Notes under the pieces: generated by a model
What the model saw: the letters and a program-made list of their open reading frames with translations, nothing else
What the model was told of the DNA's origin: nothing
The model's database searches: none
Made by a program: the position numbers and the translations under genes
Source of the DNA: an uncultured Bacteroidales bacterium
GTDB lineage: Bacteria > Bacteroidota > Bacteroidia > Bacteroidales > UBA11471
DNA: 64,000 nt
Direction: 5' to 3'
NCBI GenBank assembly: GCA_947593515.1
Contig: CANQDQ010000009.1
Span: 1 to 64,000 of the forward strand
Shown here: positions 1 through 64,000 of the stretch, in pieces
Numbering within the stretch: the stretch's first letter is position 1
How the letters are laid out: every line of letters begins with the position of its first letter

Positions 1-180
1 CTCGGCGTGGCACTCTTTCATTGGCGCTGGTTTTTCTCCACCTCCGGCGGACGCGCCATGCAGCGCGCATTCGGACGACGGGGCGTCCGCATCTTTTACT
101 TCCTGCTCGGCTGCTTTATTTTGTATATGGCATACCTCGTGTGCCGCGACTACCGCCTGCTCGCCTTCTTGGCGGATTGA
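1..180 (+). CDS. C-terminal fragment of a small membrane protein, possibly Imm17-like
   Basis: The frame is open from the window edge and ends at TGA 178-180, leaving 59 residues. It has an aromatic FHWRWFF segment, a basic stretch (RAFGRRGVR), then a hydrophobic helix (IFYFLLGCFILYMAYLV) and a short hydrophilic tail. The order aromatic motif, GRRGxRIFY, membrane helix resembles the Immunity-17 family of small two-helix proteins found in Bacteroidales polymorphic toxin loci; this is from memory of the family pattern, not a search. The N-terminus and any toxin partner lie outside the window. It could equally be an unrelated small inner-membrane protein. Confidence 0.5.
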   Translation, partial: LGVALFHWRWFFSTSGGRAMQRAFGRRGVRIFYFLLGCFILYMAYLVCRDYRLLAFLAD

Positions 181-245
181 AATAATACCGTCCCGATTTT
201 TTAGAATCTTTTGGCGAATAAAACCAAAAATTTTTAGCGGAAAGT

Positions 246-276
246 TTTGTAAATTCGTTTTCTGAGATTATTTTTG
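246..276 (+). promoter_or_regulatory. Bacteroidota-type promoter of the BspA-like gene
   Basis: TTTG at 246-249 and TATTTTTG at 269-276 match the Bacteroidota -33 (TTTG) and -7 (TAnnTTTG) elements with a 19-base spacer. The start codon follows 32 bases after the -7 box, in an A-rich leader without a clear Shine-Dalgarno site. Confidence 0.75.
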
Positions 277-308
277 CAGGAAAAATAAAATAACCAAAAA
301 AATAGATT

Positions 309-2024
309 ATGAAAAAGAATTTATTGTTTTTAATCGCATCTGCGCTATTGTGGGGCGGGACGGCAACGGTGCAAGCCGAAGTTTACTCCGGCAATTGCGG
401 TGCCGAAGGCGATAATCTTACTTGGACGCTCGATACCGAAACCGGCGTCCTCAAAATTTCCGGTACGGGTTCTATTTGTACCGCACCATGGAATGAATCT
501 TCCATTACGTCGGTAACAATAGGCGACGGCGTTACATCTATCGGCGACGGGGCTTTTTTAGGTTGCACAGGTTTGAAAGAGATAACGATCCCCGAAAGTG
601 TTACCACTATCGGTGCCTATGCTTTTAACCTTTGCACGAGCTTGACGGAGGTAACAATCCCCGAGAACGTTCAGACTATCGGCAACATGGCTTTTTACGA
701 GTGCACGGACTTGACATCGGTAACGATAGGCAAAAGTGTTATCTCTATCGGCTACGGGGCTTTTTGCGAGTGCAGCAGTTTGACATCGGTAACGATACCC
801 GAGAACGTTCAGACTATCGGCAATGATGCTTTTGCGTATTGTACGAACTTGTCAGAATTTAAAGGAAAATTTGCTTCATCAGATAATCGGTATCTTGTCA
901 TAAACGATACGCTCTGCGCCTTTGCTCCGAGAGGACTGAACGAATACACCATACCTTATGGCGTTACGACTATCGACTACGGAGCTTTTTCCGGTTGCGA
1001 TGCTTTGACGTCGGTAACGATACCTAATAGCGTTACGACTATCGGCGACTATGCTTTTCAGAATTGCGATGCTTTGATGTCGGTAACGATACCTAATAGC
1101 GTTACGACTATCGGCGACTATATTTTTCGGAATTGCGAGGCTTTGACATCGGTAACGATATCCAATAGCGTTACCGATATTGGCAGGGAGACTTTTTCCG
1201 GTTGCAACAGTTTGACATCGGTAACGATAGGCAAAAGTGTTACCTCTATCGGCTACGGGGCTTTTTCCGAGTGCAGCAGTTTGACATCGGTAACGATACC
1301 CGAGAGCGTTCAGACTATCGGCATCGACGCTTTTTCCGGTTGCACAGGTTTGAAAGAGATAACGATCCCCGAAAGTGTTACCACTGTCGGTGCCTATGCT
1401 TTTAACCTTTGCACGAGCTTGACGGAGGTAACAATCCCCGAAAGTGTTACCACTCTCGGTGCCTATGCTTTTGCTGGGTGCTATGCTTTGACATCGGTAA
1501 CGATAGGCGAAAATGTTACCACTATCGACAATGAAACTTTTGCCTATTGCTATGATTTGACGTCGGTAACGATACCCAATAGCGTTACAACTATCGGTAG
1601 CGGGGCTTTTGGGGATTGCCGCAGTTTGACATCGGTAACGATACCCAAAAGTGTTACCACTATCGACGAGGGGGCTTTTGAGAGTTGCTCGGGTTTGACA
1701 TCGGTAACTGCTTATAATCCGACGCCGGTGAATATTAGATATGCTTTCCTGTATGTCGATTGTGAGAATTGTACGCTTTATGTGCCTGCCGAATCGGTAG
1801 AATTGTATAAAGCCGCCGAAGGGTGGAAAGAGTTCGGAGAGATACTACCGATAGACGAATCTTCCGCCATTACGGAAACACAACAAGACAAAGCCGACGA
1901 ACACGTAACGGTATATAACCTGCAAGGCGTGTTGGTACTCGAAACCGATGATGCCGCCGACCTTAAAACGTTACAGAACGGCGCCTACATCGTGAACGGC
2001 AAAAAGATGATAATCGCCCGATAA
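309..2024 (+). CDS. BspA-like leucine-rich repeat surface protein
   Basis: This 571-residue protein has an N-terminal signal peptide (about residues 1-23, cleavage near VQA-EV). Most of the chain is tandem 23-residue TpLRR/LRR_5 repeats of the type SLTSVTIPxSVTTIGxxAFxxC, interrupted near residues 185-215 by a non-repeat segment (KGKFASSDNRYLVINDT). After the repeats, about residues 480-520 carry the usual 'LYVPAESVELYKAAEGWKEF' type closing segment, and the last 40 residues (VYNLQGVLVLE...NGAYIVNGKKMIIAR) resemble Bacteroidales secretion/sorting tails of the T9SS type A kind. Family members are surface or secreted adhesins binding host or bacterial partners; the ligand here is unknown. It has its own promoter and a strong terminator, so it is probably monocistronic. 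Confidence 0.85.
   Translation: MKKNLLFLIASALLWGGTATVQAEVYSGNCGAEGDNLTWTLDTETGVLKISGTGSICTAPWNESSITSVTIGDGVTSIGDGAFLGCTGLKEITIPESVTTIGAYAFNLCTSLTEVTIPENVQTIGNMAFYECTDLTSVTIGKSVISIGYGAFCECSSLTSVTIPENVQTIGNDAFAYCTNLSEFKGKFASSDNRYLVINDTLCAFAPRGLNEYTIPYGVTTIDYGAFSGCDALTSVTIPNSVTTIGDYAFQNCDALMSVTIPNSVTTIGDYIFRNCEALTSVTISNSVTDIGRETFSGCNSLTSVTIGKSVTSIGYGAFSECSSLTSVTIPESVQTIGIDAFSGCTGLKEITIPESVTTVGAYAFNLCTSLTEVTIPESVTTLGAYAFAGCYALTSVTIGENVTTIDNETFAYCYDLTSVTIPNSVTTIGSGAFGDCRSLTSVTIPKSVTTIDEGAFESCSGLTSVTAYNPTPVNIRYAFLYVDCENCTLYVPAESVELYKAAEGWKEFGEILPIDESSAITETQQDKADEHVTVYNLQGVLVLETDDAADLKTLQNGAYIVNGKKMIIAR
561..1443 (+). repeat. Near-identical internal DNA repeats in the LRR gene
   Basis: Bases 561-666 recur at 1338-1443 (offset 777, a multiple of 3) with a single internal mismatch (actatc versus actgtc) until the last few bases. 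A second block beginning TTGACATCGG at 711 recurs at 1212 (offset 501, in frame) with few changes. Conservation at the DNA level, including synonymous positions, points to recent segmental duplication or gene conversion between LRR units. Confidence 0.8.
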
Positions 2025-2090
2025 CACGAATATTACAACAAAAGAGCATAGAATAAAAAGAGAATTTCCTGAATAGATGATCTTTGACAC

Positions 2091-2126
2091 GCCGCCCTGC
2101 CATGTGAATGGCAGGGCGGCATTTTT
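2091..2126 (+). terminator. Intrinsic terminator of the BspA-like gene
   Basis: A perfect 13-bp inverted repeat (2091-2103 with 2108-2120, rich in GC, 4-base loop) is followed by ATTTTTAT. It lies 67 bases after the BspA-like stop codon. Confidence 0.9.
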
Positions 2127-2206
2127 ATCGTCCATCGCCGTTTCGCAACAAAACTTTTCGGGGCTGCCCTATCCCGCATCACCCAAGAGAAAAAGGCGGC
2201 TTCGCC

Positions 2207-2294
2207 AAAAAGTCGCTTGAAAAAGTTTACATTTTTTCAAAAAGTCGCTCGAAAAAATTATCGCTTATGCGAAAAAGTCGTTTGAAAAAGTTTA
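2207..2294 (+). repeat. Three imperfect direct repeats upstream of the ATPase gene
   Basis: Copies at 2207-2229, 2239-2260 and 2272-2294 share the pattern AAAAAGTCG(C/T)T(T/C)GAAAAA(G/A)TTA. The third copy runs into the -7 box of the downstream gene. Function unknown; they may be relics of a repeated element or protein-binding sites. Confidence 0.65.
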
Positions 2295-2300
2295 TCTTTG
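2293..2300 (+). promoter_or_regulatory. -7 promoter element of the ATPase gene
   Basis: TATCTTTG fits TAnnTTTG and lies 27 bases before the ATG at 2328. No clear TTTG is seen at the expected -33 distance, so this is a partial match. Confidence 0.5.
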
Positions 2301-2327
2301 TGCCGGACATCAATAAATATCCAATAT

Positions 2328-3647
2328 ATGCTGAAAAGAAAAATCGCCCAAATACTCGACGCGTGGAAGAAAGACGCAAATCATAATCCGCTAATTATCA
2401 AAGGCTGCCGACAATGCGGAAAAACATATTCCGTATTGGAATTTGCCCGCAGCCATTACAAAAATGTCGTCTATATCAATTTTTTCGAGAATCCTTCTTA
2501 TTCCGACATATTCAACAATTCCTTGATCGTAGACGATTTGGTCATGTATATGTCTGCCGTTTTAGGCTCAAAAGCCAAATTTGAAAAAGGAAACACGTGC
2601 ATCGTTTTGGACGAGATACAGGAATGTCCCCCTGCACGGGCAGCCTTGAAATTCTTTAAGACCGACGGAAGATACGATGTCATTTGCACCGGCTCTTTAT
2701 TGGGAATACGGGGTTACAAAGAAAATGTCGTTTCCGTGCCTGTCGGTTATGAAACGGAAATAACCATGTATCCGTTGGATTTCGAGGAATTTCTTTGGGC
2801 TAACGATATAGACGACACCGTCGTAGATTATCTCAAAAACAGTCTGGCGTCGGCTCAACCGGTTGCCGACGCCGTGCACAAACGAATGAGGGAATTGCTG
2901 CTCAAATACGTTGTCGTGGGAGGTATGCCTGCTGCCGTGAACGCATTTATCCAAACCCGACAAATGGATACCGTTCTGCAAATACAACGGGACATTGTGA
3001 ACGGTTATCGCGATGATATGATCAAATACGCAGCGAAAGAAGATAAATCGAGGATTCGCGAATGTTTCGACTCCATACCGAAACAATTAAGCAAAGAGAA
3101 CAAGAAATTTCAATATTCGGATATACGGAAAAACGGAACTGCCGGCAAATTCATCGGAAGCCTGCAATGGATAGAAGATGCCGGCATCATCAATCGATGC
3201 TATAATCTAACCATCACGGAACTGCCTTTGGACGGCAACGCCATTTCTGACATTTTCAAAGTATATATGTCGGATATAGGTCTTTTCATAAGTATGCTGG
3301 AAGACGGCACACAAGCCGATGTTTTACAGGGAAAACTGTTGGCTTACAAAGGCGCTATCTATGAAAATTTAGTCGCTGACTTCCTGCATAAAATGAACCG
3401 CAGGCTCTACTATTACCGCAAGGATTCGGGTATAGAAATAGATTTCGTCATTCGCTACAAAGGCGAATGCGTATTGGTGGAATGCAAGGCAACGACGGGA
3501 AATGCAAAAAGCGTCAAAACGATATTGAGCCATTCCGAAAAATATCATGTAAACCGCGCCATAAAATTGGGAGATTACAACATAGGCGAAAACAACAATA
3601 TACTGACATTGCCCCTCTATATGGGTTTCCTCCTGACGGAACGGTAA
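2328..3647 (+). CDS. AAA-type ATPase with DUF4143 C-terminal domain
   Basis: This 439-residue protein begins MLKRKIAQILDAW; an upstream TTG in frame would lie inside the -7 box, so the ATG at 2328 is preferred. The N-terminal half is an AAA_14-type P-loop domain: Walker A is GCRQCGKTYS and Walker B is CIVLDEIQECP. Then comes GSLLGIRGY, a sensor-like segment typical of the family. The C-terminal DUF4143 domain ends with YRKDSGIEIDFVI and CVLVECKA, residues like those of a restriction-endonuclease-like fold. These ATPases are common accessory genes in Bacteroidales; their cellular role is not established. The region is visibly AT-richer than the genes after 3.65 kb, which fits acquisition. It is convergent with the nuclease gene and leaves no room for a terminator. 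Confidence 0.85.
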   Translation: MLKRKIAQILDAWKKDANHNPLIIKGCRQCGKTYSVLEFARSHYKNVVYINFFENPSYSDIFNNSLIVDDLVMYMSAVLGSKAKFEKGNTCIVLDEIQECPPARAALKFFKTDGRYDVICTGSLLGIRGYKENVVSVPVGYETEITMYPLDFEEFLWANDIDDTVVDYLKNSLASAQPVADAVHKRMRELLLKYVVVGGMPAAVNAFIQTRQMDTVLQIQRDIVNGYRDDMIKYAAKEDKSRIRECFDSIPKQLSKENKKFQYSDIRKNGTAGKFIGSLQWIEDAGIINRCYNLTITELPLDGNAISDIFKVYMSDIGLFISMLEDGTQADVLQGKLLAYKGAIYENLVADFLHKMNRRLYYYRKDSGIEIDFVIRYKGECVLVECKATTGNAKSVKTILSHSEKYHVNRAIKLGDYNIGENNNILTLPLYMGFLLTER

Positions 3648-3653
3648 ATTGTA

Positions 3654-6563
3654 TCAGCGGGCGGATTGGAGGCAGACGGAGGCGAAGGGACAGTATCGGC
3701 AGATGCCGTCGTCGGAAAGGTTCGCCGTCTGCCGGAAAGGCACGGCGGGGTCAAAAATTTCCTGTACGCAGCGGTTGAAGCGGGCACGGAAATCGGCATC
3801 GAGCGAGGCGTAATCGTCGAGCACGGAACCGCCCATTTTTATTTCCGGCGCAAAATCCTTGTAGAGTTTCTGCACCTGATAAATGGCGGGGGCGATGCGC
3901 TCGGCGGGGCGGTCTTCGTCGTACACCATCATGGCATACATGAGCACCTGCATAATGGCTTTCGGGCGTTTGTCGAGCGTGCTGTCGAAAAGGTCATCGA
4001 CCGATTTGAAAGCCGTTTCGTCGCTGCCCGTCTTGTAATCGACGATACGCCGCTCGCCGGCACTGCTGTCGATGCGGTCGATAAATCCTTTGAGCTGTAT
4101 GCGGCAGCCGCTGCCGATATCGTGCACGCGCTTGATTTCGCGCTCGGAGCCGACGTAGGTGAAGGGGGTGCGGGCGGCATCGCGTTCGAGGGTCTTTTTC
4201 ACATACTTGCGTATGACCTCCCCCACTAAATAGTTTTGTCCGGAAAGCGAGCGCACGCGGTCGGGCGTCTTGAAATAGTCTTTGGCAAACGATTTTTCGA
4301 TGCAGGCGGTAATGAGCTTGTCGTCTTGGGCAAGGGCTTTCAGGGCATCAGCCTGTACCGTTTGTCCGCACAACCGTTCGTAAAGCTGCTGCATCACACC
4401 GTGATAGATGCTGCCGAACACGCCGGCATCGACGCTCTCCGACACTTCATCGACTTCGCGGAATTGCTCCACGTAACTCAAATAGAATTGCAGGGGACAA
4501 TTGATGTAGGTATTTATGGCGCTGGCAGATAGGTAGCGGTCGCCCCCCTCGCGGTAACGGTCGAGCTGCCGCAGCACGTAGTCGCTCTTTGCCACCGACA
4601 CGGCGCTGTTGCGCTTGGCGGCGATACGGCAGCCGACTGCCTGTTCGTCTATCTTTATGCAGTAGTGGTATTTGAGTTGGTAGACGTAGCGACTCACCTC
4701 GCCCGTCGCCATATCTTCGGTGCGGGTGTCGTAGAGCAGGAAAAGACGTTTGGCGCGGTGTATCAGGCGGTAAAAGTAGTAGGCGTATATGCTGTCCTGA
4801 TGCTCGGCGGTGGAAAGCCCGAAGCCTTTCCGCAAATTGTAAGGAATCAACGACTCGGCGACTTTTTTCACCGGAAACACACCTTCGTTCATGGAGAGAA
4901 TGATGACGTTGTCGAAGTCGAGCGCCCGTGTTTCCAACACACCCATAATCTGCAAGCCCGAGAGCGGCTCGCCCTCAAAGGGTATGGAGATGCCCGCCGT
5001 CAGTTTTTTCAAGAGGCGGAAAAACGTCGCCACATTCATTTCCACACGGTTGGTCGCCATAATATCGTGCAAGCGATTGACAGCCAAATAGTAATGATAT
5101 ATAAATTCTTTTTCGAGCGCGAGGGTGGAGAGCGGCTTCTCCTCCGGCGCCTCGTCGTCATCGGGCAGTGCCGCCTGTTCGTCGTCGAGCTCCTGTTGCA
5201 GCAAAGCGAGAATGCGCAGCAGGTAATCGCAGGCGCCGCCGGCAGATTGCAGCGGGGTGAAGATAACGCGCGACAAAGGCGTTACGCCCAGTTCGCCGGC
5301 GCGGACAAATATTTTGTTGTGGCTGCGAATATCGTCCGCCAGACGATTCACCGCATCGCGACCGGAGAGTTGCAGGTACCGGTTGCTAAGCAGCGCCAAG
5401 ACATTGCGGTGGTAGAACAGCGCGCCCCCGTCGCTCCCCATGCGGATATGTTTCTGCAAATCGGCGAGAATCTCCATAAGCCCCGCCACCGTCGTATTTG
5501 CCAGCGTATATCCCATCGTGATGTTGATAGCGGATATTTCGGGCGGTATGGCGTAGAGCACGGGGAGCAGCAGGTGTTCGTCGGGCAAAACGATTGCCGT
5601 GTTGAGCGCCTCCTGCGGAGAGGGTATGGCGCCGGAGCGCAGGAGTTCGCGCACGATGATTTCGCACTGCTTCGCCTGCCCCACTGCCGACGGTATGCCC
5701 GAAAGATGCACTTCGGGATAATGATATTCCTCCGGCTCCGCAGGCAGGGTGTGTTTCGAGGGAAACGCAATCGCATTCGGTTTCAGAAAATAAGAGGCGC
5801 GGTTGTAATCGTCTTTCAGCGTGGGGGCGGAATCGTCCCAATAAAAATCGGCAACACCTCTGACTTTCAGGGATTTCATCAACATTTCTTCGGCACGGGT
5901 AAGCACGTTCAACCCCACGAAAACGATTTGCCGGTAAGGCAGTTCAATGTCGCCGTCAGAAGAAAAACGTTCCGCCACATCGCGGAATATCATGCCTTCG
6001 TAGCCCACGCCGCGCTGCCGCAGCTCCTCACGGAAACGAAGGTAAAGCGCGTGAAGTATTTCCCACAAGGCGCTGAAACGCTTTTTGTTTTCGCTCTCGA
6101 CCGGCATAAAGTTTTTCCAAAAACGGCGAATGTAGGCAAGCTGCTCTTCGGTGAGCGGCGAACCGAATCGGGCATCTATCTCTTTGATGTCGTGTATGTT
6201 GGTAAAGAGCTGTCGCGCATCTGCCATGTATTTGTCGATGTCGTCGAAATCGTTGAGCAGGGTTTCGCCCAGCGAAACGAAATCGTCGAAACTCTCCTCA
6301 TGGCGGTACAGCTCCATATAGACGCGGTAGAGCGTGAAAAGCAGGTCGATGCGGTCGGCTGGTTGTATCGGCGAAAGACGGGAAAACAGGTCGGTAACCG
6401 TGAGAATCGCCGGCGCGAAAATCGGACGTTCGATGCCGTCGAGAAGGTATTTTTTGAAAAAGATGCCGGCACGACGGTTGGGAAAGACGAAGGCGATATG
6501 CTGAATATCCGCTCCGTACTCCCGATAAAAAAGTTCTGCTACCTGCGCTAAAAATGGCTTCAT
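3654..6563 (-). CDS. AddB-like PD-(D/E)XK exonuclease family protein
   Basis: About 969 residues starting MKPFLAQVAELFYREYG; a longer reading frame starting at a TTG would overlap a -7-like box at 6585-6592, so ATG 6563 was chosen. The N-terminus (AFVFPNRRAGIFFKKYLL) resembles the inactivated helicase domain of AddB. The C-terminal nuclease domain holds RIVDYKTGSDE (catalytic D and K). Cysteines in NCPLQFYLSYV and the terminal CRYCPFASVC match the AddB-type iron-sulfur staple. By family, it would act with an AddA-like UvrD helicase-nuclease in double-strand break end processing. No such partner lies within this window. It is probably transcribed alone. Confidence 0.85.
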   Translation of the reverse strand: MKPFLAQVAELFYREYGADIQHIAFVFPNRRAGIFFKKYLLDGIERPIFAPAILTVTDLFSRLSPIQPADRIDLLFTLYRVYMELYRHEESFDDFVSLGETLLNDFDDIDKYMADARQLFTNIHDIKEIDARFGSPLTEEQLAYIRRFWKNFMPVESENKKRFSALWEILHALYLRFREELRQRGVGYEGMIFRDVAERFSSDGDIELPYRQIVFVGLNVLTRAEEMLMKSLKVRGVADFYWDDSAPTLKDDYNRASYFLKPNAIAFPSKHTLPAEPEEYHYPEVHLSGIPSAVGQAKQCEIIVRELLRSGAIPSPQEALNTAIVLPDEHLLLPVLYAIPPEISAINITMGYTLANTTVAGLMEILADLQKHIRMGSDGGALFYHRNVLALLSNRYLQLSGRDAVNRLADDIRSHNKIFVRAGELGVTPLSRVIFTPLQSAGGACDYLLRILALLQQELDDEQAALPDDDEAPEEKPLSTLALEKEFIYHYYLAVNRLHDIMATNRVEMNVATFFRLLKKLTAGISIPFEGEPLSGLQIMGVLETRALDFDNVIILSMNEGVFPVKKVAESLIPYNLRKGFGLSTAEHQDSIYAYYFYRLIHRAKRLFLLYDTRTEDMATGEVSRYVYQLKYHYCIKIDEQAVGCRIAAKRNSAVSVAKSDYVLRQLDRYREGGDRYLSASAINTYINCPLQFYLSYVEQFREVDEVSESVDAGVFGSIYHGVMQQLYERLCGQTVQADALKALAQDDKLITACIEKSFAKDYFKTPDRVRSLSGQNYLVGEVIRKYVKKTLERDAARTPFTYVGSEREIKRVHDIGSGCRIQLKGFIDRIDSSAGERRIVDYKTGSDETAFKSVDDLFDSTLDKRPKAIMQVLMYAMMVYDEDRPAERIAPAIYQVQKLYKDFAPEIKMGGSVLDDYASLDADFRARFNRCVQEIFDPAVPFRQTANLSDDGICRYCPFASVCLQSAR

Positions 6564-6658
6564 GCAAGAAAATATTTTCGCATACAAGTTTACGAAAATA
6601 AATGCAATAAACGCACATCTGCGCCCGATTTATTTTTGCCGCAATCTCCGTCGGGTGT

Positions 6659-9600
6659 TCACACGGGCTGTCCGTGCGACTGCCGCCGCTTGCCGAAACG
6701 CTCCTGTATCGACTGCATCAAGTGGTAAAAGTTGGGAATGAACAGCGTACCCAAAAGGGTATTGACCGCCATGCCGAAAACGACGGCGGTGCCCAGCGCC
6801 ACGCGGCTCGAAGCCCCCGCACCGGTGGCAAAGACAAGCGGCATGACACCGAAAATGAATGCCAGCGAAGTCATGAGTATCGGTCGCAAACGCACCCGTC
6901 CGCCCTCGATAGAGGCTTCGGTGATGCTCCTGCCCTGCGCCCGATAGTCGCGGGCAAACTCTACGATGAGTATGGCGTTTTTGGCGGACAAGGCTATCAG
7001 CAACACGATGCCTATCTGGCTGTACACGCTCACGGAAAGCCCCATCAACATGCAGCCCAAAGCGGCGCCCAACAGAGCGAATGGAAGTCCAAGTATGACG
7101 GCAACGGGACTTGTCCAACTCTCGTACTGTGCCGCCAGCACCAGCACCACGACCAGTATCGCCAAAAAGAAAATCAAACCGACCGACGTGCCTGCCTGCG
7201 TTTCCTGATAGGTTTCGCCCGTCCATTCGTATGAAAAATTGTTGCCCAAAAGACGCTCTGCAAGCCGCTCCATCGCCTCGATGCCCTGCTGCGAGCTGTA
7301 CCCTTCGGCGGTCGTCGCCGTAACGGCTGCCGAAGGATACATATTGTAGCGCGAAACCGATGCCAATCCCATTTGTTCCTCGATGGTCGTAAATGCAGAG
7401 AAGGGCACCATGCTGCCCGACGCATTGCGGACGCTCAGCCGCAGAATGTCGCGCACCTGCGCGCGGCTGTCGGCTTTCGCCCCTATCTTCACCTGAAAGA
7501 TGCGACCGAAATCGACGAAGTCATTGACATAGGCAGAACCCAAATAGAGCGAGAGCGTGGAAAATATATCGTTGATTTTCAATCCCTGCATCTTGGCTTT
7601 GTCGCGGTCGATATTCAAAAAGTACTGCGGGGAATTGCCCTGAAACGATGTGTTCGCCGACGCCAGCGCCGGCTCGGAAGCGATACCCTCCACCAAAGCA
7701 TCGACGGCGTTGGCAAGCTCGGTGGTACCCAGATTGCGGTCGTCCTGCAACTCGAACAGCAACCCGCCGCTGACGCCCAACCCCGAAATAGCCGGCGGAT
7801 TTATGGCATACACCACCGCCTCCTCTATCTGCTGCGCGTCCCGATTGAAACGGTCGAGCAGCGCAAAAACACTTTCGCCTTTCGCTTTCCGCTTTTTCCA
7901 ATTTTCGAGCACGACGAAAAGCGTCGCTCCGTTGGAGGCATTTCCGCTCTCCATAATCGAAAATCCGTTGATGGTCGTATAAGATTCGACTTCGGGATAG
8001 GCATTCAGAATCCTGCCTATCGCCGCAGTAACCGCCTCCGTGCGTTGCAGCGAAGCGGCGGGCGGCAACTGCACCGAAACGATGAAATAACCTTGATCTT
8101 CGGCAGGAAGGAACGAGGTGGGTCGGCGCAGGAACAAGATGACGGAAGCGACGGCAAGCACGACAAAAAGCAGCATCGTCCACACAGGACGGCGCAGCAG
8201 GCGCGTTATCACGGCACCGTAGCCCTTCTGCAACTTTTCATACCCTTTGTTGAACCAACGGTAAAGGAAAAAACGCGGCTCCCCTTTCCGCCGCAAAAAG
8301 AGCGCGCAGAGGGCGGGCGTGAACGTGAGGGAGTTGAATCCGCTGAAAAACGTAGCGGTGGCAATCGTCAAAGCGAACTGCTTGTAAAGCTCGCCGGTAA
8401 TACCGCCGATGAACGCCGTCGGAATGAAGACCGCCAGCAGCACCAGCACCACGCCGATGAGCGCGCCGGTGATTTCGTCCATCGCCTGCGACACGGCTTC
8501 TTTCGGCGTATATTTTCCCGTATCGAGCAGACGCGACGCATTCTCGACCACGACGATAGCGTCGTCGACGACAATGGCTATCGCCAACACCAACCCGAAC
8601 AGCGTCAAGGTATTGATAGAGAATCCGAACAGGTGCATGACGGCAAACGTGCAAATCAGCGAAACGGGAATGGTAAGAGCCGGTATCACCACAGCACGGA
8701 AATTCTGCAAGAAAAGAAGTATCACCAGCACCACCAAAAGCGTGGTTTCCAAGAAAGTAATCAAAACCTCCTCGATAGACGCCGACACAAATTCGGTGGT
8801 ATCGAGCACGACGCTGTAATGCACACCCTGCGGCAGATCGGCAGCCAAACGCGCCATTGCCTCGCGCACCTGCTTCGACACGTCCAACGCATTGGAGCCG
8901 GGCAGCTGATAAATAGCAATCGATGCCGCCGGTCGTCCGTTCTGCATGGAGGAAACGTTGTAATCTTCACTGCCCAAATCGATGCGGGCGATGTCGCGCA
9001 ACCGCAAGTAGCTGCCGTCGGGAAAACTCTTTATCACCAAATTGCCGAACTCGTCGGGCGAGGCAAGCCGCCCCTGCGCCGTAAGGGTGTATTGGAAATC
9101 GACCTTTTGCGAAAGCGGCTCGCTGCCCACCGTTCCAGCCGACACTTCGATGTTCTGCGCCTGTATCGCCGCACTGACGTCGGCGGGTGTGATGCCCCGA
9201 ATACGCATCAGTTCGGGGTCGAGCCACACGCGCATACTGTAACTGCCCGTACCGAAAACCGTTACCCCTCCCACTCCGGGCAGACGGGTAAGCGCATCGG
9301 TAAAACGAAGTTGGGCGTAATTGGAGAGATAAAGACCGTCGTAAAGCGACGTATCCGATTCCAGCGCCAACAACAGCACGATGTCGGTCGATTGCTTGCG
9401 GGTGGTTATACCCTGCTCGATGACGGCTTCGGGCAGATTTCCCTGCGCCACATTCACACGATTCTGCACCAAGACGGTAGCCATGTCGATGTCGGTGCCC
9501 ACCTCGAAAGTTACGGTCAGGGTGTAGGCACCCGACGACGAGGAGGTGGAACTCATGTATATCATGCCATCGACACCGTTCACCTGCTCCTCGATGACCG

Positions 9601-9790
9601 AGCCGACCGTGCGCGCCACCGTTTCGGCACTCGCACCCGGGTAGACCGCCGACACCTGCACGGTAGGCGGCGTAATATCGGGAAACTGCGCCACCGGCAG
9701 TACGTCGAGCGATACGATGCCCGCCAATACCATAAGCAGTGCCAGCACGGTGGCGAAAATGGGACGATTGATAAAAAACTTCGACAACAT
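6659..9790 (-). CDS. RND multidrug efflux permease (AcrB/HAE1 family)
   Basis: This 1043-residue inner-membrane protein has the normal AcrB length and the family N-terminus ([25 protein letters not shown]). The proton-relay Asp pair is present in TM4 ([15 protein letters not shown]). Two periplasmic porter regions and the C-terminal TM bundle ([27 protein letters not shown]) are complete. It exports hydrophobic compounds using proton-motive force, with the MFP and TolC-like proteins encoded immediately upstream. The substrate cannot be read from sequence. It is the last gene of the three-gene operon; only 6 bases separate it from the MFP gene. Confidence 0.95.
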
Positions 9791-9796
9791 GGCGCA

Positions 9797-10924
9797 TTAA
9801 TTTCGATTTTGCAATACGGGTTCAACGGTCATTCCGTCGCGCACTTTCAGCAGCGCACGGATAACGTAACGCTCCGTCGGGGAGATTCCGCCCGTTACCG
9901 TACACAGGGTATCATCGACGACATCGCCCGTTTCGATGTGGCGGTACGACACTTTGCCGTCGTCGCCGACGACATAGAGGTATTTTCCGAGTTGGTCGGT
10001 GCCGATAGCGGCGTTCGACACGAGGGTCGCCCGCTCGTCGTATCCCGATTTTATGCGCACGACGACGTAGAGTCCGTTTTTGAGTTCGCCGCGCGGATTG
10101 TCTATCGCCGCCCGCAAGGTAAGCGTACCGGTCGAGAGGTCGATGTTGGGCGAGAGATAATCGACCCGCCCGATGTAAGGCTCCGAAATTTCCTTGGCAA
10201 AGACTTCGACCAAACGGTCTTCGTCGTGCGCAGGCTTGTGGCGCAGGTTTTCCACGATTTTGAGATATTGGGCATCTTCTATCGTAAAGTAGGCATAAAC
10301 CGCCGAGTCCTGATAGACGGTCGCCAGCTTCGTCGATGACGCCGACGCCGGCACATACGCCCCTACGGCATAGGCACTCAGGCCGATATGCCCCGTGTAA
10401 GGCGAACGGATATAGCAATAGCCGAGATTGGTTTTCGCCGTATTCAGCTGCGCTTTGGCTTGGGCAACGGAGGCTTCGGCAGCCTGCATATTCGAACGCG
10501 ACTGTATAAGGTCGATTTCGCTCACGGCATTGCTGCTGCGCGCCTGCTTCATGCGGGTGTAGTTGTTCCGCGCATAGTCGAGCGTAGCCTGCGCATTGCG
10601 CACACCGGCTTCGGCTTGCTCGACGGCATCTTCGTAGAGGGTCGGCTCGATAATGAAGAGCAGCTGCCCTTTTTTCACCAACGCACCCGAATTGAAAAAG
10701 CTCTGCTGCAAATATCCCGACACCCGCGCCACAATATCGACGGTATTCCACGAAGAGATGTAGCCCGGATATTCCTTGTAGAGGGTTACCGTCCGTTCCT
10801 GCGGATAGGCGACGCTCACCCGCATTTTTTCTTCGGGCGCTGCCGTCTGCTGTTTCCGACACGCCCCGACGCCAATGCCCGACGCCGCAACCAAAAATAT
10901 CCACAAAATTTTACGAAATGCCAT
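9797..10924 (-). CDS. RND efflux periplasmic adaptor lipoprotein (MFP family)
   Basis: A 375-residue protein with a lipoprotein signal peptide (lipobox GVGAC at about residues 18-22). The lipoyl/barrel-sandwich half begins SYPQERTVTLYKEYPGYISSW-like (VSVAYPQERT, YPGYISSWNTVDIVARVSGYLQQ). A coiled-coil hairpin occupies about residues 95-165 (AEAGVRNAQATLDYARNNYTRMKQ...QAAEASVAQAKAQLNTAKTNLGY), and beta-barrel and membrane-proximal domains follow. It should link the RND permease to the TolC-like channel. It is the middle gene of the operon. Confidence 0.93.
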   Translation of the reverse strand: MAFRKILWIFLVAASGIGVGACRKQQTAAPEEKMRVSVAYPQERTVTLYKEYPGYISSWNTVDIVARVSGYLQQSFFNSGALVKKGQLLFIIEPTLYEDAVEQAEAGVRNAQATLDYARNNYTRMKQARSSNAVSEIDLIQSRSNMQAAEASVAQAKAQLNTAKTNLGYCYIRSPYTGHIGLSAYAVGAYVPASASSTKLATVYQDSAVYAYFTIEDAQYLKIVENLRHKPAHDEDRLVEVFAKEISEPYIGRVDYLSPNIDLSTGTLTLRAAIDNPRGELKNGLYVVVRIKSGYDERATLVSNAAIGTDQLGKYLYVVGDDGKVSYRHIETGDVVDDTLCTVTGGISPTERYVIRALLKVRDGMTVEPVLQNRN

Positions 10925-10941
10925 ATCGCGTATTGATTAAA

Positions 10942-12360
10942 TTATTCCGAAGCCGTATTGTCCCAACCGCCGCCCAATGCCCGATACAGTTCTATCACGG
11001 CGGAAAGGGCGGCGCCTTGCGAGGTAACCAGTTGATTTTGATATTCGAGCAGCGAACGCTGCGCATCGAGCACATTTTGGAAAGTGGAAAGCCCACGCTT
11101 GTAAAGGTCGAGCGACAGGTCGAGCGTGAGACGCCCCTGCTCCACCAGCTCGCGCAATATGAGGAGCTGCCGCACCGTACCTTTATAGGTGGTCATGGCA
11201 TTATCGACCTCCTCGACGGCGGTAAGCACTGCCAGATTGTACTGCTGCACGCTCGACTCCCACGCCGCCTTCGCCTGTTTGGTCGCCTGCGTATAGTAAC
11301 GTCCCTGAAAGAGCGTCCACGTGAGTTTAGGGGCTATCTCGTAGGTGAGGCTGCGCCGGTCGAAGAAATCGGAGGCTTTTTCCGACGCAAAACCGATGGA
11401 GCCGGTGAGTACCAAATGGGGAAAATAGTCGGAGCGCGCTGCTCCGAGCAATGCTGCCGCCGATGCCACCGACTGTTCCGCCGACCGTATGTCGGGACGC
11501 TGCCGCAACAGGTTGGCAGGTACGCCCACCGGCACGATAGTCCGATAGTCGGGTATGGCGCGCACCGGCTGCAACACCGGCGAAAGTTCATGCGGATAGG
11601 CACCGACAAGCAGCGCCAGCGTATTGATTTGCACCACGATATTCGCCTCCAAGACAGGTATGGAGGCTTGCGTACTGAAATAGACCGATTTGGCTTGCGC
11701 CACATCGAGCTGCGAGGCAAGACCGGTATTGTAGCGCACTTCGGTCATGTCGAGAATAGATTTCTGCGATTCGATATTCTGTCGGGCAACGAGCAGCTCC
11801 TGTTGCAGCGTGCGCAGCTGCGCGTACGCCGACGCTATCTGCGCCGCCAACGATACGAGCGCGCCGTTGTAATCTTCGACGGCGGCGCGATAAAGGGCTT
11901 TATCGGAGCGTGCCCGATTATAGACGGAACCGAAAAGGTCGATTTCCCATGAGGTAGTCAGCGCTCCCGAAAAATAGTTTTCGCGCGTCGTATTTTCGGC
12001 AGCCCCCACCCGACCGCTGTTCTGCGTTTTCGTCCAGCCGAAAGAAGCGTCGAGCGTGGGATAATAACCGCTCTGCTGCATACGCCATGCGGCATGAGCC
12101 GAAGCGATGCGCGAAAAAACGGTTTTGAGGTCGGGGCTGTTGGCGAATGCCACCGTGATAAGGGAGTCGAGCAGCGAATCGTCGAGGTTCAGCCACCACC
12201 GCCCCGTAATCGGGAGCTGCTGCACAAATGCCGTATCGACCCGCCACGTCTGCGGCAGCGTGGCGGAAAGCGGCTTTTCGTCTGCCGTCTGCGCACCGAG
12301 CGGAAGCAGCGGAAATGCCGATAAAAGAGAAACGACCAACAGGAAACGGATTGTTTTCAT
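10942..12360 (-). CDS. TolC/OprM-type outer membrane efflux protein
   Basis: The 472-residue product has a signal peptide ending near LGAQ-TADEKP and no lipobox Cys, unlike OprM lipoproteins. Two internal OEP repeats are visible: ANSPDLKTVFSRIASAHAAWRMQQSGYYPTL in the first and RQRPDIRSAEQSVASAAALLGAARSDYFPHLVLTGSIG in the second. GRWWLNLDDSLLDSLI at about residue 52 is typical of NodT-type family members. It forms the outer-membrane duct of the tripartite pump and is the first gene of the operon, 17 bases before the MFP gene. No regulator gene is adjacent and I found no convincing -7 box. Confidence 0.93.
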   Translation of the reverse strand: MKTIRFLLVVSLLSAFPLLPLGAQTADEKPLSATLPQTWRVDTAFVQQLPITGRWWLNLDDSLLDSLITVAFANSPDLKTVFSRIASAHAAWRMQQSGYYPTLDASFGWTKTQNSGRVGAAENTTRENYFSGALTTSWEIDLFGSVYNRARSDKALYRAAVEDYNGALVSLAAQIASAYAQLRTLQQELLVARQNIESQKSILDMTEVRYNTGLASQLDVAQAKSVYFSTQASIPVLEANIVVQINTLALLVGAYPHELSPVLQPVRAIPDYRTIVPVGVPANLLRQRPDIRSAEQSVASAAALLGAARSDYFPHLVLTGSIGFASEKASDFFDRRSLTYEIAPKLTWTLFQGRYYTQATKQAKAAWESSVQQYNLAVLTAVEEVDNAMTTYKGTVRQLLILRELVEQGRLTLDLSLDLYKRGLSTFQNVLDAQRSLLEYQNQLVTSQGAALSAVIELYRALGGGWDNTASE

Positions 12361-12450
12361 CGTGCGTTTTTTAGTTCGATGATATAACCCGCCGAAACAC
12401 TTTTTTGTTTAATTCCGATTCTTAAAATTTTTCCTGTGAGGGGGATTTAT

Positions 12451-12486
12451 AAAAAAAATCCTTTCACCGATTGGGCAAAAGGATTT
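12451..12486 (-). terminator. Intrinsic terminator after mgsA
   Basis: On the minus strand AAATCCTTT (12486-12478) pairs with AAAGGATTT (12464-12456) around a 13-base loop, followed by a run of T. It separates the mgsA operon from the efflux operon. Confidence 0.75.
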
Positions 12487-12505
12487 CTACAAGCGAAGCC
12501 AACCG

Positions 12506-12979
12506 TTATTCGGGACGAATCATTTTCTCGAATGCGGCACGGTCGAAAGGTACATACTTGGGTTTCAAGGGCACATAATCGTCTTTGTCCCACAAGGTGC
12601 TGGTAATCATCAGGTCGGCACTGTACCGGTTACAAGCGATGGGCACATTGTGTACGCGGCACTGACGTAGCAGCATCTGTATGTCGGCTTCGTGCGGCTG
12701 CGGATTGAGGTCGTCGATAAGGAATATCGCCAGATTGATTTTGTGCTGCACGACCAAAGCGGCAATTTCGGCATCGCCGCCCAGCGGTCCGGAGTTCATG
12801 CAGTGAACATCAGCCTTAACGCCTTTTTTCTCAAAAGCCTCTTTCACCAGCGTACCGGTGGTGCCGGTACATACCAAATGGTGCTGCGACAATTCTTCGG
12901 CATTGAATACCGCCCATTCCACCAAATCGGACTTGCGATTATCGTGGGCTACGAGGGCAATGGTCAAACTCTTTTTCAT
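12506..12979 (-). CDS. mgsA: Methylglyoxal synthase
   Basis: A 157-residue protein of normal length, beginning MKKSLTIALVAHDNRKSDLVEWA. It carries the phosphate-binding CTGTTGT motif, the catalytic-Asp motif NSGPLGGDAEIAAL and the conserved IFLIDDLNPQPHEADIQMLLR. It converts dihydroxyacetone phosphate to methylglyoxal and phosphate in the cytosol, a glycolytic bypass used when phosphate is limiting. It is the last gene of a minus-strand series (NfeD protease, kdsB, M16 homologue, mgsA) with a 19-base gap to the M16 gene. Confidence 0.95.
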   Translation of the reverse strand: MKKSLTIALVAHDNRKSDLVEWAVFNAEELSQHHLVCTGTTGTLVKEAFEKKGVKADVHCMNSGPLGGDAEIAALVVQHKINLAIFLIDDLNPQPHEADIQMLLRQCRVHNVPIACNRYSADLMITSTLWDKDDYVPLKPKYVPFDRAAFEKMIRPE

Positions 12980-12998
12980 AACGATTTATTTTAGGGGT

Positions 12999-14282
12999 TC
13001 AACATGATTTATCTTGTCCTGCGACAGTAACATAAAAGGCTTTTTCATCGAGCCGGCGGCGCGCCACGTCGAAAAGCTGTTCCACCGTAACGGCACGAAC
13101 GGCATCGAAACGGGCGGCATAGTAATCGAAATCGAGATTGTTAGCCAACAAGGTAACAAAGACTTCGGCGACCGAAATCGGGGTATCGAAAAGACGCAGC
13201 ATCTCACCCATCATGTAGTTGCGCACCATGAACAACTCGTCCTCGCCGACCGGTTCTTCCCGCAGGCGGCGTAGTTCGGCGAAAAGGTCGTCGAGCAGCG
13301 GACGGACGTATGCCGTCGCCGCCTGCGTCTGTATGGTAAGATAGGCGACATCGGGAAAGGTTACGACCGTAGAGTGTATGCCGTAGGTATAGCCTTTTTC
13401 TTCGCGAATCTTCGACATGAGGCGGCTGCCGAAATACCCGCCCAGCACGGTATTGAGAATGCGCAGGCAATGGTGGTCGGGGTGGTCGCGCCCGACGACG
13501 AACAACCCCGCACGGATTCCCGACTGCAACACGCCGGATTTTTCGACCAAACGGTAATGCTCCTCCGCACTCCGGAAAGGCGGCGCGACAAAAAGGGGCG
13601 CCTCGCCCGCCGGCATATCGGAAAAGAGTTTTTCGACCAACGCTATCATTTCATCGGTGATGCGACCGGAAAGCACGATGCGGCAGCGCTGCGCCGTGTA
13701 ATACGCGCGATGAAATGCACGAAGCCGTTCAATCGTAAGCGTCTCGTAATCGGCAGGCTCGGTGGAGCTGCCGTAAGGGTGTTTGCTGCCGAACAGCTGC
13801 GCCGAGAAAGCCCGACTTGCCAACACATCGACTTTTTCCAACTCGACCCGCAGCGATTGCAGCCCCCGCTCCTTCACCGTCTGAAACTCTTTTTCGGGGA
13901 AGGTCGGCGAGGTGATGATGCGGTGCAGCAAAGGCAGCAGCTCGGCAAAATAACGGTTTGCCGAATAGAGCGTAAAATAGGTGTTGCGCAGGGTGCTCAT
14001 CGTTTGCAGCGTCGCACCGTAATAGTCAAGCCGTTCGGCAATATCGGCAGAGGTCATGCCGGCAGCGCCCTCGCGCAGCATGGCGGCGGTAAGCTCCGCC
14101 GTCAATCGGTGGGCGTCATCGATTTTTCCTGCCGAAAAGAGTACATCGACCCGCGAAATTTCCTGCGTACCCCTATCGATGACATAGAGGGGTATGCCGT
14201 TGGGCAATACGTGTTTCGCCACCGACGGAAACGTCAGCGACTCCATTTCGTGCAAAGGGGGCGGCAGAGTACGGTCGAGCAT
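12999..14282 (-). CDS. M16 (insulinase/MPP) family protein lacking the HxxEH motif
   Basis: This 427-residue protein has the two-domain M16 fold: an N-terminal half (VAKHVLPNGIPLYVIDRGTQEISRVDVLFSAGKIDD) and a C-terminal inactive-type domain with the conserved GGYFGSRLMSKIREEKGYTYGI, whose Arg and Tyr contribute to substrate binding. At the place where active members have HFLEH the sequence reads LTAELTAAMLREG, so the zinc ligands are absent. By family knowledge such proteins are regulatory partners of an active M16 subunit, like MPP-alpha. No active partner lies next to it. No signal peptide is seen. It lies 10 bases after kdsB in the same operon. Confidence 0.88.
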   Translation of the reverse strand: MLDRTLPPPLHEMESLTFPSVAKHVLPNGIPLYVIDRGTQEISRVDVLFSAGKIDDAHRLTAELTAAMLREGAAGMTSADIAERLDYYGATLQTMSTLRNTYFTLYSANRYFAELLPLLHRIITSPTFPEKEFQTVKERGLQSLRVELEKVDVLASRAFSAQLFGSKHPYGSSTEPADYETLTIERLRAFHRAYYTAQRCRIVLSGRITDEMIALVEKLFSDMPAGEAPLFVAPPFRSAEEHYRLVEKSGVLQSGIRAGLFVVGRDHPDHHCLRILNTVLGGYFGSRLMSKIREEKGYTYGIHSTVVTFPDVAYLTIQTQAATAYVRPLLDDLFAELRRLREEPVGEDELFMVRNYMMGEMLRLFDTPISVAEVFVTLLANNLDFDYYAARFDAVRAVTVEQLFDVARRRLDEKAFYVTVAGQDKSC

Positions 14283-14292
14283 ATTTTTCCGT

Positions 14293-15048
14293 TTATTGAT
14301 TATGCGAATCCAGAAAGCGCAGGGCTTTTTCCAAATCGGCAGGGGTGTCGATGCCTATCGTTTCCTGCACGGTGATGCCCGCTTTTATGCGGTAGCCGTT
14401 TTGCAGCCAGCGCAGCTGCTCCAACGATTCCGCCGTTTCGAGCGACGACTGCGGCAGACGGGTAATCGCCTTCAACACATCGGCGCGATAGGCATACATA
14501 CCTATATGTTTATAATAGGTGTGATGCGACAGCCACTCTTCGGGCGGGAGATTGCGCAGATAGGGTATGACGGAGCGGCTGAACATCAGGGCTTCGTGCT
14601 GCTCGTTCAAAACGACTTTCGGGGAATTGGGATTGAACAGCGCCTCCTGCCCGTCGGCGGGAAGAAACGGTTTCACCAGCGTGGCAATCTGCGTATCGGG
14701 CGCATCGAAACAGTGCATGAGGTCGGTAATCTGGCGCGGCTGAATGAAAGGCTCGTCGCCCTGAATGTTGATGATTACGTCTTCGCCGGCGCCTATCCGC
14801 TCATAGGCTTCGCGGCAGCGGTCGGTGCCGCTGCGGTGGGTGTCTGCCGTCATCACGGCACGACCGCCGAAAGCGGTTACGGCATCGCGTATGCGGCTGT
14901 CGTCGGTGGCGACCCACACGTTGTCGAGTACGCCGGACACCTGTTCGTAAACCCGTTGTATCATCGGTTTGCCCCGCATATCGACCAACGGCTTTCCGGG
15001 AAAGCGGGTCGAGGCGTAACGCGCCGGAATAATGGCAATGAATTTCAT
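14293..15048 (-). CDS. kdsB: 3-deoxy-manno-octulosonate cytidylyltransferase
   Basis: The 251-residue product starts [21 protein letters not shown], the nucleotide-binding signature of CMP-Kdo synthetase, and contains NIQGDEPFI and [10 protein letters not shown]. It activates Kdo with CTP for lipid A core synthesis in the cytosol. Its ATG overlaps the TGA of the upstream NfeD gene by 4 bases (ATGA), indicating translational coupling. Confidence 0.96.
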
Positions 15049-16451
15049 ATGTTTTTTTCGTTCAAAGGTACGACATAGAGCTGCATATTTTCGACCTTAA
15101 CGACCTTGACGGGCGTATCGGCTTCGATGAAACTGTTGCGGCAGGAAATGGCGTCGTAATCATCGCCGTCGATGCGCACTTTGCCCGACGGTCGCAGGAC
15201 AGTAGCCGCCACGCCTTCGCGTCCCACCATACCGACAAGACGGGTATCGACAGCCACATATCCCTCCTCAACTTTCTGTTCGGAGTGCAACGCAACACGG
15301 TAGAAAAGACCCTTGCGTCCGATGCGTTTCATCAGCAAAACGATGCCGACCACCGCCAAGAGCAAGCCCGAAAAAATAACGGTCAGCCCGTGCACGAATC
15401 CGCCGCCGGCAACCCAAAAGAAATTGAAATGCACGTTTTCCAACAGCGCCAGCAGCAACCCTCCGAAGAAACAGATGAGACCGGCAATACCGGCGATGCC
15501 GAAACCCGGTATCACCAGCAGCTCGAGCACCAACAGAACGATGCCGACAAGGAATATCAATATCTCCCACGAGGCAGCCAGACCGCTGAGATAGAGCGGA
15601 GCGAAATAGAGTATGCCGGCTATGATAGACACGGCGAGCGGCAAGCCCACGCCGGGTGTCTGCAACTCGAAATAGATGCCGCCGATGATGAGCATAATCA
15701 ACACGGCTTGCACGGCAGGATTTTGGAGGAAACCGACGAACTTGTCGTAAAACGACGGCGTGAATTTCCGTATTTCATACTCCGGCACGCCGAGCCGGCA
15801 GGTAATGATTTCGTCGATGTTCTCGGCAAGCGCTTCGCAATAGTTCCACCGCAGGGCTTCCTGCGCCGTGAAAGTCAGGACTTTCGTCGAGTCGCACAAG
15901 CCGGGCACGACGATTCGCGAATCGACCATCGCTTCGGCGATGAGCGGGTCGCGCCGCCACCGCACCTGCGGCTCGTCCGAATCGGCTCGGAGCGTATCGC
16001 GACCGTGCGATTCGGCGGTGGAGCGCATCGTTGCCCGCATATACGACTGGTATTTGTCGGGCATTGCCGCACCGTCCTGCCCTACCACCGTCACCGCACC
16101 CATATTGGCGCCGGAGCGCATATAGATGCTGTCGCAGGCAAGGGCAATCAGTGCGCCGGCCGAAGCGGCGTTGTTGTCGATAAAGGCATAAACGGGTATG
16201 GGACTGTTGAGTATGAGCGTGCGCATGGAATCGGCATGCACCACCGTGCCGCCGTAAGTATTCAAATGCAAAACGACGGCGGCAGCCTGCAACTGCTCCG
16301 CTTCGTGAAGTCCCAAGCGCAGGTAACGCCATGAGGTCGGGTCGATTTCCCGCGCGATGTCGATGCAGTAAAAAAGAGGCTTTTCATCTGCCCGCGCCAA
16401 GCCCGGAGCGAACACAGCCAAAAACAGAAATGCTATCCACACTTTTTTCAT
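15045..16451 (-). CDS. NfeD-family membrane-bound ClpP-class serine protease
   Basis: Start ATG 16451 gives 468 residues with a signal peptide ([21 protein letters not shown]); an upstream in-frame start adds 24 residues without a signal. The periplasmic SDH-type protease domain has NTYGGTV and the nucleophile context [13 protein letters not shown], with a candidate Lys in [11 protein letters not shown]. About four membrane segments follow ([70 protein letters not shown]). The protein ends with an NfeD OB-fold domain. By family it cleaves membrane proteins such as stomatin partners; no stomatin gene is adjacent. A -7-like TATCTTCG on the minus strand (16478-16471) lies 19 bases upstream of the start. 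Confidence 0.9.
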
Positions 16452-16581
16452 AGTCGTATATGTTTCGCTACGAAGATAACGTTTTTCTCCAAAACACGCT
16501 GTCGTTCTTTTCCGTTTTTTCAAAAAAATTTCTATATATCCCGCCCGACTGCCAATCCGTGCTACGTTTTAGAGTATGTAA

Positions 16582-16635
16582 AGGTATGTTATTTAACACA
16601 CCTGTATAGATTTTTTATCGAAAAATATTTTCGAT
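16582..16635. promoter_or_regulatory. Two inverted repeats upstream of the ECF sigma gene
   Basis: AGGTATGTTA (16582-16591) and TAACACACCT (16594-16603) form a 10-bp dyad with one mismatch. ATCGAAAA (16617-16624) and TTTTCGAT (16628-16635) form a perfect 8-bp dyad that overlaps the expected -33 position of the promoter at 16652. They could be operator sites; no regulator is known. Confidence 0.45.
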
Positions 16636-16651
16636 TCTTCCGACGGCGATT

Positions 16652-16659
16652 TACTTTTG
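16652..16659 (+). promoter_or_regulatory. -7 element of the ECF sigma gene
   Basis: TACTTTTG matches TAnnTTTG and lies 59 bases before the start codon at 16719. The -33 region (TTTTCG) is a weak match. Confidence 0.5.
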
Positions 16660-16718
16660 AGGTCGGTTACAACAAGTAGCCATAACTTATTTATTAATCG
16701 CTTAATGTTTTCAAAAGA

Positions 16719-17222
16719 ATGGAACGAATGCAATTCCAACAGCGGCTGCTGCAACTGCAAGACAACCTGCTGAATTTCGCCTATATGCTCACGTGCGACC
16801 GTGAGGAGGCGCAGGACTTGTTGCAGGACACGACACTCAAAGCCCTCGACAACAGTGAAAAATACATCGACAACATCAATTTCAAAGGGTGGATATTCAC
16901 CATTATGAAAAACATCTTCATCAACAACTACCGACGGGTGGTGCGCAGCCAGACGATGATAGACCAGACCGAAGACCTGTATCACCTGAACCTGCCGCAG
17001 GAGTCGGGCTTCGACACGCCGGAAGGCACACTCTCCATCAAGGAAATTTCCAAAGCGATAAGCAGTTTTCCCGACGAATACAAAATTCCGTTCTCCATGC
17101 ACGTGGCCGGATTCAAATATCAGGAAATCGCCGACAAAATGGATTTGCCCTTAGGCACGGTAAAGAGCCGGATATTTTTCGCCCGACAGCGGCTGCAAAT
17201 CATTCTCAAAGATTACCGGTAA
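16719..17222 (+). CDS. ECF-type RNA polymerase sigma factor
   Basis: This 167-residue protein has sigma region 2 (about residues 15-80: DREEAQDLLQDTTLKALDN and NFKGWIFTIMKNIFINNYRR) and region 4 with a helix-turn-helix (about 115-165: GFKYQEIADKMDLPLGTVKSRIFFARQRLQ). ATG 16719 is used; an internal Met at codon 4 is an alternative. No anti-sigma factor gene is adjacent: upstream is the divergent NfeD gene, and downstream the gene is convergent with a Porin_10 gene, 3 bases between stop codons. Its regulon is unknown. Confidence 0.93.
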   Translation: MERMQFQQRLLQLQDNLLNFAYMLTCDREEAQDLLQDTTLKALDNSEKYIDNINFKGWIFTIMKNIFINNYRRVVRSQTMIDQTEDLYHLNLPQESGFDTPEGTLSIKEISKAISSFPDEYKIPFSMHVAGFKYQEIADKMDLPLGTVKSRIFFARQRLQIILKDYR

Positions 17223-17225
17223 CGG

Positions 17226-19208
17226 TCAGTTGGCAAAATTGACGCACAAGCCGAATTGCAGCGTTGCCGGATTGTAGGGATAATTCGGCATGATGAAATA
17301 GTTGTTTCTGCCGAAGAGCGTCTGGTTGAAGTGGGTGTACATGATATAGAAGCGCACCATCTTCATCTTCATGTTGGCATAGACATTCATCAACGGATAA
17401 TTGCCGACCTTTTCCCGCTGCTGGGTATGGAACGTCAGCGTAGCCGGTTGATAGAGTTCGGCGTAATACGACGTATGATACTTGCAATCCACGCCCAGCT
17501 GCACCTGCAACACCTTTGCAATTTTGAAATCGAGATACATCTGGGCGTAGGCGCTCAGGTCGGGCAAGGGAATGACTTTGCTGTCGCTCGACTTTTGATA
17601 TACGGCTTCGAGATTGAGGTTGAATATACCCCATTTTATTTTTTGCTGGAGCATCGCGGTGAACACCTGCAAAATGCGGTTGTCTTGCAGAGGCATACCG
17701 TCGTTGCCGAAATAGACATAATTCTGCACGTTTTCGACACCGATATTGAGGTAGGTACCCGTAGCCGGCAGGGTAAATTCGCCGCCGACGCGGAATTTGC
17801 GTATTTTACCGAAATCGTTTTCCCAAATGAAATGATTGGAAACATAATGGCGGTAATAGAACGGAGGCGTTTCGTTTTTGAAAAATCCGTATGCTCGCAG
17901 TTGTACGGTCGTCTTGCGTATGTGGAAACGGGTTTGTATTTCGCCGTCGACTTTCACCGCACCGGCATCGACCCCGACAAGACCCAAAGCGGCATCGACA
18001 TTGTAGGTAAGCAATTCGCCCTGCTGTTTGGAGAGTACGCCTCCCACCCACACGACATTTTCGATATAAACTTTCGGAGTGCGGGTTATCCCGTAGGTAT
18101 AGAGGCTGTCGTTGAGCATGGATACGGTCGGCGGCGTAAGCATAAATTCGGGTATAACACCGCTCATCAGCTTGAAACGCCGCACCTCGTAACTGAGGTA
18201 TGCCGATATTCCCATTTTGGCATAGCGGCTGAACCCTTCGAGCAGGGAAACGCCGAGCGTATTTTTCAGCGACCAGTATTCGGTCGAATCGCTCGTTCCC
18301 GTTTTGCTGAAATAGGTATTCTCGAAAAACGTGGTGTCTTCGCGCGCCGACTGCTCTACAAAACGGCGCACATTGCTATTGAACTCCGCCGTATGGATAA
18401 AGCTCGTAACCGGCGTAAAAATTTTCCGCTCGGTCGTATCATCAACCTGTTCGGTCTTGTAAAATCCGAGATTGTAGCGGTGTGTCAAATAATAGTTTTG
18501 CCCCCGCACGCGGTTGTAGGCATCGTAGAGATTGACGGGTATCGACTGCGAATCGAAACCGCCCTGTCCCGACGTCATGGATTCGGGATCGCGTATGAAT
18601 CGGTCGTCGGCGATACCGCCGTTTTCCTGCGAAACGAAATTGTAGGTATTCGCCAAAAGCGCCAATTGATAACGGTCGCCCGTGTAATAACCCGCCACCT
18701 GCCATGCCAAGTCTTTATTGCCCTGATGATCGTAACTGCCGCGTGAATAGAGATAGCGCAAATCGGCGGCGATTGCCAGACGGCGATTGATGTTTCCCGA
18801 AAACCGGGCGGTCAAATCTTCCTGCTTACGGGGTTTGTTTCCGCCGAAAAGATACGACACCAGCGTCATGGGAATACGGGTATTGTAATAGATGTAATTC
18901 GCCGGCGTGGTGATGAGATAGTCGAACGGCGCTTTGAAAATGAACTGCGGCATTTCGGGGCGGTCGAAAAAAATCTTCGACTGAGCGGCGCCGCCCAAAT
19001 TGCCGGTGTAGGTGTAAGCCGTCGAATAAGATATGGGCAAATCGGTATTGTAAAAATTGTCGATGAGGGTGTCCATCGGTACCCGATAGGGCGTACCCAA
19101 CGGCTGGGTGAGCTTCCACGCATAGGGTTCTCCCTCGACCTGTTTTTTGTCAGCCCATATGCAAACGACCGACAAAAAAAACAACATGAATATCCCAAAC
19201 CTTTTCAT
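17226..19208 (-). CDS. Putative outer membrane porin (Porin_10 family)
   Basis: The 660-residue product has a signal peptide (MKRFGIFMLFFLSVVCIWA) and a long chain of amphipathic beta strands ending in an aromatic-rich C-terminus (ATLQFGLCVNFAN), as in outer-membrane barrels. The N-terminal block YAWKLTQPLGTPYRVPMDTLIDNFYNTDLPISYSTAYTYTGNLGGAAQSKIFFDRP is characteristic of the Bacteroidota Porin_10 family, from memory. Substrate unknown. A -7 box lies 5 bases upstream of its ATG, so the mRNA may be nearly leaderless. Confidence 0.85.
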   Translation of the reverse strand: MKRFGIFMLFFLSVVCIWADKKQVEGEPYAWKLTQPLGTPYRVPMDTLIDNFYNTDLPISYSTAYTYTGNLGGAAQSKIFFDRPEMPQFIFKAPFDYLITTPANYIYYNTRIPMTLVSYLFGGNKPRKQEDLTARFSGNINRRLAIAADLRYLYSRGSYDHQGNKDLAWQVAGYYTGDRYQLALLANTYNFVSQENGGIADDRFIRDPESMTSGQGGFDSQSIPVNLYDAYNRVRGQNYYLTHRYNLGFYKTEQVDDTTERKIFTPVTSFIHTAEFNSNVRRFVEQSAREDTTFFENTYFSKTGTSDSTEYWSLKNTLGVSLLEGFSRYAKMGISAYLSYEVRRFKLMSGVIPEFMLTPPTVSMLNDSLYTYGITRTPKVYIENVVWVGGVLSKQQGELLTYNVDAALGLVGVDAGAVKVDGEIQTRFHIRKTTVQLRAYGFFKNETPPFYYRHYVSNHFIWENDFGKIRKFRVGGEFTLPATGTYLNIGVENVQNYVYFGNDGMPLQDNRILQVFTAMLQQKIKWGIFNLNLEAVYQKSSDSKVIPLPDLSAYAQMYLDFKIAKVLQVQLGVDCKYHTSYYAELYQPATLTFHTQQREKVGNYPLMNVYANMKMKMVRFYIMYTHFNQTLFGRNNYFIMPNYPYNPATLQFGLCVNFAN

Positions 19209-19213
19209 CGGCG

Positions 19214-19221
19214 CAAATATA
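19214..19221 (-). promoter_or_regulatory. -7 element directly before the porin start codon
   Basis: On the minus strand TATATTTG is followed by CGCCG and then the ATG at 19208. Transcription would begin at or within a few bases of the start codon. A matching -33 TTTG at 19-base spacing is not evident. Confidence 0.5.
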
Positions 19222-19312
19222 CGGCAAATTACCGAAAACTCTTTTACCCGTTACGCTAAAAAGATAGAAAAGAAACAGATGCCGCCAACCGGCAAAAGAG
19301 AAACCGAAGTTT

Positions 19313-20401
19313 TTACTTTTCTCCCTCCAACGCCTTTTTGTTGCGACGCAGGCGCAGCTGTTTGTGCACGGAGCTGTCTTTCTTGAACATATCGTTATCT
19401 ATCAACACGTTGAACGTAATCAACTGTTGCGAACACCAAACGGCACCGTCGAAATGATGCACGGTAGAAATTTTGAGGTCGAACTTTTCGTTCTGGAACG
19501 GGTGCCAATAGGCTTCCAGCCGGTTGTAAAGACCTTCTTCGGTTCGGTAAAAAGCAGACCCCGTATAAAGGCTCGACGCATAGCTGTCGTAATAGGGCAT
19601 CATGCAATCGCCTATAAAAAGCGTATTGTAAACCCCGATTTTGTATTTTTCGATGCGAGCTTCTATCTGCACGCCGTGCGGCTTGACGTAATGCCCGACA
19701 TATGTACGGTCGTTCTGAAACGATTGCAGCCAGCCGGCGCTTGCCCGCAGCTTGTCGAACCAGAGAAGGCGGTCGAGGTCGAATCCGACACGCGGGTAAA
19801 TCCACACGTTATCGACTACCCCGCCCCACTCGCTCGTACCGGCATGGTGGTGCATCATAAATTCATATTCGGCATACAGCCATTTCAACGGATAGTAGCG
19901 TCCCGACGAATAGACAATGAAACGTTCGCGTGCGGTTGCGGTCTGATGTCCGTCCCAGTCGCAGAATATTTCCACGTAATCTTTTTCGTGCCGGTACTGC
20001 AACAGCAAACCGTCGATGGTATTGTCGTAAAATTTTATCGAATCGCAAAAGAAAGCATCGCTGCCGCCGATTATCTGCCGGCGCGGCACGATGCCTGCCG
20101 ACACATTAAAACGGCTGTCGCGATAATTGTAAAAAAACAGAAAATTGAAATCCATATCTTTGGTGGGCGCGCCAAAATTGCGCAGGGCACTGACGCCAAC
20201 CTGTATGGAATTTCCTCGCCAGCCAAGCCCCACCAGCGGATTGATATATCCGCCGAAAATGGTCTGCGGCCAATTATATTTGCTTTTGCCGTACTCTCGA
20301 TTGTCGAAAGTCATATCGACATCGACGCTCCACAAAAATTTTTGCGCCGAAAGCGACAACGGCAGCAAGAACATAATTACGATGCCAATTATTTTCTTCA
20401 T
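19313..20401 (-). CDS. Conserved hypothetical outer-membrane-like protein
   Basis: A 362-residue protein with a clear signal peptide (MKKIIGIVIMFLLPLSLSAQ). The mature part is rich in alternating aromatic and polar residues typical of a beta barrel (FLWSVDVDMTFDNREYG, INPLVGLGWRGNSIQVGVSALRNFG, FLFFYNYRDSRFNVSAGIVPRRQIIGG). The last 20 residues are strongly basic (HKQLRLRRNKKALEGEK), unusual for a barrel end, so the C-terminus may be a periplasmic tail. I recognise no named family. It lies 104 bases before the Porin_10 gene on the same strand and may share its transcript. Confidence 0.7.
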   Translation of the reverse strand: MKKIIGIVIMFLLPLSLSAQKFLWSVDVDMTFDNREYGKSKYNWPQTIFGGYINPLVGLGWRGNSIQVGVSALRNFGAPTKDMDFNFLFFYNYRDSRFNVSAGIVPRRQIIGGSDAFFCDSIKFYDNTIDGLLLQYRHEKDYVEIFCDWDGHQTATARERFIVYSSGRYYPLKWLYAEYEFMMHHHAGTSEWGGVVDNVWIYPRVGFDLDRLLWFDKLRASAGWLQSFQNDRTYVGHYVKPHGVQIEARIEKYKIGVYNTLFIGDCMMPYYDSYASSLYTGSAFYRTEEGLYNRLEAYWHPFQNEKFDLKISTVHHFDGAVWCSQQLITFNVLIDNDMFKKDSSVHKQLRLRRNKKALEGEK

Positions 20402-20504
20402 GGAAAAAATTTTGCGCTAAGATACGGCATTTTTGTAAATACAGCGTTATTCCGATAGCAAGTTTTTGTGTAAAGGTATCGTTTCTTTTTACAAGATAAA
20501 TCCA

Positions 20505-20512
20505 TACCTTTG
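20505..20512 (+). promoter_or_regulatory. -7 element of the MATE transporter gene
   Basis: TACCTTTG fits TAnnTTTG and ends 12 bases before the ATG at 20525. TTTC at 20482-20485, 19 bases upstream, is a near match to the -33 element. Confidence 0.6.
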
Positions 20513-20524
20513 CGCTCCTCGATT

Positions 20525-21889
20525 ATGAAGAATCGTATGTTCTCTTTTGCCAAATACCGGTCGCATTACCGCTCGATACTGCTGATGGGCGTTCCTATCA
20601 TGGTGGGTCAGGTGGGCACCATACTCGTGGGATTCATCGACAACATCATGGTGGGGCATCACATGACCGAAGAGCTTTCGGCGGCATCGTTCGTGAACAA
20701 CATCTTCATGCTGCCGCTGATGTTCGCCTACGGCTTCGCCATGGGCATCACGCCGTTGACGGGCGAGCAGACGGGGCGCGGCGAACAGGAACAGGCGGGC
20801 AGGACGTTCCGGTACGGGCTGCGCACCAACGCCGTACTTGCGCTGGCGATGCTTCTTGTCATGGGCGGACTTTACTTTTTTCTCGACCGGCTGAATCTGC
20901 CGCCGGAGCTGCTGCCCATCATTCGCCCTTACTATCTGATACAGCTCGTGTGCCTGCTGCCCGTGCTGCTGTTCAATGCGTTCAAACAGTTTGCCGACGG
21001 CACTACCGACACGCTCACGCCCATGTATATATTGTTGGCAAGCAATGCCGTAAATATCGTGGGAAATGTATTTCTCATTTTCGGATATGCGGGATTTCCG
21101 GAATGGGGACTTATCGGCGCCGGCGTTTCGACGCTTATCGCCCGCCTGTTCGCCATTACGGCAGGATTCATCATTTTTCTGCGGAGCAGACGCTACCGCC
21201 GGTTCAAGGAGGGATTCCTGCAACTCAAAGGGAGTTATCGCGACTGGCGGCCGCTGCTGACATTGGGTATTCCTATCTCTTTCCAATTAGGCATGGAAAC
21301 GGGTTCTTTCAGTCTGAGTGTCCTTTTCATCGGGTGGATAGGCAGCAATGCGCTGGCGGCACATCAGGCGGCGCTCACGTTTTCGACTATCGGCTTCCTG
21401 CTCTATACGGGCATCGGTTCGGCGGTTACGATATTGATAAGCAACTCGCGCGGGTGCCGAGCCTACCGTGACATTCGCCCCATAGCCGCTGCCGGCACAC
21501 AAATTATTTTCGTCATGTTGGTAGTCATCACCGGCATCATGTTTTTGGCACGAAACTACATCGGGTACATCTTCACCGATTCTGACGACGTAGCGGCTAT
21601 CGTAACGGCTATCATCGTGCCCATGATGGTGTATCAGTTGGGCGACGGTATGCAGATTGCCTATTCGGGCGCACTGCGCGGACTGGGCGTGGTGAAGCCG
21701 ATGGTGTGGATTGCGTTTCTCTGCTATTTTGTCATCAGCCTGCCGGCTTCTTATCTTTTCGCGTTCCCGATGAAGGGCGATGCGCCGGGCGTGTGGTGGG
21801 GCTACCCCGTAGGGTTGAGTTGCGCCGCCCTGCTGTTTATTCTCCAATTTTACAAACATTCGGGCAGGCTGCTCCAAACGAAATCGTAA
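20525..21889 (+). CDS. MATE family efflux transporter (NorM/DinF type)
   Basis: The product is 454 residues with about 12 membrane segments. The ATG at 20525 (MKNRMFSFAKYRSHYRS) is preferred over an upstream in-frame TTG that lies inside the -7 box. Family features include the N-terminal GVPIMVGQVGTILVGFIDNIMVGHH and the repeat-half motif GIPISFQLGMETGSFSLSVLFIGWIGSNALAAHQ. It probably exports cationic compounds in exchange for Na+ or H+. It is convergent with ygiQ, one base between the stop codons. Confidence 0.93.
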   Translation: MKNRMFSFAKYRSHYRSILLMGVPIMVGQVGTILVGFIDNIMVGHHMTEELSAASFVNNIFMLPLMFAYGFAMGITPLTGEQTGRGEQEQAGRTFRYGLRTNAVLALAMLLVMGGLYFFLDRLNLPPELLPIIRPYYLIQLVCLLPVLLFNAFKQFADGTTDTLTPMYILLASNAVNIVGNVFLIFGYAGFPEWGLIGAGVSTLIARLFAITAGFIIFLRSRRYRRFKEGFLQLKGSYRDWRPLLTLGIPISFQLGMETGSFSLSVLFIGWIGSNALAAHQAALTFSTIGFLLYTGIGSAVTILISNSRGCRAYRDIRPIAAAGTQIIFVMLVVITGIMFLARNYIGYIFTDSDDVAAIVTAIIVPMMVYQLGDGMQIAYSGALRGLGVVKPMVWIAFLCYFVISLPASYLFAFPMKGDAPGVWWGYPVGLSCAALLFILQFYKHSGRLLQTKS

Positions 21890-21890
21890 G

Positions 21891-23816
21891 CTATTTTTTC
21901 TTTTTGGGTCGTGCCGGCGAGGCGGCATTGCGACGGGGAAAAGCGGGCTTCTCCCCTGCCGACTGCCACGCCTTGCGGGGTGCGCTGCCGTAGAGGCGGA
22001 CGATTAAATCTTCGCGTCCCATACGCCTCAACTCCTGTTCTATTTCGCGCCGTGTCTCGGGCTTGTACCAGAAGAAGAAACGCCGCTGCGCCAGCTTTTC
22101 GTCCTGCGTGCGGGCGGTATATATCCGTTCGCCCGTATAGGGGTGAAAGCCTGTATAGTAAATTTCGGTGGCGAGTGTCATGGGGGTGGGCGTAAAATCC
22201 TGCACCTGTTCGAGGTGGAAATCGAGGCTTTTGGTGATTGCCGCCAACTCCGCCATATCGTCGGGACGGCAGGCCGGGTGGCTCGAAATGAAATAGGGTA
22301 TCAGCTGCTGGTTCAGTCCGTATTCCCGATTGATGCGGTCGAAGGTGCGGCGGAACTGCTCGAACTGCCGGAAGTCGGGCTTGCGCATACAGGCGAGCAC
22401 CCGCGCCGACGTATGTTCCGGCGCCACTTTCAGACGCCCCGAAACGTGTCGGGTTATCAACTCCTCCGTATATTCGCGGGCGACAACGTTCAGCGTCTCA
22501 TCGTCGTAGCGGTGCTGCAAAAGGTCGAAGCGCACGCCGCTGCCGATGAACGATTTTTTGATGCCGGGCAGCTTATCGACTTCGCGATAGAGATGCAGCA
22601 GCGGGGCATGGTCGGCATGGAGGTTGGGGCACACGGCAGGCCACAGGCAAGAGGGACGCCGGCACACGCGACAGGCATTCGGATTTTTTCCGCCCATACG
22701 GTACATATTCGCCGACGGTCCGCCCAAATCGCTCAAATAGCCTTTGAAATCGGGCATGGCGATAATTTTCTTCACCTCCCGCAAAACCGATGCTTCGGAA
22801 CGGGAGGTGATGAATTTGCCCTGATGCGCCGAAATGGTGCAGAACGCGCAGCCGCCGAAACAGCCGCGATGCAGCGTTACCGAGAATTTTATCATTTCAA
22901 ACGCCGGTATGGTCTTGCCGCGATAGCGCGGGTGCGGCAGCCGTGTGAAAGGCAGGTCGTACACGGCATCGAGCTCGGCTTCGGTCATGGGCGGAAACGG
23001 CGGATTGATTTTCAATGCCTTGTCGCCGCAGCGCTGCCACAACAGGCGGGCGGAATAGCGATTGGATTCTTCCTCGATACAGCGGAAATTCCGTGCCTGC
23101 ACTTTCTTGTCGCGCAGACACTCTTCGTGCGATGCCAGCACGACGTGGGTATCGCTCTCCCGCTCTGCCGGCACTTCACCGGCGGAGACGACAACGACCG
23201 TCTGCGGAATATCGCGCAACGCCGAGAGCGGCTCGCCTACCCGCAGACGGGAGGCGATGATGCGCGTGGCAGCTTCGCCCATGCCGTAGGTCAGTATGTC
23301 GGCTCCGCTGTCGAACAGTATGCCCGGACGCAGAGCGTCCTGCCAATAGTCGTAATGGGTAACCCTCCGCAGCGACGCCTCTATGCCGCCGATGACGACC
23401 GGTACATCGGGATAGAGTTTTTTGAGAATGCGGGTATAGACGATGGTGGGATAGTCGGGACGCATACCCGCCCGCCCGTCGGGCGTATAGGCATCGTCGG
23501 AGCGCAGCCGCTTGTTGGCGGTGTAATGATTGACCATGGAATCCATAGCACCCGCCGAAACGCCGAAGAAAAGACGGGGCGCGCCCAGTTTTTTGAAATC
23601 GCGCAAATCGTCGCGCCAGTTCGGCTGCGGCACGACGGCGACCCGCAGCCCTTCGGCTTCGAGCACACGGGCAATGACCGCCGTTCCGAACGAAGGGTGG
23701 TCGATATAGGCATCGCCGGTAAACAGTATGACATCGACCAGCTCCCACCCTCGCTGTTCCAATTCCTTGCGCGTGGTGGGCAAAAACGATTGCCAATCGG
23801 TGGAGCGGTCTTGCAT
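21891..23816 (-). CDS. YgiQ-family radical SAM protein
   Basis: The 641-residue product has an N-terminal B12-binding-like region (VILFTGDAYIDHPSFGTAVIARVLEAEGLRVAVVPQPNW), the radical SAM cluster motif HRGCFGGCAFCTISAHQGKFI near residue 320, and a C-terminal DUF3362-type segment (TPTPMTLATEIYYTGFHPYTGE). The final 30 residues are Lys/Arg/Ala-rich. Its biochemical reaction is not established. It begins 5 bases after the uvrB stop and is most likely cotranscribed with uvrB. Confidence 0.93.
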   Translation of the reverse strand: MQDRSTDWQSFLPTTRKELEQRGWELVDVILFTGDAYIDHPSFGTAVIARVLEAEGLRVAVVPQPNWRDDLRDFKKLGAPRLFFGVSAGAMDSMVNHYTANKRLRSDDAYTPDGRAGMRPDYPTIVYTRILKKLYPDVPVVIGGIEASLRRVTHYDYWQDALRPGILFDSGADILTYGMGEAATRIIASRLRVGEPLSALRDIPQTVVVVSAGEVPAERESDTHVVLASHEECLRDKKVQARNFRCIEEESNRYSARLLWQRCGDKALKINPPFPPMTEAELDAVYDLPFTRLPHPRYRGKTIPAFEMIKFSVTLHRGCFGGCAFCTISAHQGKFITSRSEASVLREVKKIIAMPDFKGYLSDLGGPSANMYRMGGKNPNACRVCRRPSCLWPAVCPNLHADHAPLLHLYREVDKLPGIKKSFIGSGVRFDLLQHRYDDETLNVVAREYTEELITRHVSGRLKVAPEHTSARVLACMRKPDFRQFEQFRRTFDRINREYGLNQQLIPYFISSHPACRPDDMAELAAITKSLDFHLEQVQDFTPTPMTLATEIYYTGFHPYTGERIYTARTQDEKLAQRRFFFWYKPETRREIEQELRRMGREDLIVRLYGSAPRKAWQSAGEKPAFPRRNAASPARPKKKK

Positions 23817-23821
23817 GGCGG

Positions 23822-25867
23822 TTACGGTTTGCTGTTATAGAGGTCTTCCAGTTTCAACATCTCATCGCGCAGGCGGGCAGCTTCCAGAAAGTCCATCTCT
23901 TTGGCGGCAGCGAGCATTTGGAGACGGGTGTTTTCGATACTCTTTTTCAATTGCTCTTTGTTCATGTAGGGAACGAGCGGGTCGGCAGCCACCGAAATGC
24001 GCGGAGCGGAATATTCGTCGATGTACGGTGTTTTTTCTTTCTTCGGAGCCGGCTCTTTGACGTCGGCAGCGTTCTGTTTGGAAAGCACCTGATTGTAGGC
24101 CTTGCGAATGGCTTTCGGCGTAATGTGGTGGGCCTCGTTGTAGGCGAGCTGTTTTTCGCGCCGGCGGTTCGTCTCGTCGATGGTGAGACGCATACTGTCG
24201 GTAATGTGGTCGGCATACATGATGACGCGCCCGTCGAGACTACGGGCAGCACGACCGGCAGTCTGCGTAAGCGCACGATGCGAACGCAGGAAGCCCTCTT
24301 TGTCGGCATCGAGTATGGCGACCAGCGACACTTCGGGCAGGTCGAGCCCTTCGCGCAGAAGATTCACCCCCACCAATACGTCGTAAACTCCCTTGCGCAA
24401 GTCGTCGATAATCTGTATGCGGGCAAGGGTATCGACGTCGGAGTGTATGTAGTTACTATGTATGTCGAGGCGCAGCAGGTAAGCGTTCAGCTCCTCAGCC
24501 ATGCGTTTGGTCAGGGTGGTAACCAACACACGTTCGTCGCGTTCGACACGCAACTGTATTTCTTCGAGCAAGTCGTCGATTTGGTTGAGGCTCGGTCGTA
24601 CTTCGATAACGGGGTCGAGCAATCCGGTGGGACGTATCACCTGTTCGACAACCACGCCCTCGCACCGCTGCAACTCGTAATCGGCAGGCGTGGCACTGAC
24701 ATAGATAACCTGCGGTACCAGCGACTCAAACTCCGTAAAGGTGAGCGGTCGGTTATCGATGGCGGCAGGCAAGCGGAAACCGTATTCCACCAAATTGACT
24801 TTGCGGGAATTGTCGCCGCCATACATGGCTTGTATCTGCGGAACGGTAACGTGGCTTTCGTCGATGATTACCAAAAAATCTTTCGGAAAATAGTCGAGCA
24901 GACAGTAAGGACGCACACCCGGAGCACGACCGTCGAAATAGCGGGAATAGTTCTCTATACCGGAACAGTAGCCTACCTCCTTTATCATTTCGAGATCGTA
25001 GGTAACGCGCTCGTAAAGCCGTTTGGCTTCAAGCTCCCTTCCTGCCGATTCGAAGAATGCGACCTGCTTGCCCAAATCGACGGCAATGTCATTGACCGCC
25101 TGATTGATGCGCTCCCTCGTGGTTACGAAAACATTAGCAGGATAGATGCAATAGCTGTTCACCCGCCCCGTCGTATGCCCGCTTGCAGGCTCGACGATTT
25201 CGAGCGAATCGATTTCGTCGCCCCAAAAGACAACACGCAAAATGAGATCCTGATAAGCGGTATAGACATCGACCGTATCGCCTTTGACGCGGAATTTTCC
25301 GCGCGTAAACTCTACTTCGTTGCGCGAATAGAGCGCATCGACCAAACGGCGGAGAAAAGCGTTGCGCTCCATTTTATCGCCGACGGAAACAGTGATGGTG
25401 TTACTGTGAAAATCTTCGGGATTGCCGATGCCGTAAAGGCAGGAAACCGATGAAATGACGATGACGTCCTGCCGCCTCGAAAGCAGCGACGCAGTAGACG
25501 AAAGCCGCAAGCGGTCGATTTCCTCGTTGATTGCCAAGTCTTTTTCGATATAAGTATCGGTGGAGGGAATGTAGGCTTCGGGCTGGAAGTAATCGTAATA
25601 GGAAACAAAATACTCGACGGCGTTTTCGGGGAAAAAACCTTTGAACTCGCTGTACAGCTGCGCCGCCAGCGTCTTGTTGTGGCTGAGTACGAGCGTGGGG
25701 CGCTGTATCTGCGCGATGACATTCGCCATCGTAAAGGTCTTGCCCGAACCGGTAACGCCCAAAAGCGTTTGGGCGGGCGCACCTTCGCGAATGCCGCGCA
25801 CCAGCTCGGCTATCGCTTCCGGCTGGTCGCCGGTCGGGGCAAAGGGTGATACCAACTTAAATTCCAT
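23822..25867 (-). CDS. uvrB: Excinuclease ABC subunit B
   Basis: Start ATG 25867 gives 681 residues beginning MEFKLVSPFAPTGDQPEAI, the standard UvrB N-terminus; the 24 codons upstream overlap the promoter. It has Walker A GVTGSGKTFT, the DNA-clamping beta-hairpin region (YYDYFQPEAYIPSTDTYIEKD), the helicase motifs (VDTLARIQIIDDLRKGVYDVLVGVNLLREGLDLPEVSLVAILDADKEGFLRS) and a C-terminal UVR domain (KEMDFLEAARLRDEM). It verifies damage with UvrA and loads UvrC in nucleotide excision repair. Confidence 0.97.
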   Translation of the reverse strand: MEFKLVSPFAPTGDQPEAIAELVRGIREGAPAQTLLGVTGSGKTFTMANVIAQIQRPTLVLSHNKTLAAQLYSEFKGFFPENAVEYFVSYYDYFQPEAYIPSTDTYIEKDLAINEEIDRLRLSSTASLLSRRQDVIVISSVSCLYGIGNPEDFHSNTITVSVGDKMERNAFLRRLVDALYSRNEVEFTRGKFRVKGDTVDVYTAYQDLILRVVFWGDEIDSLEIVEPASGHTTGRVNSYCIYPANVFVTTRERINQAVNDIAVDLGKQVAFFESAGRELEAKRLYERVTYDLEMIKEVGYCSGIENYSRYFDGRAPGVRPYCLLDYFPKDFLVIIDESHVTVPQIQAMYGGDNSRKVNLVEYGFRLPAAIDNRPLTFTEFESLVPQVIYVSATPADYELQRCEGVVVEQVIRPTGLLDPVIEVRPSLNQIDDLLEEIQLRVERDERVLVTTLTKRMAEELNAYLLRLDIHSNYIHSDVDTLARIQIIDDLRKGVYDVLVGVNLLREGLDLPEVSLVAILDADKEGFLRSHRALTQTAGRAARSLDGRVIMYADHITDSMRLTIDETNRRREKQLAYNEAHHITPKAIRKAYNQVLSKQNAADVKEPAPKKEKTPYIDEYSAPRISVAADPLVPYMNKEQLKKSIENTRLQMLAAAKEMDFLEAARLRDEMLKLEDLYNSKP

Positions 25868-25888
25868 AATCGCGCGTCTGTCGAATGA

Positions 25889-25896
25889 CAAAGATA
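25889..25896 (-). promoter_or_regulatory. -7 element of uvrB
   Basis: Minus-strand TATCTTTG lies 21 bases upstream of the uvrB ATG. No clear -33 TTTG is seen at the expected spacing. Confidence 0.55.
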
Positions 25897-26031
25897 GAAA
25901 AAATAACGCTTCGTGCTGAAACAACCGTCCATAAAACAACGATTTCCCGTCAAAAATCGAATATTTCCGTAAAAATGTTTCGGTATCCGTTAAAAATTTC
26001 TTTTTTGCTTTTATTATTGGCGACGATTATC

Positions 26032-26039
26032 TACCTTTG
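26032..26039 (+). promoter_or_regulatory. -7 element of bamD
   Basis: TACCTTTG matches TAnnTTTG and ends 18 bases before the ATG at 26058. TTTTTTG lies upstream but with a spacer of about 24 bases. Confidence 0.55.
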
Positions 26040-26057
26040 CAAAATTATTTCGGCTAT

Positions 26058-26870
26058 ATGGTAAAAAAGGCGATTTGTTACGGATTGATTGTTTTGTTCT
26101 GCTGCTCGTGCAGCGAATATTACAAGGTACAGAAGAGCAACGATCCCGACGTAAAATTCCAATACGCGAAGATGTGTTTCGAGAAAGGAAAATACAGCCG
26201 CGCCTATTCGCTGCTCGAAGACATCGTAACTTACTACAAGGGCTCTGACAAAGCCGAAGAAACGCTTTACCTGTTAGCCCGCAGCCATTTCATGGCAAAA
26301 AACTACGACACAGCGGGCGAATACTTCGCCACTTATTACCGCAGCTATCCGAAAGGTCAATATACCGAAATGGCGCACTACTATTCGGGATTGAGTTTCT
26401 ATCGCGAAGCTCCCGACCCGCGCCTCGACCAGACCGACACGTACAAAGGAATCGACGAACTGCAAACCTATCTTGACTACTATCCGCAGGGTGAAAAAAC
26501 GGACGAAGTACGAGATATGATTTTCGAGATGCAGGAAAAACTCGCCCAAAAAGAACTTGAAAATGCAACACTCTACTACAACATCGGCAACTATCTGGGT
26601 CGCAACTATTTCGAGTCGGCAGTCATCACCGCGCAAAATGCGTTGAAAACGTTTCCCTACACCGAAAAGAAAGAGGACTTTCTCATGCTGATTTTGCGGG
26701 CGCGATACAAGGAAGCCAAAGAGAGTATTCACGAAAGGAAAGGCGAACGCTATCGCAATGCCGTCGATGAATACTACGCATACATCAACGAATATCCCGA
26801 CGGCAAATACCGCAAAGAAGCCGACGGAATATTCAAAGACGCCAGCAAACAAATCAAAGACGAAGAATAA
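26058..26870 (+). CDS. bamD: Outer membrane assembly lipoprotein BamD
   Basis: The 270-residue product starts MVKKAICYGLIVLFCCSCSEYYKVQKS, a lipoprotein signal with the acylated Cys in the CCSC cluster. The rest is TPR-like helical repeats typical of BamD/YfiO (AKMCFEKGKYSRAYSLLEDIVTYYKGSDKAEETLYLLARSHF; YFATYYRSYPKGQYTEMAHYYSGLSFY). It is an accessory of the BAM complex on the periplasmic face of the outer membrane. The ATG at 26058 is chosen over a TTG inside the -7 box. The rpoZ gene follows after 22 bases, a Bacteroidota pairing. Confidence 0.93.
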   Translation: MVKKAICYGLIVLFCCSCSEYYKVQKSNDPDVKFQYAKMCFEKGKYSRAYSLLEDIVTYYKGSDKAEETLYLLARSHFMAKNYDTAGEYFATYYRSYPKGQYTEMAHYYSGLSFYREAPDPRLDQTDTYKGIDELQTYLDYYPQGEKTDEVRDMIFEMQEKLAQKELENATLYYNIGNYLGRNYFESAVITAQNALKTFPYTEKKEDFLMLILRARYKEAKESIHERKGERYRNAVDEYYAYINEYPDGKYRKEADGIFKDASKQIKDEE

Positions 26871-26892
26871 TAAAAAACTAAATAAAGACAAA

Positions 26893-27225
26893 ATGGACTA
26901 CAAAAAAACCAATGCGCCGACAAATACGGTAACCCGCGACGTCATAGCTTTATCGAGCGATACCGGAAATGTGTACGAGACGATACGCATCATCGGCAAA
27001 CGCGCCAACCAGATAAGCGTGGAAATGAAAAACGACCTCGAAAAGAAACTGCAAGAATTTGCCTCTTACAATGACAATCTCGAAGAGGTGTTCGAGAATC
27101 GCGAACAGATAGAAATTTCCCGCTACTACGAGAAGCTGCCGAAACCGACGCTCATCGCTACGCAGGAATATGCCGAACACAAGGTTTATTATAAAAATCC
27201 GACAAAAGAAAAAGAGGAATTGTAA
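26893..27225 (+). CDS. rpoZ: RNA polymerase omega-like subunit (Rpb6-type)
   Basis: A 110-residue protein starting MDYKKTNAPTNTVTRDV at ATG 26893. The core STGNVYETIRIIGKRANQISVEMKNDLEKKLQEF corresponds to the omega/Rpb6 helices, with the family's RANQI segment. Bacteroidota omega proteins are short and placed after bamD, as here. A longer frame starting at 26758 lies inside bamD and is rejected. The gene ends before a strong bidirectional terminator. Confidence 0.85.
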   Translation: MDYKKTNAPTNTVTRDVIALSSDTGNVYETIRIIGKRANQISVEMKNDLEKKLQEFASYNDNLEEVFENREQIEISRYYEKLPKPTLIATQEYAEHKVYYKNPTKEKEEL

Positions 27226-27242
27226 TATCCCGATTTTTACTT

Positions 27243-27287
27243 AAAAACAGAATCCGGCTGAAAAATTTTCAGCCGGATTCTGTTTTT
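27243..27287. terminator. Bidirectional terminator between rpoZ and the GHL10 gene
   Basis: A perfect 22-bp inverted repeat (27243-27264 with 27266-27287), with its core AATCCGGCTGAAA and flanking A and T runs on both sides, serves the two convergent genes. Confidence 0.9.
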
Positions 27288-27309
27288 TCTTTACTGTCTG
27301 CTCGATAAA

Positions 27310-28803
27310 TCAAAGTCGGACTTTGAGAGAGCGGGGTTCGCTTTCGTTGTGCATACGGTCTACGGCAGTTACGACATAGACGCGGTGTTCCGCACCTTTT
27401 TTATAGTCGAGCCGGTAGCGCGGTTCGCGCACGATACCTACCAATGCGGCGGGATTTTCAATATCGACAGGCTCTTTTTCATCGAAACAATAGACGCAAT
27501 AATAGGAGGCTTTCTGCATGGCATCGCGGGTATCGTCGGCTTTCCATTCCAAATAGAATCCGTCGGGTGTCCAGCGCGTATGCAGATTGGAAACTTTATC
27601 AGGCGCCACATCGTCGATAGCCGTGTAGGCAGGTATCAATACGGGTGTGGAAAAGAAATCCTCTCTTATCAGCGACTGTATTCGGTCGTAATATTCCAAA
27701 AATTTATATCCCGACCAAAAGCAGTTTCCCGATACGGAATCGAGGTGCCGCGCCAAAAGCAGCTTATAATTGATCTGCGGCGAGGGCACCCCGCCAATGG
27801 TACAATCGACCGAGCGCACGACATCTTGTCCGATATAGAGGTGGCAGGGGCTGCCGGCAAGGGCGTCGTTCCACCAGTAAATCAATTTTTCATAGCAGGC
27901 GGCACGATGCCCGACCTCCCAATAGAGCTGCGGCACGAGGTAATCTATCCAACCGTTGCGCACCCAGAGGAGTACGTCGGCATAGAGATCGTCGTAATTT
28001 TGCAATCCGCGCGTATCGCTGCCTCCCTCCCACGAAGATTTGTTGCGGTAGATGCCGAAAGGACTGATGCCAAAACGCACCCACGGCTTCCGTTTCTTTA
28101 TGAGGGCGCTTACTTCTTCTATCAGCATATCGACATTGTGGCGCCGCCAGTCGCCACGTGGCATACCGTTGCCGTAACGTTTGTAGCTCGCATCGTCGGG
28201 AAAAGGTTTTCCGGCTATCGGATAGGGATAGAAATAATCGTCCATGTGTATGGCATCGAGGTCGTAGCGGGTTACGAGGTCGTCGATTACCCGCGCTATA
28301 AATTCGCGCGACTCGGGCAGAGCCGGGTCGAAAAAGAGTTGGTCGCCGTAGGCAATGAACCATTCGGGGTGGCTGTTGTAAATGTGCGACGGAGCCAACT
28401 CGTCTTTGATGTCCATCTTCACCCGATAGGGATTCACCCACGCATGAAATTCGATGTTGCGTTCGTGGCAGCGGTCGATAAGATACGCCAGAGGGTCCCA
28501 CAAAGGTTCCGGCGCACGCCCCTGCTCGCCGGTAAGATAGCGGCTCCACGGCTCTATTTTCGACGGATAGAAGGCATCAGCTTCGGGACGCACCTGAAAA
28601 ATGAGAGCATTGATGCCCGCCTGCTGCAAGCCACCGACCAACGAATCGAAATAACAGCGCATCGCTGCCGGCTCCATATCGGCATACTGCGGCTGCTTGA
28701 CGGTATGTATCCACGCTCCGCGAAATTCCCGTTTGGGCGCCTCCTGCGCCGACAGCAACAAAAACGGCAGCAAAAAAAACAAAAGTAACGAAAAACGTTT
28801 CAT
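27310..28803 (-). CDS. GHL10/DUF187 family putative glycoside hydrolase
   Basis: The 497-residue product has a signal peptide (MKRFSLLLFFLLPFLLLSAQ). The catalytic TIM-barrel-like domain shows REFRGAWIHTV, ALIFQVRPEADAFYPS, EFHAWVNPYR and DAIHMDDYFYPYP, as in the GHL10/YngK family. A C-terminal fibronectin-like region follows (VSNLHTRWTPDGFYLEWKADDT). It is predicted to be exported and to act on envelope or environmental glycans, but the substrate is not known. Confidence 0.88.
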   Translation of the reverse strand: MKRFSLLLFFLLPFLLLSAQEAPKREFRGAWIHTVKQPQYADMEPAAMRCYFDSLVGGLQQAGINALIFQVRPEADAFYPSKIEPWSRYLTGEQGRAPEPLWDPLAYLIDRCHERNIEFHAWVNPYRVKMDIKDELAPSHIYNSHPEWFIAYGDQLFFDPALPESREFIARVIDDLVTRYDLDAIHMDDYFYPYPIAGKPFPDDASYKRYGNGMPRGDWRRHNVDMLIEEVSALIKKRKPWVRFGISPFGIYRNKSSWEGGSDTRGLQNYDDLYADVLLWVRNGWIDYLVPQLYWEVGHRAACYEKLIYWWNDALAGSPCHLYIGQDVVRSVDCTIGGVPSPQINYKLLLARHLDSVSGNCFWSGYKFLEYYDRIQSLIREDFFSTPVLIPAYTAIDDVAPDKVSNLHTRWTPDGFYLEWKADDTRDAMQKASYYCVYCFDEKEPVDIENPAALVGIVREPRYRLDYKKGAEHRVYVVTAVDRMHNESEPRSLKVRL

Positions 28804-28847
28804 ATCTCGGATTTTACTGAAAAGAGCATTTTTACAAGAGGATTAAA

Positions 28848-30251
28848 TCATTCGTAACTCGTGCCGTCGAAACAGTGGGTGCAGATGCACTCCTTCGGCA
28901 GCCCGATGGCTTCCACGAGCGTTTCGAGCGAGTTGAATTTCAGCGTGGTGATGTTCAACTGCCGGCGTATCTCCTCGACCATGCGCTTGTATTCGGGCGA
29001 ATCGGTCTTGGTGTAGGCTTCGAGATTTTTGTCGTGTTCGCCCTCGAACTGCTGTATGATGCGGCGGGTTATCAACTCCAATTCCGACTTGGAGGCGGTG
29101 AAATTGACGAACCGGCAGGGATAGACCAACGGCGGACAACTGATACGCATATGCACCTCTTTGGCTCCGTAGCGGAAGAGATCTTTCACGTTGTCGCGCA
29201 ACTGGGTGCCGCGCACGATGGAATCGTCGCAGAAGACGACTTTTTTGTCCTTGATGAGTTCGGGGTTGGGAATCAGTTTCATTTTGGCGACCAACTCGCG
29301 CAACTCCTGCGTGGGCGGAGTAAAACTGCGAGGCCACGTGGGCGTGTATTTCACGATACCGCGCTTGTAGGGTATGCGTTTGCCTACGGAATAGCCCAGC
29401 GCCATACCGATGCCGGAGTCGGGAATGGCGGAAACGAAATCGGCTTCGATGTCGTCTTTTTTACCCATAGCGCAGCCGCACTCGAAACGCACGTGATCAA
29501 CATTCGTTCCTTCGTACTCGCATACGGGGTAACCGTAATATACCCAAAGAAATGAACATATCTGCATCTTCTTGTTCGGCTTGCGGAGTTGGGTAAAACC
29601 GTCGGCAGTAACCAACACCACTTCGCCCGGGCCGATGTTGTATTCGGTTTCGTATCCCAGATTGTGGAAACTGCACGACTCCGACGAAACGGCGTAGCAC
29701 TCCTCTCCTTTTCCGATGAGTATCGGTGTGCGTCCGTACTTGTCGCGGGCGGCGATGATGCCCTGCTCGGTAAGCAGAAGCATGGAACAGGAACCTTTGA
29801 GTTTCCGCTGCACGTTTTCTATGCCATCTACATAATCTTTTCCCTGCGAAATAAGCGTGGCTATCAGTTCGGTCTGGTTGGTGATGCCGTTGCTGTGTTC
29901 GCAAAAGTGGTGTCCGGCGTCGAGCAGCTCTTTTTCCAGCTCGGGAAGGTTATTGACTTTCGCCACCGTTACGATGGCGAATTTTCCCAAATGGCAGCTG
30001 AATATGATAGGCTGCGCATCGGTGTCGCTGATGATGCCGATGCCGGAGTTTCCCCTGAACGTGTGCAGGTCGTCCTCGAATTTCGTACGGAAATAGGAAC
30101 TTTCGATGTTATGTATCGAACGAGTGAAATAGCCGTTGTCGAACGTTGCCATACCGCCGCGCTTCGTGCCGAGATGCGAATTGTAATCGACACCGTAGAA
30201 AAGGTCGGCGACACAAGATGTTTTTTTAATGCTTCCGAAAAAACCGCCCAT
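28848..30251 (-). CDS. PurF-like amidophosphoribosyltransferase homologue without N-terminal Cys
   Basis: The 467-residue product has two recognisable parts: an Ntn-type glutamine amidotransferase domain (LFYGVDYNSHLGTKRGGMATF; NSGIGIISD; GSCSMLLLTEQGIIAARDKYGRTP) and a phosphoribosyltransferase domain with the PRPP loop VVFCDDSIVRGTQLRDN. In canonical PurF the mature protein begins with Cys (CGVFG); here the N-terminus reads MGGFFG, so the usual nucleophile is missing and the next Cys is residue 13. I recall a Bacteroidota PurF paralogue of this form. It may use ammonia or do something else. It follows purL by 21 bases, supporting a purine-related role. Confidence 0.85.
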   Translation of the reverse strand: MGGFFGSIKKTSCVADLFYGVDYNSHLGTKRGGMATFDNGYFTRSIHNIESSYFRTKFEDDLHTFRGNSGIGIISDTDAQPIIFSCHLGKFAIVTVAKVNNLPELEKELLDAGHHFCEHSNGITNQTELIATLISQGKDYVDGIENVQRKLKGSCSMLLLTEQGIIAARDKYGRTPILIGKGEECYAVSSESCSFHNLGYETEYNIGPGEVVLVTADGFTQLRKPNKKMQICSFLWVYYGYPVCEYEGTNVDHVRFECGCAMGKKDDIEADFVSAIPDSGIGMALGYSVGKRIPYKRGIVKYTPTWPRSFTPPTQELRELVAKMKLIPNPELIKDKKVVFCDDSIVRGTQLRDNVKDLFRYGAKEVHMRISCPPLVYPCRFVNFTASKSELELITRRIIQQFEGEHDKNLEAYTKTDSPEYKRMVEEIRRQLNITTLKFNSLETLVEAIGLPKECICTHCFDGTSYE

Positions 30252-30272
30252 AGTACTATTTAAGGTGATGAA

Positions 30273-33200
30273 TTAACGTTTCAGATTTTCCACCCACTTG
30301 CGCGCATTGACAAAGGCTTCAATCCACGGAGCCACTTCGTCGGCAGCCTTGCGGTCGGCAGGATAATAAGCCCACTGCCACGGGAAAATAGCCCGTTCGA
30401 GGTGGGGCATCATCGCCAAATGGCGACCGTCGGCAGAGGCGATGCCCGCCACAGCGTAAGGCGAACCGTTGGGATTGGCGGGATAAGCGTCGTAGCTGTA
30501 CTGCGCCACCACATTGTAACGGCTTATCTCGTAGGGGAAACTGAATTTTCCCTCGCCGTGCGCCACCCATATTCCTAATTTCGAGCCGGAGAGCGAACCG
30601 AACATCACCGAATTGTTTTTCGGTATGGTAAGCCCTACAAATTCGGACTCGAATTTGTGCGAATCGTTATGGAGCATACGCGGCTTCTCGGCGTGGTCGG
30701 GTGTGAGCAAGCCCAATTCCACCATCAACTGGCAGCCGTTGCAGATGCCGAGACTGAGGGTGCCGGGGCGGGCATAGAAACGGGCGAGCGTTTTCTTCGC
30801 CTGCTCGTTCCAGAGGAATCCACCCGCCCAGCCTTTGGCAGAGCCGAGCACGTCGGAGTTGGAGAATCCGCCGCAATAGACAATCATGTTCACCTCATCG
30901 AGGGTTTCGCGACCGTTGATAAGGTCGGTCATGTGGACGTCTTTCACATCGAATCCCGCCAAGTAGAGGGAGTATGCCATTTCGCGGTCGCCGTTCACGC
31001 CTTTTTCGCGAATGATAGCGGCTTTCACGCCCGACGGTTTGCGACGCTCCGGCGATATGCCGTACTGCGCCGCCGTTCCCGTAAATCCTTTCGGGAAAGC
31101 GAAATGCAAGGGCTGCTGCTTGTAGTTGAGGAAACGGGCTTTTGCCTGCGCTTCGCCGCTCTGTTTGCGGTCGAGCAGGTAGGACGAGGAATACCAGACA
31201 TCGCGCAAATGGTCGATGCCGAACTGGTATTGCGCGCCGTCTTTGCTTACCAGCAAATGACGTTCGCTGCACGGACGGGCAATGGCGGCATATCCTACAC
31301 CGGCTTCGTCGAGAATCCGCTCGACGGCTTTGCGGTCTTTGACCTGAATCAATACGCCCGGATTTTCGCTGAACAGTATTTTGATGAGGTCGGGTTCCGC
31401 TATCTTGTCGAAATCGACTTCGAGACCGCCTTCGACGTTGCCGAAATTCATTTCGAGCAATGCCGTAATCATACCGCCTGCCGAAATATCGTGTCCCGCC
31501 AAAATGAGGTCGCGGGCTATCATTTCCTGTACGGCTCCGAAGGCGGCGGCAAAATATTCGCTGTCGCGCACGGTGGGCGCCACACGGCCTATCTTGTTGA
31601 GCGACTGGGCAAATGCCGAGCCTCCAAGTGCCAGCGCATCGAACGAGAAGTCGATGTAATAGAGCGTCGTGCGGCTGTCGCGCACCAGCACGGGCGACAC
31701 GACTTTCTTGACATCGCTCACCTCCGCTCCTGCCGAGATGATGACGGTGCCGGGCGAATAGACTTTTTCTTCGCCGTATTTCTGCGTCATCGAAAGGCTG
31801 TCTTTTCCGGTGGGAATGTTGATGCCCAACTCGCGGGCGAAACGGCTGCACGCCTCGACGGCTTTATAGAGGCGGGCGTCCTCGCCCGGATTTTTGCAGG
31901 GCCACATCCAGTTGGCGCTCAGCGAAACGCTGTCGAGCCCTTCGGCAAGGGGCGCCCATACGATGTTGGTCAAGGCTTCTGCCACGGCGAGCACGGAGCC
32001 GGCGGCGGGGTCGATCATCGCAGCTTGCGGGGCGTGCCCGATAGAGGTAGCGATGCCGGCTTTTCCGCGATAGTCGAGCGCCACGACGCCGCAGTCGCTC
32101 AACGGCAGCTGTATTTCGCCCTGACACTGTTGGCGGGCAACCTTGCCGGTTACCGAACGGTCGACCTTATTGGTAAGCCAGTCTTTGCAGGCAACGGCTT
32201 CGAGCTGCAATACCCGCTCCACGTATTCGTGTATTTCGGCGGGATTATAAGTTACGTCCTGATAGGTTTCTTCTATCGTCTTATCGTGCATGACAGTGCG
32301 GGGAGCTTTTCCGAACATATCGTCCATCGCCAAATCGATGGGCTTCACACCGTCTTTCTGTTCGAAGACGAAACGGTGGTCATCGGTCGTTTCGCCGACG
32401 ACGTACATGGGAGCGCGCTCACGATCGGCAATGCGGCGCACATAGTCGATGTCTTTTTCGGCAATGAGCATACCCATGCGCTCCTGACTCTCGTTGCCGA
32501 CGATTTCTTTCGCCGAAAGCGTAGGGTCGCCTACGGGCAGCTGCGCCATATCTATTTTACCGCCGGTGGCTTCGACGAGTTCCGAAAGGGCGTTGAGGTG
32601 CCCGCCGGCACCGTGGTCGTGTATGGAGACAATGGGGTTGGCATCGCTCTCCGCCAAGGCACGAATGACATTCGACACCCGTTTCTGCATTTCGGGGTTC
32701 GCACGCTGCACGGCGTTGAGTTCTATGGCGTTTGCATATTCGCCGGTTTCTACCGACGAAACAGCGCCGCCGCCCATACCGATACGGTAGTTGTCGCCGC
32801 CCATGACAACGACTTTTTCACCCGGAGCCGGCTCGCCTTTGAGGGCATCGCGCACGGTGCCAAAGCCCACGCCGCCTGCCAGCATGATGACTTTGTCGTA
32901 TGCGAATTTCTTGTAATTTTCGGCGTGTTCGAACGTGAGCAGCGAGCCGCAAATCATCGGCTGGCCGAATTTGTTTCCGAAGTCGGAAGCGCCGTTGGAG
33001 GCTTTTATCAAAATCTGTTCCGGCGTCTGATAGAGCCATTTGCGAGGAGGCATGGCGTTTTCTTCCCACTCGCGCCCCTCTTCGCCGCGAGGATACGAGG
33101 TCATATATACAGCCGTGCCGGCAATGGGCAGACTGGCTTTGCCGCCGCCCAGACGGTCGCGTATCTCGCCGCCCGTACCGGTTGCCGCACCGTTGAACGG

Positions 33201-33968
33201 CTCGACGGTCGTGGGGAAATTGTGCGTCTCGGCTTTGAGCGAAATCACCGTGTCGATGTCTTTCACTTCAAAGAAGTCGGGACGGTCTTGCGAGGCTGGA
33301 GCGAACTGCTCCACCACCGGACCTTTATTGAAGGCTACATTATCTTTATATGCCGATACCAGACGGTTCGGATTTTCTTCGGAGGTTTTTTTGATGAGTT
33401 TGAACAGGGAGCTTTCTTTTTCTTCGCCGTCGATGACGAACACGCCGTTGAAAATCTTGTGGCGGCAATGTTCGGAATTTACCTGCGAGAAACCGAAAAC
33501 TTCGCTATCAGTGAGTTTACGACCGAGCTTGCGGCTCAACTCGTTGAGGTAGTTCACTTCTTCGTCGCTCAACGCCAGTCCCTCCTGACGGTTGTAAGCC
33601 ACGATGTCGTCGATATAGACAATGGGGTCGGGCTGTTTGTCGATTTCAAAAATTTTCTGGTCGAGACCGTTGTAGAGGCGTTGGAGCATGGGGTCATGTT
33701 CCGCCTTGTCGCCGGCAACGGGGAAATACTCTTCGATACGGCGTATATCGGTAAAGCCCATGTTTTGCGTGATTTCCACCGCATTGGTACTCCACGGAGT
33801 AATCATTTCGCGGCGCGGACCGACAAACCAGCCGTCGAGAGCAGCATCGGCAAGCAGCTCGGCTCCGCCGAAAAGCCAATTCAACTTTTCGGTTTCTGCG
33901 GCAGAAAACCGCCGGGAAGCATCAACGGCAATAATGTGTTGTTCAGGAGTTTTGAAAAAGAGAACCAT
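30273..33968 (-). CDS. purL: Phosphoribosylformylglycinamidine synthase (large single-chain type)
   Basis: At 1231 residues it is the single-chain type combining PurL and PurQ functions. It contains FSQVNSEHCRHKIFNGVF, KAETHNFPTTVEPFNGAATGTGGEIRD and the ATP-binding VSIHDHGAGGHLNALSE segments. A C-terminal class I glutaminase domain has the nucleophile in LSLGICNGCQL. It converts FGAR, glutamine and ATP to FGAM in purine synthesis. A minus-strand TATCTTTG (34019-34012) lies 43 bases upstream of the ATG. Confidence 0.97.
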   Translation of the reverse strand: MVLFFKTPEQHIIAVDASRRFSAAETEKLNWLFGGAELLADAALDGWFVGPRREMITPWSTNAVEITQNMGFTDIRRIEEYFPVAGDKAEHDPMLQRLYNGLDQKIFEIDKQPDPIVYIDDIVAYNRQEGLALSDEEVNYLNELSRKLGRKLTDSEVFGFSQVNSEHCRHKIFNGVFVIDGEEKESSLFKLIKKTSEENPNRLVSAYKDNVAFNKGPVVEQFAPASQDRPDFFEVKDIDTVISLKAETHNFPTTVEPFNGAATGTGGEIRDRLGGGKASLPIAGTAVYMTSYPRGEEGREWEENAMPPRKWLYQTPEQILIKASNGASDFGNKFGQPMICGSLLTFEHAENYKKFAYDKVIMLAGGVGFGTVRDALKGEPAPGEKVVVMGGDNYRIGMGGGAVSSVETGEYANAIELNAVQRANPEMQKRVSNVIRALAESDANPIVSIHDHGAGGHLNALSELVEATGGKIDMAQLPVGDPTLSAKEIVGNESQERMGMLIAEKDIDYVRRIADRERAPMYVVGETTDDHRFVFEQKDGVKPIDLAMDDMFGKAPRTVMHDKTIEETYQDVTYNPAEIHEYVERVLQLEAVACKDWLTNKVDRSVTGKVARQQCQGEIQLPLSDCGVVALDYRGKAGIATSIGHAPQAAMIDPAAGSVLAVAEALTNIVWAPLAEGLDSVSLSANWMWPCKNPGEDARLYKAVEACSRFARELGINIPTGKDSLSMTQKYGEEKVYSPGTVIISAGAEVSDVKKVVSPVLVRDSRTTLYYIDFSFDALALGGSAFAQSLNKIGRVAPTVRDSEYFAAAFGAVQEMIARDLILAGHDISAGGMITALLEMNFGNVEGGLEVDFDKIAEPDLIKILFSENPGVLIQVKDRKAVERILDEAGVGYAAIARPCSERHLLVSKDGAQYQFGIDHLRDVWYSSSYLLDRKQSGEAQAKARFLNYKQQPLHFAFPKGFTGTAAQYGISPERRKPSGVKAAIIREKGVNGDREMAYSLYLAGFDVKDVHMTDLINGRETLDEVNMIVYCGGFSNSDVLGSAKGWAGGFLWNEQAKKTLARFYARPGTLSLGICNGCQLMVELGLLTPDHAEKPRMLHNDSHKFESEFVGLTIPKNNSVMFGSLSGSKLGIWVAHGEGKFSFPYEISRYNVVAQYSYDAYPANPNGSPYAVAGIASADGRHLAMMPHLERAIFPWQWAYYPADRKAADEVAPWIEAFVNARKWVENLKR

Positions 33969-34011
33969 TTGTTGTTATTATTTTGCAACGTTACAAAAAA
34001 GTTTCATTCCG

Positions 34012-34019
34012 CAAAGATA
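34012..34019 (-). promoter_or_regulatory. -7 element of the purL operon
   Basis: Minus-strand TATCTTTG fits TAnnTTTG and precedes the purL start by 43 bases. The -33 match is weak. Confidence 0.55.
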
Positions 34020-34061
34020 GTGAAAAGCGTCGGCATTCCGATAAAATAAAAAGAAAACTAT

Positions 34062-34092
34062 TTTGGAAAATTGAACAATTCCCTTACATTTG
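34062..34092 (+). promoter_or_regulatory. Promoter of the LysE-family gene
   Basis: TTTG at 34062-34065 and TACATTTG at 34085-34092, spaced by 19 bases, match the Bacteroidota consensus exactly. The start codon follows 50 bases downstream. Confidence 0.75.
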
Positions 34093-34142
34093 TTCCCGAA
34101 AAAAAGAAAATTCGTTTCAGGTAAAAACTTCCATATATTGAC

Positions 34143-34796
34143 ATGAGCGTTTTGAGCGTGTTCATATATGTTATTATCAAAGGTTTAGTAATAGGAATCC
34201 TTGTATCAGCCCCTATGGGACCCATCGGCGTGCTGTGCATTCAACGCACGCTCAACAAAGGTCGGCGGTCGGGAATCGCGACGGGGCTGGGAGCAGCGCT
34301 TTCGGATTTGTTCTATGCCGTATTGACAGGTTTCGGAATGTCGATGGTCATCGACTTCATCGAAACGAATGAGGCTATCATTCAGATTATCGGCAGCATC
34401 GTATTGGGAATATTCGGTTTCTATCTTTTCCGCCAAAATCCGGCACGCAACATTCGTCGCCGCCTCAACCAGAAAAACAGCTTTGCACAGGATTTCATCA
34501 CCGCATTTTTCCTGACGCTTTCCAATCCGCTGATTCTGTTTTTCTTCATCGGACTGTTCGCCCGCCTCAACTTCTTCCTGCCTGAAATGAAATGGCTGCA
34601 CTACGGTGCGGGTTACCTTGCCATCATTGCGGGAGCACTCGGCTGGTGGCTTACCCTCACCTACATACTCTGCAAAGTTCGGGAACGATTCACCCTGCGC
34701 ACCCTCTGGGTTATCAACCGCATTATCGGCGCCGTCATCATCATCATGTCGCTGGTCGGATTGTGTACAGGAGTCGTCGAATACTTCACCCCATAA
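34143..34796 (+). CDS. LysE/RhtB family transporter
   Basis: The 217-residue membrane protein has about six hydrophobic segments and the family N-terminal motif VIGILVSAPMGPIGVLCIQRTLNKGRRSGIATGLGAALSDLFYA. Members export amino acids or related metabolites. The FLTLSNPLILFFFIGLFAR segment in the middle is also family-typical. Substrate unknown. It is divergent from purL. Confidence 0.88.
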   Translation: MSVLSVFIYVIIKGLVIGILVSAPMGPIGVLCIQRTLNKGRRSGIATGLGAALSDLFYAVLTGFGMSMVIDFIETNEAIIQIIGSIVLGIFGFYLFRQNPARNIRRRLNQKNSFAQDFITAFFLTLSNPLILFFFIGLFARLNFFLPEMKWLHYGAGYLAIIAGALGWWLTLTYILCKVRERFTLRTLWVINRIIGAVIIIMSLVGLCTGVVEYFTP

Positions 34797-34897
34797 AAAA
34801 ACGCCGGCATAAACTTTTTTCCCGCATAATTTGTTTTTGCGATTGAATCTCGATATTAAACATTAAACATATACAATAACTTAAAAAACGGAAAAAG

Positions 34898-35542
34898 ATG
34901 AAAAAGCTAACCCCACTTCTGTTCATTCTGCTTGCATCGGTTTCGTGTCAGAAAGACCCCGATACATCGGAACTCAGCGCCAATTTCCTCGTACTCACCG
35001 ATTACGATACGAGCGAAAATTTCTCCTCATTCAGCACCTATTATCTTCCCGACAGTATTCTGACTATTACGGGCGAGAAAAAACAATCGTTCATGAATGA
35101 TGCACAAGCGTCGGAAATACTTAACACCGTTGCCGACAATATGAACAAATGCGGCTATACGCGGACTACCGACAAAGATAACGCCGATATGGGATTACAG
35201 TTGAGCTACATCGAAAGCACCTACTTTCTCACCGCTTATAGCGGCAGTCCCTATTGGGGCGGCTGGTACTATCCGGGATACTGGTACCCGTATTACTGGA
35301 CGCCGGGCTATTGGGGCTACGACTGGTACTATCCCTACGCCATATCGTACAATTACACGACCGGCTCTTTGATGATGGAGATGATAAAGCTCAAAGGCAA
35401 CGATATAAGTACGAAGAAAATTCCCGTCATTTGGGACGCTTATATGTCGGGACTTCTTTATAGTTCGACCACCGTGAATGTCAATCTGGCTTGCGATGCT
35501 GTAGATCAGGCTTTTGAACAGTCGCCTTATCTGAAAAAATAA
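34898..35542 (+). CDS. DUF4136 lipoprotein with an aromatic-rich segment
   Basis: The 214-residue product has a lipoprotein signal peptide (MKKLTPLLFILLASVSCQKD, acyl Cys 17). The N-terminal part (STYYLPDSI...ASEILNTVADNMNKCGYTRT...ADMGLQLSY) and the C-terminal part (LIDL-like DISTKKIPVIWDAYMSGLL) fit DUF4136. Residues about 118-153 are extremely aromatic: about 14 Tyr and 6 Trp in 36 positions. The segment may line a membrane or polymer-facing surface; function unknown. It is followed by an outer-membrane barrel gene after 27 bases, probably one operon. Confidence 0.85.
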   Translation: MKKLTPLLFILLASVSCQKDPDTSELSANFLVLTDYDTSENFSSFSTYYLPDSILTITGEKKQSFMNDAQASEILNTVADNMNKCGYTRTTDKDNADMGLQLSYIESTYFLTAYSGSPYWGGWYYPGYWYPYYWTPGYWGYDWYYPYAISYNYTTGSLMMEMIKLKGNDISTKKIPVIWDAYMSGLLYSSTTVNVNLACDAVDQAFEQSPYLKK

Positions 35543-35569
35543 AGATGTATAAACGATTAAAACAATAAT

Positions 35570-36196
35570 ATGATGAAAACTATGAATATCAATCGGATTA
35601 TTGCTCTATGCGCCCTCGTGCTGCTGCCCGCAGCCGGCATGGCACAAAACGAAAAAAGAGGATTCGCCAACATCGATTGGCAATTCAATATTCCTCTCAG
35701 CAACGGTTTCTCCGACAAAGCCAGCGGCTGGGGTATGAATATCGAAGGCGGCTACTATTTCGAGAACAATATCGGTATCGGTCTGTTCTTCGCCTACCAC
35801 ACCAACAATGAATATATATCGATGCGGACGCTGCAATTGTCGGAATCGTCGAGCCTTACGACCGACCAACAGCACTCTCTTTACCAACTGCCTTTCGGTG
35901 CAAGTATCCGCTACCGCTTCATGCCCGACAAATTATTTGTCCCCTACGTAGCCATGAAAGTCGGTCCCGAATACAGCCGCGCCACTTCTTATTATAATGT
36001 GTACGACACCTCGAACGACAAATGGGGCTTTTTCCTTTCGCCCGAAATAGGCGCGACCATCTACCCCATGCGTAGCCGGGTGTTCGGTTTCCACATCGCT
36101 CTTTACTACGCATACGCCACGAATCAAAACAAAGTGCTGATTTATGACATGGACGGATTGAGCAATCTCGGTTTCAGAGTGGGTCTCGCTTTCTGA
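35570..36196 (+). CDS. Small outer membrane beta-barrel protein
   Basis: The 208-residue product has a signal peptide ending near GMAQ-NEK and alternating strands (GFANIDWQFNIPLSNGF, MNIEGGYYFENNIGIGLFFAYH, GASIRYRFMPDKLFVPYVAMKVGPEYSR) ending in LGFRVGLAF with a terminal Phe, the usual barrel sorting signal. It resembles OmpW/porin-like small barrels of Bacteroidota. It lies 27 bases after the DUF4136 gene and ends before a bidirectional terminator. Confidence 0.82.
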   Translation: MMKTMNINRIIALCALVLLPAAGMAQNEKRGFANIDWQFNIPLSNGFSDKASGWGMNIEGGYYFENNIGIGLFFAYHTNNEYISMRTLQLSESSSLTTDQQHSLYQLPFGASIRYRFMPDKLFVPYVAMKVGPEYSRATSYYNVYDTSNDKWGFFLSPEIGATIYPMRSRVFGFHIALYYAYATNQNKVLIYDMDGLSNLGFRVGLAF

Positions 36197-36213
36197 AACA
36201 GAATCGCATAAAC

Positions 36214-36246
36214 AAAAAAAGCCGGAAAAATTTTTCCGGCTTTTTT
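36214..36246. terminator. Bidirectional terminator between the barrel gene and recJ
   Basis: Self-complementary hairpin with arms AAAAAAGCCGGAAAAA and TTTTTCCGGCTTTTTT, centred at 36230/36231. A and T runs on both sides suit the convergent genes. Confidence 0.9.
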
Positions 36247-36264
36247 CTTATCCTTTTTCCGTTT

Positions 36265-37983
36265 CTACGGACGAATATCTTTTACTTGCAATTGCAGCGT
36301 AACATTTCCCTTAAAATTGTTTTCTTCCACCGTATAGCAAATATCGAAGGGGTTTCCTTTTTTTATGGCGGCATAATGACCGGACATACCGAATGCGATG
36401 CCGCTCCGTATCGCCCCCGTGCGCTTGTCGAAAACATCGAGTTTGAGGTGTTCCTGATTGCGCCCCACCGGTCGGGAGCCTTTGTCGTAGATGCCGCAGG
36501 TGGAAAATACGGGTTTGAGATTGCCCGGACCTACGGGGGCAAATTTCTTCAAATCGGCAAAAAATTCAGGTGTGATTTCATCAAGCGGAAGTTCCATGTC
36601 GATGTCGATTTGCGGCACGGTCTGCTCCTGCAAAATATTTTCCGCCACGTAGGCTTCGAATCGGGAAATGAACGTTTCTATATTCGCCTCTTTGAGCGAC
36701 AAGCCGGCGGCGTAGGTGTGCCCGCCGAAGTTTTCGAGCAGGTCGCGGCACGACTCCACCGCTTTATATACGTCGAATCCCTGCACCGAACGCGCAGAAC
36801 CGGTTACCAATCCGTTGGAAAAGGTGAGTACGACAGAGGGGCGGTAGTATAGCTCCGTGAGCCGCGAAGCAACGATGCCGATGATGCCCTTGTGCCACTC
36901 GGCATTGTAAATGACAATGGATTTGCGTGCGGCGAAATCGGGCTGTTGTTCGAATTCGTGGCTCGCCTCTTCGGTAACTTTCTTATCGAGTTCTTTACGG
37001 TCTTCGTTGTAGCGGTTGATGTCCCGGCTTTTCTCGCGGGCGACAGCGGCATCTTTTGCGACCAACAAATCCACCGCCTCTTTGCCCGATTGCATACGCC
37101 CCGACGCATTGATGCGGGGTCCTATCTTGAAAACGATGTCGCTGATGGTGATGTCTTTTCCGTGCAGCCCGCACACGTTGATGATGCCTTGCAATCCAAG
37201 GCTCGGATTGGTATTGAGGCGTTTCAAGCCGTGATAGGCGAGTATGCGGTTTTCGCCGGTAATGGGCACGATGTCGGAAGCGATGCTCACGGCAAGCAAA
37301 TCGAGCAGGGGAAAGAGATGCTGCTCGATGTCGATGTGGTTGTCGAGGGCGAATGCCTGCATAAATTTGAATCCCACTCCGCACCCCGACAGATGGTCGT
37401 AGGGATAGGTGTCGTCGTCGCGCTTGGCATCGAGCACCGCCACTGCCTGCGGCAGACGGTCGTCGGGCACGTGGTGGTCGCACACGATGAAGTCGATGCC
37501 TTTCTCTCGGGCATACGCAATTTTCTCTACGGCTTTGATGCCGCAATCCAATGTTATGACCAACGTAAATCCGTTTTCGGCGGCATAGTCTATGCCTTTT
37601 ACCGAAATGCCGTACCCCTCGTCGTAACGGTCGGGAATGTAGTAGTCGATGTTGGAGTAAAAATTGTTCAGAAACCGATATACCAATGCTACGGCAGTGG
37701 TGCCATCGACATCGTAATCGCCGTAGATAAGGATTTTTTCTTTTGCGCCCATCGCTCGGTTGAGGCGGGCGACGGCTTTATCCATATCTTTCAACAAAAA
37801 CGGGTCGTGGAGGTCTTCTAATCGGGGTCGAAAAAATTTCTTAACTTGCTCTTCTGTTTTGATCCCCCGCTGCACAAGAAGCGTGCATATAGCAGGGCTT
37901 ATCGACAGGGCTTCTGCCAATCTCCTTGCTGTATGCTTTTCTTCTTCGGTAAGAGGGGACACATAGTTCCATTTGCTTACCAT
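36265..37983 (-). CDS. recJ: Single-stranded-DNA-specific exonuclease RecJ
   Basis: The 572-residue product contains the DHH phosphoesterase motifs ILIYGDYDVDGTTA, VITLDCGIKA, FIVCDHHVPDDRLP and GPRINASGRM, and the DHHA1 motif GGHTYAAGLSL. An OB-fold-like C-terminus follows. It degrades single-stranded DNA 5' to 3' in recombination and mismatch repair. Confidence 0.96.
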   Translation of the reverse strand: MVSKWNYVSPLTEEEKHTARRLAEALSISPAICTLLVQRGIKTEEQVKKFFRPRLEDLHDPFLLKDMDKAVARLNRAMGAKEKILIYGDYDVDGTTAVALVYRFLNNFYSNIDYYIPDRYDEGYGISVKGIDYAAENGFTLVITLDCGIKAVEKIAYAREKGIDFIVCDHHVPDDRLPQAVAVLDAKRDDDTYPYDHLSGCGVGFKFMQAFALDNHIDIEQHLFPLLDLLAVSIASDIVPITGENRILAYHGLKRLNTNPSLGLQGIINVCGLHGKDITISDIVFKIGPRINASGRMQSGKEAVDLLVAKDAAVAREKSRDINRYNEDRKELDKKVTEEASHEFEQQPDFAARKSIVIYNAEWHKGIIGIVASRLTELYYRPSVVLTFSNGLVTGSARSVQGFDVYKAVESCRDLLENFGGHTYAAGLSLKEANIETFISRFEAYVAENILQEQTVPQIDIDMELPLDEITPEFFADLKKFAPVGPGNLKPVFSTCGIYDKGSRPVGRNQEHLKLDVFDKRTGAIRSGIAFGMSGHYAAIKKGNPFDICYTVEENNFKGNVTLQLQVKDIRP

Positions 37984-38282
37984 TTATATCTTTTTTTATT
38001 TTCATCGGAGACCGAAAGCGTGCAAAATAAAGGGAACAAAGAATCGGTGTTACTCCTCTTGTCGAAATGCACGCGACGCAAAAAAAAATTTTGCAGGTGT
38101 AAAGATAGGCATTCTTTCCCGAATAATATCAATACCCGTCCATAAAAAAGCAAAAAAGAAAATTCTTTCGCCTAAAAGTTTATTTTATAAATAAAATTTA
38201 ACGTATAAATTTATTTGATATACAAATAATAATCAATTTTTATTTGTACCATTTTTAAGAAAGAAAAAAATTCGCAAGCGAT
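37984..38282. other. AT-rich intergenic region between recJ and menE
   Basis: This 299-base stretch has no supported gene. The part at 38130-38280 is extremely AT-rich. It holds a perfect 8-bp dyad, TACAAATA (38221-38228) and TATTTGTA (38241-38248), and a less regular one near 38180-38215. A weak -7-like TATCTTTA on the minus strand lies near 38099-38106 and may serve recJ. No standard terminator for menE with a U-run was found. Confidence 0.5.
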
Positions 38283-39308
38283 TCAGCAGTCGAGACGCCG
38301 CAAAAGTTTTCCCGTCGGAGTTTCGGAGAGATGCGGGAGAAAAATGATTTCGCGCGGAAGATAATAGGGATTTTTCAAAAGCTGCCGCAGACGGGTGCGA
38401 AGCGCGGCAACACGGTTCGCCTCCCACTCCTCGCCCTCGATTACGAGTACCAACTTTTCGCCCAGACGGTCGTCGGGCAGCGAGGTAAAGAAAAATCGGG
38501 CGAGTATGCAGGATGCCGCCTTTTCTTCCAACATTTCAGGCTGAATCTTGATGCCGCCCGAATTGATGATGCGGTCGTAACGTCCCGTCCAGCGAAAACG
38601 GGTGGCATCGGTAAGCTCCGCCATATCATTAGTTACAAACCGTTTGCAGCGAAACTGCGGTGTGTTTATCACCAAACAGCCGCGTTCGTCGAGCGAAAAT
38701 GTAACGTCGCCCAAAGCGTGAAAGTCGGGCGAAGCGTCGCCCAGTCGGCGCAGCGCCACGTGCGAAACGGTTTCGGTCATTCCGTAGGTAGCATAACAGG
38801 CAGTCGGCAGCGACGACAATGCCGCTTCCAACTCCGGCAAAACGGGCGCCCCGCCGATGATAAGGCGGCGTATGGAAGCGAGGCGGGCGCGTCCGGCTTC
38901 GCTCTGCAAAAGGGTCTGCACCTGCATGGGCACCATGGCGGCGAAGTCTATCGGCACGCCGGCGTGCTGCAACGGAGCCGACGCAGGCGGTTCGGCATAG
39001 AGGCGCGCTCCCGATTCGAGGGCGCGCACCAGCATCATCTTTCCGGCAATGTATTCGGGCGAAAGGCAAAGCAGCATCGTACTCTCCACACCAAATCCGA
39101 AGAAGCGGCAGGTAAGCCGTGCCGATGCCCGCATATCGTCTTTATAAAGATGTATCGCCTTAGGCGCACCGGTAGAGCCGGACGTGCGGGCTTCCACATA
39201 GTCGGCAGGCGAATACCATTCCCGCAGAAAAGCAGCGACCGCAGCTCCAGCCGCGCGTTCGGTATCTTCAATAAATCGATACTTTATATCATTGATAATT
39301 AATTCCAT
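38283..39308 (-). CDS. menE: o-Succinylbenzoate-CoA ligase
   Basis: Start ATG 39308 gives 341 residues beginning MELIINDIKYRF. Adenylate-forming signatures are ARTSGSTGAPKAI, ATYGMTETVSHVAL, GRYDRIINSGGIKIQPE and the C-terminal PTGKLLRR lysine. It is short for the superfamily, as many Bacteroidota MenE proteins are. It ligates CoA to o-succinylbenzoate in menaquinone synthesis. Its start overlaps the menC stop by 10 bases, so translation is probably coupled. Confidence 0.93.
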   Translation of the reverse strand: MELIINDIKYRFIEDTERAAGAAVAAFLREWYSPADYVEARTSGSTGAPKAIHLYKDDMRASARLTCRFFGFGVESTMLLCLSPEYIAGKMMLVRALESGARLYAEPPASAPLQHAGVPIDFAAMVPMQVQTLLQSEAGRARLASIRRLIIGGAPVLPELEAALSSLPTACYATYGMTETVSHVALRRLGDASPDFHALGDVTFSLDERGCLVINTPQFRCKRFVTNDMAELTDATRFRWTGRYDRIINSGGIKIQPEMLEEKAASCILARFFFTSLPDDRLGEKLVLVIEGEEWEANRVAALRTRLRQLLKNPYYLPREIIFLPHLSETPTGKLLRRLDC

Positions 39309-40348
39309 ATTATTTTTGAAGTGTCCCAACTTTCGGCAGGGTCGTAAGATAATGTTTCACCCTGCTGCCGCAAGGGCGAAGGTATATTGTCGGTATAGAG
39401 ACGCCCCGTACCCAAGCCCTGCGGCATTTCCGGCGAGAAGCTGCTCACCCATTGCGCAATGGCGTTGAGACCGATATTCGACTCCAATGCTGAAGTTACC
39501 CACCAGCCGATGCGGCGGGCAGCAGCGGCTTCTATCCACGCAGCCGCGCCGCTGAATCCGCCTGTCAATGCGGGTTTCAATACGATGTACTGCGGACGTA
39601 CGGCGTCGAGCAGTGCCTCTTTTTCGGCAGGCGACTCCACGCCAATCAACTCTTCATCGAGTGCAATGGGAACGGGCGTGTCGCGGCAGAGTTCGGCGAG
39701 GGCTTGCCACTGCCCCGCACGAATCGGCTGCTCGATGGAGTGTATATCGTATCGGGCAAGACGGTCGAGGTGTTCCCACACATTGTCGGGCGTAAACGCG
39801 CCGTTGGCATCGACCCGTAGCTCGACTTCGCGCGCAGCGTATCGGGTGCGTATCTCCGCCAAAAGTTCCAACTCCGACCGGAAATCGATAGCGCCGCCGA
39901 TTTTCAGTTTGATGCAGCGGAATCCCGCCTGCAATTTTTCTTCGATGCGGCGGTGCATGGTCTCTTTGTCGCCCATCCATATCAAACCGTTGATGACGAT
40001 ACGTTCCTTTCCCTCGAAAAAAGGCGTAGGGAAAATGCGGCGCACACCGCCGTGCCGCAAGTCGAGCAGCGCCGTCTCCACACCGAAGCGTATCGAACTC
40101 CACCCCGATAAGTCGAGCGTATCTATCCGGTCGATGTTCGCGCACACCTCCCGCAACTTCTTTTCGTAGTCGGGGCGGTCGTCGGCGCTCAGCCCCCGAA
40201 ACAGGGCGCATTCGCCTATGCCGCAGACATCGAGTCGGTCGTCGTGCCACACCTTGATAAAATAGGTTTCTTTGTGCGTAAGCACGCCGCGCGACGTTCC
40301 GGCAGGAAAGGCGAAGTGTAAATCGTAACGGGTGTATGCCGCTTTCAT
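39299..40348 (-). CDS. menC: o-Succinylbenzoate synthase
   Basis: The 349-residue enolase-superfamily protein carries the catalytic Lys context CIKLKIGGAIDF, metal ligands in LRVDANGAF, IHSIEQPI and IALDEEL, and the second Lys in YIVLKPALTGGFSG. It dehydrates SHCHC to o-succinylbenzoate. It lies between menB (12-base gap) and menE (10-base overlap). Confidence 0.93.
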   Translation of the reverse strand: MKAAYTRYDLHFAFPAGTSRGVLTHKETYFIKVWHDDRLDVCGIGECALFRGLSADDRPDYEKKLREVCANIDRIDTLDLSGWSSIRFGVETALLDLRHGGVRRIFPTPFFEGKERIVINGLIWMGDKETMHRRIEEKLQAGFRCIKLKIGGAIDFRSELELLAEIRTRYAAREVELRVDANGAFTPDNVWEHLDRLARYDIHSIEQPIRAGQWQALAELCRDTPVPIALDEELIGVESPAEKEALLDAVRPQYIVLKPALTGGFSGAAAWIEAAAARRIGWWVTSALESNIGLNAIAQWVSSFSPEMPQGLGTGRLYTDNIPSPLRQQGETLSYDPAESWDTSKIIWN

Positions 40349-40360
40349 GGTGTCGGCAGG

Positions 40361-41188
40361 CTAACCCGGAAATTTGGGGAATTTGCTGAAATCGGGTTCG
40401 CGCTTTTCAAGGAAAGCATTTTTGCCCTCCTGCGCTTCGTCCATGAGATAGAACATGAGGGTGGCATCGCCTGCCAGTTCCATAAGTCCGTGCTGTCCGT
40501 CGAGTTCGGCGTTCAACGCCCGCTTTATCATGCGTATCGCCATAGGGCTTCGGCGCTGTATGGTCTTGCACCACTCCACCGTTTCGTCTTCGAGGCATTC
40601 GAGCGGCACGACTTTATTGACAAGTCCCATCGCCTCGGCTTCATGCGCCGAGTACTGCCGGCAGAGGAACCATATCTCCCGTGCCTTTTTCTGTCCGACG
40701 CAGCGCGCCAGATACGAGGAGCCGAAGCCGCCGTCGAAACTCCCGACCTTGGGACCCGCCTGTCCGAAGCGGGCGTTTTCGGAAGCGATAGTCAGGTCGC
40801 ACACCACGTGCAGCACGTGTCCGCCGCCTATGGCATAGCCATTGACCATAGCGATGACGGGCTTGGGCAGCGAGCGTATCGCCTTGTGCAGGTCGAGCAC
40901 ATTGAGGCGCGGCACGCCGGCTTCATCGAGGTAACCGCCCGCACCTTTCACCCGCTGGTCGCCGCCCGAACAAAACGCCTTGTCGCCGGCGCCCGTGAGC
41001 ACGACCACGCTTATGTCCGCCCGTTCGCGGCAGACAGACATGGCGTCGAGCATCTCGACGTTGGTCTGCGGTCGGAACGCATTATACACTTCCGGTCGGT
41101 TTATCGTGATTTTGGCGATGCCCTCGAACCACTCGAACCGGATATCTTCATACTCCTTTATCGGAGTCCACACCCGTGTTGCTGCCAT
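40361..41188 (-). CDS. menB: 1,4-Dihydroxy-2-naphthoyl-CoA synthase
   Basis: The 275-residue crotonase-fold protein has the MenB signatures [26 protein letters not shown] and [39 protein letters not shown], and a C-terminal FSKFPKFPG. It closes the naphthoquinone ring from succinylbenzoyl-CoA. It leads the menB-menC-menE operon, separated from menF-menD by the trp operon. A promoter, a small ORF and a terminator-like hairpin lie in its leader. Confidence 0.96.
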
Positions 41189-41290
41189 ATTCGTAAATTT
41201 ATTTAGCGTTTGTCGGGAAAAATTCCAGCGGTTAAAGATACGGTTTCTCCGCCGAATAATCGGCTTTCACACCGAAAAATATCTTCACCG

Positions 41291-41321
41291 CAAAAAACAA
41301 ATGCCGGATTCGCACCCGGCA
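41291..41321 (-). terminator. Terminator-like hairpin in the menB leader
   Basis: On the minus strand TGCCGG (41321-41316) pairs with CCGGCA (41307-41302) around an 8-base loop; two G-U pairs could extend the stem. TTTGTTTTTTG follows. It lies about 60 bases after the predicted transcription start and about 100 bases before menB. It could be an attenuator, or the 3' end of a free small RNA of about 90 nt. Confidence 0.6.
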
Positions 41322-41326
41322 CCGTT

Positions 41327-41368
41327 TCACACACATATTATTAAAACCCAAATCCTATTATGCTGCAT
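41327..41368 (-). CDS. Possible 13-residue leader peptide upstream of menB
   Basis: ATG 41368-41366 opens a short frame MQHNRIWVLIICV ending at TGA 41329-41327, just before the terminator-like hairpin and about 14 bases after the predicted start of transcription. The position mirrors the trp leader peptide on the other side of the same intergenic region. It has one Trp codon but no run of identical residues, so the sensed signal is unclear. Whether it is translated is unknown. Confidence 0.35.
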   Translation of the reverse strand: MQHNRIWVLIICV

Positions 41369-41387
41369 GATTTTTTTCTGTACAGTG

Positions 41388-41419
41388 CAAAGATAGGGCG
41401 ACTTCCGCGCACCGGCAAT
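41388..41419 (-). promoter_or_regulatory. Promoter of the menBCE operon
   Basis: On the minus strand TATCTTTG (41395-41388) is preceded, after 20 bases, by ATTG (41419-41416). This matches the Bacteroidota promoter pattern and would start transcription near 41381, giving a leader of about 190 bases. Confidence 0.6.
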
Positions 41420-41578
41420 ACCGAAATGTTATGATTTATACCCCGCCTGCTCCCCATTATTATGTAGAAAACCGAAAAAATCGGGCGAACGATAGCAAAA
41501 ACAAAATCTTTTCCGACGGGTGAAATTCGGAATTTCAGAACAAAAACAAGAATTTTGTAAAAAAATCGGGATTATTTA
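41419..41578. promoter_or_regulatory. Region between the divergent men and trp promoters, with a 17-bp palindrome
   Basis: This 160-base spacer contains no ORF of note. TGAAATTCGGAATTTCA at 41521-41537 is a perfect 8+1+8 palindrome, 41 bases upstream of the trp -33 element and about 100 bases upstream of the men -33 element. It is a candidate operator or activator site. Confidence 0.5.
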
Positions 41579-41608
41579 TTGCATTTATCTGTTTTATGCG
41601 TATATTTG
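41578..41608 (+). promoter_or_regulatory. Promoter of the trp operon
   Basis: ATTG at 41578-41581 and TATATTTG at 41601-41608 are separated by 19 bases and match the Bacteroidota consensus. Transcription should begin near 41614, about 14 bases before the leader peptide start. Confidence 0.7.
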
Positions 41609-41627
41609 CAGCAGAAAAGTAAATGCG

Positions 41628-41690
41628 ATGACAACGAATACACAACATAACTTTTGGTGGTGGCGCTACTTACAACGTAAAATGTCGTAA
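41628..41690 (+). CDS. trpL: trp operon leader peptide
   Basis: ATG 41628 opens a 20-residue frame, MTTNTQHNFWWWRYLQRKMS, ending at TAA 41688-41690. Three consecutive TGG codons occupy 41655-41663. This is the layout of a ribosome-stalling leader peptide: when charged tRNA-Trp is scarce, ribosomes stall on the TGG run. It lies between the trp promoter and an intrinsic terminator upstream of trpB. Confidence 0.85.
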   Translation: MTTNTQHNFWWWRYLQRKMS

Positions 41691-41754
41691 GAAGAGACGC
41701 CGCGTATATACATATCGAAAAGGCTTGTCGTTACTTACGGCAAGCCTTTTTCGA
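41669..41754 (+). terminator. trp attenuator (terminator with alternative pairings)
   Basis: The terminator arms are 41715-41730 (core GGCTTGTCG) and 41738-41754 (core CGGCAAGCC, then TTTTT), with loop TTACTTA. CTTAC at 41669-41673, just after the Trp codons, can pair with GTAAG at 41687-41691. Alternatively GTCGTAAG at 41684-41691 can pair with CTTACGGC at 41734-41741, which would open the terminator. A ribosome stalled at 41655-41663 would cover the first segment and favour the second pairing. The terminator is clear; the alternative pairings are inferred by eye. A candidate Rfam-type motif for Bacteroidota trp leaders has, as far as I recall, been proposed. Confidence 0.8.
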
Positions 41755-41792
41755 TGAAATAACCTTGATACAAATATTAAAAACGAAATAAA

Positions 41793-42977
41793 ATGAAAAC
41801 TTTTCACGTCGATGCCGACGGTTACTACGGAAATTTCGGGGGCGCATACATTCCCGAAATCCTGCACCGCTGCGTCGAAGAACTACAAAAAAACTACTTA
41901 GAGGTACTCGAAAGCGAATCGTTCAAACGGGAATACGACGAACTGCTGCGCAATTACGTGGGACGCCCCTCGCCGCTCTATTTGGCAAAACGGCTGTCGG
42001 AGAAATACGGCTGCAAAATCTACTTGAAACGGGAAGACCTCAACCATACGGGTGCCCACAAAATCAACAACACGATAGGGCAGATACTGCTCGCCCGCCG
42101 CATGGGCAAAACCCGCATCATCGCCGAAACGGGAGCCGGTCAGCACGGCGTGGCTACGGCTACGGTGTGCGCCCTGATGAACATGGAATGCGTGGTGTAT
42201 ATGGGAAAAACCGACGTGGAACGACAGCACATCAACGTAGAGAAAATGCGTATGCTGGGGGCGGAAGTACGTCCCGTAACGTCGGGCAACATGACCCTCA
42301 AAGATGCGACCAACGAGGCAATACGCGACTGGTGCTGCCACCCTACCGACACCTATTATATCATCGGTTCGACAGTGGGACCGCACCCCTACCCCGATAT
42401 GGTAGCCCGTCTGCAATCGGTCATCAGCGAAGAGATACGCCGGCAGCTGCAAGAGCAGGAAGGCCGCGACTACCCCGACTACCTGATGGCTTGCGTGGGC
42501 GGCGGCAGCAACGCGGCGGGTACGATATATCATTACGTTGATGACGAACGGGTGAAAATCGTGCTTGCCGAAGCCGGCGGTCTCGGCGTGGAGAGCGGCA
42601 AATCGGCGGCGACGATACAGCTGGGTCGCGAAGGCATCATACACGGCTCGCGCACGTTGGTGATACAGGACGAGGACGGGCAGATACAGGAGCCGTACTC
42701 CATTTCTGCCGGATTGGACTATCCGGGCATCGGTCCGATACACGCCAACCTCGCCCGCGAAAAACGGGCGGAAGTACTCGCCATCAACGACGACGAGGCG
42801 TTGGAAGCGGCTTATGAACTGACGCGTTTGGAGGGCATCATTCCCGCCCTCGAATCGGCTCACGCTCTGGGCGCTCTGCGCAAAATAGACTTCAAGCCCT
42901 CCGACGTGGTGGTACTCACCGTATCGGGACGCGGCGACAAAGACATTGAAACTTACCTGAAAAACATGCCACGATGA
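41793..42977 (+). CDS. trpB: Tryptophan synthase beta chain
   Basis: A 394-residue PLP enzyme with the catalytic Lys in [14 protein letters not shown], the ETGAGQHG motif and the phosphate-binding VGGGSNAAG loop. It joins indole (channelled from TrpA) with serine to give tryptophan. It is the first gene of the trpBEGDCFA operon, about 40 bases after the attenuator. Its last 4 bases overlap trpE. Confidence 0.97.
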
Positions 42978-44374
42978 AAACATTCCGCTACAAAGCCCTG
43001 CACAAACTTCTGCTCGGCGACCTGCATACGCCGGTGGGCACTTATCTGAAAGTACGGGATTACTTTTCCCAAAGCGCGCTGATGGAGAGTTCGGACTACC
43101 ACGGCGGCGAAAACAACCGCTCGTTCATCGGGCTGCACCCGCTCGCTTCGGTAAGCATCGGACACGGCACGGCGACGCTACGCTACCCCGACAACTCGAC
43201 GACGGAACACGCCATCGCCGCCGATTACCGCTGCGAAGACGCCATTACCGAATTTCTGCAATCGTTCGAGGTCGAGGGTGAATATAAAAACTATTGCGGT
43301 CTCTACGGCTACACTTCGTTCAACGCGGTGCGCTACTTCGAGAACATTCCGGTAAAAGACAGCCGCGACCCGTTCAACGATGCCCCCGATATGCTCTACA
43401 TTCTGTATAAATACATCATCGTATTCAACGACTTCAAGCACGAAATGGTGTTGATAGAAATGGTGCCGGAGGGGGAAGAAAGCCATATCGATTTTCTCGA
43501 AAAAGCGATAGCGAACCGGAATTTCACCTGCTACGACTTCCACGCCGTAGGCAAGGCATACAGCACACTCACCGACGAAGAACACAAAGCCAATATCCGG
43601 CGCGGCATCGCGCACTGCCTGCGGGGCGACGTGTTCCAAATCGTGCTGTCGCGGCGATTCGTGCAAGCCTATACGGGCGACGATTTCAAACTCTACCGCG
43701 CTCTGCGCAGTATCAATCCGTCGCCCTACCTTTTCTATTTCGACTTCGGCGGATTCCGCATATTCGGCTCTTCACCCGAAACGCACTGCCGCATCGAAAA
43801 CGGCCGTGCCTACATCGACCCGATAGCCGGCACGACCCGACGGACAGGCGACAACGAAAAAGACGCCGCACTGGCTGCCGCCCTGCTTGCCGACCCCAAA
43901 GAGAACGCCGAACACGTGATGCTCGTCGACCTTGCCCGCAACGACCTGAGCCGCAACTGCCACGACGTGAAGGTAGAATTTTACAAAGAGACGCAGTATT
44001 ACAGCCACGTAATCCACCTCGTCAGCCGCGTCAGCGGACGGTTGAACGACGATGCCAACCCCATAAAGGCTTTCATCGACACTTTCCCCGCCGGCACCCT
44101 GTCGGGGGCGCCCAAAGTGCGGGCAATGCAGCTCATCAGCGAATACGAGCCGCACAATCGTGGCGCATACGGCGGGTGCATCGGATTCATCGGTCTGAAC
44201 GGCAACCTCAACCAAGCCATCACCATACGCACTTTCGTAAGCCGCAACAACGAATTGTGGTTCCAAGCCGGCGGCGGCATCGTAGCCCAAAGCAGCGAGG
44301 AATACGAATTGCAAGAGGTAAACAACAAACTCGGCGCCCTGCGCAAAGCCATCGACATAGCCGAACAACTCTAA
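42974..44374 (+). CDS. trpE: Anthranilate synthase component I
   Basis: The 466-residue product has an N-terminal domain with [20 protein letters not shown], where the LLES-type motif contributes to tryptophan feedback inhibition. The chorismate-binding domain carries [45 protein letters not shown] and [15 protein letters not shown]. It turns chorismate and ammonia into anthranilate with TrpG. Its ATG overlaps the trpB TGA by 4 bases. Confidence 0.97.
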
Positions 44375-44386
44375 TTGCACCCTATT

Positions 44387-44956
44387 ATGAAAATCACTAT
44401 CATAGACAATTACGACTCGTTTACGTACAACCTCTTCCACATGGTAAGAGAAGCCGGTGCGGAAGTAACGGTAGTGCGCAACGACGCTTTCGACCTCGAC
44501 GACCTCGAAGCCTGCGACAAAATCATACTCTCGCCCGGTCCGGGCATTCCGTCGGAAGCCGGTCTGCTGCTCGACACGATACGCCGGTATGCCGGACGCA
44601 AACCCATACTCGGCGTGTGTCTCGGACATCAGGCGATAGGCGAAGTATTCGGCGGCAAACTCGTGAATCTGAGCCGCGTGTATCACGGCGTGCAAACGCC
44701 GATAAAACTGCTTGGCAACGACTATCTTTTCGAGGGTCTCGACAGCAGCATCGCCGTAGGTCGCTACCACTCGTGGGTGGTCGATGCCGACAGCCTGCCC
44801 GACTGTCTCGAAATCACCGCCCGCAGTGAAGAAGGGCTTGTCATGGCGCTGCGCCACAAGACGTTCGATATTCACGGCATACAGTTCCACCCCGAATCGG
44901 TATTGACGCCGCAGGGAAAAATCATCATGGAAAACTTCTTAAAAGCAAACGTATGA
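44387..44956 (+). CDS. trpG: Anthranilate synthase component II (glutamine amidotransferase)
   Basis: A 189-residue class I amidotransferase starting MKITIIDNYDSFTYNL at ATG 44387; the four codons upstream begin at a TTG next to the trpE stop. The triad is the Cys of LGVCLGHQAIGE and the His and Glu of IQFHPESVLTPQG. It supplies ammonia to TrpE. It overlaps trpD by 4 bases. Confidence 0.96.
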   Translation: MKITIIDNYDSFTYNLFHMVREAGAEVTVVRNDAFDLDDLEACDKIILSPGPGIPSEAGLLLDTIRRYAGRKPILGVCLGHQAIGEVFGGKLVNLSRVYHGVQTPIKLLGNDYLFEGLDSSIAVGRYHSWVVDADSLPDCLEITARSEEGLVMALRHKTFDIHGIQFHPESVLTPQGKIIMENFLKANV

Positions 44957-45948
44957 AAAAGATTCTGACACGGCTTTTCAATCACGAAATACTCTCCCGA
45001 CAAGAGGCGGAAAAAATCATGTCGGATATGACGCGCGGCGTCTATAACGAAGTGCAAACAGCCGCGCTGCTCACCGTTTACAAAATGCGCTCCCCGTCGG
45101 TAGAAGAGCTTATCGGGTTCCGCAACTCCCTGCTGGAAAGCCGCATACGCATAGATTTAAGCGACTACAACGCTATTGACATCGTGGGGACGGGCGGCGA
45201 CGGGAAAAACACGTTCAATATTTCGACCTGCGCCTGTTTCGTGGTGGCGGGTGCCGGCTACCGCGTGGCAAAACACGGCAACTACGGCGCCACCTCCGTG
45301 AGCGGTGCGAGCAACGTCATGGAACAGCACGGCGTGAAATTCACCAACGACGAAAGCCGGCTGCGCCGCTCGATTGAAGGGTGCGGCATGGCATACCTGC
45401 ACACCCCGCTTTTCAATCCGGCAATGAAAGCGGTCGCCCCCGTGCGCAAGGCGTTGCAGGTAAGCACGCTGTTCAACCTGCTGGGTCCATTGGTCAATCC
45501 GTCGCTGCCGGCAAACCAGCTGCTTGGCGTCGCCAATCTCGAACTGTTGCGCCTCTACGCCCAGACGTTCCAGACATTAGGTATGGAATTTGCCGTCGTA
45601 ACCAGTTTAGACGGCTACGACGAAATATCGCTGACCGACTCGTTCAAAGTAATCATGAAACATTACGAGCGGATATACCGCCCCGACGAACTGGGCTTGC
45701 CGTCGATACGGCAGGAAGAACTCTTCGGCGGCAGCACACCCGAAGAAGCCGCCCGCATTTTCGACAACGTACTGACGGGAAAAGCCACCGTCTCGCAGAC
45801 GAACTGCGTTCTCATAAACGCCGCTTTCGCCATACAGATTTTGGAGCCGTCCAAGTCTATCGGCGAATGTTTGGAAACAGCCCGCGCATCGCTCGCCGGC
45901 GGAAAGGCTGCCGAAACCTTGAAAAAATTCATCGCCCTGAACAGTTAG
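44953..45948 (+). CDS. trpD: Anthranilate phosphoribosyltransferase
   Basis: The 331-residue product has the PRPP and Mg-binding motifs DIVGTGGDGKNTFNIST and HGNYGATSVSGASNVME and the anthranilate-site LFNPAMKAVAPVRK and NLLGPLVNP segments. It transfers phosphoribose to anthranilate. It is translationally coupled to trpG. Confidence 0.97.
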   Translation: MKKILTRLFNHEILSRQEAEKIMSDMTRGVYNEVQTAALLTVYKMRSPSVEELIGFRNSLLESRIRIDLSDYNAIDIVGTGGDGKNTFNISTCACFVVAGAGYRVAKHGNYGATSVSGASNVMEQHGVKFTNDESRLRRSIEGCGMAYLHTPLFNPAMKAVAPVRKALQVSTLFNLLGPLVNPSLPANQLLGVANLELLRLYAQTFQTLGMEFAVVTSLDGYDEISLTDSFKVIMKHYERIYRPDELGLPSIRQEELFGGSTPEEAARIFDNVLTGKATVSQTNCVLINAAFAIQILEPSKSIGECLETARASLAGGKAAETLKKFIALNS

Positions 45949-45953
45949 CCGCC

Positions 45954-46745
45954 ATGAAAGATATTTTAGACGAAATCATCGCCCGCAAACGGGAGGAAAT
46001 AGTGCAACAGAAACAGGCTGTAAACATAGAACTGCTGCGCGAAAACGCCAGGCAGAAAACGCAGGAACAGCGGAGTATGCGGGCAGCGCTGGCAGCATCG
46101 CCCTACGGCATCATTGCCGAATTTAAGCGCAAGTCGCCGTCGAAAGGGTGGATAAAAGAACTCGGTCGTGCCGACGAGATTCCCCCTTCGTATGAAGCCA
46201 ACGGCGCCGCCGCCCTCTCCATTCTCACCGATGCGCCGTTTTTCGGCGGCTCGCTGCACGACATCGCCGTTGCCCGTCCGCTTACGGGTCTGCCCGTACT
46301 GCGAAAAGATTTCATCATCGACGAATACCAGCTCTTTCAAGCCCGCATCGTGGGCGCCGACGCCGTGCTGCTCATCGCCGCCGCCCTGTCGCCGGAGGAG
46401 TGCCGGACGCTGGCGGAAGAGGCGCACCGGCTCGGCCTCGAAGTGCTGTTGGAAATACATCGGGAAAGCGAACTCGACTACGTGAACGAGCATATCGACA
46501 TGATAGGCGTAAACAACCGGAATTTGGGGAGCTTTCACACCGACGTGAAAAATTCGTTCCGGCTGGCAGAGAAGCTGCCTGCCGACCTCTTGAAAGTTTC
46601 GGAGAGCGGCATCTCCGACCCTGCGACGATAAAAGAGCTGCGGCAGGCGGGATTTCGCGGATTCCTCATCGGCGAGACTTTCATGAAAACCGAAAATCCG
46701 GGAGCGACGCTCCGTCAATTCATAAACGACCTGTCATGCTCGTAA
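45954..46745 (+). CDS. trpC: Indole-3-glycerol phosphate synthase
   Basis: The 263-residue TIM-barrel starts MKDILDEIIARKREEI at ATG 45954, 5 bases after the trpD stop. Family motifs are IIAEFKRKSPSKGWI, VLRKDFIIDEYQL, IGVNNRNLGSF and VSESGISDP. A longer open frame upstream lies inside trpD and is a shadow. It forms indole-glycerol phosphate from CdRP. Confidence 0.96.
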   Translation: MKDILDEIIARKREEIVQQKQAVNIELLRENARQKTQEQRSMRAALAASPYGIIAEFKRKSPSKGWIKELGRADEIPPSYEANGAAALSILTDAPFFGGSLHDIAVARPLTGLPVLRKDFIIDEYQLFQARIVGADAVLLIAAALSPEECRTLAEEAHRLGLEVLLEIHRESELDYVNEHIDMIGVNNRNLGSFHTDVKNSFRLAEKLPADLLKVSESGISDPATIKELRQAGFRGFLIGETFMKTENPGATLRQFINDLSCS

Positions 46746-47359
46746 AAGTGTGCGGTATGCGCGAGCCGGAAAACATTCGCGCCGCAGAGAAGTGCGACAT
46801 CGACCTGATGGGTTTTATCTTCGCCCCGCGCTCGCCCCGCTGCGTAACGCAAATGCCGTCTTATCTGCCGGAAAAGGTGCGGCGCATCGGCGTGTTCGTC
46901 GATGCCGACAAAGCGACGATAGAACATCGCATTGCCGACTACGGACTGTACGGCGTGCAGCTGCACGGACACGAATTGCCCGAACTTTGCCGCACGCTGC
47001 GCGCAAACGGCGTGAAAGTCATCAAGGCATTTCAGATGCAAGACCGGACGTCGGCAGCGCAATGCCGCGCCTACGAAAGCGTGTGCGACTGGTTTCTGTT
47101 CGACACGCCCTGCGCGACGGACGGCGGCTCGGGAAGAAAATTCGACTGGACGCTGTTGGAAAGCTATCGGGGCAGTACGCCATTTCTGCTGAGCGGCGGT
47201 CTGTCGCCCAACTGTCTGACAGAGCTGCGCGGATTTTCACACCCGCAATGGGCAGGCATCGACCTCAACAGCGGATTCGAAACCGCCCCTGCCTTAAAAG
47301 ACATCGACAAACTGCGAAACTTCATAACCCTATTCAGAAACGAAATAAAAAACAAATAA
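46736..47359 (+). CDS. trpF: Phosphoribosylanthranilate isomerase
   Basis: A 207-residue TIM barrel starting MLVKVCGMREPENIRAAEK, the TrpF signature with the catalytic Cys. The catalytic-Asp region is WFLFDTPCATDGGSGRKFDW, and LLSGGLSPNCL and GIDLNSGFE bind phosphate. Its start overlaps the trpC end by 10 bases. Confidence 0.96.
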   Translation: MLVKVCGMREPENIRAAEKCDIDLMGFIFAPRSPRCVTQMPSYLPEKVRRIGVFVDADKATIEHRIADYGLYGVQLHGHELPELCRTLRANGVKVIKAFQMQDRTSAAQCRAYESVCDWFLFDTPCATDGGSGRKFDWTLLESYRGSTPFLLSGGLSPNCLTELRGFSHPQWAGIDLNSGFETAPALKDIDKLRNFITLFRNEIKNK

Positions 47360-47360
47360 G

Positions 47361-48134
47361 ATGAATCGTATCAACCGACTTTTTCAAGAGAAGAAAAAAG
47401 AGATTCTCTCCATTTATTTTTGTGCCGGACACCCGACGTTCGACGGCACGTGCGAAGTCATCAAAACGCTCGAAGCCAAAGGCGTGGACATGATAGAGAT
47501 AGGCATACCGTTCAGCGACCCGATGGCAGACGGTCCCGTGATACAGGAGGCTGCCACCCGCGCCCTGCGCAACGGCATGACCCTGCGCAAATTGTTCGGA
47601 CAGCTTGCCGACATACGCAGCGACGTGCACATTCCGTTGATACTCATGGGGTATCTGAATCCGATTTTGCAATACGGATTCGAGGCATTCTGCCGCTCCT
47701 GCCAAGCGTGCGGCATCGACGGCATCATCGTTCCCGACCTGCCGTTCCGTGAATATATGGAAAATTACAAGGCGACCGCCGACCGCTACGACCTGCGGCT
47801 CATCATGCTTATCACGCCTGAAACGAGCGAGGAGCGCATACGCCTCATCGACGCGCATACCGACGGATTCATCTACATGGTGTCGTCGGCTGCCATCACC
47901 GGTGCCCAAAAAGATTTCAATGCCCAAAAGCTGGCGTATTTCAAACGCATCGAAGCGATGCAGCTGCGCAATCCCCGCATGATAGGATTCGGCATTTCCA
48001 ACCGGCAGACGCACGAAGCGGCTTGCGCCCACGCCGCCGGCGCCATCATCGGCAGCAAATTCGTATCGCTGTTGCAAGAGGAGGGCAATGCCGGACGCGC
48101 TATCGACCGACTTTTGCGAGCGCTCCGAGAATAG
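47361..48134 (+). CDS. trpA: Tryptophan synthase alpha chain
   Basis: The 257-residue product has GVDMIEIGIPFSDPMADGPVIQEAATRAL (catalytic Glu and Asp) and the phosphate-binding GFGISNRQTHEAACAHAAGAIIGSKFV. It cleaves indole-glycerol phosphate to indole. It is the last gene of the operon and runs convergently into the DUF5106 gene with only 3 bases between stops, so no terminator fits there. Confidence 0.96.
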   Translation: MNRINRLFQEKKKEILSIYFCAGHPTFDGTCEVIKTLEAKGVDMIEIGIPFSDPMADGPVIQEAATRALRNGMTLRKLFGQLADIRSDVHIPLILMGYLNPILQYGFEAFCRSCQACGIDGIIVPDLPFREYMENYKATADRYDLRLIMLITPETSEERIRLIDAHTDGFIYMVSSAAITGAQKDFNAQKLAYFKRIEAMQLRNPRMIGFGISNRQTHEAACAHAAGAIIGSKFVSLLQEEGNAGRAIDRLLRALRE

Positions 48135-48137
48135 CCG

Positions 48138-49097
48138 CTACATACGAACACAGAAGCGGATTATGGCAGCGGGAGGCACATCTTTGAGCAGCACTTTTTT
48201 GTCGCTGTCGAGCAGATAGAGCGAAGGCATGGCGCGCAGCACATAACGTTCATCGCTGTCGATAACGCCGTCGGCATCGAAGCCCGCCGTCCAGTTTTCA
48301 GGTACGACAGCAAGATGTTGCAGCCATGACTCGCGTGCCGTATCGACGCACACCGCCAGCACCCGCAGACGTCCACCGGCGGTGCGCAAGGAAACATAAA
48401 CATCGTGCCGCAACTCGTCGATAGTTTCCTTGCAATGTTCGCAAGTCGGGTCGTAAAAGAGCAGCAAGATATATTCGCCCGTCGTACCGTAAAGGGTGTG
48501 CCGCTGTCCATCGGATGTTTCATAGGCGAAATCGGCTGCCGGCGTTCCTTCCCGATTTTTCCGAACGACCTCCAACTGCTGCTGCGGTCGTATCCGTTCG
48601 GATTTTTTCAATTGCTTCGAGCGCATTATTTCTTCGAGGAACCATGTATAACAGGTTTCGTTCAACATAGGAGAACCGGCGTCGTAAAGATATTGTTCCG
48701 CCAACTCGATCAACAGGCGGTAAGCAGCGGCATCGGCTTCCGCCCGACGCAAAAGATTTACGGCAGAGGCACGGCATACAGCGGTGTCAGCAAGAGGAAA
48801 CAGCGAAATGTAATTGACGAAATTCTGCTCCATGAAATCCCTGTCGCGACTGCGCGAAATATCCTTGAAATCCATCGCGTCCCAAAAATGCTCCACCACA
48901 TAAGCGGCGCGCGATTCGGGCGTCTGCAAGAGCACGGGCACTTCGGGCAAAGGCAGTTCTTTGGAAGTCGCCGGCTGAACGGTCTGCTGCCTCAAAAGGC
49001 TATCCGGAGTACACACATCGAACTCCGCTCCCACTGCACCGGCTGCCACCGTCCACAGCGTCAGGAATACAGTCATTACTTTTTTTGACATCATCAT
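48138..49097 (-). CDS. DUF5106 and thioredoxin-fold periplasmic protein
   Basis: The 319-residue product has a signal peptide (MMMSKKVMTVFLTLWTVAAGAVGA; any of the first three Met could start). The N-terminal half (VLLQTPESRAAYVVEHFWDAMDFKD...YISLFPLADTAV) fits DUF5106. The C-terminal half is a redoxin/thioredoxin-like domain with YDPTCEHCKETI, a CxxC active site. It is probably a periplasmic thiol oxidoreductase; partner unknown. It lies 37 bases after menD on the same strand and may be the last gene of that operon. Confidence 0.85.
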   Translation of the reverse strand: MMMSKKVMTVFLTLWTVAAGAVGAEFDVCTPDSLLRQQTVQPATSKELPLPEVPVLLQTPESRAAYVVEHFWDAMDFKDISRSRDRDFMEQNFVNYISLFPLADTAVCRASAVNLLRRAEADAAAYRLLIELAEQYLYDAGSPMLNETCYTWFLEEIMRSKQLKKSERIRPQQQLEVVRKNREGTPAADFAYETSDGQRHTLYGTTGEYILLLFYDPTCEHCKETIDELRHDVYVSLRTAGGRLRVLAVCVDTARESWLQHLAVVPENWTAGFDADGVIDSDERYVLRAMPSLYLLDSDKKVLLKDVPPAAIIRFCVRM

Positions 49098-49134
49098 ATC
49101 TCAAAAATTATATTTGTCTTTTCCTCGAACCTTT

Positions 49135-50817
49135 TTATCGGGAAAAATAGGCTTTCAATACTTCGGCATTGAGCAGGCGCGGCGTCTCAATGGCAAGAAT
49201 CGCGACCCGTCCGGTCTCCTGAAAGAAACGCGGCAGAAGATTGCGCAACGATACGGCATCGGCAGCCCGATAGAAATCAATTCCGTGTAGCCGCGCATAC
49301 CCTTCGACATCGACACGGCGAACAGTCTCAAAACAGGTTTCCGACTCGGAAAGTTCCGACACGCCTGCCAGCGTGCGGAATATGCCTCCGCTGCCGTTGC
49401 ATATCACGACGATGCGAAGATTCGGCGGCAGGTCGCCCGTCGCCAACGCAGCGGCATCGTACAGGAAACTCATATCGCCGATGATGCACACCGTCGGTCT
49501 GTTCGAGGCAATCGCCGCACCGACCGCCGTCGATAGCGAACCGTCAATGCCGCTCGTCCCGCGATTGCCGTCGGAACGGAAAACCTGCGGATACTCGAAC
49601 AGCTGCGCATAACGCACCGTCATTCCGTTGGAAAGCTGTACGGCGGCACCTGCCGGCAAGGCAGGCATCAGCAAGGAAAAAGCAGTGAAGTCGCTCCACG
49701 CAGCCGACGACAAAAAGGCGTCGTGGCGACGAGCCGCCTCCTCGCGCAAAGCCCGCCAAAGGTCGCGGTATTCGCACGCAGCCGGCTGCCAATATGGCGA
49801 TACGGCCGTGAAAAAATCGCTCGGAGCAAGACGGATATGGCGGGTAAGCGACTGCATCGTATCGACGATATGTCCGTCCGTATCGAGGCGCCAGTGTTCC
49901 TCCGGTCGGTTTTCGCGCAAGAAACGTTTGAGCCGGCGCGATACCGGCGCACCGCCGAACGTAATAAGAATATCGGGGCGATACTCCGCCAGTCGGTCGG
50001 CGGGCATGACGGAGAGTACACGGTCTATAGTAGGAATGGCTTCGGCAACCGGCAGATTGGCAAGGCTTTCCGTCAGCAGTACAACTTGCGGGAATGCCGC
50101 CACACGTGTCAAAAGCGAAGCGAGCGCAGCATCGGGCACAGCAAAAGAAGCGACTATCAAAACCCGCTTTCCCGACGAAAGCATCGCCGCCAAACGGCGG
50201 GCTTCGGCATCGGGCAGTGTCGATGCCACCGGCACGGTTTCTATCATGCGTTCCGGCATCGGATAAGCCTTTATCCCGTAAAGCGGTTCGCGAAAAGGCA
50301 CGTCGAGATGCACAGGTCCTTGCGGCGAAGCCAGCGCAGTGTTGAGCGCCTCATTGACAAGGCGGTTGGCATACCACTGTTCGTCGGCACACGAAAGTTC
50401 GGCAGGCAGGCGGTATGAGGCTTTGACAAACGGCGCAAGGGCGGCATACTGCCGTATGGTCTGGCTGTCGTCTTGGTCGATCCACTCCTCCGGACGGTCG
50501 GCAGAGATAACAATCAACGGCAGATGCTGGTAAAAAGCCTCCACCACCGCCGGCGCATAATTGAGCAGCGCCGTGCCCGACGTGCAGACAAGGGCAACCG
50601 CCTCGCCCGACTGCTGCGCCATGCCCACCGCCATATAGGCGGCGACCCGTTCGTCGAGAACGACGCGGCAGGATAGCTCACGGCGGCGTGTCAAAGAGAT
50701 TATCAACGGAGCATTGCGGGAGCCGGGTGAAAGCAAAACGCGGCGCACACCTTTCCGCACCAACAGCTCCGTCAAAATCTTGGCGGTTTCTTTTTCGGAA
50801 TAGAGATTATCGTTCAT
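49135..50817 (-). CDS. menD: SEPHCHC synthase (menaquinone biosynthesis)
   Basis: Start ATG 50817 gives 560 residues beginning MNDNLYSEKETAKIL. Thiamine-diphosphate enzyme features are LLSPGSRNAPLIISL, VCTSGTALLNYAPAVVEAFYQHLPLIVISADRPEEW and the ThDP/Mg site IGDMSFLYDAAAL. It condenses isochorismate with 2-oxoglutarate. The start lies inside the end of menF (11-base overlap). Confidence 0.95.
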   Translation of the reverse strand: MNDNLYSEKETAKILTELLVRKGVRRVLLSPGSRNAPLIISLTRRRELSCRVVLDERVAAYMAVGMAQQSGEAVALVCTSGTALLNYAPAVVEAFYQHLPLIVISADRPEEWIDQDDSQTIRQYAALAPFVKASYRLPAELSCADEQWYANRLVNEALNTALASPQGPVHLDVPFREPLYGIKAYPMPERMIETVPVASTLPDAEARRLAAMLSSGKRVLIVASFAVPDAALASLLTRVAAFPQVVLLTESLANLPVAEAIPTIDRVLSVMPADRLAEYRPDILITFGGAPVSRRLKRFLRENRPEEHWRLDTDGHIVDTMQSLTRHIRLAPSDFFTAVSPYWQPAACEYRDLWRALREEAARRHDAFLSSAAWSDFTAFSLLMPALPAGAAVQLSNGMTVRYAQLFEYPQVFRSDGNRGTSGIDGSLSTAVGAAIASNRPTVCIIGDMSFLYDAAALATGDLPPNLRIVVICNGSGGIFRTLAGVSELSESETCFETVRRVDVEGYARLHGIDFYRAADAVSLRNLLPRFFQETGRVAILAIETPRLLNAEVLKAYFSR

Positions 50818-51907
50818 CGTCGGTCTGTACACATTGTTTCACCACACGAAGCAGCGGCTCCGCTTTGAGAGATGTTTCGTTCCACTCCGAGCGGGCATTG
50901 CTGCGGGCGGTAAGTCCTCCGCCCGTATGTATATCGATGCGGTCGGCATAGAGTTCCATCGAACGCAAATTTACAAATAAATCGTATTCGCCCGTACCGT
51001 CGAACACGCCCAAATATCCGGCATAGCAGCGACGGCTGTTTTTTTCTGTTTCGGCAATGGCGCGCAACGCCGCTTCGCGCGGACAGCCGCCCACCGCCGG
51101 CGTCGGGTGTAATCGCCGCACCAGCGCATCTGCCGCCTCATCGGGGCAAGAGGTCGAAACACTCAATCGCGTGGAAAGGTGGCGCACATTGCCCGCCACA
51201 CAATCTTCCACGTCTCCGACACGCACATCGCCTGCGACCGTCTGCCGAAAAACCTCGCGTATATAATCGGTAACGAGCTGCTGCTCCTCGCGCTCTTTTT
51301 CGCCCCACGCCGACGGGTCGCCGCACCGCTTAGTGGCAGCCACCGAACAGGCGGAAAGGGTATTGCCCCGCCGTTGCAAAAAGAGTTCGGGCGATGCACC
51401 CAGCCACAACGTCGTGCCGGGCAGGTAAAAGAGAAAAACAAAAGCGTCGGGAAATGCCTCGCACATCGCATCGAACAGCACCGCCACCCGCTGCTGCGGC
51501 GCACAGGGAACCGAAATAACCCGCGATAAAACGACTTTCTGCAAATCGCCCCGCCGCAAGGAGGCTATCAACCGACCGGCTTGCCGCTCGTAAACCGTCC
51601 GCGAGACAGCCGACAAAGCCGGTGCCGACGGCAGTGCCGCCGACGGACGGGCTGAAAGCGAGTCCCAGCCGCAGGCATCATCGAGCGTCATTTCCGCAGC
51701 AATGAAACAGGCAGGCAATTCCGTATCGTCGAAAGGGTGTACAAAAAAGCCGCGCCGGCGGGACAACGCAGACAAAGAAACGTCTGCCGGCTTCACGCCG
51801 GAGAGCTGCGCGCCAAACTCGGGCTGCCCGCCGCCCTGCCGGCGGCAAGCATAGAAAAGCGCTCCTTTGTCGAGGCACAACCGTATGGCGTCTTGCAATG
51901 ATTTCAT
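50807..51907 (-). CDS. menF: Isochorismate synthase
   Basis: Start ATG 51907 gives 366 residues beginning MKSLQDAIRLCLDKGALFYA. The chorismate-binding enzyme signatures are LWLGASPELFLQRRGNTLSACSVAATKRCGD, VRHLSTRLSV, LHPTPAVGGCPREAAL and the C-terminal IDIHTGGGLTARSNARSEWNET. It isomerises chorismate to isochorismate, the first committed step of menaquinone synthesis, and thus competes with TrpE for chorismate. It follows rimO by 37 bases. Confidence 0.94.
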   Translation of the reverse strand: MKSLQDAIRLCLDKGALFYACRRQGGGQPEFGAQLSGVKPADVSLSALSRRRGFFVHPFDDTELPACFIAAEMTLDDACGWDSLSARPSAALPSAPALSAVSRTVYERQAGRLIASLRRGDLQKVVLSRVISVPCAPQQRVAVLFDAMCEAFPDAFVFLFYLPGTTLWLGASPELFLQRRGNTLSACSVAATKRCGDPSAWGEKEREEQQLVTDYIREVFRQTVAGDVRVGDVEDCVAGNVRHLSTRLSVSTSCPDEAADALVRRLHPTPAVGGCPREAALRAIAETEKNSRRCYAGYLGVFDGTGEYDLFVNLRSMELYADRIDIHTGGGLTARSNARSEWNETSLKAEPLLRVVKQCVQTDDER

Positions 51908-51944
51908 TTCTGAAAATTTGAGGCTCGCCGCCCGATTTCCGAAA

Positions 51945-53240
51945 TTACTCGGCGACGGCGAAAAGTTCAAAAGGCTGCGCCGATGTGATGCGCACCGTAT
52001 AAAACTCACCGACCGTCAGGGCGCGTGTTTTTTCGACCAATACTTCGGGATCGACTTCGGGCGAATCGTACTGCGTGCGCCCCACATAATAGTCCGGCTC
52101 CTCGCGGTCGATAACGACCTGCATACGGCTGCCCGCCTTCGAGGCGGCGACATCGGCGGCAACCGCTTCCTGCGCCTCCATAAGGAGGTCGAGGCGCCGC
52201 TGCTTTTCGTCGGCGGGGACATCGTCGGCATAGTGCTGCGCCGAATAAGTGCCCTCCTCTTCGGAATAGGCGAACGCCCCCATGCGCTCGAAACGGGCTT
52301 CGCGCACGAAACGGAGCAGTTCGTCGAAAGCCTCCTCCGTCTCCCCGCAAAAGCCCACCATGAACGTGGTGCGCAGGTGTATGCCGGGCACTTCGTGGCG
52401 AATGCGTTCCAACAACGCTTCCGTTTCTTTGCGGGTGATGTGGCGGCGCATACGGTGCAGCACGCCGTCGTCGATGTGCTGCAAGGCGATGTCGAGGTAT
52501 TTGCAGATGTTGTCGTGGCGCGCCATAACGGGCAGCAAATCGAGCGGAAAATGGTCGGGATAAGCGTAATGCAGCCGCAGCCACTTCACGCCGCAAACGG
52601 AAGCGATGCGCTCCACCAATTCGGCAATGCGGTATTCGCCGTAAAGGTCTTTGCCGTAATAGGTAAGGTCTTGGGCGATAAGCTGAAACTCCTTGACGCC
52701 CTGCGCCGCCAGCGTCTCGACTTCGGCGACGATTTCGTCCATCGGGCGGGAAACGTAATGCCCCGTAATGAGAGGTATAGCACAATAGGCGCACATACGG
52801 TCGCACCCTTCGGCAATTTTTATGTAGGCATAGTGCGGCGGGGTGGTCAGTTCGCGCTGCAAGCGAAACTCGTCGCGGTAGGCTTTGCCCAATTCTTCAA
52901 GCAGACGGGGATAATCGAATTTGCCGTAAAACTTATCGACTTCGGGAATTTCGCCCGCCAGCTCCTCCATGTAACGCTGCGAGAGGCAGCCCATGACATA
53001 GAGACGGCGAATCCGGCGCTGCTTCTTCGCCTGCGCAAAAGTGAGTATCATCTCGATGGATTCTTCTTTGGCATCGCCGATGAATCCGCAGGTGTTGATG
53101 ACGACGATTTCGCCCTTGACTTCGGCGGCATCGTGGTACACTTCGTAACCGGCGGCACGGAACTGCTTCATCAGCCGTTCCGAATCGACCAAATTTTTGG
53201 AGCACCCGAGCGTGATGACGTCGATACGATTTTTGACCAT
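51945..53240 (-). CDS. rimO: Ribosomal protein S12 methylthiotransferase
   Basis: Start ATG 53240 gives 431 residues. The N-terminal MTTase domain has VITLGCSKNLVDSERLMKQF and INTCGFIGDAKEESIE, which favour RimO over MiaB. The radical SAM motif is EGCDRMCAYCAIPLITGHYVSRP, and a TRAM-like domain ends the chain. It methylthiolates Asp of S12. A longer open frame extending into ftsY was rejected. It starts 4 bases after the ftsY stop. Confidence 0.95.
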   Translation of the reverse strand: MVKNRIDVITLGCSKNLVDSERLMKQFRAAGYEVYHDAAEVKGEIVVINTCGFIGDAKEESIEMILTFAQAKKQRRIRRLYVMGCLSQRYMEELAGEIPEVDKFYGKFDYPRLLEELGKAYRDEFRLQRELTTPPHYAYIKIAEGCDRMCAYCAIPLITGHYVSRPMDEIVAEVETLAAQGVKEFQLIAQDLTYYGKDLYGEYRIAELVERIASVCGVKWLRLHYAYPDHFPLDLLPVMARHDNICKYLDIALQHIDDGVLHRMRRHITRKETEALLERIRHEVPGIHLRTTFMVGFCGETEEAFDELLRFVREARFERMGAFAYSEEEGTYSAQHYADDVPADEKQRRLDLLMEAQEAVAADVAASKAGSRMQVVIDREEPDYYVGRTQYDSPEVDPEVLVEKTRALTVGEFYTVRITSAQPFELFAVAE

Positions 53241-53244
53241 CGGG

Positions 53245-54204
53245 TTAATTTTCGCTGAACAACGATTCGACAAACTCGCGGCGGCGGAAAGGCTGCAAGT
53301 CTTCCATGCCTTCGCCGAGCCCGATGTATTTGACCGGCGTTTTGAACTGGTCGGATATGCCGATGACGACGCCGCCCTTGGCGGTGCCGTCGAGTTTGGT
53401 GATAGCGAGGGCATTGACTTCGGTGGCGGCGGTAAACTGCCGAGCCTGCTCGAAAGCGTTTTGCCCCGTCGAGCCGTCGAGCACAAGCAGCACCTCCTGC
53501 GGCGCACCGGGCACGACTTTATCCATGACTTTTTTGATTTTCGTGAGTTCGTTCATCAGTCCGATTTTGTTATGCAGACGTCCGGCGGTGTCGATAATCA
53601 CCACATCGGCGCCGGCAGCTTTTGCCGCACTGAGGGTATCGAAAGCGACCGACGCGGGATCGGCGCCCATTTTCTGCTTGACGACGGGCACTCCCACCCG
53701 TTCGCCCCAAATGACAATCTGCTCTACGGCGGCGGCGCGGAAAGTGTCGGCAGCGCCGAGATACACTTTCAATCCGTTTTTCTTGTACTGGTAAGCGAGT
53801 TTTCCGATGGTGGTGGTTTTTCCCACGCCGTTCACGCCGACGACCATGATGACGTATGGGGTCGCAACATTCTGCGGTACAACGAAATCGGTATCGTCGC
53901 CCGTATGGTTTTCGGCCAGCAGCGCCACGATTTCTTCGCGAAGGATATTTTTCAATTCGCCGGTCGAGAGATATTTGTCACGTGCCACGCGGCGTTCTAT
54001 GCGGTCGATGATGCGCAGCGTGGTTTCGACGCCCACGTCGGAGGTAATCAATATCTCTTCGAGGTCGTCGAGCACGGTGTCATCGACGGTGGATTTGCCG
54101 GCGACCGCACGGGTGATTTTCGTGAACATTCCCTCTTTGGTCTTTGCCAGCCCTTTGTCGAGCGTCTCTTTTTTTTCTTTCTGGAAGAAATCGAAAAATC
54201 CCAT
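53245..54204 (-). CDS. ftsY: Signal recognition particle receptor
   Basis: A 319-residue SRP GTPase with a short N-domain extension. GTPase motifs are VVGVNGVGKTTTIGKLAY (G1), DTFRAAAVEQ, VIIDTAGRLHNK (G3) and ITKLDGTAKGGVVIG (G4). It docks ribosome-SRP complexes at the inner membrane. It lies in the same operon as the upstream pbp1A-like gene (39-base gap) and rimO. Confidence 0.96.
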   Translation of the reverse strand: MGFFDFFQKEKKETLDKGLAKTKEGMFTKITRAVAGKSTVDDTVLDDLEEILITSDVGVETTLRIIDRIERRVARDKYLSTGELKNILREEIVALLAENHTGDDTDFVVPQNVATPYVIMVVGVNGVGKTTTIGKLAYQYKKNGLKVYLGAADTFRAAAVEQIVIWGERVGVPVVKQKMGADPASVAFDTLSAAKAAGADVVIIDTAGRLHNKIGLMNELTKIKKVMDKVVPGAPQEVLLVLDGSTGQNAFEQARQFTAATEVNALAITKLDGTAKGGVVIGISDQFKTPVKYIGLGEGMEDLQPFRRREFVESLFSEN

Positions 54205-54243
54205 ATATCTCTGTTGTTTTAGCGAATTATAAGATTCTGTTTT

Positions 54244-56676
54244 TTAATCGAATATACCTTCGATAGCCTCTTCCTCGATATTTATCGGAGGCACCGGTTT
54301 CCCTGCATTGTCGGGCAGTTTGGCGGCGTCTCTTCCGCACGGGAGGAAAATCACGGAATCGACGGCAAAAGTATCTGCCGGCGTGTACAGCAAAGTGCTG
54401 TCGGCATATACTTTCTGTATGTAGTGCGCATAGATGGGGAGTGCGGTATTGGCGCCCTGCCCGTCGGCAATCTGGTCGAAATGTATCGAACGCTCTTCGC
54501 CGCCGACCCATACGCCGGTTACCAAAGCGGGGGTGAATCCCATGAACCAACCGTCGGAATTGTTGTTGGTCGTTCCGGTTTTTCCGCCCATCTGCGCATC
54601 GATTTTATAACGGAAACGCAGGCGTATGCCGGTGCCTTTGTCGATGACATCGCACAGCATGGGGAGCATTTTCAGGTAGGTCGATTCGCTGAACACTTCG
54701 GAAATTTGCGGCACGAAATCGGCAACGACGTTTCCGTAACGGTCTTCGATGCGGGAAACGTAAATGGGATCTGCCCGCAACCCGTAATTGGAAAATGCCG
54801 TATAGGCGGTAACCATCTCTTCGACGGAAACGTCGGCGACACCGAGACAGAGGGAAATGACGGGGTCTATCTGTCCGTGTATGCCGAACGAGTTCATCAA
54901 CTGTACCAGCGACTGCGGCGAAAGGCGATTCATCAGGTAAGCCGAAATCCAGTTGTTCGACTTGGAGAGCGCCCAGCGCAACGTTACGTTCTCGCCCACC
55001 CGTTCGGACGAGGCATTTCGGGGCGACCACACTTCGCCGCTCGCGCGGTCGAAGATGTTGGGCTGTACATTGGGGGCGAGGTCGCAGGGCGAATAGCCCT
55101 CCTCCATCGCCAGCGTGTAGAGGAACGGTTTTATCGTAGAGCCGACCTGCCGCCGTCCGCCCGACACCATATCGTACTTGAAGTTGCGGAAGTCGATGCC
55201 GCCCACATAGGCTTTGACATGCCCGTTACGGCTGTCGACAGACATGAATCCGGTGCGCAGCAGCGTCTTGCAGTAGCGTATGGAATCGAGAGGGGTCATG
55301 ACCGTATCGATGGGTCCGCTCCACGAAAAGAGGCGCATCGGCACGGGGGTAGCGAATGCGGCATCGATTTCGTCGCTGCCCGCTCCGCTTTGTTTCATGG
55401 TGCGATAGCGGTCGCTCTGCTCTTTGGCGCGCCTCATGATATCTGTCACCTCTTCGGGCGAGAGGTCTTTGGAGAAGGGGGCATACCTTTTGCCGCGTTT
55501 TTCGTTCTCGAAGCGGGGCTGTATATATCCGCCCAGATATTCGGCGACTGCCTCTTCGGCATACCGCTGCATGCGGGAGTCGAGGGTCGTATAGATTTTC
55601 AGACCGTCGGTATAGATATTGTAGGACGAGCCGTCGGTTTTGCGGTTTTTGCGGCACCAGCCGTAAAGGGGATTCGTCGCCCACGCAATGGAGTCGTCGA
55701 TATACTGTTGCCGCTGCCAGCCGCGATAGTTGCGTCTATCGGGCTTATTCGCCATCATAATCAACCGGATATGTTCGCGAAAATAAGGGGCGACACCCGT
55801 TTCGTGATTGACGCGGTGGAAGCGGGTCGTTATAGGCAGTCTTTTGAGGGAGTCGCACTCGAACGTCGTCAGGTAACCGGCTTTGCACATCTGGTCGAGT
55901 ACGGTATTGCGCCGTTCCAGCGAGCGGTCGGGATAGAGTATCGGATTATACACGCGGGGGTTCTTGCACATTCCCACCAACACGGCAGCCTCCTCCACTT
56001 TCAGATTCTTCGGTTCGGTATCGAAATAAATGTTTGCCGCCGACTGCAAGCCTACGGCCTCGAACAGGAAATCGAATTTGTTGAGATACATATTCACGAT
56101 TTCCTCTTTCGTGTAGAAATGTTCCAGCTGCACGGCGATAACCCACTCGATGGGCTTTTGGAAAAGGCGTTCCTTCACATTGCCTGCCGTCGGCGAATAG
56201 AGCAGCTTTGCCAACTGCTGGGTGATGGTGCTGCCGCCGCCCGCGCTTTTCTGACCCAAAAATCCGCGCTTCACAATGGCGCGCACGAGCGCCTTGAAGT
56301 CGATGCCCGAATGTTCGTAGAAACGGACGTCTTCGGTGGCAAGCAGGGCGTCGATCATCGTTTGGGATATTTGGTCGTAATCGATGGATATGCGATTGCC
56401 CTGCGCCAAATAGAAACGGCCTATCGGCTGCATATCGGCGGAATAGATTTCCGAAGCCAGCTTGTCTTTCGGATTTTGCAGCTCCTCTATGGGGGGCATA
56501 TACCCGATATGCCCTTCGGCGATGGCATAAAAGAGCCACCACACGCCGCCGGCAGCCAGCACCAGCAGCGTCCACAACGAAAGAACAATCCAGAGGGTAA
56601 TGTCCCGCTTCGGCTTCGCAGGGTGGTCGGATTCAGTCGGAGCATTCTTTTTTTTCGACGAAAACAAAGCGCACAT
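54244..56676 (-). CDS. Class A penicillin-binding protein (PBP1A-type)
   Basis: This 810-residue bifunctional enzyme has a cytoplasmic basic tail, a TM anchor (ITLWIVLSLWTLLVLAAGGVWWLFY), and a GT51 glycosyltransferase domain (ATEDVRFYEHSGIDFKA, GGSTITQQLAKLLY). The transpeptidase domain has SxxK (QVGSTIKPFLY), SxN (LSKSNNWIS) and KTG (MGGKTGTTNN). It polymerises and crosslinks peptidoglycan in the periplasm. A minus-strand TACCTTTG lies 70 bases upstream. It leads the series to ftsY, rimO, menF and menD. Confidence 0.95.
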   Translation of the reverse strand: MCALFSSKKKNAPTESDHPAKPKRDITLWIVLSLWTLLVLAAGGVWWLFYAIAEGHIGYMPPIEELQNPKDKLASEIYSADMQPIGRFYLAQGNRISIDYDQISQTMIDALLATEDVRFYEHSGIDFKALVRAIVKRGFLGQKSAGGGSTITQQLAKLLYSPTAGNVKERLFQKPIEWVIAVQLEHFYTKEEIVNMYLNKFDFLFEAVGLQSAANIYFDTEPKNLKVEEAAVLVGMCKNPRVYNPILYPDRSLERRNTVLDQMCKAGYLTTFECDSLKRLPITTRFHRVNHETGVAPYFREHIRLIMMANKPDRRNYRGWQRQQYIDDSIAWATNPLYGWCRKNRKTDGSSYNIYTDGLKIYTTLDSRMQRYAEEAVAEYLGGYIQPRFENEKRGKRYAPFSKDLSPEEVTDIMRRAKEQSDRYRTMKQSGAGSDEIDAAFATPVPMRLFSWSGPIDTVMTPLDSIRYCKTLLRTGFMSVDSRNGHVKAYVGGIDFRNFKYDMVSGGRRQVGSTIKPFLYTLAMEEGYSPCDLAPNVQPNIFDRASGEVWSPRNASSERVGENVTLRWALSKSNNWISAYLMNRLSPQSLVQLMNSFGIHGQIDPVISLCLGVADVSVEEMVTAYTAFSNYGLRADPIYVSRIEDRYGNVVADFVPQISEVFSESTYLKMLPMLCDVIDKGTGIRLRFRYKIDAQMGGKTGTTNNNSDGWFMGFTPALVTGVWVGGEERSIHFDQIADGQGANTALPIYAHYIQKVYADSTLLYTPADTFAVDSVIFLPCGRDAAKLPDNAGKPVPPINIEEEAIEGIFD

Positions 56677-56746
56677 ATATCGTCATGAAAAATATTCGAC
56701 AAATTTTTGCGGAACGACACGGCTCGCCGCCGTGCACATTCCGCTT

Positions 56747-56754
56747 CAAAGGTA
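56747..56754 (-). promoter_or_regulatory. -7 element of the PBP1A-type gene
   Basis: Minus-strand TACCTTTG fits TAnnTTTG. The -33 element is not clear. A small CACGGC/GCCGTG dyad lies in the leader between it and the start codon. Confidence 0.5.
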
Positions 56755-57065
56755 ATGCAAATTTTTCATATCCGCCACTTTTCGGGGATAAGAATTTCCC
56801 TGTCCCGAAAAAAAATTCGGCATTTGTCCATACCGAAAACTCTGCCGTTGAATTTTTATACATTATTATATATAGGTATGTACGAGAGAGTTGGCTCTTT
56901 TGCTCTTGCTCCCGTCTGTTTTCCGGCGATTTTCCCGAAAAAAAGAGGTGTTCCGTCTGAAAAAAAGAAGATTACAGGAAGTTTGTTTTTCGGGAGCCGC
57001 CGCAGATTTTTCGGTCGATAGAATTTTAACATTTACGTAAATTACTTATATTTAGCAATTTACAC

Positions 57066-57075
57066 GGGGGGGGGG
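57066..57075 (+). repeat. Homopolymeric tract of ten G
   Basis: Ten consecutive G residues sit in an otherwise AT-rich region, 63 bases upstream of the fimbrial -7 box and just after a second -7-like sequence (TATATTTA, 57047-57054). Such tracts can change length by slipped-strand mispairing. Confidence 0.85.
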
Positions 57076-57137
57076 ATTTTTCAGTTTTTTTTCAAAAAAA
57101 ATTTCGTTTTTTGCGTACAACTTTGTAATTTCTATAT

Positions 57138-57145
57138 TATTTTTG
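57138..57145 (+). promoter_or_regulatory. -7 element of the fimbrial operon
   Basis: TATTTTTG fits TAnnTTTG. TTTG motifs upstream at 57110-57113 and 57122-57125 have spacers of 24 and 12 bases, not the usual 19-20, so the promoter may be weak or activator-dependent. The leader to the ATG is about 90 bases. Confidence 0.5.
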
Positions 57146-57241
57146 CCACGTCAATTGAAATCTTAATTACGCTCATTATAAACTTGAATTAAAAACTTTT
57201 GTTACTATCAAATTAGGTTATAGGAACCAGTTATTTATAAG

Positions 57242-57820
57242 ATGAATATAAAGAAATTTTATCTTTTGCTTCTGTTTTCGTCAGCCGCCGTTTCGTTGAA
57301 TGCGCAGAAGGTCGGTATCAAAACCAACCTCTTCTACGATGCGCTGGCTACGGTGAATGCAGGTATAGAAGTAGGATTGGCGCCGCGTTGGACGCTCGAT
57401 ATTTCGGGTAACTACAAGGGCTGGACGATAAAAGGGCGCAAGACGAAGCACTGGTTGGTACAGCCGGAGGCGAGGTATTGGTTTTGCGACCGTTTTTCGG
57501 GGCATTTCCTCGGCATACATGCTCTCGGCGGACAGTACAACATGGGGCATTTCAAATCCAAGTTGCATTTTTTAGGCACCGATTTTCGCGGACTGGAAAA
57601 CTACCGCTACCAAGGCTGGGGAGTGGGCGGCGGAATCGCTTACGGGTACAGCTGGATTTTGGGCAAGCACTGGAACATGGAGGCGGAAATCGGCATCGGA
57701 TATATCTATACCCGATACGATGTCTTCGAATGCGCCGACTGCGGCAAACGTGTGGATAACCGGCATCACCACTATGTCGGCCCCACGAAAGGTGCGCTGA
57801 ACCTTATCTATTTGTTTTAA
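57242..57820 (+). CDS. DUF3575 outer-membrane-like protein of the fimbrial locus
   Basis: The 192-residue product has a signal peptide (MNIKKFYLLLLFSSAAVSLNAQ) followed by the DUF3575 pattern KVGIKTNLFYDALATVNAGIEVGLAPRWTLDISGNYKGWTIKGRKTKHWLVQPEARYWFCDRFSGHF (shown here only as a reading of the start of the domain) and ends GALNLIYLF with a terminal Phe. DUF3575 proteins commonly precede DUF3868 and Mfa/FimA-type genes in Bacteroidales. It is probably a small barrel involved in fimbria assembly or anchoring; the exact role is unknown. The next gene follows after 9 bases. Confidence 0.85.
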   Translation: MNIKKFYLLLLFSSAAVSLNAQKVGIKTNLFYDALATVNAGIEVGLAPRWTLDISGNYKGWTIKGRKTKHWLVQPEARYWFCDRFSGHFLGIHALGGQYNMGHFKSKLHFLGTDFRGLENYRYQGWGVGGGIAYGYSWILGKHWNMEAEIGIGYIYTRYDVFECADCGKRVDNRHHHYVGPTKGALNLIYLF

Positions 57821-57829
57821 GGGCTAATT

Positions 57830-59605
57830 GTGATGATCATGAAACATTTTTCCATTATATTCTGCATAGGGCTGCTGGCGGCGGGTGTGCTGCCGGCAAC
57901 TGCCGGCAAGAGCGATTTTCTGCCGGCAATGAATCCCGACAGCATGGCGGTGAACAACTCCGACAGTGTTGCCGTATGCAATTCCGACAGTACGGCGTTG
58001 TGCGGCGATTCGGTACGGATTATCGGCAACGAAGCGCTGCTGCGCAATTTCAAGGTAAAGGATTTTTCCCATTCGCGCCAAGGCGATGAACTGGTCGTAA
58101 CGCTGAATCTCGACCTGAAAGACGTACACGTGCGGCGAAATCGCGCGTGGGAGTTCACGCCCTCTTTCGTGAAGGATTCCGACAGCATCGCGCTCGTTCC
58201 GATGGGTGTTTACGGACGGCGGCGCTATTTCTATTACGTGCGCAATTTCGAGGAGAGAATGATCGGCGGTGAAAACGAAATCGTGTTCCGCCAAAAGAAT
58301 CTTCCCGATACGCTTCTCTACACTGTTTCGCTTCCCTACCGGAAATGGCTGAACGGCTCGGAGCTGATACTCCGGTGCGATGAATACGGCTGCTGCCGCA
58401 GCGTAACCGACAGTGCGCTGACGCATTTTCCGGGTTATCTCGAATACGTGCCCGAGTATTTCTACATTCGTCCGGCTGTGGAGCTGGTAAAAGTGCGCAG
58501 CCTTTCGGGTTCGGCTTTCATCGACTTTCCCGTAAACCGCACGGAGATACGCCCCACTTACCGGAACAACGAGCGTGAGCTGGCAAAAATCATCGCCACC
58601 ATCGATTCGGTGAAAGGCGACAGCGACATTACGGTGCAGCGCCTCGATATCAAGGGCTTCGCTTCGCCGGAGGGCTCTTATGCCAACAACGTGCGGCTGG
58701 CTCGCGGCCGTACCGACAGTCTGAAAGCGTATGTGGAGAGGCTCTATGCGTTTCCCGACTCGTTTATCCGCACCTCGTTCGAGCCTGAGGATTGGGCGGG
58801 CTTGCGGGCTTTCGTGGCAGCTCGCGGCGGCTGCGATTCGGCTCTGTGCCTCGTCGAGGCGGACTCTCTTGCCGCAGACTCCGCTGCAACAGACAGGACA
58901 GCAATAGAAACGGCTGCTGCCGATTCGGCAGCGGCTGATTCTGCCGGCGTCGCCAAGCCGGCTATTTCAGCGGGCATTCTCGCTCTTATCGACAGCATCG
59001 GGGCGACCGACACGCTGCAATTCCGCTCCGAGATTCTCGCACTCATCGACAGCTCGATGGAGCCCGACGAGAAAGACCTTCTCCTGCGCCGCCTCTATCC
59101 GGCGGATTACCGGATTCTGCTGCGCAGCGTATATCCGGCTCTGCGGCACAGCGATTACTGCATCGAATATACCATTCGCACGTTTACCGACACGACGGAG
59201 ATTCTCGACCGCGTGTGGACGCAGCCGCAGAAACTCAGCCTAAACGAGATGTTTATCGCTGCACGCAATTATCCGGAAGGAAGCGAGGAATACCGTCAAA
59301 TCATGGAAACGGCTGTGCGTTTCTACCCGAACGATACGGCGGCGTGTTTCAATGCGGCAAACATCGCCATACAGCGGGGCGACCGGCAGCATGCGGAGTA
59401 TTATATGAACCGCTGCGACTCCATGCCGCAGGTCATCTACCTGCGCGGGGTCATGGCTGCGATAGACGGCGAGTACGAAACGGCTCGCACGTTCTTCGAG
59501 CCGGCGGCGGCTGCCGGTATCGAGGAGGCTGTCAGGGCTATCGCTCAGCTCGATGCCATCAAGCAGTCGCACAGCCTGCGCATCGTGGAGAAGCCGGAAG
59601 AGTAA
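57830..59605 (+). CDS. DUF3868 and OmpA-domain protein of the fimbrial locus
   Basis: The 591-residue product has a signal peptide (about residues 1-26, ending LPATAG). The first 230 residues match the DUF3868 layout (VKDFSHSRQGDELVVTLNLDLKDVHV; LVPMGVYGRRRYFYYVRN). An OmpA-type domain follows (about 240-330: ELAKIIATIDSVKGDSDITVQRLDIKGFASPEGSYANNVRLARGRTDSL). It is split by an Ala/Asp/Ser-rich insert (about 345-382: ADSLAADSAATDRTAIETAAADSAAADSAG in two short pieces). A TPR-like C-terminus is present (RFYPNDTAACFNAANIAIQRGDRQHAEYYMNR). It probably anchors the fimbria to peptidoglycan or the outer membrane. Several Met codons stand near the start. Confidence 0.85.
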   Translation: MMIMKHFSIIFCIGLLAAGVLPATAGKSDFLPAMNPDSMAVNNSDSVAVCNSDSTALCGDSVRIIGNEALLRNFKVKDFSHSRQGDELVVTLNLDLKDVHVRRNRAWEFTPSFVKDSDSIALVPMGVYGRRRYFYYVRNFEERMIGGENEIVFRQKNLPDTLLYTVSLPYRKWLNGSELILRCDEYGCCRSVTDSALTHFPGYLEYVPEYFYIRPAVELVKVRSLSGSAFIDFPVNRTEIRPTYRNNERELAKIIATIDSVKGDSDITVQRLDIKGFASPEGSYANNVRLARGRTDSLKAYVERLYAFPDSFIRTSFEPEDWAGLRAFVAARGGCDSALCLVEADSLAADSAATDRTAIETAAADSAAADSAGVAKPAISAGILALIDSIGATDTLQFRSEILALIDSSMEPDEKDLLLRRLYPADYRILLRSVYPALRHSDYCIEYTIRTFTDTTEILDRVWTQPQKLSLNEMFIAARNYPEGSEEYRQIMETAVRFYPNDTAACFNAANIAIQRGDRQHAEYYMNRCDSMPQVIYLRGVMAAIDGEYETARTFFEPAAAAGIEEAVRAIAQLDAIKQSHSLRIVEKPEE

Positions 59606-59650
59606 ACCCGTTATTGTCTATGAATACCATATATATAAGTAAGTGCAAGC

Positions 59651-59700
59651 AAATCAAGAATGAATCGAAAAAATGAATCGAAATCAAGAATGAATCGAAA
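59651..59700 (+). repeat. 20-bp direct repeats before the major fimbrillin gene
   Basis: AAATCAAGAATGAATCGAAA occurs exactly at 59651-59670 and 59681-59700 (period 30). The 12-mer AATGAATCGAAA also appears a third time at 59672-59683. The repeats lie within the 120-base gap before the ATG at 59726. Confidence 0.85.
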
Positions 59701-59725
59701 ATAATTAATAACTAATAATAACAAC

Positions 59726-62116
59726 ATGGAAAAACTGTCAATTAAAATGAAACACGCTGTATTATTCGCAGCAATGGGCTCTTTGGCGTTATTCGCGCAA
59801 GGGTGCAAAGACGATACCCTCGGGGATATCGGCGATGGAAATGATGGAAACGGTCTTGCTGCCGGGACTCACTATCTGGCTTTCAACATCGTATCGGACG
59901 CGGGCTCCTCTACACGCAGTTGGCCGACTGACCCTCAGGAGAGCACAGATTTCGATGCAGGCGACGAAAAAGAACAGGCGATAACGAGCGTAGAGGGATC
60001 GAACGTCGTCCTGCTTTTCAACGAGGATAGCACGTTCCTCTCCATGGTCAATCTGAACGCTGATAAAGCTGTACCAAGTTCTACCGATGACAGATACGGA
60101 AATAGCTTGGAGAAAACCATCGGTACATTCACTGCCAATATTAAGATAGCTGAGGGCGCGAAGTTGCCGAAGATGCTGCTTGTCGTACTCAACGGTAATC
60201 CGACTCGGCTCTCCCAATTGGAAATCGAACTCAAAACCGGCTCATTACACCTTTACGACGATGAGTCGAAAGGAACACTGAATCCTGCCGCATATACGCT
60301 TGCATACCTTACAAGGCGGTTGAGCGATGAGGCGATAGGCAGGAGCAATTCGAGCATCGTGCTTTTCTCGCCGAATGAGTCAGACGATGAATACTGCACC
60401 ATGACGAATGCCGTATATGTAGGTCCGGGTAATGTGGCAGGTGACAAGGCGGCAGGACAGACCGGTACAATATACAATTTTACGGAAATCGCGGAGGATA
60501 AAATCAAATCGACAGAGGAGGAGGCTGCAAACAACCCCTTGACGGTTCATGTGGAGCGTCTGGCTGTGAAAGTCGAGCTTAATCTCGACGAAAAAAAAGT
60601 CACGAAGGAAGAACTGGGCATAAACGACAGAGGCGGTTTCAAGTTTCCCGTGCTGATAAAACCTGGCGACGATAATACGGTAGGACAGGTCGTTGATGGC
60701 AAGGATACGACGGTCAACTGGGCTTTCTCGATGCTCGGCTGGTCTACCAATGCCGTAGCACGCCGTATGTACCTTTTCAAGAATCTGGATGACAGCCGCG
60801 CGGATATATCCGGCGGAATAGAAGCCCCGACGACTCACTACGCCAACCGCAGCATAACAACGCCGTTCTTCAACGGTTGGAACGATGCCAAGCATGCACG
60901 CTGCTACTGGGCTGTCGACGGGCACTATGCCGACATAAATGTATATCCCTTGCAGTACCGTAAGGCAAAGGACAACACATCAGCGCAAAACTCATATAAA
61001 AATTTAACAGATGACGGCGCCAATATGCCGCTCTACTACTATTCGTTCCAGCAGCTGCGCATGATCTCCATGGGATTAATACCGAATGCCGATCCGACGA
61101 AACTTACGGCAGATACCTACAAAGATTTTCAGCAGCATGGCACCCTGCGCAAGAACGCCCAATACCGCTACTGCGGCGAGAACGTGTTGGGGCAAAACCT
61201 GATAAACGACCCCGGTCGTATATGGCGCGGCGCAGCGACCCATGTGATTATCTTCGGTCAGCTGCTGCTCGGTGATGAGATAAAAACATATACGAATGAA
61301 GTCCGAAACAAGCAGTTTACGCAAGATTTGTTGGAGAAGGCATCGGACAAGTTGTATGCGGCAGGCAGCTACTGGAGTCGCGCAGGCTATATGCAATATG
61401 CTTTCGGTACGATATTCCGCGCATTGACCACCACCTCCCGCGAAGTTACGGATTATTTTGGAGGGAGCGGGACAATCAAAACGCCGAGAACAAATATCAC
61501 GATAACTTACAAGAAGAATGGGGAAGAAGGCGACGGGACTGACCTCACCGACTACTTTATCAAATTGAAGGAAGAAAATCCGGACCTGAACTTGGACGAT
61601 ATTCATGACAACTTCCAATTCGATGAGGACGACTGCAACGGCACAGATGACGGTTCGGAGTGCATATTCCGTCTTTCCGCTGCCAACGTTACCAACGGCG
61701 ACGGCAAGGTGATGCTCGGTCTGAAAAAAGGCTACACGCTTACAATAAAAGGTAAGAACGAAAACTCTATGAAGGACACGACGGTATACATCACACCTGA
61801 AAAGTTCCTGTCGCTGGCATACGAGTTCGCGGGCACGGCAAACTACTTCGCGTTGGGCCGTATGTACTATTACGCGCCTATCTACCACAATGTAGCGTCC
61901 GTCCCCGAAAACGGTCCGGCAAATGTCGGCGACATCGGCGTGGTGCGCAACAACTGGTACAAGCTTACCATAAGCTCGCTGCTGAAGCCGGGTATTCCGG
62001 TAAGCGACCCCGACCAGCCGATTATCCCGAATGTAGACCCGAGCGACAGGTATCTCGGATTGGATATTCACATTCTGCCGTGGCATGTCATCGGTCAGGA
62101 GATAACGCTCCAATAG
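59726..62116 (+). CDS. Mfa1-like type V fimbrial subunit lipoprotein
   Basis: At 796 residues it is much longer than FimA (about 390) or Mfa1 (about 560). The signal peptide has a lipobox (LALFAQGCKDD, Cys about 27). The first mature strands are THYLAFNIVSD followed by STRSW, where Arg 64 is a candidate processing site for a trypsin-like protease as in type V pili. The C-terminus NVGDIGVVRNNWYKLTISSLLKPG ... LGLDIHILPWHVIGQEITL is the Mfa1 C-terminal strand pattern. It probably forms the fimbrial shaft, exported as a lipoprotein and assembled by strand exchange. Its large middle region has no family I recognise. It lies 60 bases before the Mfa2-like gene. Confidence 0.86.
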   Translation: MEKLSIKMKHAVLFAAMGSLALFAQGCKDDTLGDIGDGNDGNGLAAGTHYLAFNIVSDAGSSTRSWPTDPQESTDFDAGDEKEQAITSVEGSNVVLLFNEDSTFLSMVNLNADKAVPSSTDDRYGNSLEKTIGTFTANIKIAEGAKLPKMLLVVLNGNPTRLSQLEIELKTGSLHLYDDESKGTLNPAAYTLAYLTRRLSDEAIGRSNSSIVLFSPNESDDEYCTMTNAVYVGPGNVAGDKAAGQTGTIYNFTEIAEDKIKSTEEEAANNPLTVHVERLAVKVELNLDEKKVTKEELGINDRGGFKFPVLIKPGDDNTVGQVVDGKDTTVNWAFSMLGWSTNAVARRMYLFKNLDDSRADISGGIEAPTTHYANRSITTPFFNGWNDAKHARCYWAVDGHYADINVYPLQYRKAKDNTSAQNSYKNLTDDGANMPLYYYSFQQLRMISMGLIPNADPTKLTADTYKDFQQHGTLRKNAQYRYCGENVLGQNLINDPGRIWRGAATHVIIFGQLLLGDEIKTYTNEVRNKQFTQDLLEKASDKLYAAGSYWSRAGYMQYAFGTIFRALTTTSREVTDYFGGSGTIKTPRTNITITYKKNGEEGDGTDLTDYFIKLKEENPDLNLDDIHDNFQFDEDDCNGTDDGSECIFRLSAANVTNGDGKVMLGLKKGYTLTIKGKNENSMKDTTVYITPEKFLSLAYEFAGTANYFALGRMYYYAPIYHNVASVPENGPANVGDIGVVRNNWYKLTISSLLKPGIPVSDPDQPIIPNVDPSDRYLGLDIHILPWHVIGQEITLQ

Positions 62117-62175
62117 CCTGAACAGACTGACAGCTGAAGAGAAAAAAAAAGAAAAACGCAAGTCAAGCATCGAAA

Positions 62176-63354
62176 ATGAACAGCAAATTGAAAAAACTCG
62201 CGCAACGCCTCTCTGCGACCCTGACTGTGGTCGCAGCGGCGGCGTTGTGGTCATGCGAGAGCATCTACGAGTACGAAGGCGACTGTGACCCACACTGGCA
62301 GGTGAAGTTCATCTACGACATGAACATGAATTTCGCGGACGCCTTTCCCGGGTCGATGGGCGTAGGGTCGGTGCACCTGTATGTTTTCGATGCGGAAACG
62401 CACCGGCTGGTGCTGGAGAAGGAACAGACCGCCGGTGCGGAGGGCTTCGCCGAGGACTACACGATGCCCGTCGAAGAGCTGCCTGCGGGCCGCTACGACT
62501 TCGTGGCTTGGTGCGGCTTGGCGGATAACCGTTCGTTCGTGGGCGCGCAAGCTGCTGCCGGCAGGGCGCTCTCCCTGCGGGGACCGGAGAGCCTTGTCCG
62601 TGCGGAGCTTCCGATGCAGGCTCCGGAACTGTTCGACGAATCGGCGTTGGCTTGGCGAATCTCCGATGCGGTATTCGCCGCCCCGAACGCCGACGATACA
62701 CGCCGGCTCGACCCGCTCTACTATGGCAGAGCCGAGAATATCGAAGTCGATGACAAGCAGGGCGTGCACATCGTGCCGGTCCATCTGATTAAGGACACCA
62801 ACGAGTTCACGATTCTCCTGCAGCACCGCTCGGGTCCGCTGAATCCGGAAGATTTCGAGATTAAAATCGTGGACGACAACTCCGGCCTGCGGTGGGATAA
62901 TCTGCTGTGGCGGGGCGAAACGCCGGAGGGCGAAGCTCTTGCGGACTACCTGCCGTGGTGGCAGAAGAGCGGTACGGTGCAGACTACGCCCGAGATAGAA
63001 ACGGTGCCGGGTATGCAGCCGGAATTCCTCGTGGTGCGGCTTTCGACCTCGCGTCTGGTTAAACGCGAGATGACGGGCGGGGGTCCGCGACTGGTCATCA
63101 CCAACGTGAAGGAAAACCGCGTGGTCTACGAAATCGCCTTGCAGGACTACCTGCTGCTGCCGGAAGAACACACGCATCTGCGCGATGCACACAACAAGGT
63201 GCACGAGGTCTCCGACCAGGAGTACCTCGACCGGGTGGACAACTGGTCGATGCAGTTCATTCTCGGCGACAAGGACGACAGCTGGTATGCGATGGACTTG
63301 CATATTCTCGGCTGGCATGTTATCCGAATGAGTACCGACCTCGGAGCAAAATAA
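62176..63354 (+). CDS. FimB/Mfa2-family fimbrial anchor lipoprotein
   Basis: The 392-residue lipoprotein has a signal with lipobox ALWSC (Cys 27) followed by ESIYEYEGDCDPHWQVKFIYDMNMNFADAF and LYVFDAETHRLVLEK, diagnostic of the FimB/Mfa2 family. Its end, WYAMDLHILGWHVI, mirrors the shaft subunit. Family members anchor the fimbria and limit its length. The gene is visibly GC-richer than the shaft gene before it. Confidence 0.88.
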   Translation: MNSKLKKLAQRLSATLTVVAAAALWSCESIYEYEGDCDPHWQVKFIYDMNMNFADAFPGSMGVGSVHLYVFDAETHRLVLEKEQTAGAEGFAEDYTMPVEELPAGRYDFVAWCGLADNRSFVGAQAAAGRALSLRGPESLVRAELPMQAPELFDESALAWRISDAVFAAPNADDTRRLDPLYYGRAENIEVDDKQGVHIVPVHLIKDTNEFTILLQHRSGPLNPEDFEIKIVDDNSGLRWDNLLWRGETPEGEALADYLPWWQKSGTVQTTPEIETVPGMQPEFLVVRLSTSRLVKREMTGGGPRLVITNVKENRVVYEIALQDYLLLPEEHTHLRDAHNKVHEVSDQEYLDRVDNWSMQFILGDKDDSWYAMDLHILGWHVIRMSTDLGAK

Positions 63355-63413
63355 CGGAAACTGATAACAGGAATACAAAACTGAAAAAGTAACCGAGTAG
63401 AAATATCTGACCG

Positions 63414-64000
63414 ATGATTCGTCAAACACATATCGCACGGGTATCTGGAACTCTACGCAGAGGCTGCGGAGCGGCTTTCGCGGCGGGTGTCGCGGCGGCT
63501 GTCAGGGGCATCTGCGGCAGTGTCGTACGGTGGATGCTGGCTGCGGCTGCGGCTCTGTGCTGCGTCGCCTGCATCTACGAGTTCGCCGAAGAGCCGGCGC
63601 CGATGTCGGTGCGTTTCCTTGACGGCGAAAGCATCGCCTTGCAGGTCTCTATGTTCGATATCATAGAAGACCGCGATGATGCCCACTCCGACATCGAACG
63701 CATGCACAACCTGCGAGTCATCATCACCCACAGGGACGCCGACAGGCACGAGGTCATCGAGTACAACCGACTGATAGAATTCGGAGAGAGTACGGGAAGA
63801 TTTCGGTACGGATACGTCGACGATGCGCGCCTGATGTTCAAGATAGAACAAGGCTCTGCTCCGAATAAGCATATATACCTATTCGCCAACAGCGAACCTA
63901 TCCTGAATCGGATGCTCAGCGAAACGGAAGGACTGTCATCGCAGCCCGACCCCGAAGACGGTATCTACGGCGGAAACCATTACAACCCTGTCGACCAGTC
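63414..64000 (+). CDS. Partial fimbrial accessory lipoprotein, cut by the window end
   Basis: ATG 63414 opens a frame that runs to the window end (at least 195 residues). A hydrophobic stretch with a lipobox-like end is LAAAAALCCVACIYEF, preceded by an Arg/Ala-rich stretch. ATG 63534 (MLAAAAALCCVAC) gives a more normal signal peptide and may be the true start. The mature part (PMSVRFLDGESIALQVSMFDIIEDRDDAHSDIERMHNLRVIITHRD) resembles Mfa3/Mfa4-like or other minor fimbrial subunits encoded after Mfa2, but I cannot assign it firmly. Confidence 0.65.
   Translation, partial: MIRQTHIARVSGTLRRGCGAAFAAGVAAAVRGICGSVVRWMLAAAAALCCVACIYEFAEEPAPMSVRFLDGESIALQVSMFDIIEDRDDAHSDIERMHNLRVIITHRDADRHEVIEYNRLIEFGESTGRFRYGYVDDARLMFKIEQGSAPNKHIYLFANSEPILNRMLSETEGLSSQPDPEDGIYGGNHYNPVDQ

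Follow-up and report, generated by a model that had tools for sequence, protein, structure and literature searches.

How does the bacterium control the trp operon found in this Bacteroidales contig, and can a short tryptophan-rich ORF in front of trpB account for that control? Proteobacteria provide the best-known cases of ribosome-mediated attenuation. In Escherichia coli, trpL encodes a leader peptide with adjacent Trp codons, its transcript forms mutually exclusive 1:2, 2:3, and 3:4 pairings, and the stop codon is placed so that a ribosome that has finished translation blocks the antiterminator; in the textbook arrangement, the 5' arm of the terminator alone is sequestered. In the window (the whole analyzed stretch of 64,000 nucleotides), the gene order 3' of the leader is trpB-E-G-D-C-F-A:

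41793-42977, plus strand: trpB, the first structural gene (TIGR00263, 584.6 bits, above cut-off)
42974-44374, plus strand: trpE (best match and operon context)
44387-44956, plus strand: trpG (passes the trpG/pabA subfamily cut-off)
44953-45948, plus strand: trpD (passes the NCBIfam cut-off)
45954-46745, plus strand: trpC (passes the NCBIfam cut-off)
46733-47359, plus strand: trpF (best match and operon context)
47361-48134, plus strand: trpA (passes the NCBIfam cut-off)

The upstream gene menB (40361-41188, minus strand, NCBIfam-supported) is oriented away from the trp leader, and the intergenic region (41189-41627) probably contains divergent promoters. Neither TrpR (PF01371) nor TRAP (PF02081) had a family match in the genome, with control searches giving matches; attenuation may therefore be the main Trp-specific control, and a repressor of another family could still take part. 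In a 99% complete genome of the same genus (G068), a trpD match is absent and the only TrpB-like protein is distant (34% identity). Compared to the full operon in the window's genome, this pattern indicates that the trp operon seems to have been lost within the genus.

The region in front of trpB contains the following elements:

41579-41608, plus strand: Bacteroidota-type promoter (TTG at 41579-41581; TAnnTTTG as TATATTTG at 41601-41608), read from the sequence
41628-41690, plus strand: leader peptide ORF MTTNTQHNFWWWRYLQRKMS (20 codons, TAA stop), from the translated ORF
41655-41663, plus strand: three Trp codons (TGG) in tandem, read from the sequence
41660-41703, plus strand: 1:2 hairpin (CTTAC/GTAAG, and GUGGCGC with GACGCCGC), from the minimum-energy fold and the ribosome scan
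41683-41691, plus strand: outer strand of the antiterminator, TGTCGTAAG, which holds the leader stop codon and pairs with 41734-41742 in folding
41693-41701, plus strand: inner strand of the antiterminator, AG.GACGCC, partner of positions 41722-41732 in the terminator 5' arm (folding and cross-species coupling)
41717-41752, plus strand: intrinsic terminator GAAAAGGCTTGTCGT-TACTT-ACGGCAAGCCTTTTTC, from the fold and stem covariation
41734-41742, plus strand: terminator loop and upper 3' arm, CTTACGGCA, predicted to be captured by the outer strand

Homologous loci were collected with a TrpB scan, the best 80 relatives of which are all Bacteroidales (81 loci with the window). Enough upstream sequence was available for 79 trpB loci, including the window, in a sample that is skewed to close TrpB relatives and contains some near-identical loci. 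Two or three adjacent Trp codons occur in a leader ORF, at a similar distance, in 78 of these 79 loci; the sole exception (L066, Massilibacteroides vaginae) yielded no such ORF in the 420 nt 5' of trpB. Three Trp codons are found in 48 of the 78 leaders and two in the other 30, in which the first codon is absent or substituted, so that the last two are common to all leaders. Many Phocaeicola leaders (L053, L056, L065, L079, and others) have Phe in place of the first Trp codon (FFWW/YFWW), and this fits the folding calculation described below, in which the final pair of Trp positions has the greatest weight. One leader (L054), whose motif ATCGTAAG was missed by the search pattern, was left out of the pairing, folding, alignment, and ribosome-scan tests. 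The window promoter has TTG about 19 nt 5' of the -7 motif TAnnTTTG, and this motif lies 22-48 nt 5' of the leader ATG in 77/78 homologous loci; a sigma-70 scan of the window did not flag the promoter at 41579-41608.

The isolated terminator hairpin has a free energy of -21 kcal/mol in the window and ends 40 nt 5' of the trpB start, and a terminator hairpin lies 3' of the leader in all 78 loci with a WW or WWW leader. In the alignment of 53 leaders (the window and 52 homologues), 99.8% of the cells of the 12-bp stem are paired, 9 of the 12 pairs show two-sided changes, and the covariation score is 0.530, compared to 0.233 +/- 0.014 for shuffled alignments and at most 0.179 for slid controls. 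A terminator scan of the window did not flag this hairpin. The RNA 41614-41760, whose folding had been suggested as a check, reaches -46.5 kcal/mol (z -5.88; 0/200 shuffles equally stable), and its minimum-energy fold consists of the terminator and the 1:2 hairpin. The latter pairs the Trp-codon region with a strand 3' of that region and forms when the Trp codons are free of ribosomes. The initial annotation had correctly named a promoter upstream of the leader, a 20-codon ORF with three TGG codons, and an intrinsic terminator before trpB. The consensus fold of the MAFFT alignment does not go beyond the terminator and a short inner piece of the 1:2 hairpin, because the segment after the stop codon fails to align base by base; the inner helix of the antiterminator was therefore assessed via pairing energies.

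In the folding calculations, the antiterminator is composed of two helices. The outer helix joins GTCGTAAG, which contains the leader stop codon, to CTTACGAC on the terminator loop and upper 3' arm, and the inner helix joins GACGCC (41696-41701) to GGC..GTC of the terminator 5' arm. This structure excludes both the 1:2 hairpin and the terminator, and a ribosome stalled on the Trp codons allows it to form. To follow this dependence, a ribosome was set on each leader codon and the RNA was masked from the 5' side, with the ribosome edge assumed to lie 12-13 nt past the first base of the A-site codon and the truncated RNA folded at equilibrium. In the window, the outer helix was complete (eight pairs) whenever one of the three Trp codons occupied the A site, and none of its pairs formed without a ribosome, with the ribosome at the stop codon, or with a stall 5' of codon -3 (open range: A-site codons -3 to +4, numbered relative to the last Trp codon). 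Across the 77 leaders, an outer helix of at least 5 pairs appeared in 90-92% when either of the last two Trp codons occupied the A site, in 31% with the codon before them, in 1% without a ribosome, and in 0% at the stop codon; weak opening was also seen in some leaders (23-27%) at codons 6-7 before the last Trp. In full-length RNA free of ribosomes, the terminator always formed (mean of 15.6 terminator pairs) and the antiterminator never did. The proposed attenuator is therefore borne out in simulation: a stall at the Trp codons leads to antitermination, and an absent ribosome or one at the stop codon leads to termination. Because a stall at codons +1 to +4 likewise opens the calculated switch, a shortage of Arg or Leu could contribute, and the sequence alone cannot prove Trp as the sole signal, given that these neighbouring codons open it too.

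With 6 nt of the terminator 3' arm out, freed RNA formed a mean of 15.4 antiterminator pairs compared to 0.2 terminator pairs (77 leaders), and the switch-over to the terminator came at 7-12 nt of the 3' arm; the window antiterminator (-18.0 kcal/mol) stays ahead until 10 nt of this arm have been transcribed. For the inner helix, cross-species evidence is available: the pairing energy of an inner strand is stronger with the 5' arm of the terminator from the same leader (-8.40 kcal/mol) than with the arms of other species (-7.45 kcal/mol), a coupling with a permutation p of 0.0004 (n=58) in a test that ignores sequence relatedness. Such coupling beyond permutation is confined to the inner strand, and the outer helix shows a single two-sided cell in the 53-row alignment, not above shuffles. 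Both observations would be expected from a classical three-segment geometry, in which the 5' arm alone is sequestered and the match between GTCGTAAG and CTTACGAC is a by-product of the role of GTCGTAAG in the 1:2 hairpin; this alternative concerns the geometry of the antiterminator and not the identity of the attenuator. The outer helix is nearly invariant, and its scant covariation for that reason cannot prove the helix. Variation is unusually low in the terminator loop and upper 3' arm, which mostly interchange bases that still pair with GTCGTAAG, as at the positions that face its U residues (alignment columns 174 and 177), where only A and G alternate and the pairing with U is kept. In 8/53 rows the pair at columns 85/172 is disrupted, which counts against the outer helix; in one leader (L084) it changes on both sides from A-U to G-C, with the leader stop changing from TAA to TAG. 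When the RNA from the ribosome edge up to the terminator was shuffled, the outer helix formed in 8% of cases compared to 94% in real leaders, in which it dominates the folding of freed RNA (for the window leader alone, 2.2-2.7% of shuffles perform equally). The low variation of the loop and upper 3' arm, the two-sided change in L084, and the contrast of 94% with 8% argue against the three-segment geometry, which we regard as a rather unlikely description of the leader. On balance, we lean towards a two-part antiterminator in Bacteroidales, in which GTCGTAAG, a copy of the inner 5' arm of the terminator that includes the leader stop codon, would capture the terminator loop and upper 3' arm once the inner helix has pinned the 5' arm. 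The initial annotation had described complementary segments 1:2 and 2:3; the former stands as described, and the latter was under-described, given that the antiterminator comprises two helices that reach the terminator loop and 3' arm. A leader from Phocaeicola coprocola (L038:2309-2471) carries one additional base between the Trp codons and GTCGTAAG, either a sequencing error or a real variant, that would shift the leader frame and move the stop about 30 nt further 3', so that a ribosome would not halt inside GTCGTAAG.

The behavior of ribosome-free RNA, in which the terminator always forms, would also suit a strong terminator that acts as a fixed damper or as an end for upstream transcription, with the short ORF being decorative. 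This explanation is very improbable because conservation extends to the Trp codons, to how far they lie from the terminator, and to the inner-strand coupling, and because menB, the gene upstream, points away from the terminator. Least probable of all is attenuation sensed by a protein or a tRNA with an incidental ORF, even though TRAP, TrpR, and T-box systems govern trp genes in other phyla, since the genome has no TrpR or TRAP family match, the window has no T-box match at the gathering threshold, and the Trp codons are conserved within the translated frame.

We conclude that trpBEGDCFA is, with little doubt, controlled by ribosome-mediated transcription attenuation, as the initial annotation had proposed for a leader with a Trp-Trp-Trp peptide. 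The parts lie in order; Bacteroidales retain the peptide, the terminator, and the competing structures before trpB; and terminator covariation, inner-strand coupling, and the codon-dependent switch in folding point in the same direction. In the model that we infer, RNA polymerase would start at about 41613-41616, and a ribosome would then translate the leader. With plentiful Trp-tRNA, this ribosome would reach the stop codon inside GTCGTAAG, where its presumed footprint would cover the antiterminator strands, so that the terminator (41717-41752) would form and transcription would halt before trpB. With scarce Trp-tRNA, it would wait at the TGG codons and mask the 1:2 hairpin on its 5' side. 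The strand released in this way would presumably use GACGCC to pair first with GGC..GTC of the terminator 5' arm, and the helix would zip outward until TGTCGTAAG captures CTTACGGCA, leaving RNA polymerase to continue into trpB in vivo. If the inner helix is able to form first, as this presumed order has it, the antiterminator would gain a head start. Without translation, the 1:2 hairpin and then the terminator would form.

The suspicion that a structured RNA family for Bacteroidota trp leaders is already catalogued proved right. The best Rfam match of the window, RF01692 ('Bacteroid-trp'), spans the full model (45.7 bits, E 3.1e-4, positions 1-131 of 131), with both GUCGUAAG and the terminator 5' arm AAAAGGCUUGUC aligned, and is the only RF01692 match in the whole genome. 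The Rfam search thus identified the family over its full length, but with a score just under the gathering cut-off of 49 bits; at the gathering threshold, nothing in the window was reported, T-box included, and RF01692 surfaced in the E-value search only. A weak match to Thr_leader (26.5 compared to a cut-off of 55) was dismissed, as a Thr codon run is absent and the operon is trp. Among 20 orthologous leaders tested, 12 reached the RF01692 cut-off and 8, which also precede trpB, missed it, implying that the cut-off is stricter than orthology; the orthology of the window leader therefore rests on position, peptide, and alignment. Judged by these, it is a divergent member of the catalogued family, with standard logic. 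RF01692 is listed as a cis-regulatory RNA of Bacteroidetes in Weinberg et al. 2010 (PMC2864571). Like the family, the window leader lies directly 5' of trp genes in Bacteroidota and has a Trp-codon leader ORF and a 1:2 hairpin. The RF01692 model ends in the terminator 5' arm, where the window leader aligns in the same way, and its structure line contains the 1:2 hairpin alone, whereas the antiterminator and terminator hairpin seen in the window leader lie outside the model. A Bacteroid-trp element is reported to be conserved 5' of the trp operon of Flavobacterium psychrophilum, for which starvation control was proposed (PMC6414381); the passage concerned, in a paper on an elastase, mentions the element as an annotation, without an attenuator test. 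In the literature searched, experimental tests of trp attenuators from Bacteroidota did not come up.

The likeness to the classical enterobacterial system holds for the logic of the switch. Adjacent Trp codons, exclusive pairings, and stop-codon placement are shared with the E. coli trp attenuator, and in this respect the comparison drawn in the initial annotation was apt. The antiterminator geometry differs in detail: in the window it is predicted to take the terminator loop and upper 3' arm as well. Compared to E. coli, the window operon also starts with trpB, and TrpR was not found in the window's genome. The antiterminator geometry is the sole fresh element of the window system. Conservation of the leader across Bacteroidales, including common gut species, provides a concrete switching model, with exact bases, for the Bacteroid-trp leader, and the Rfam RF01692 cut-off leaves out a considerable fraction of genuine leaders.
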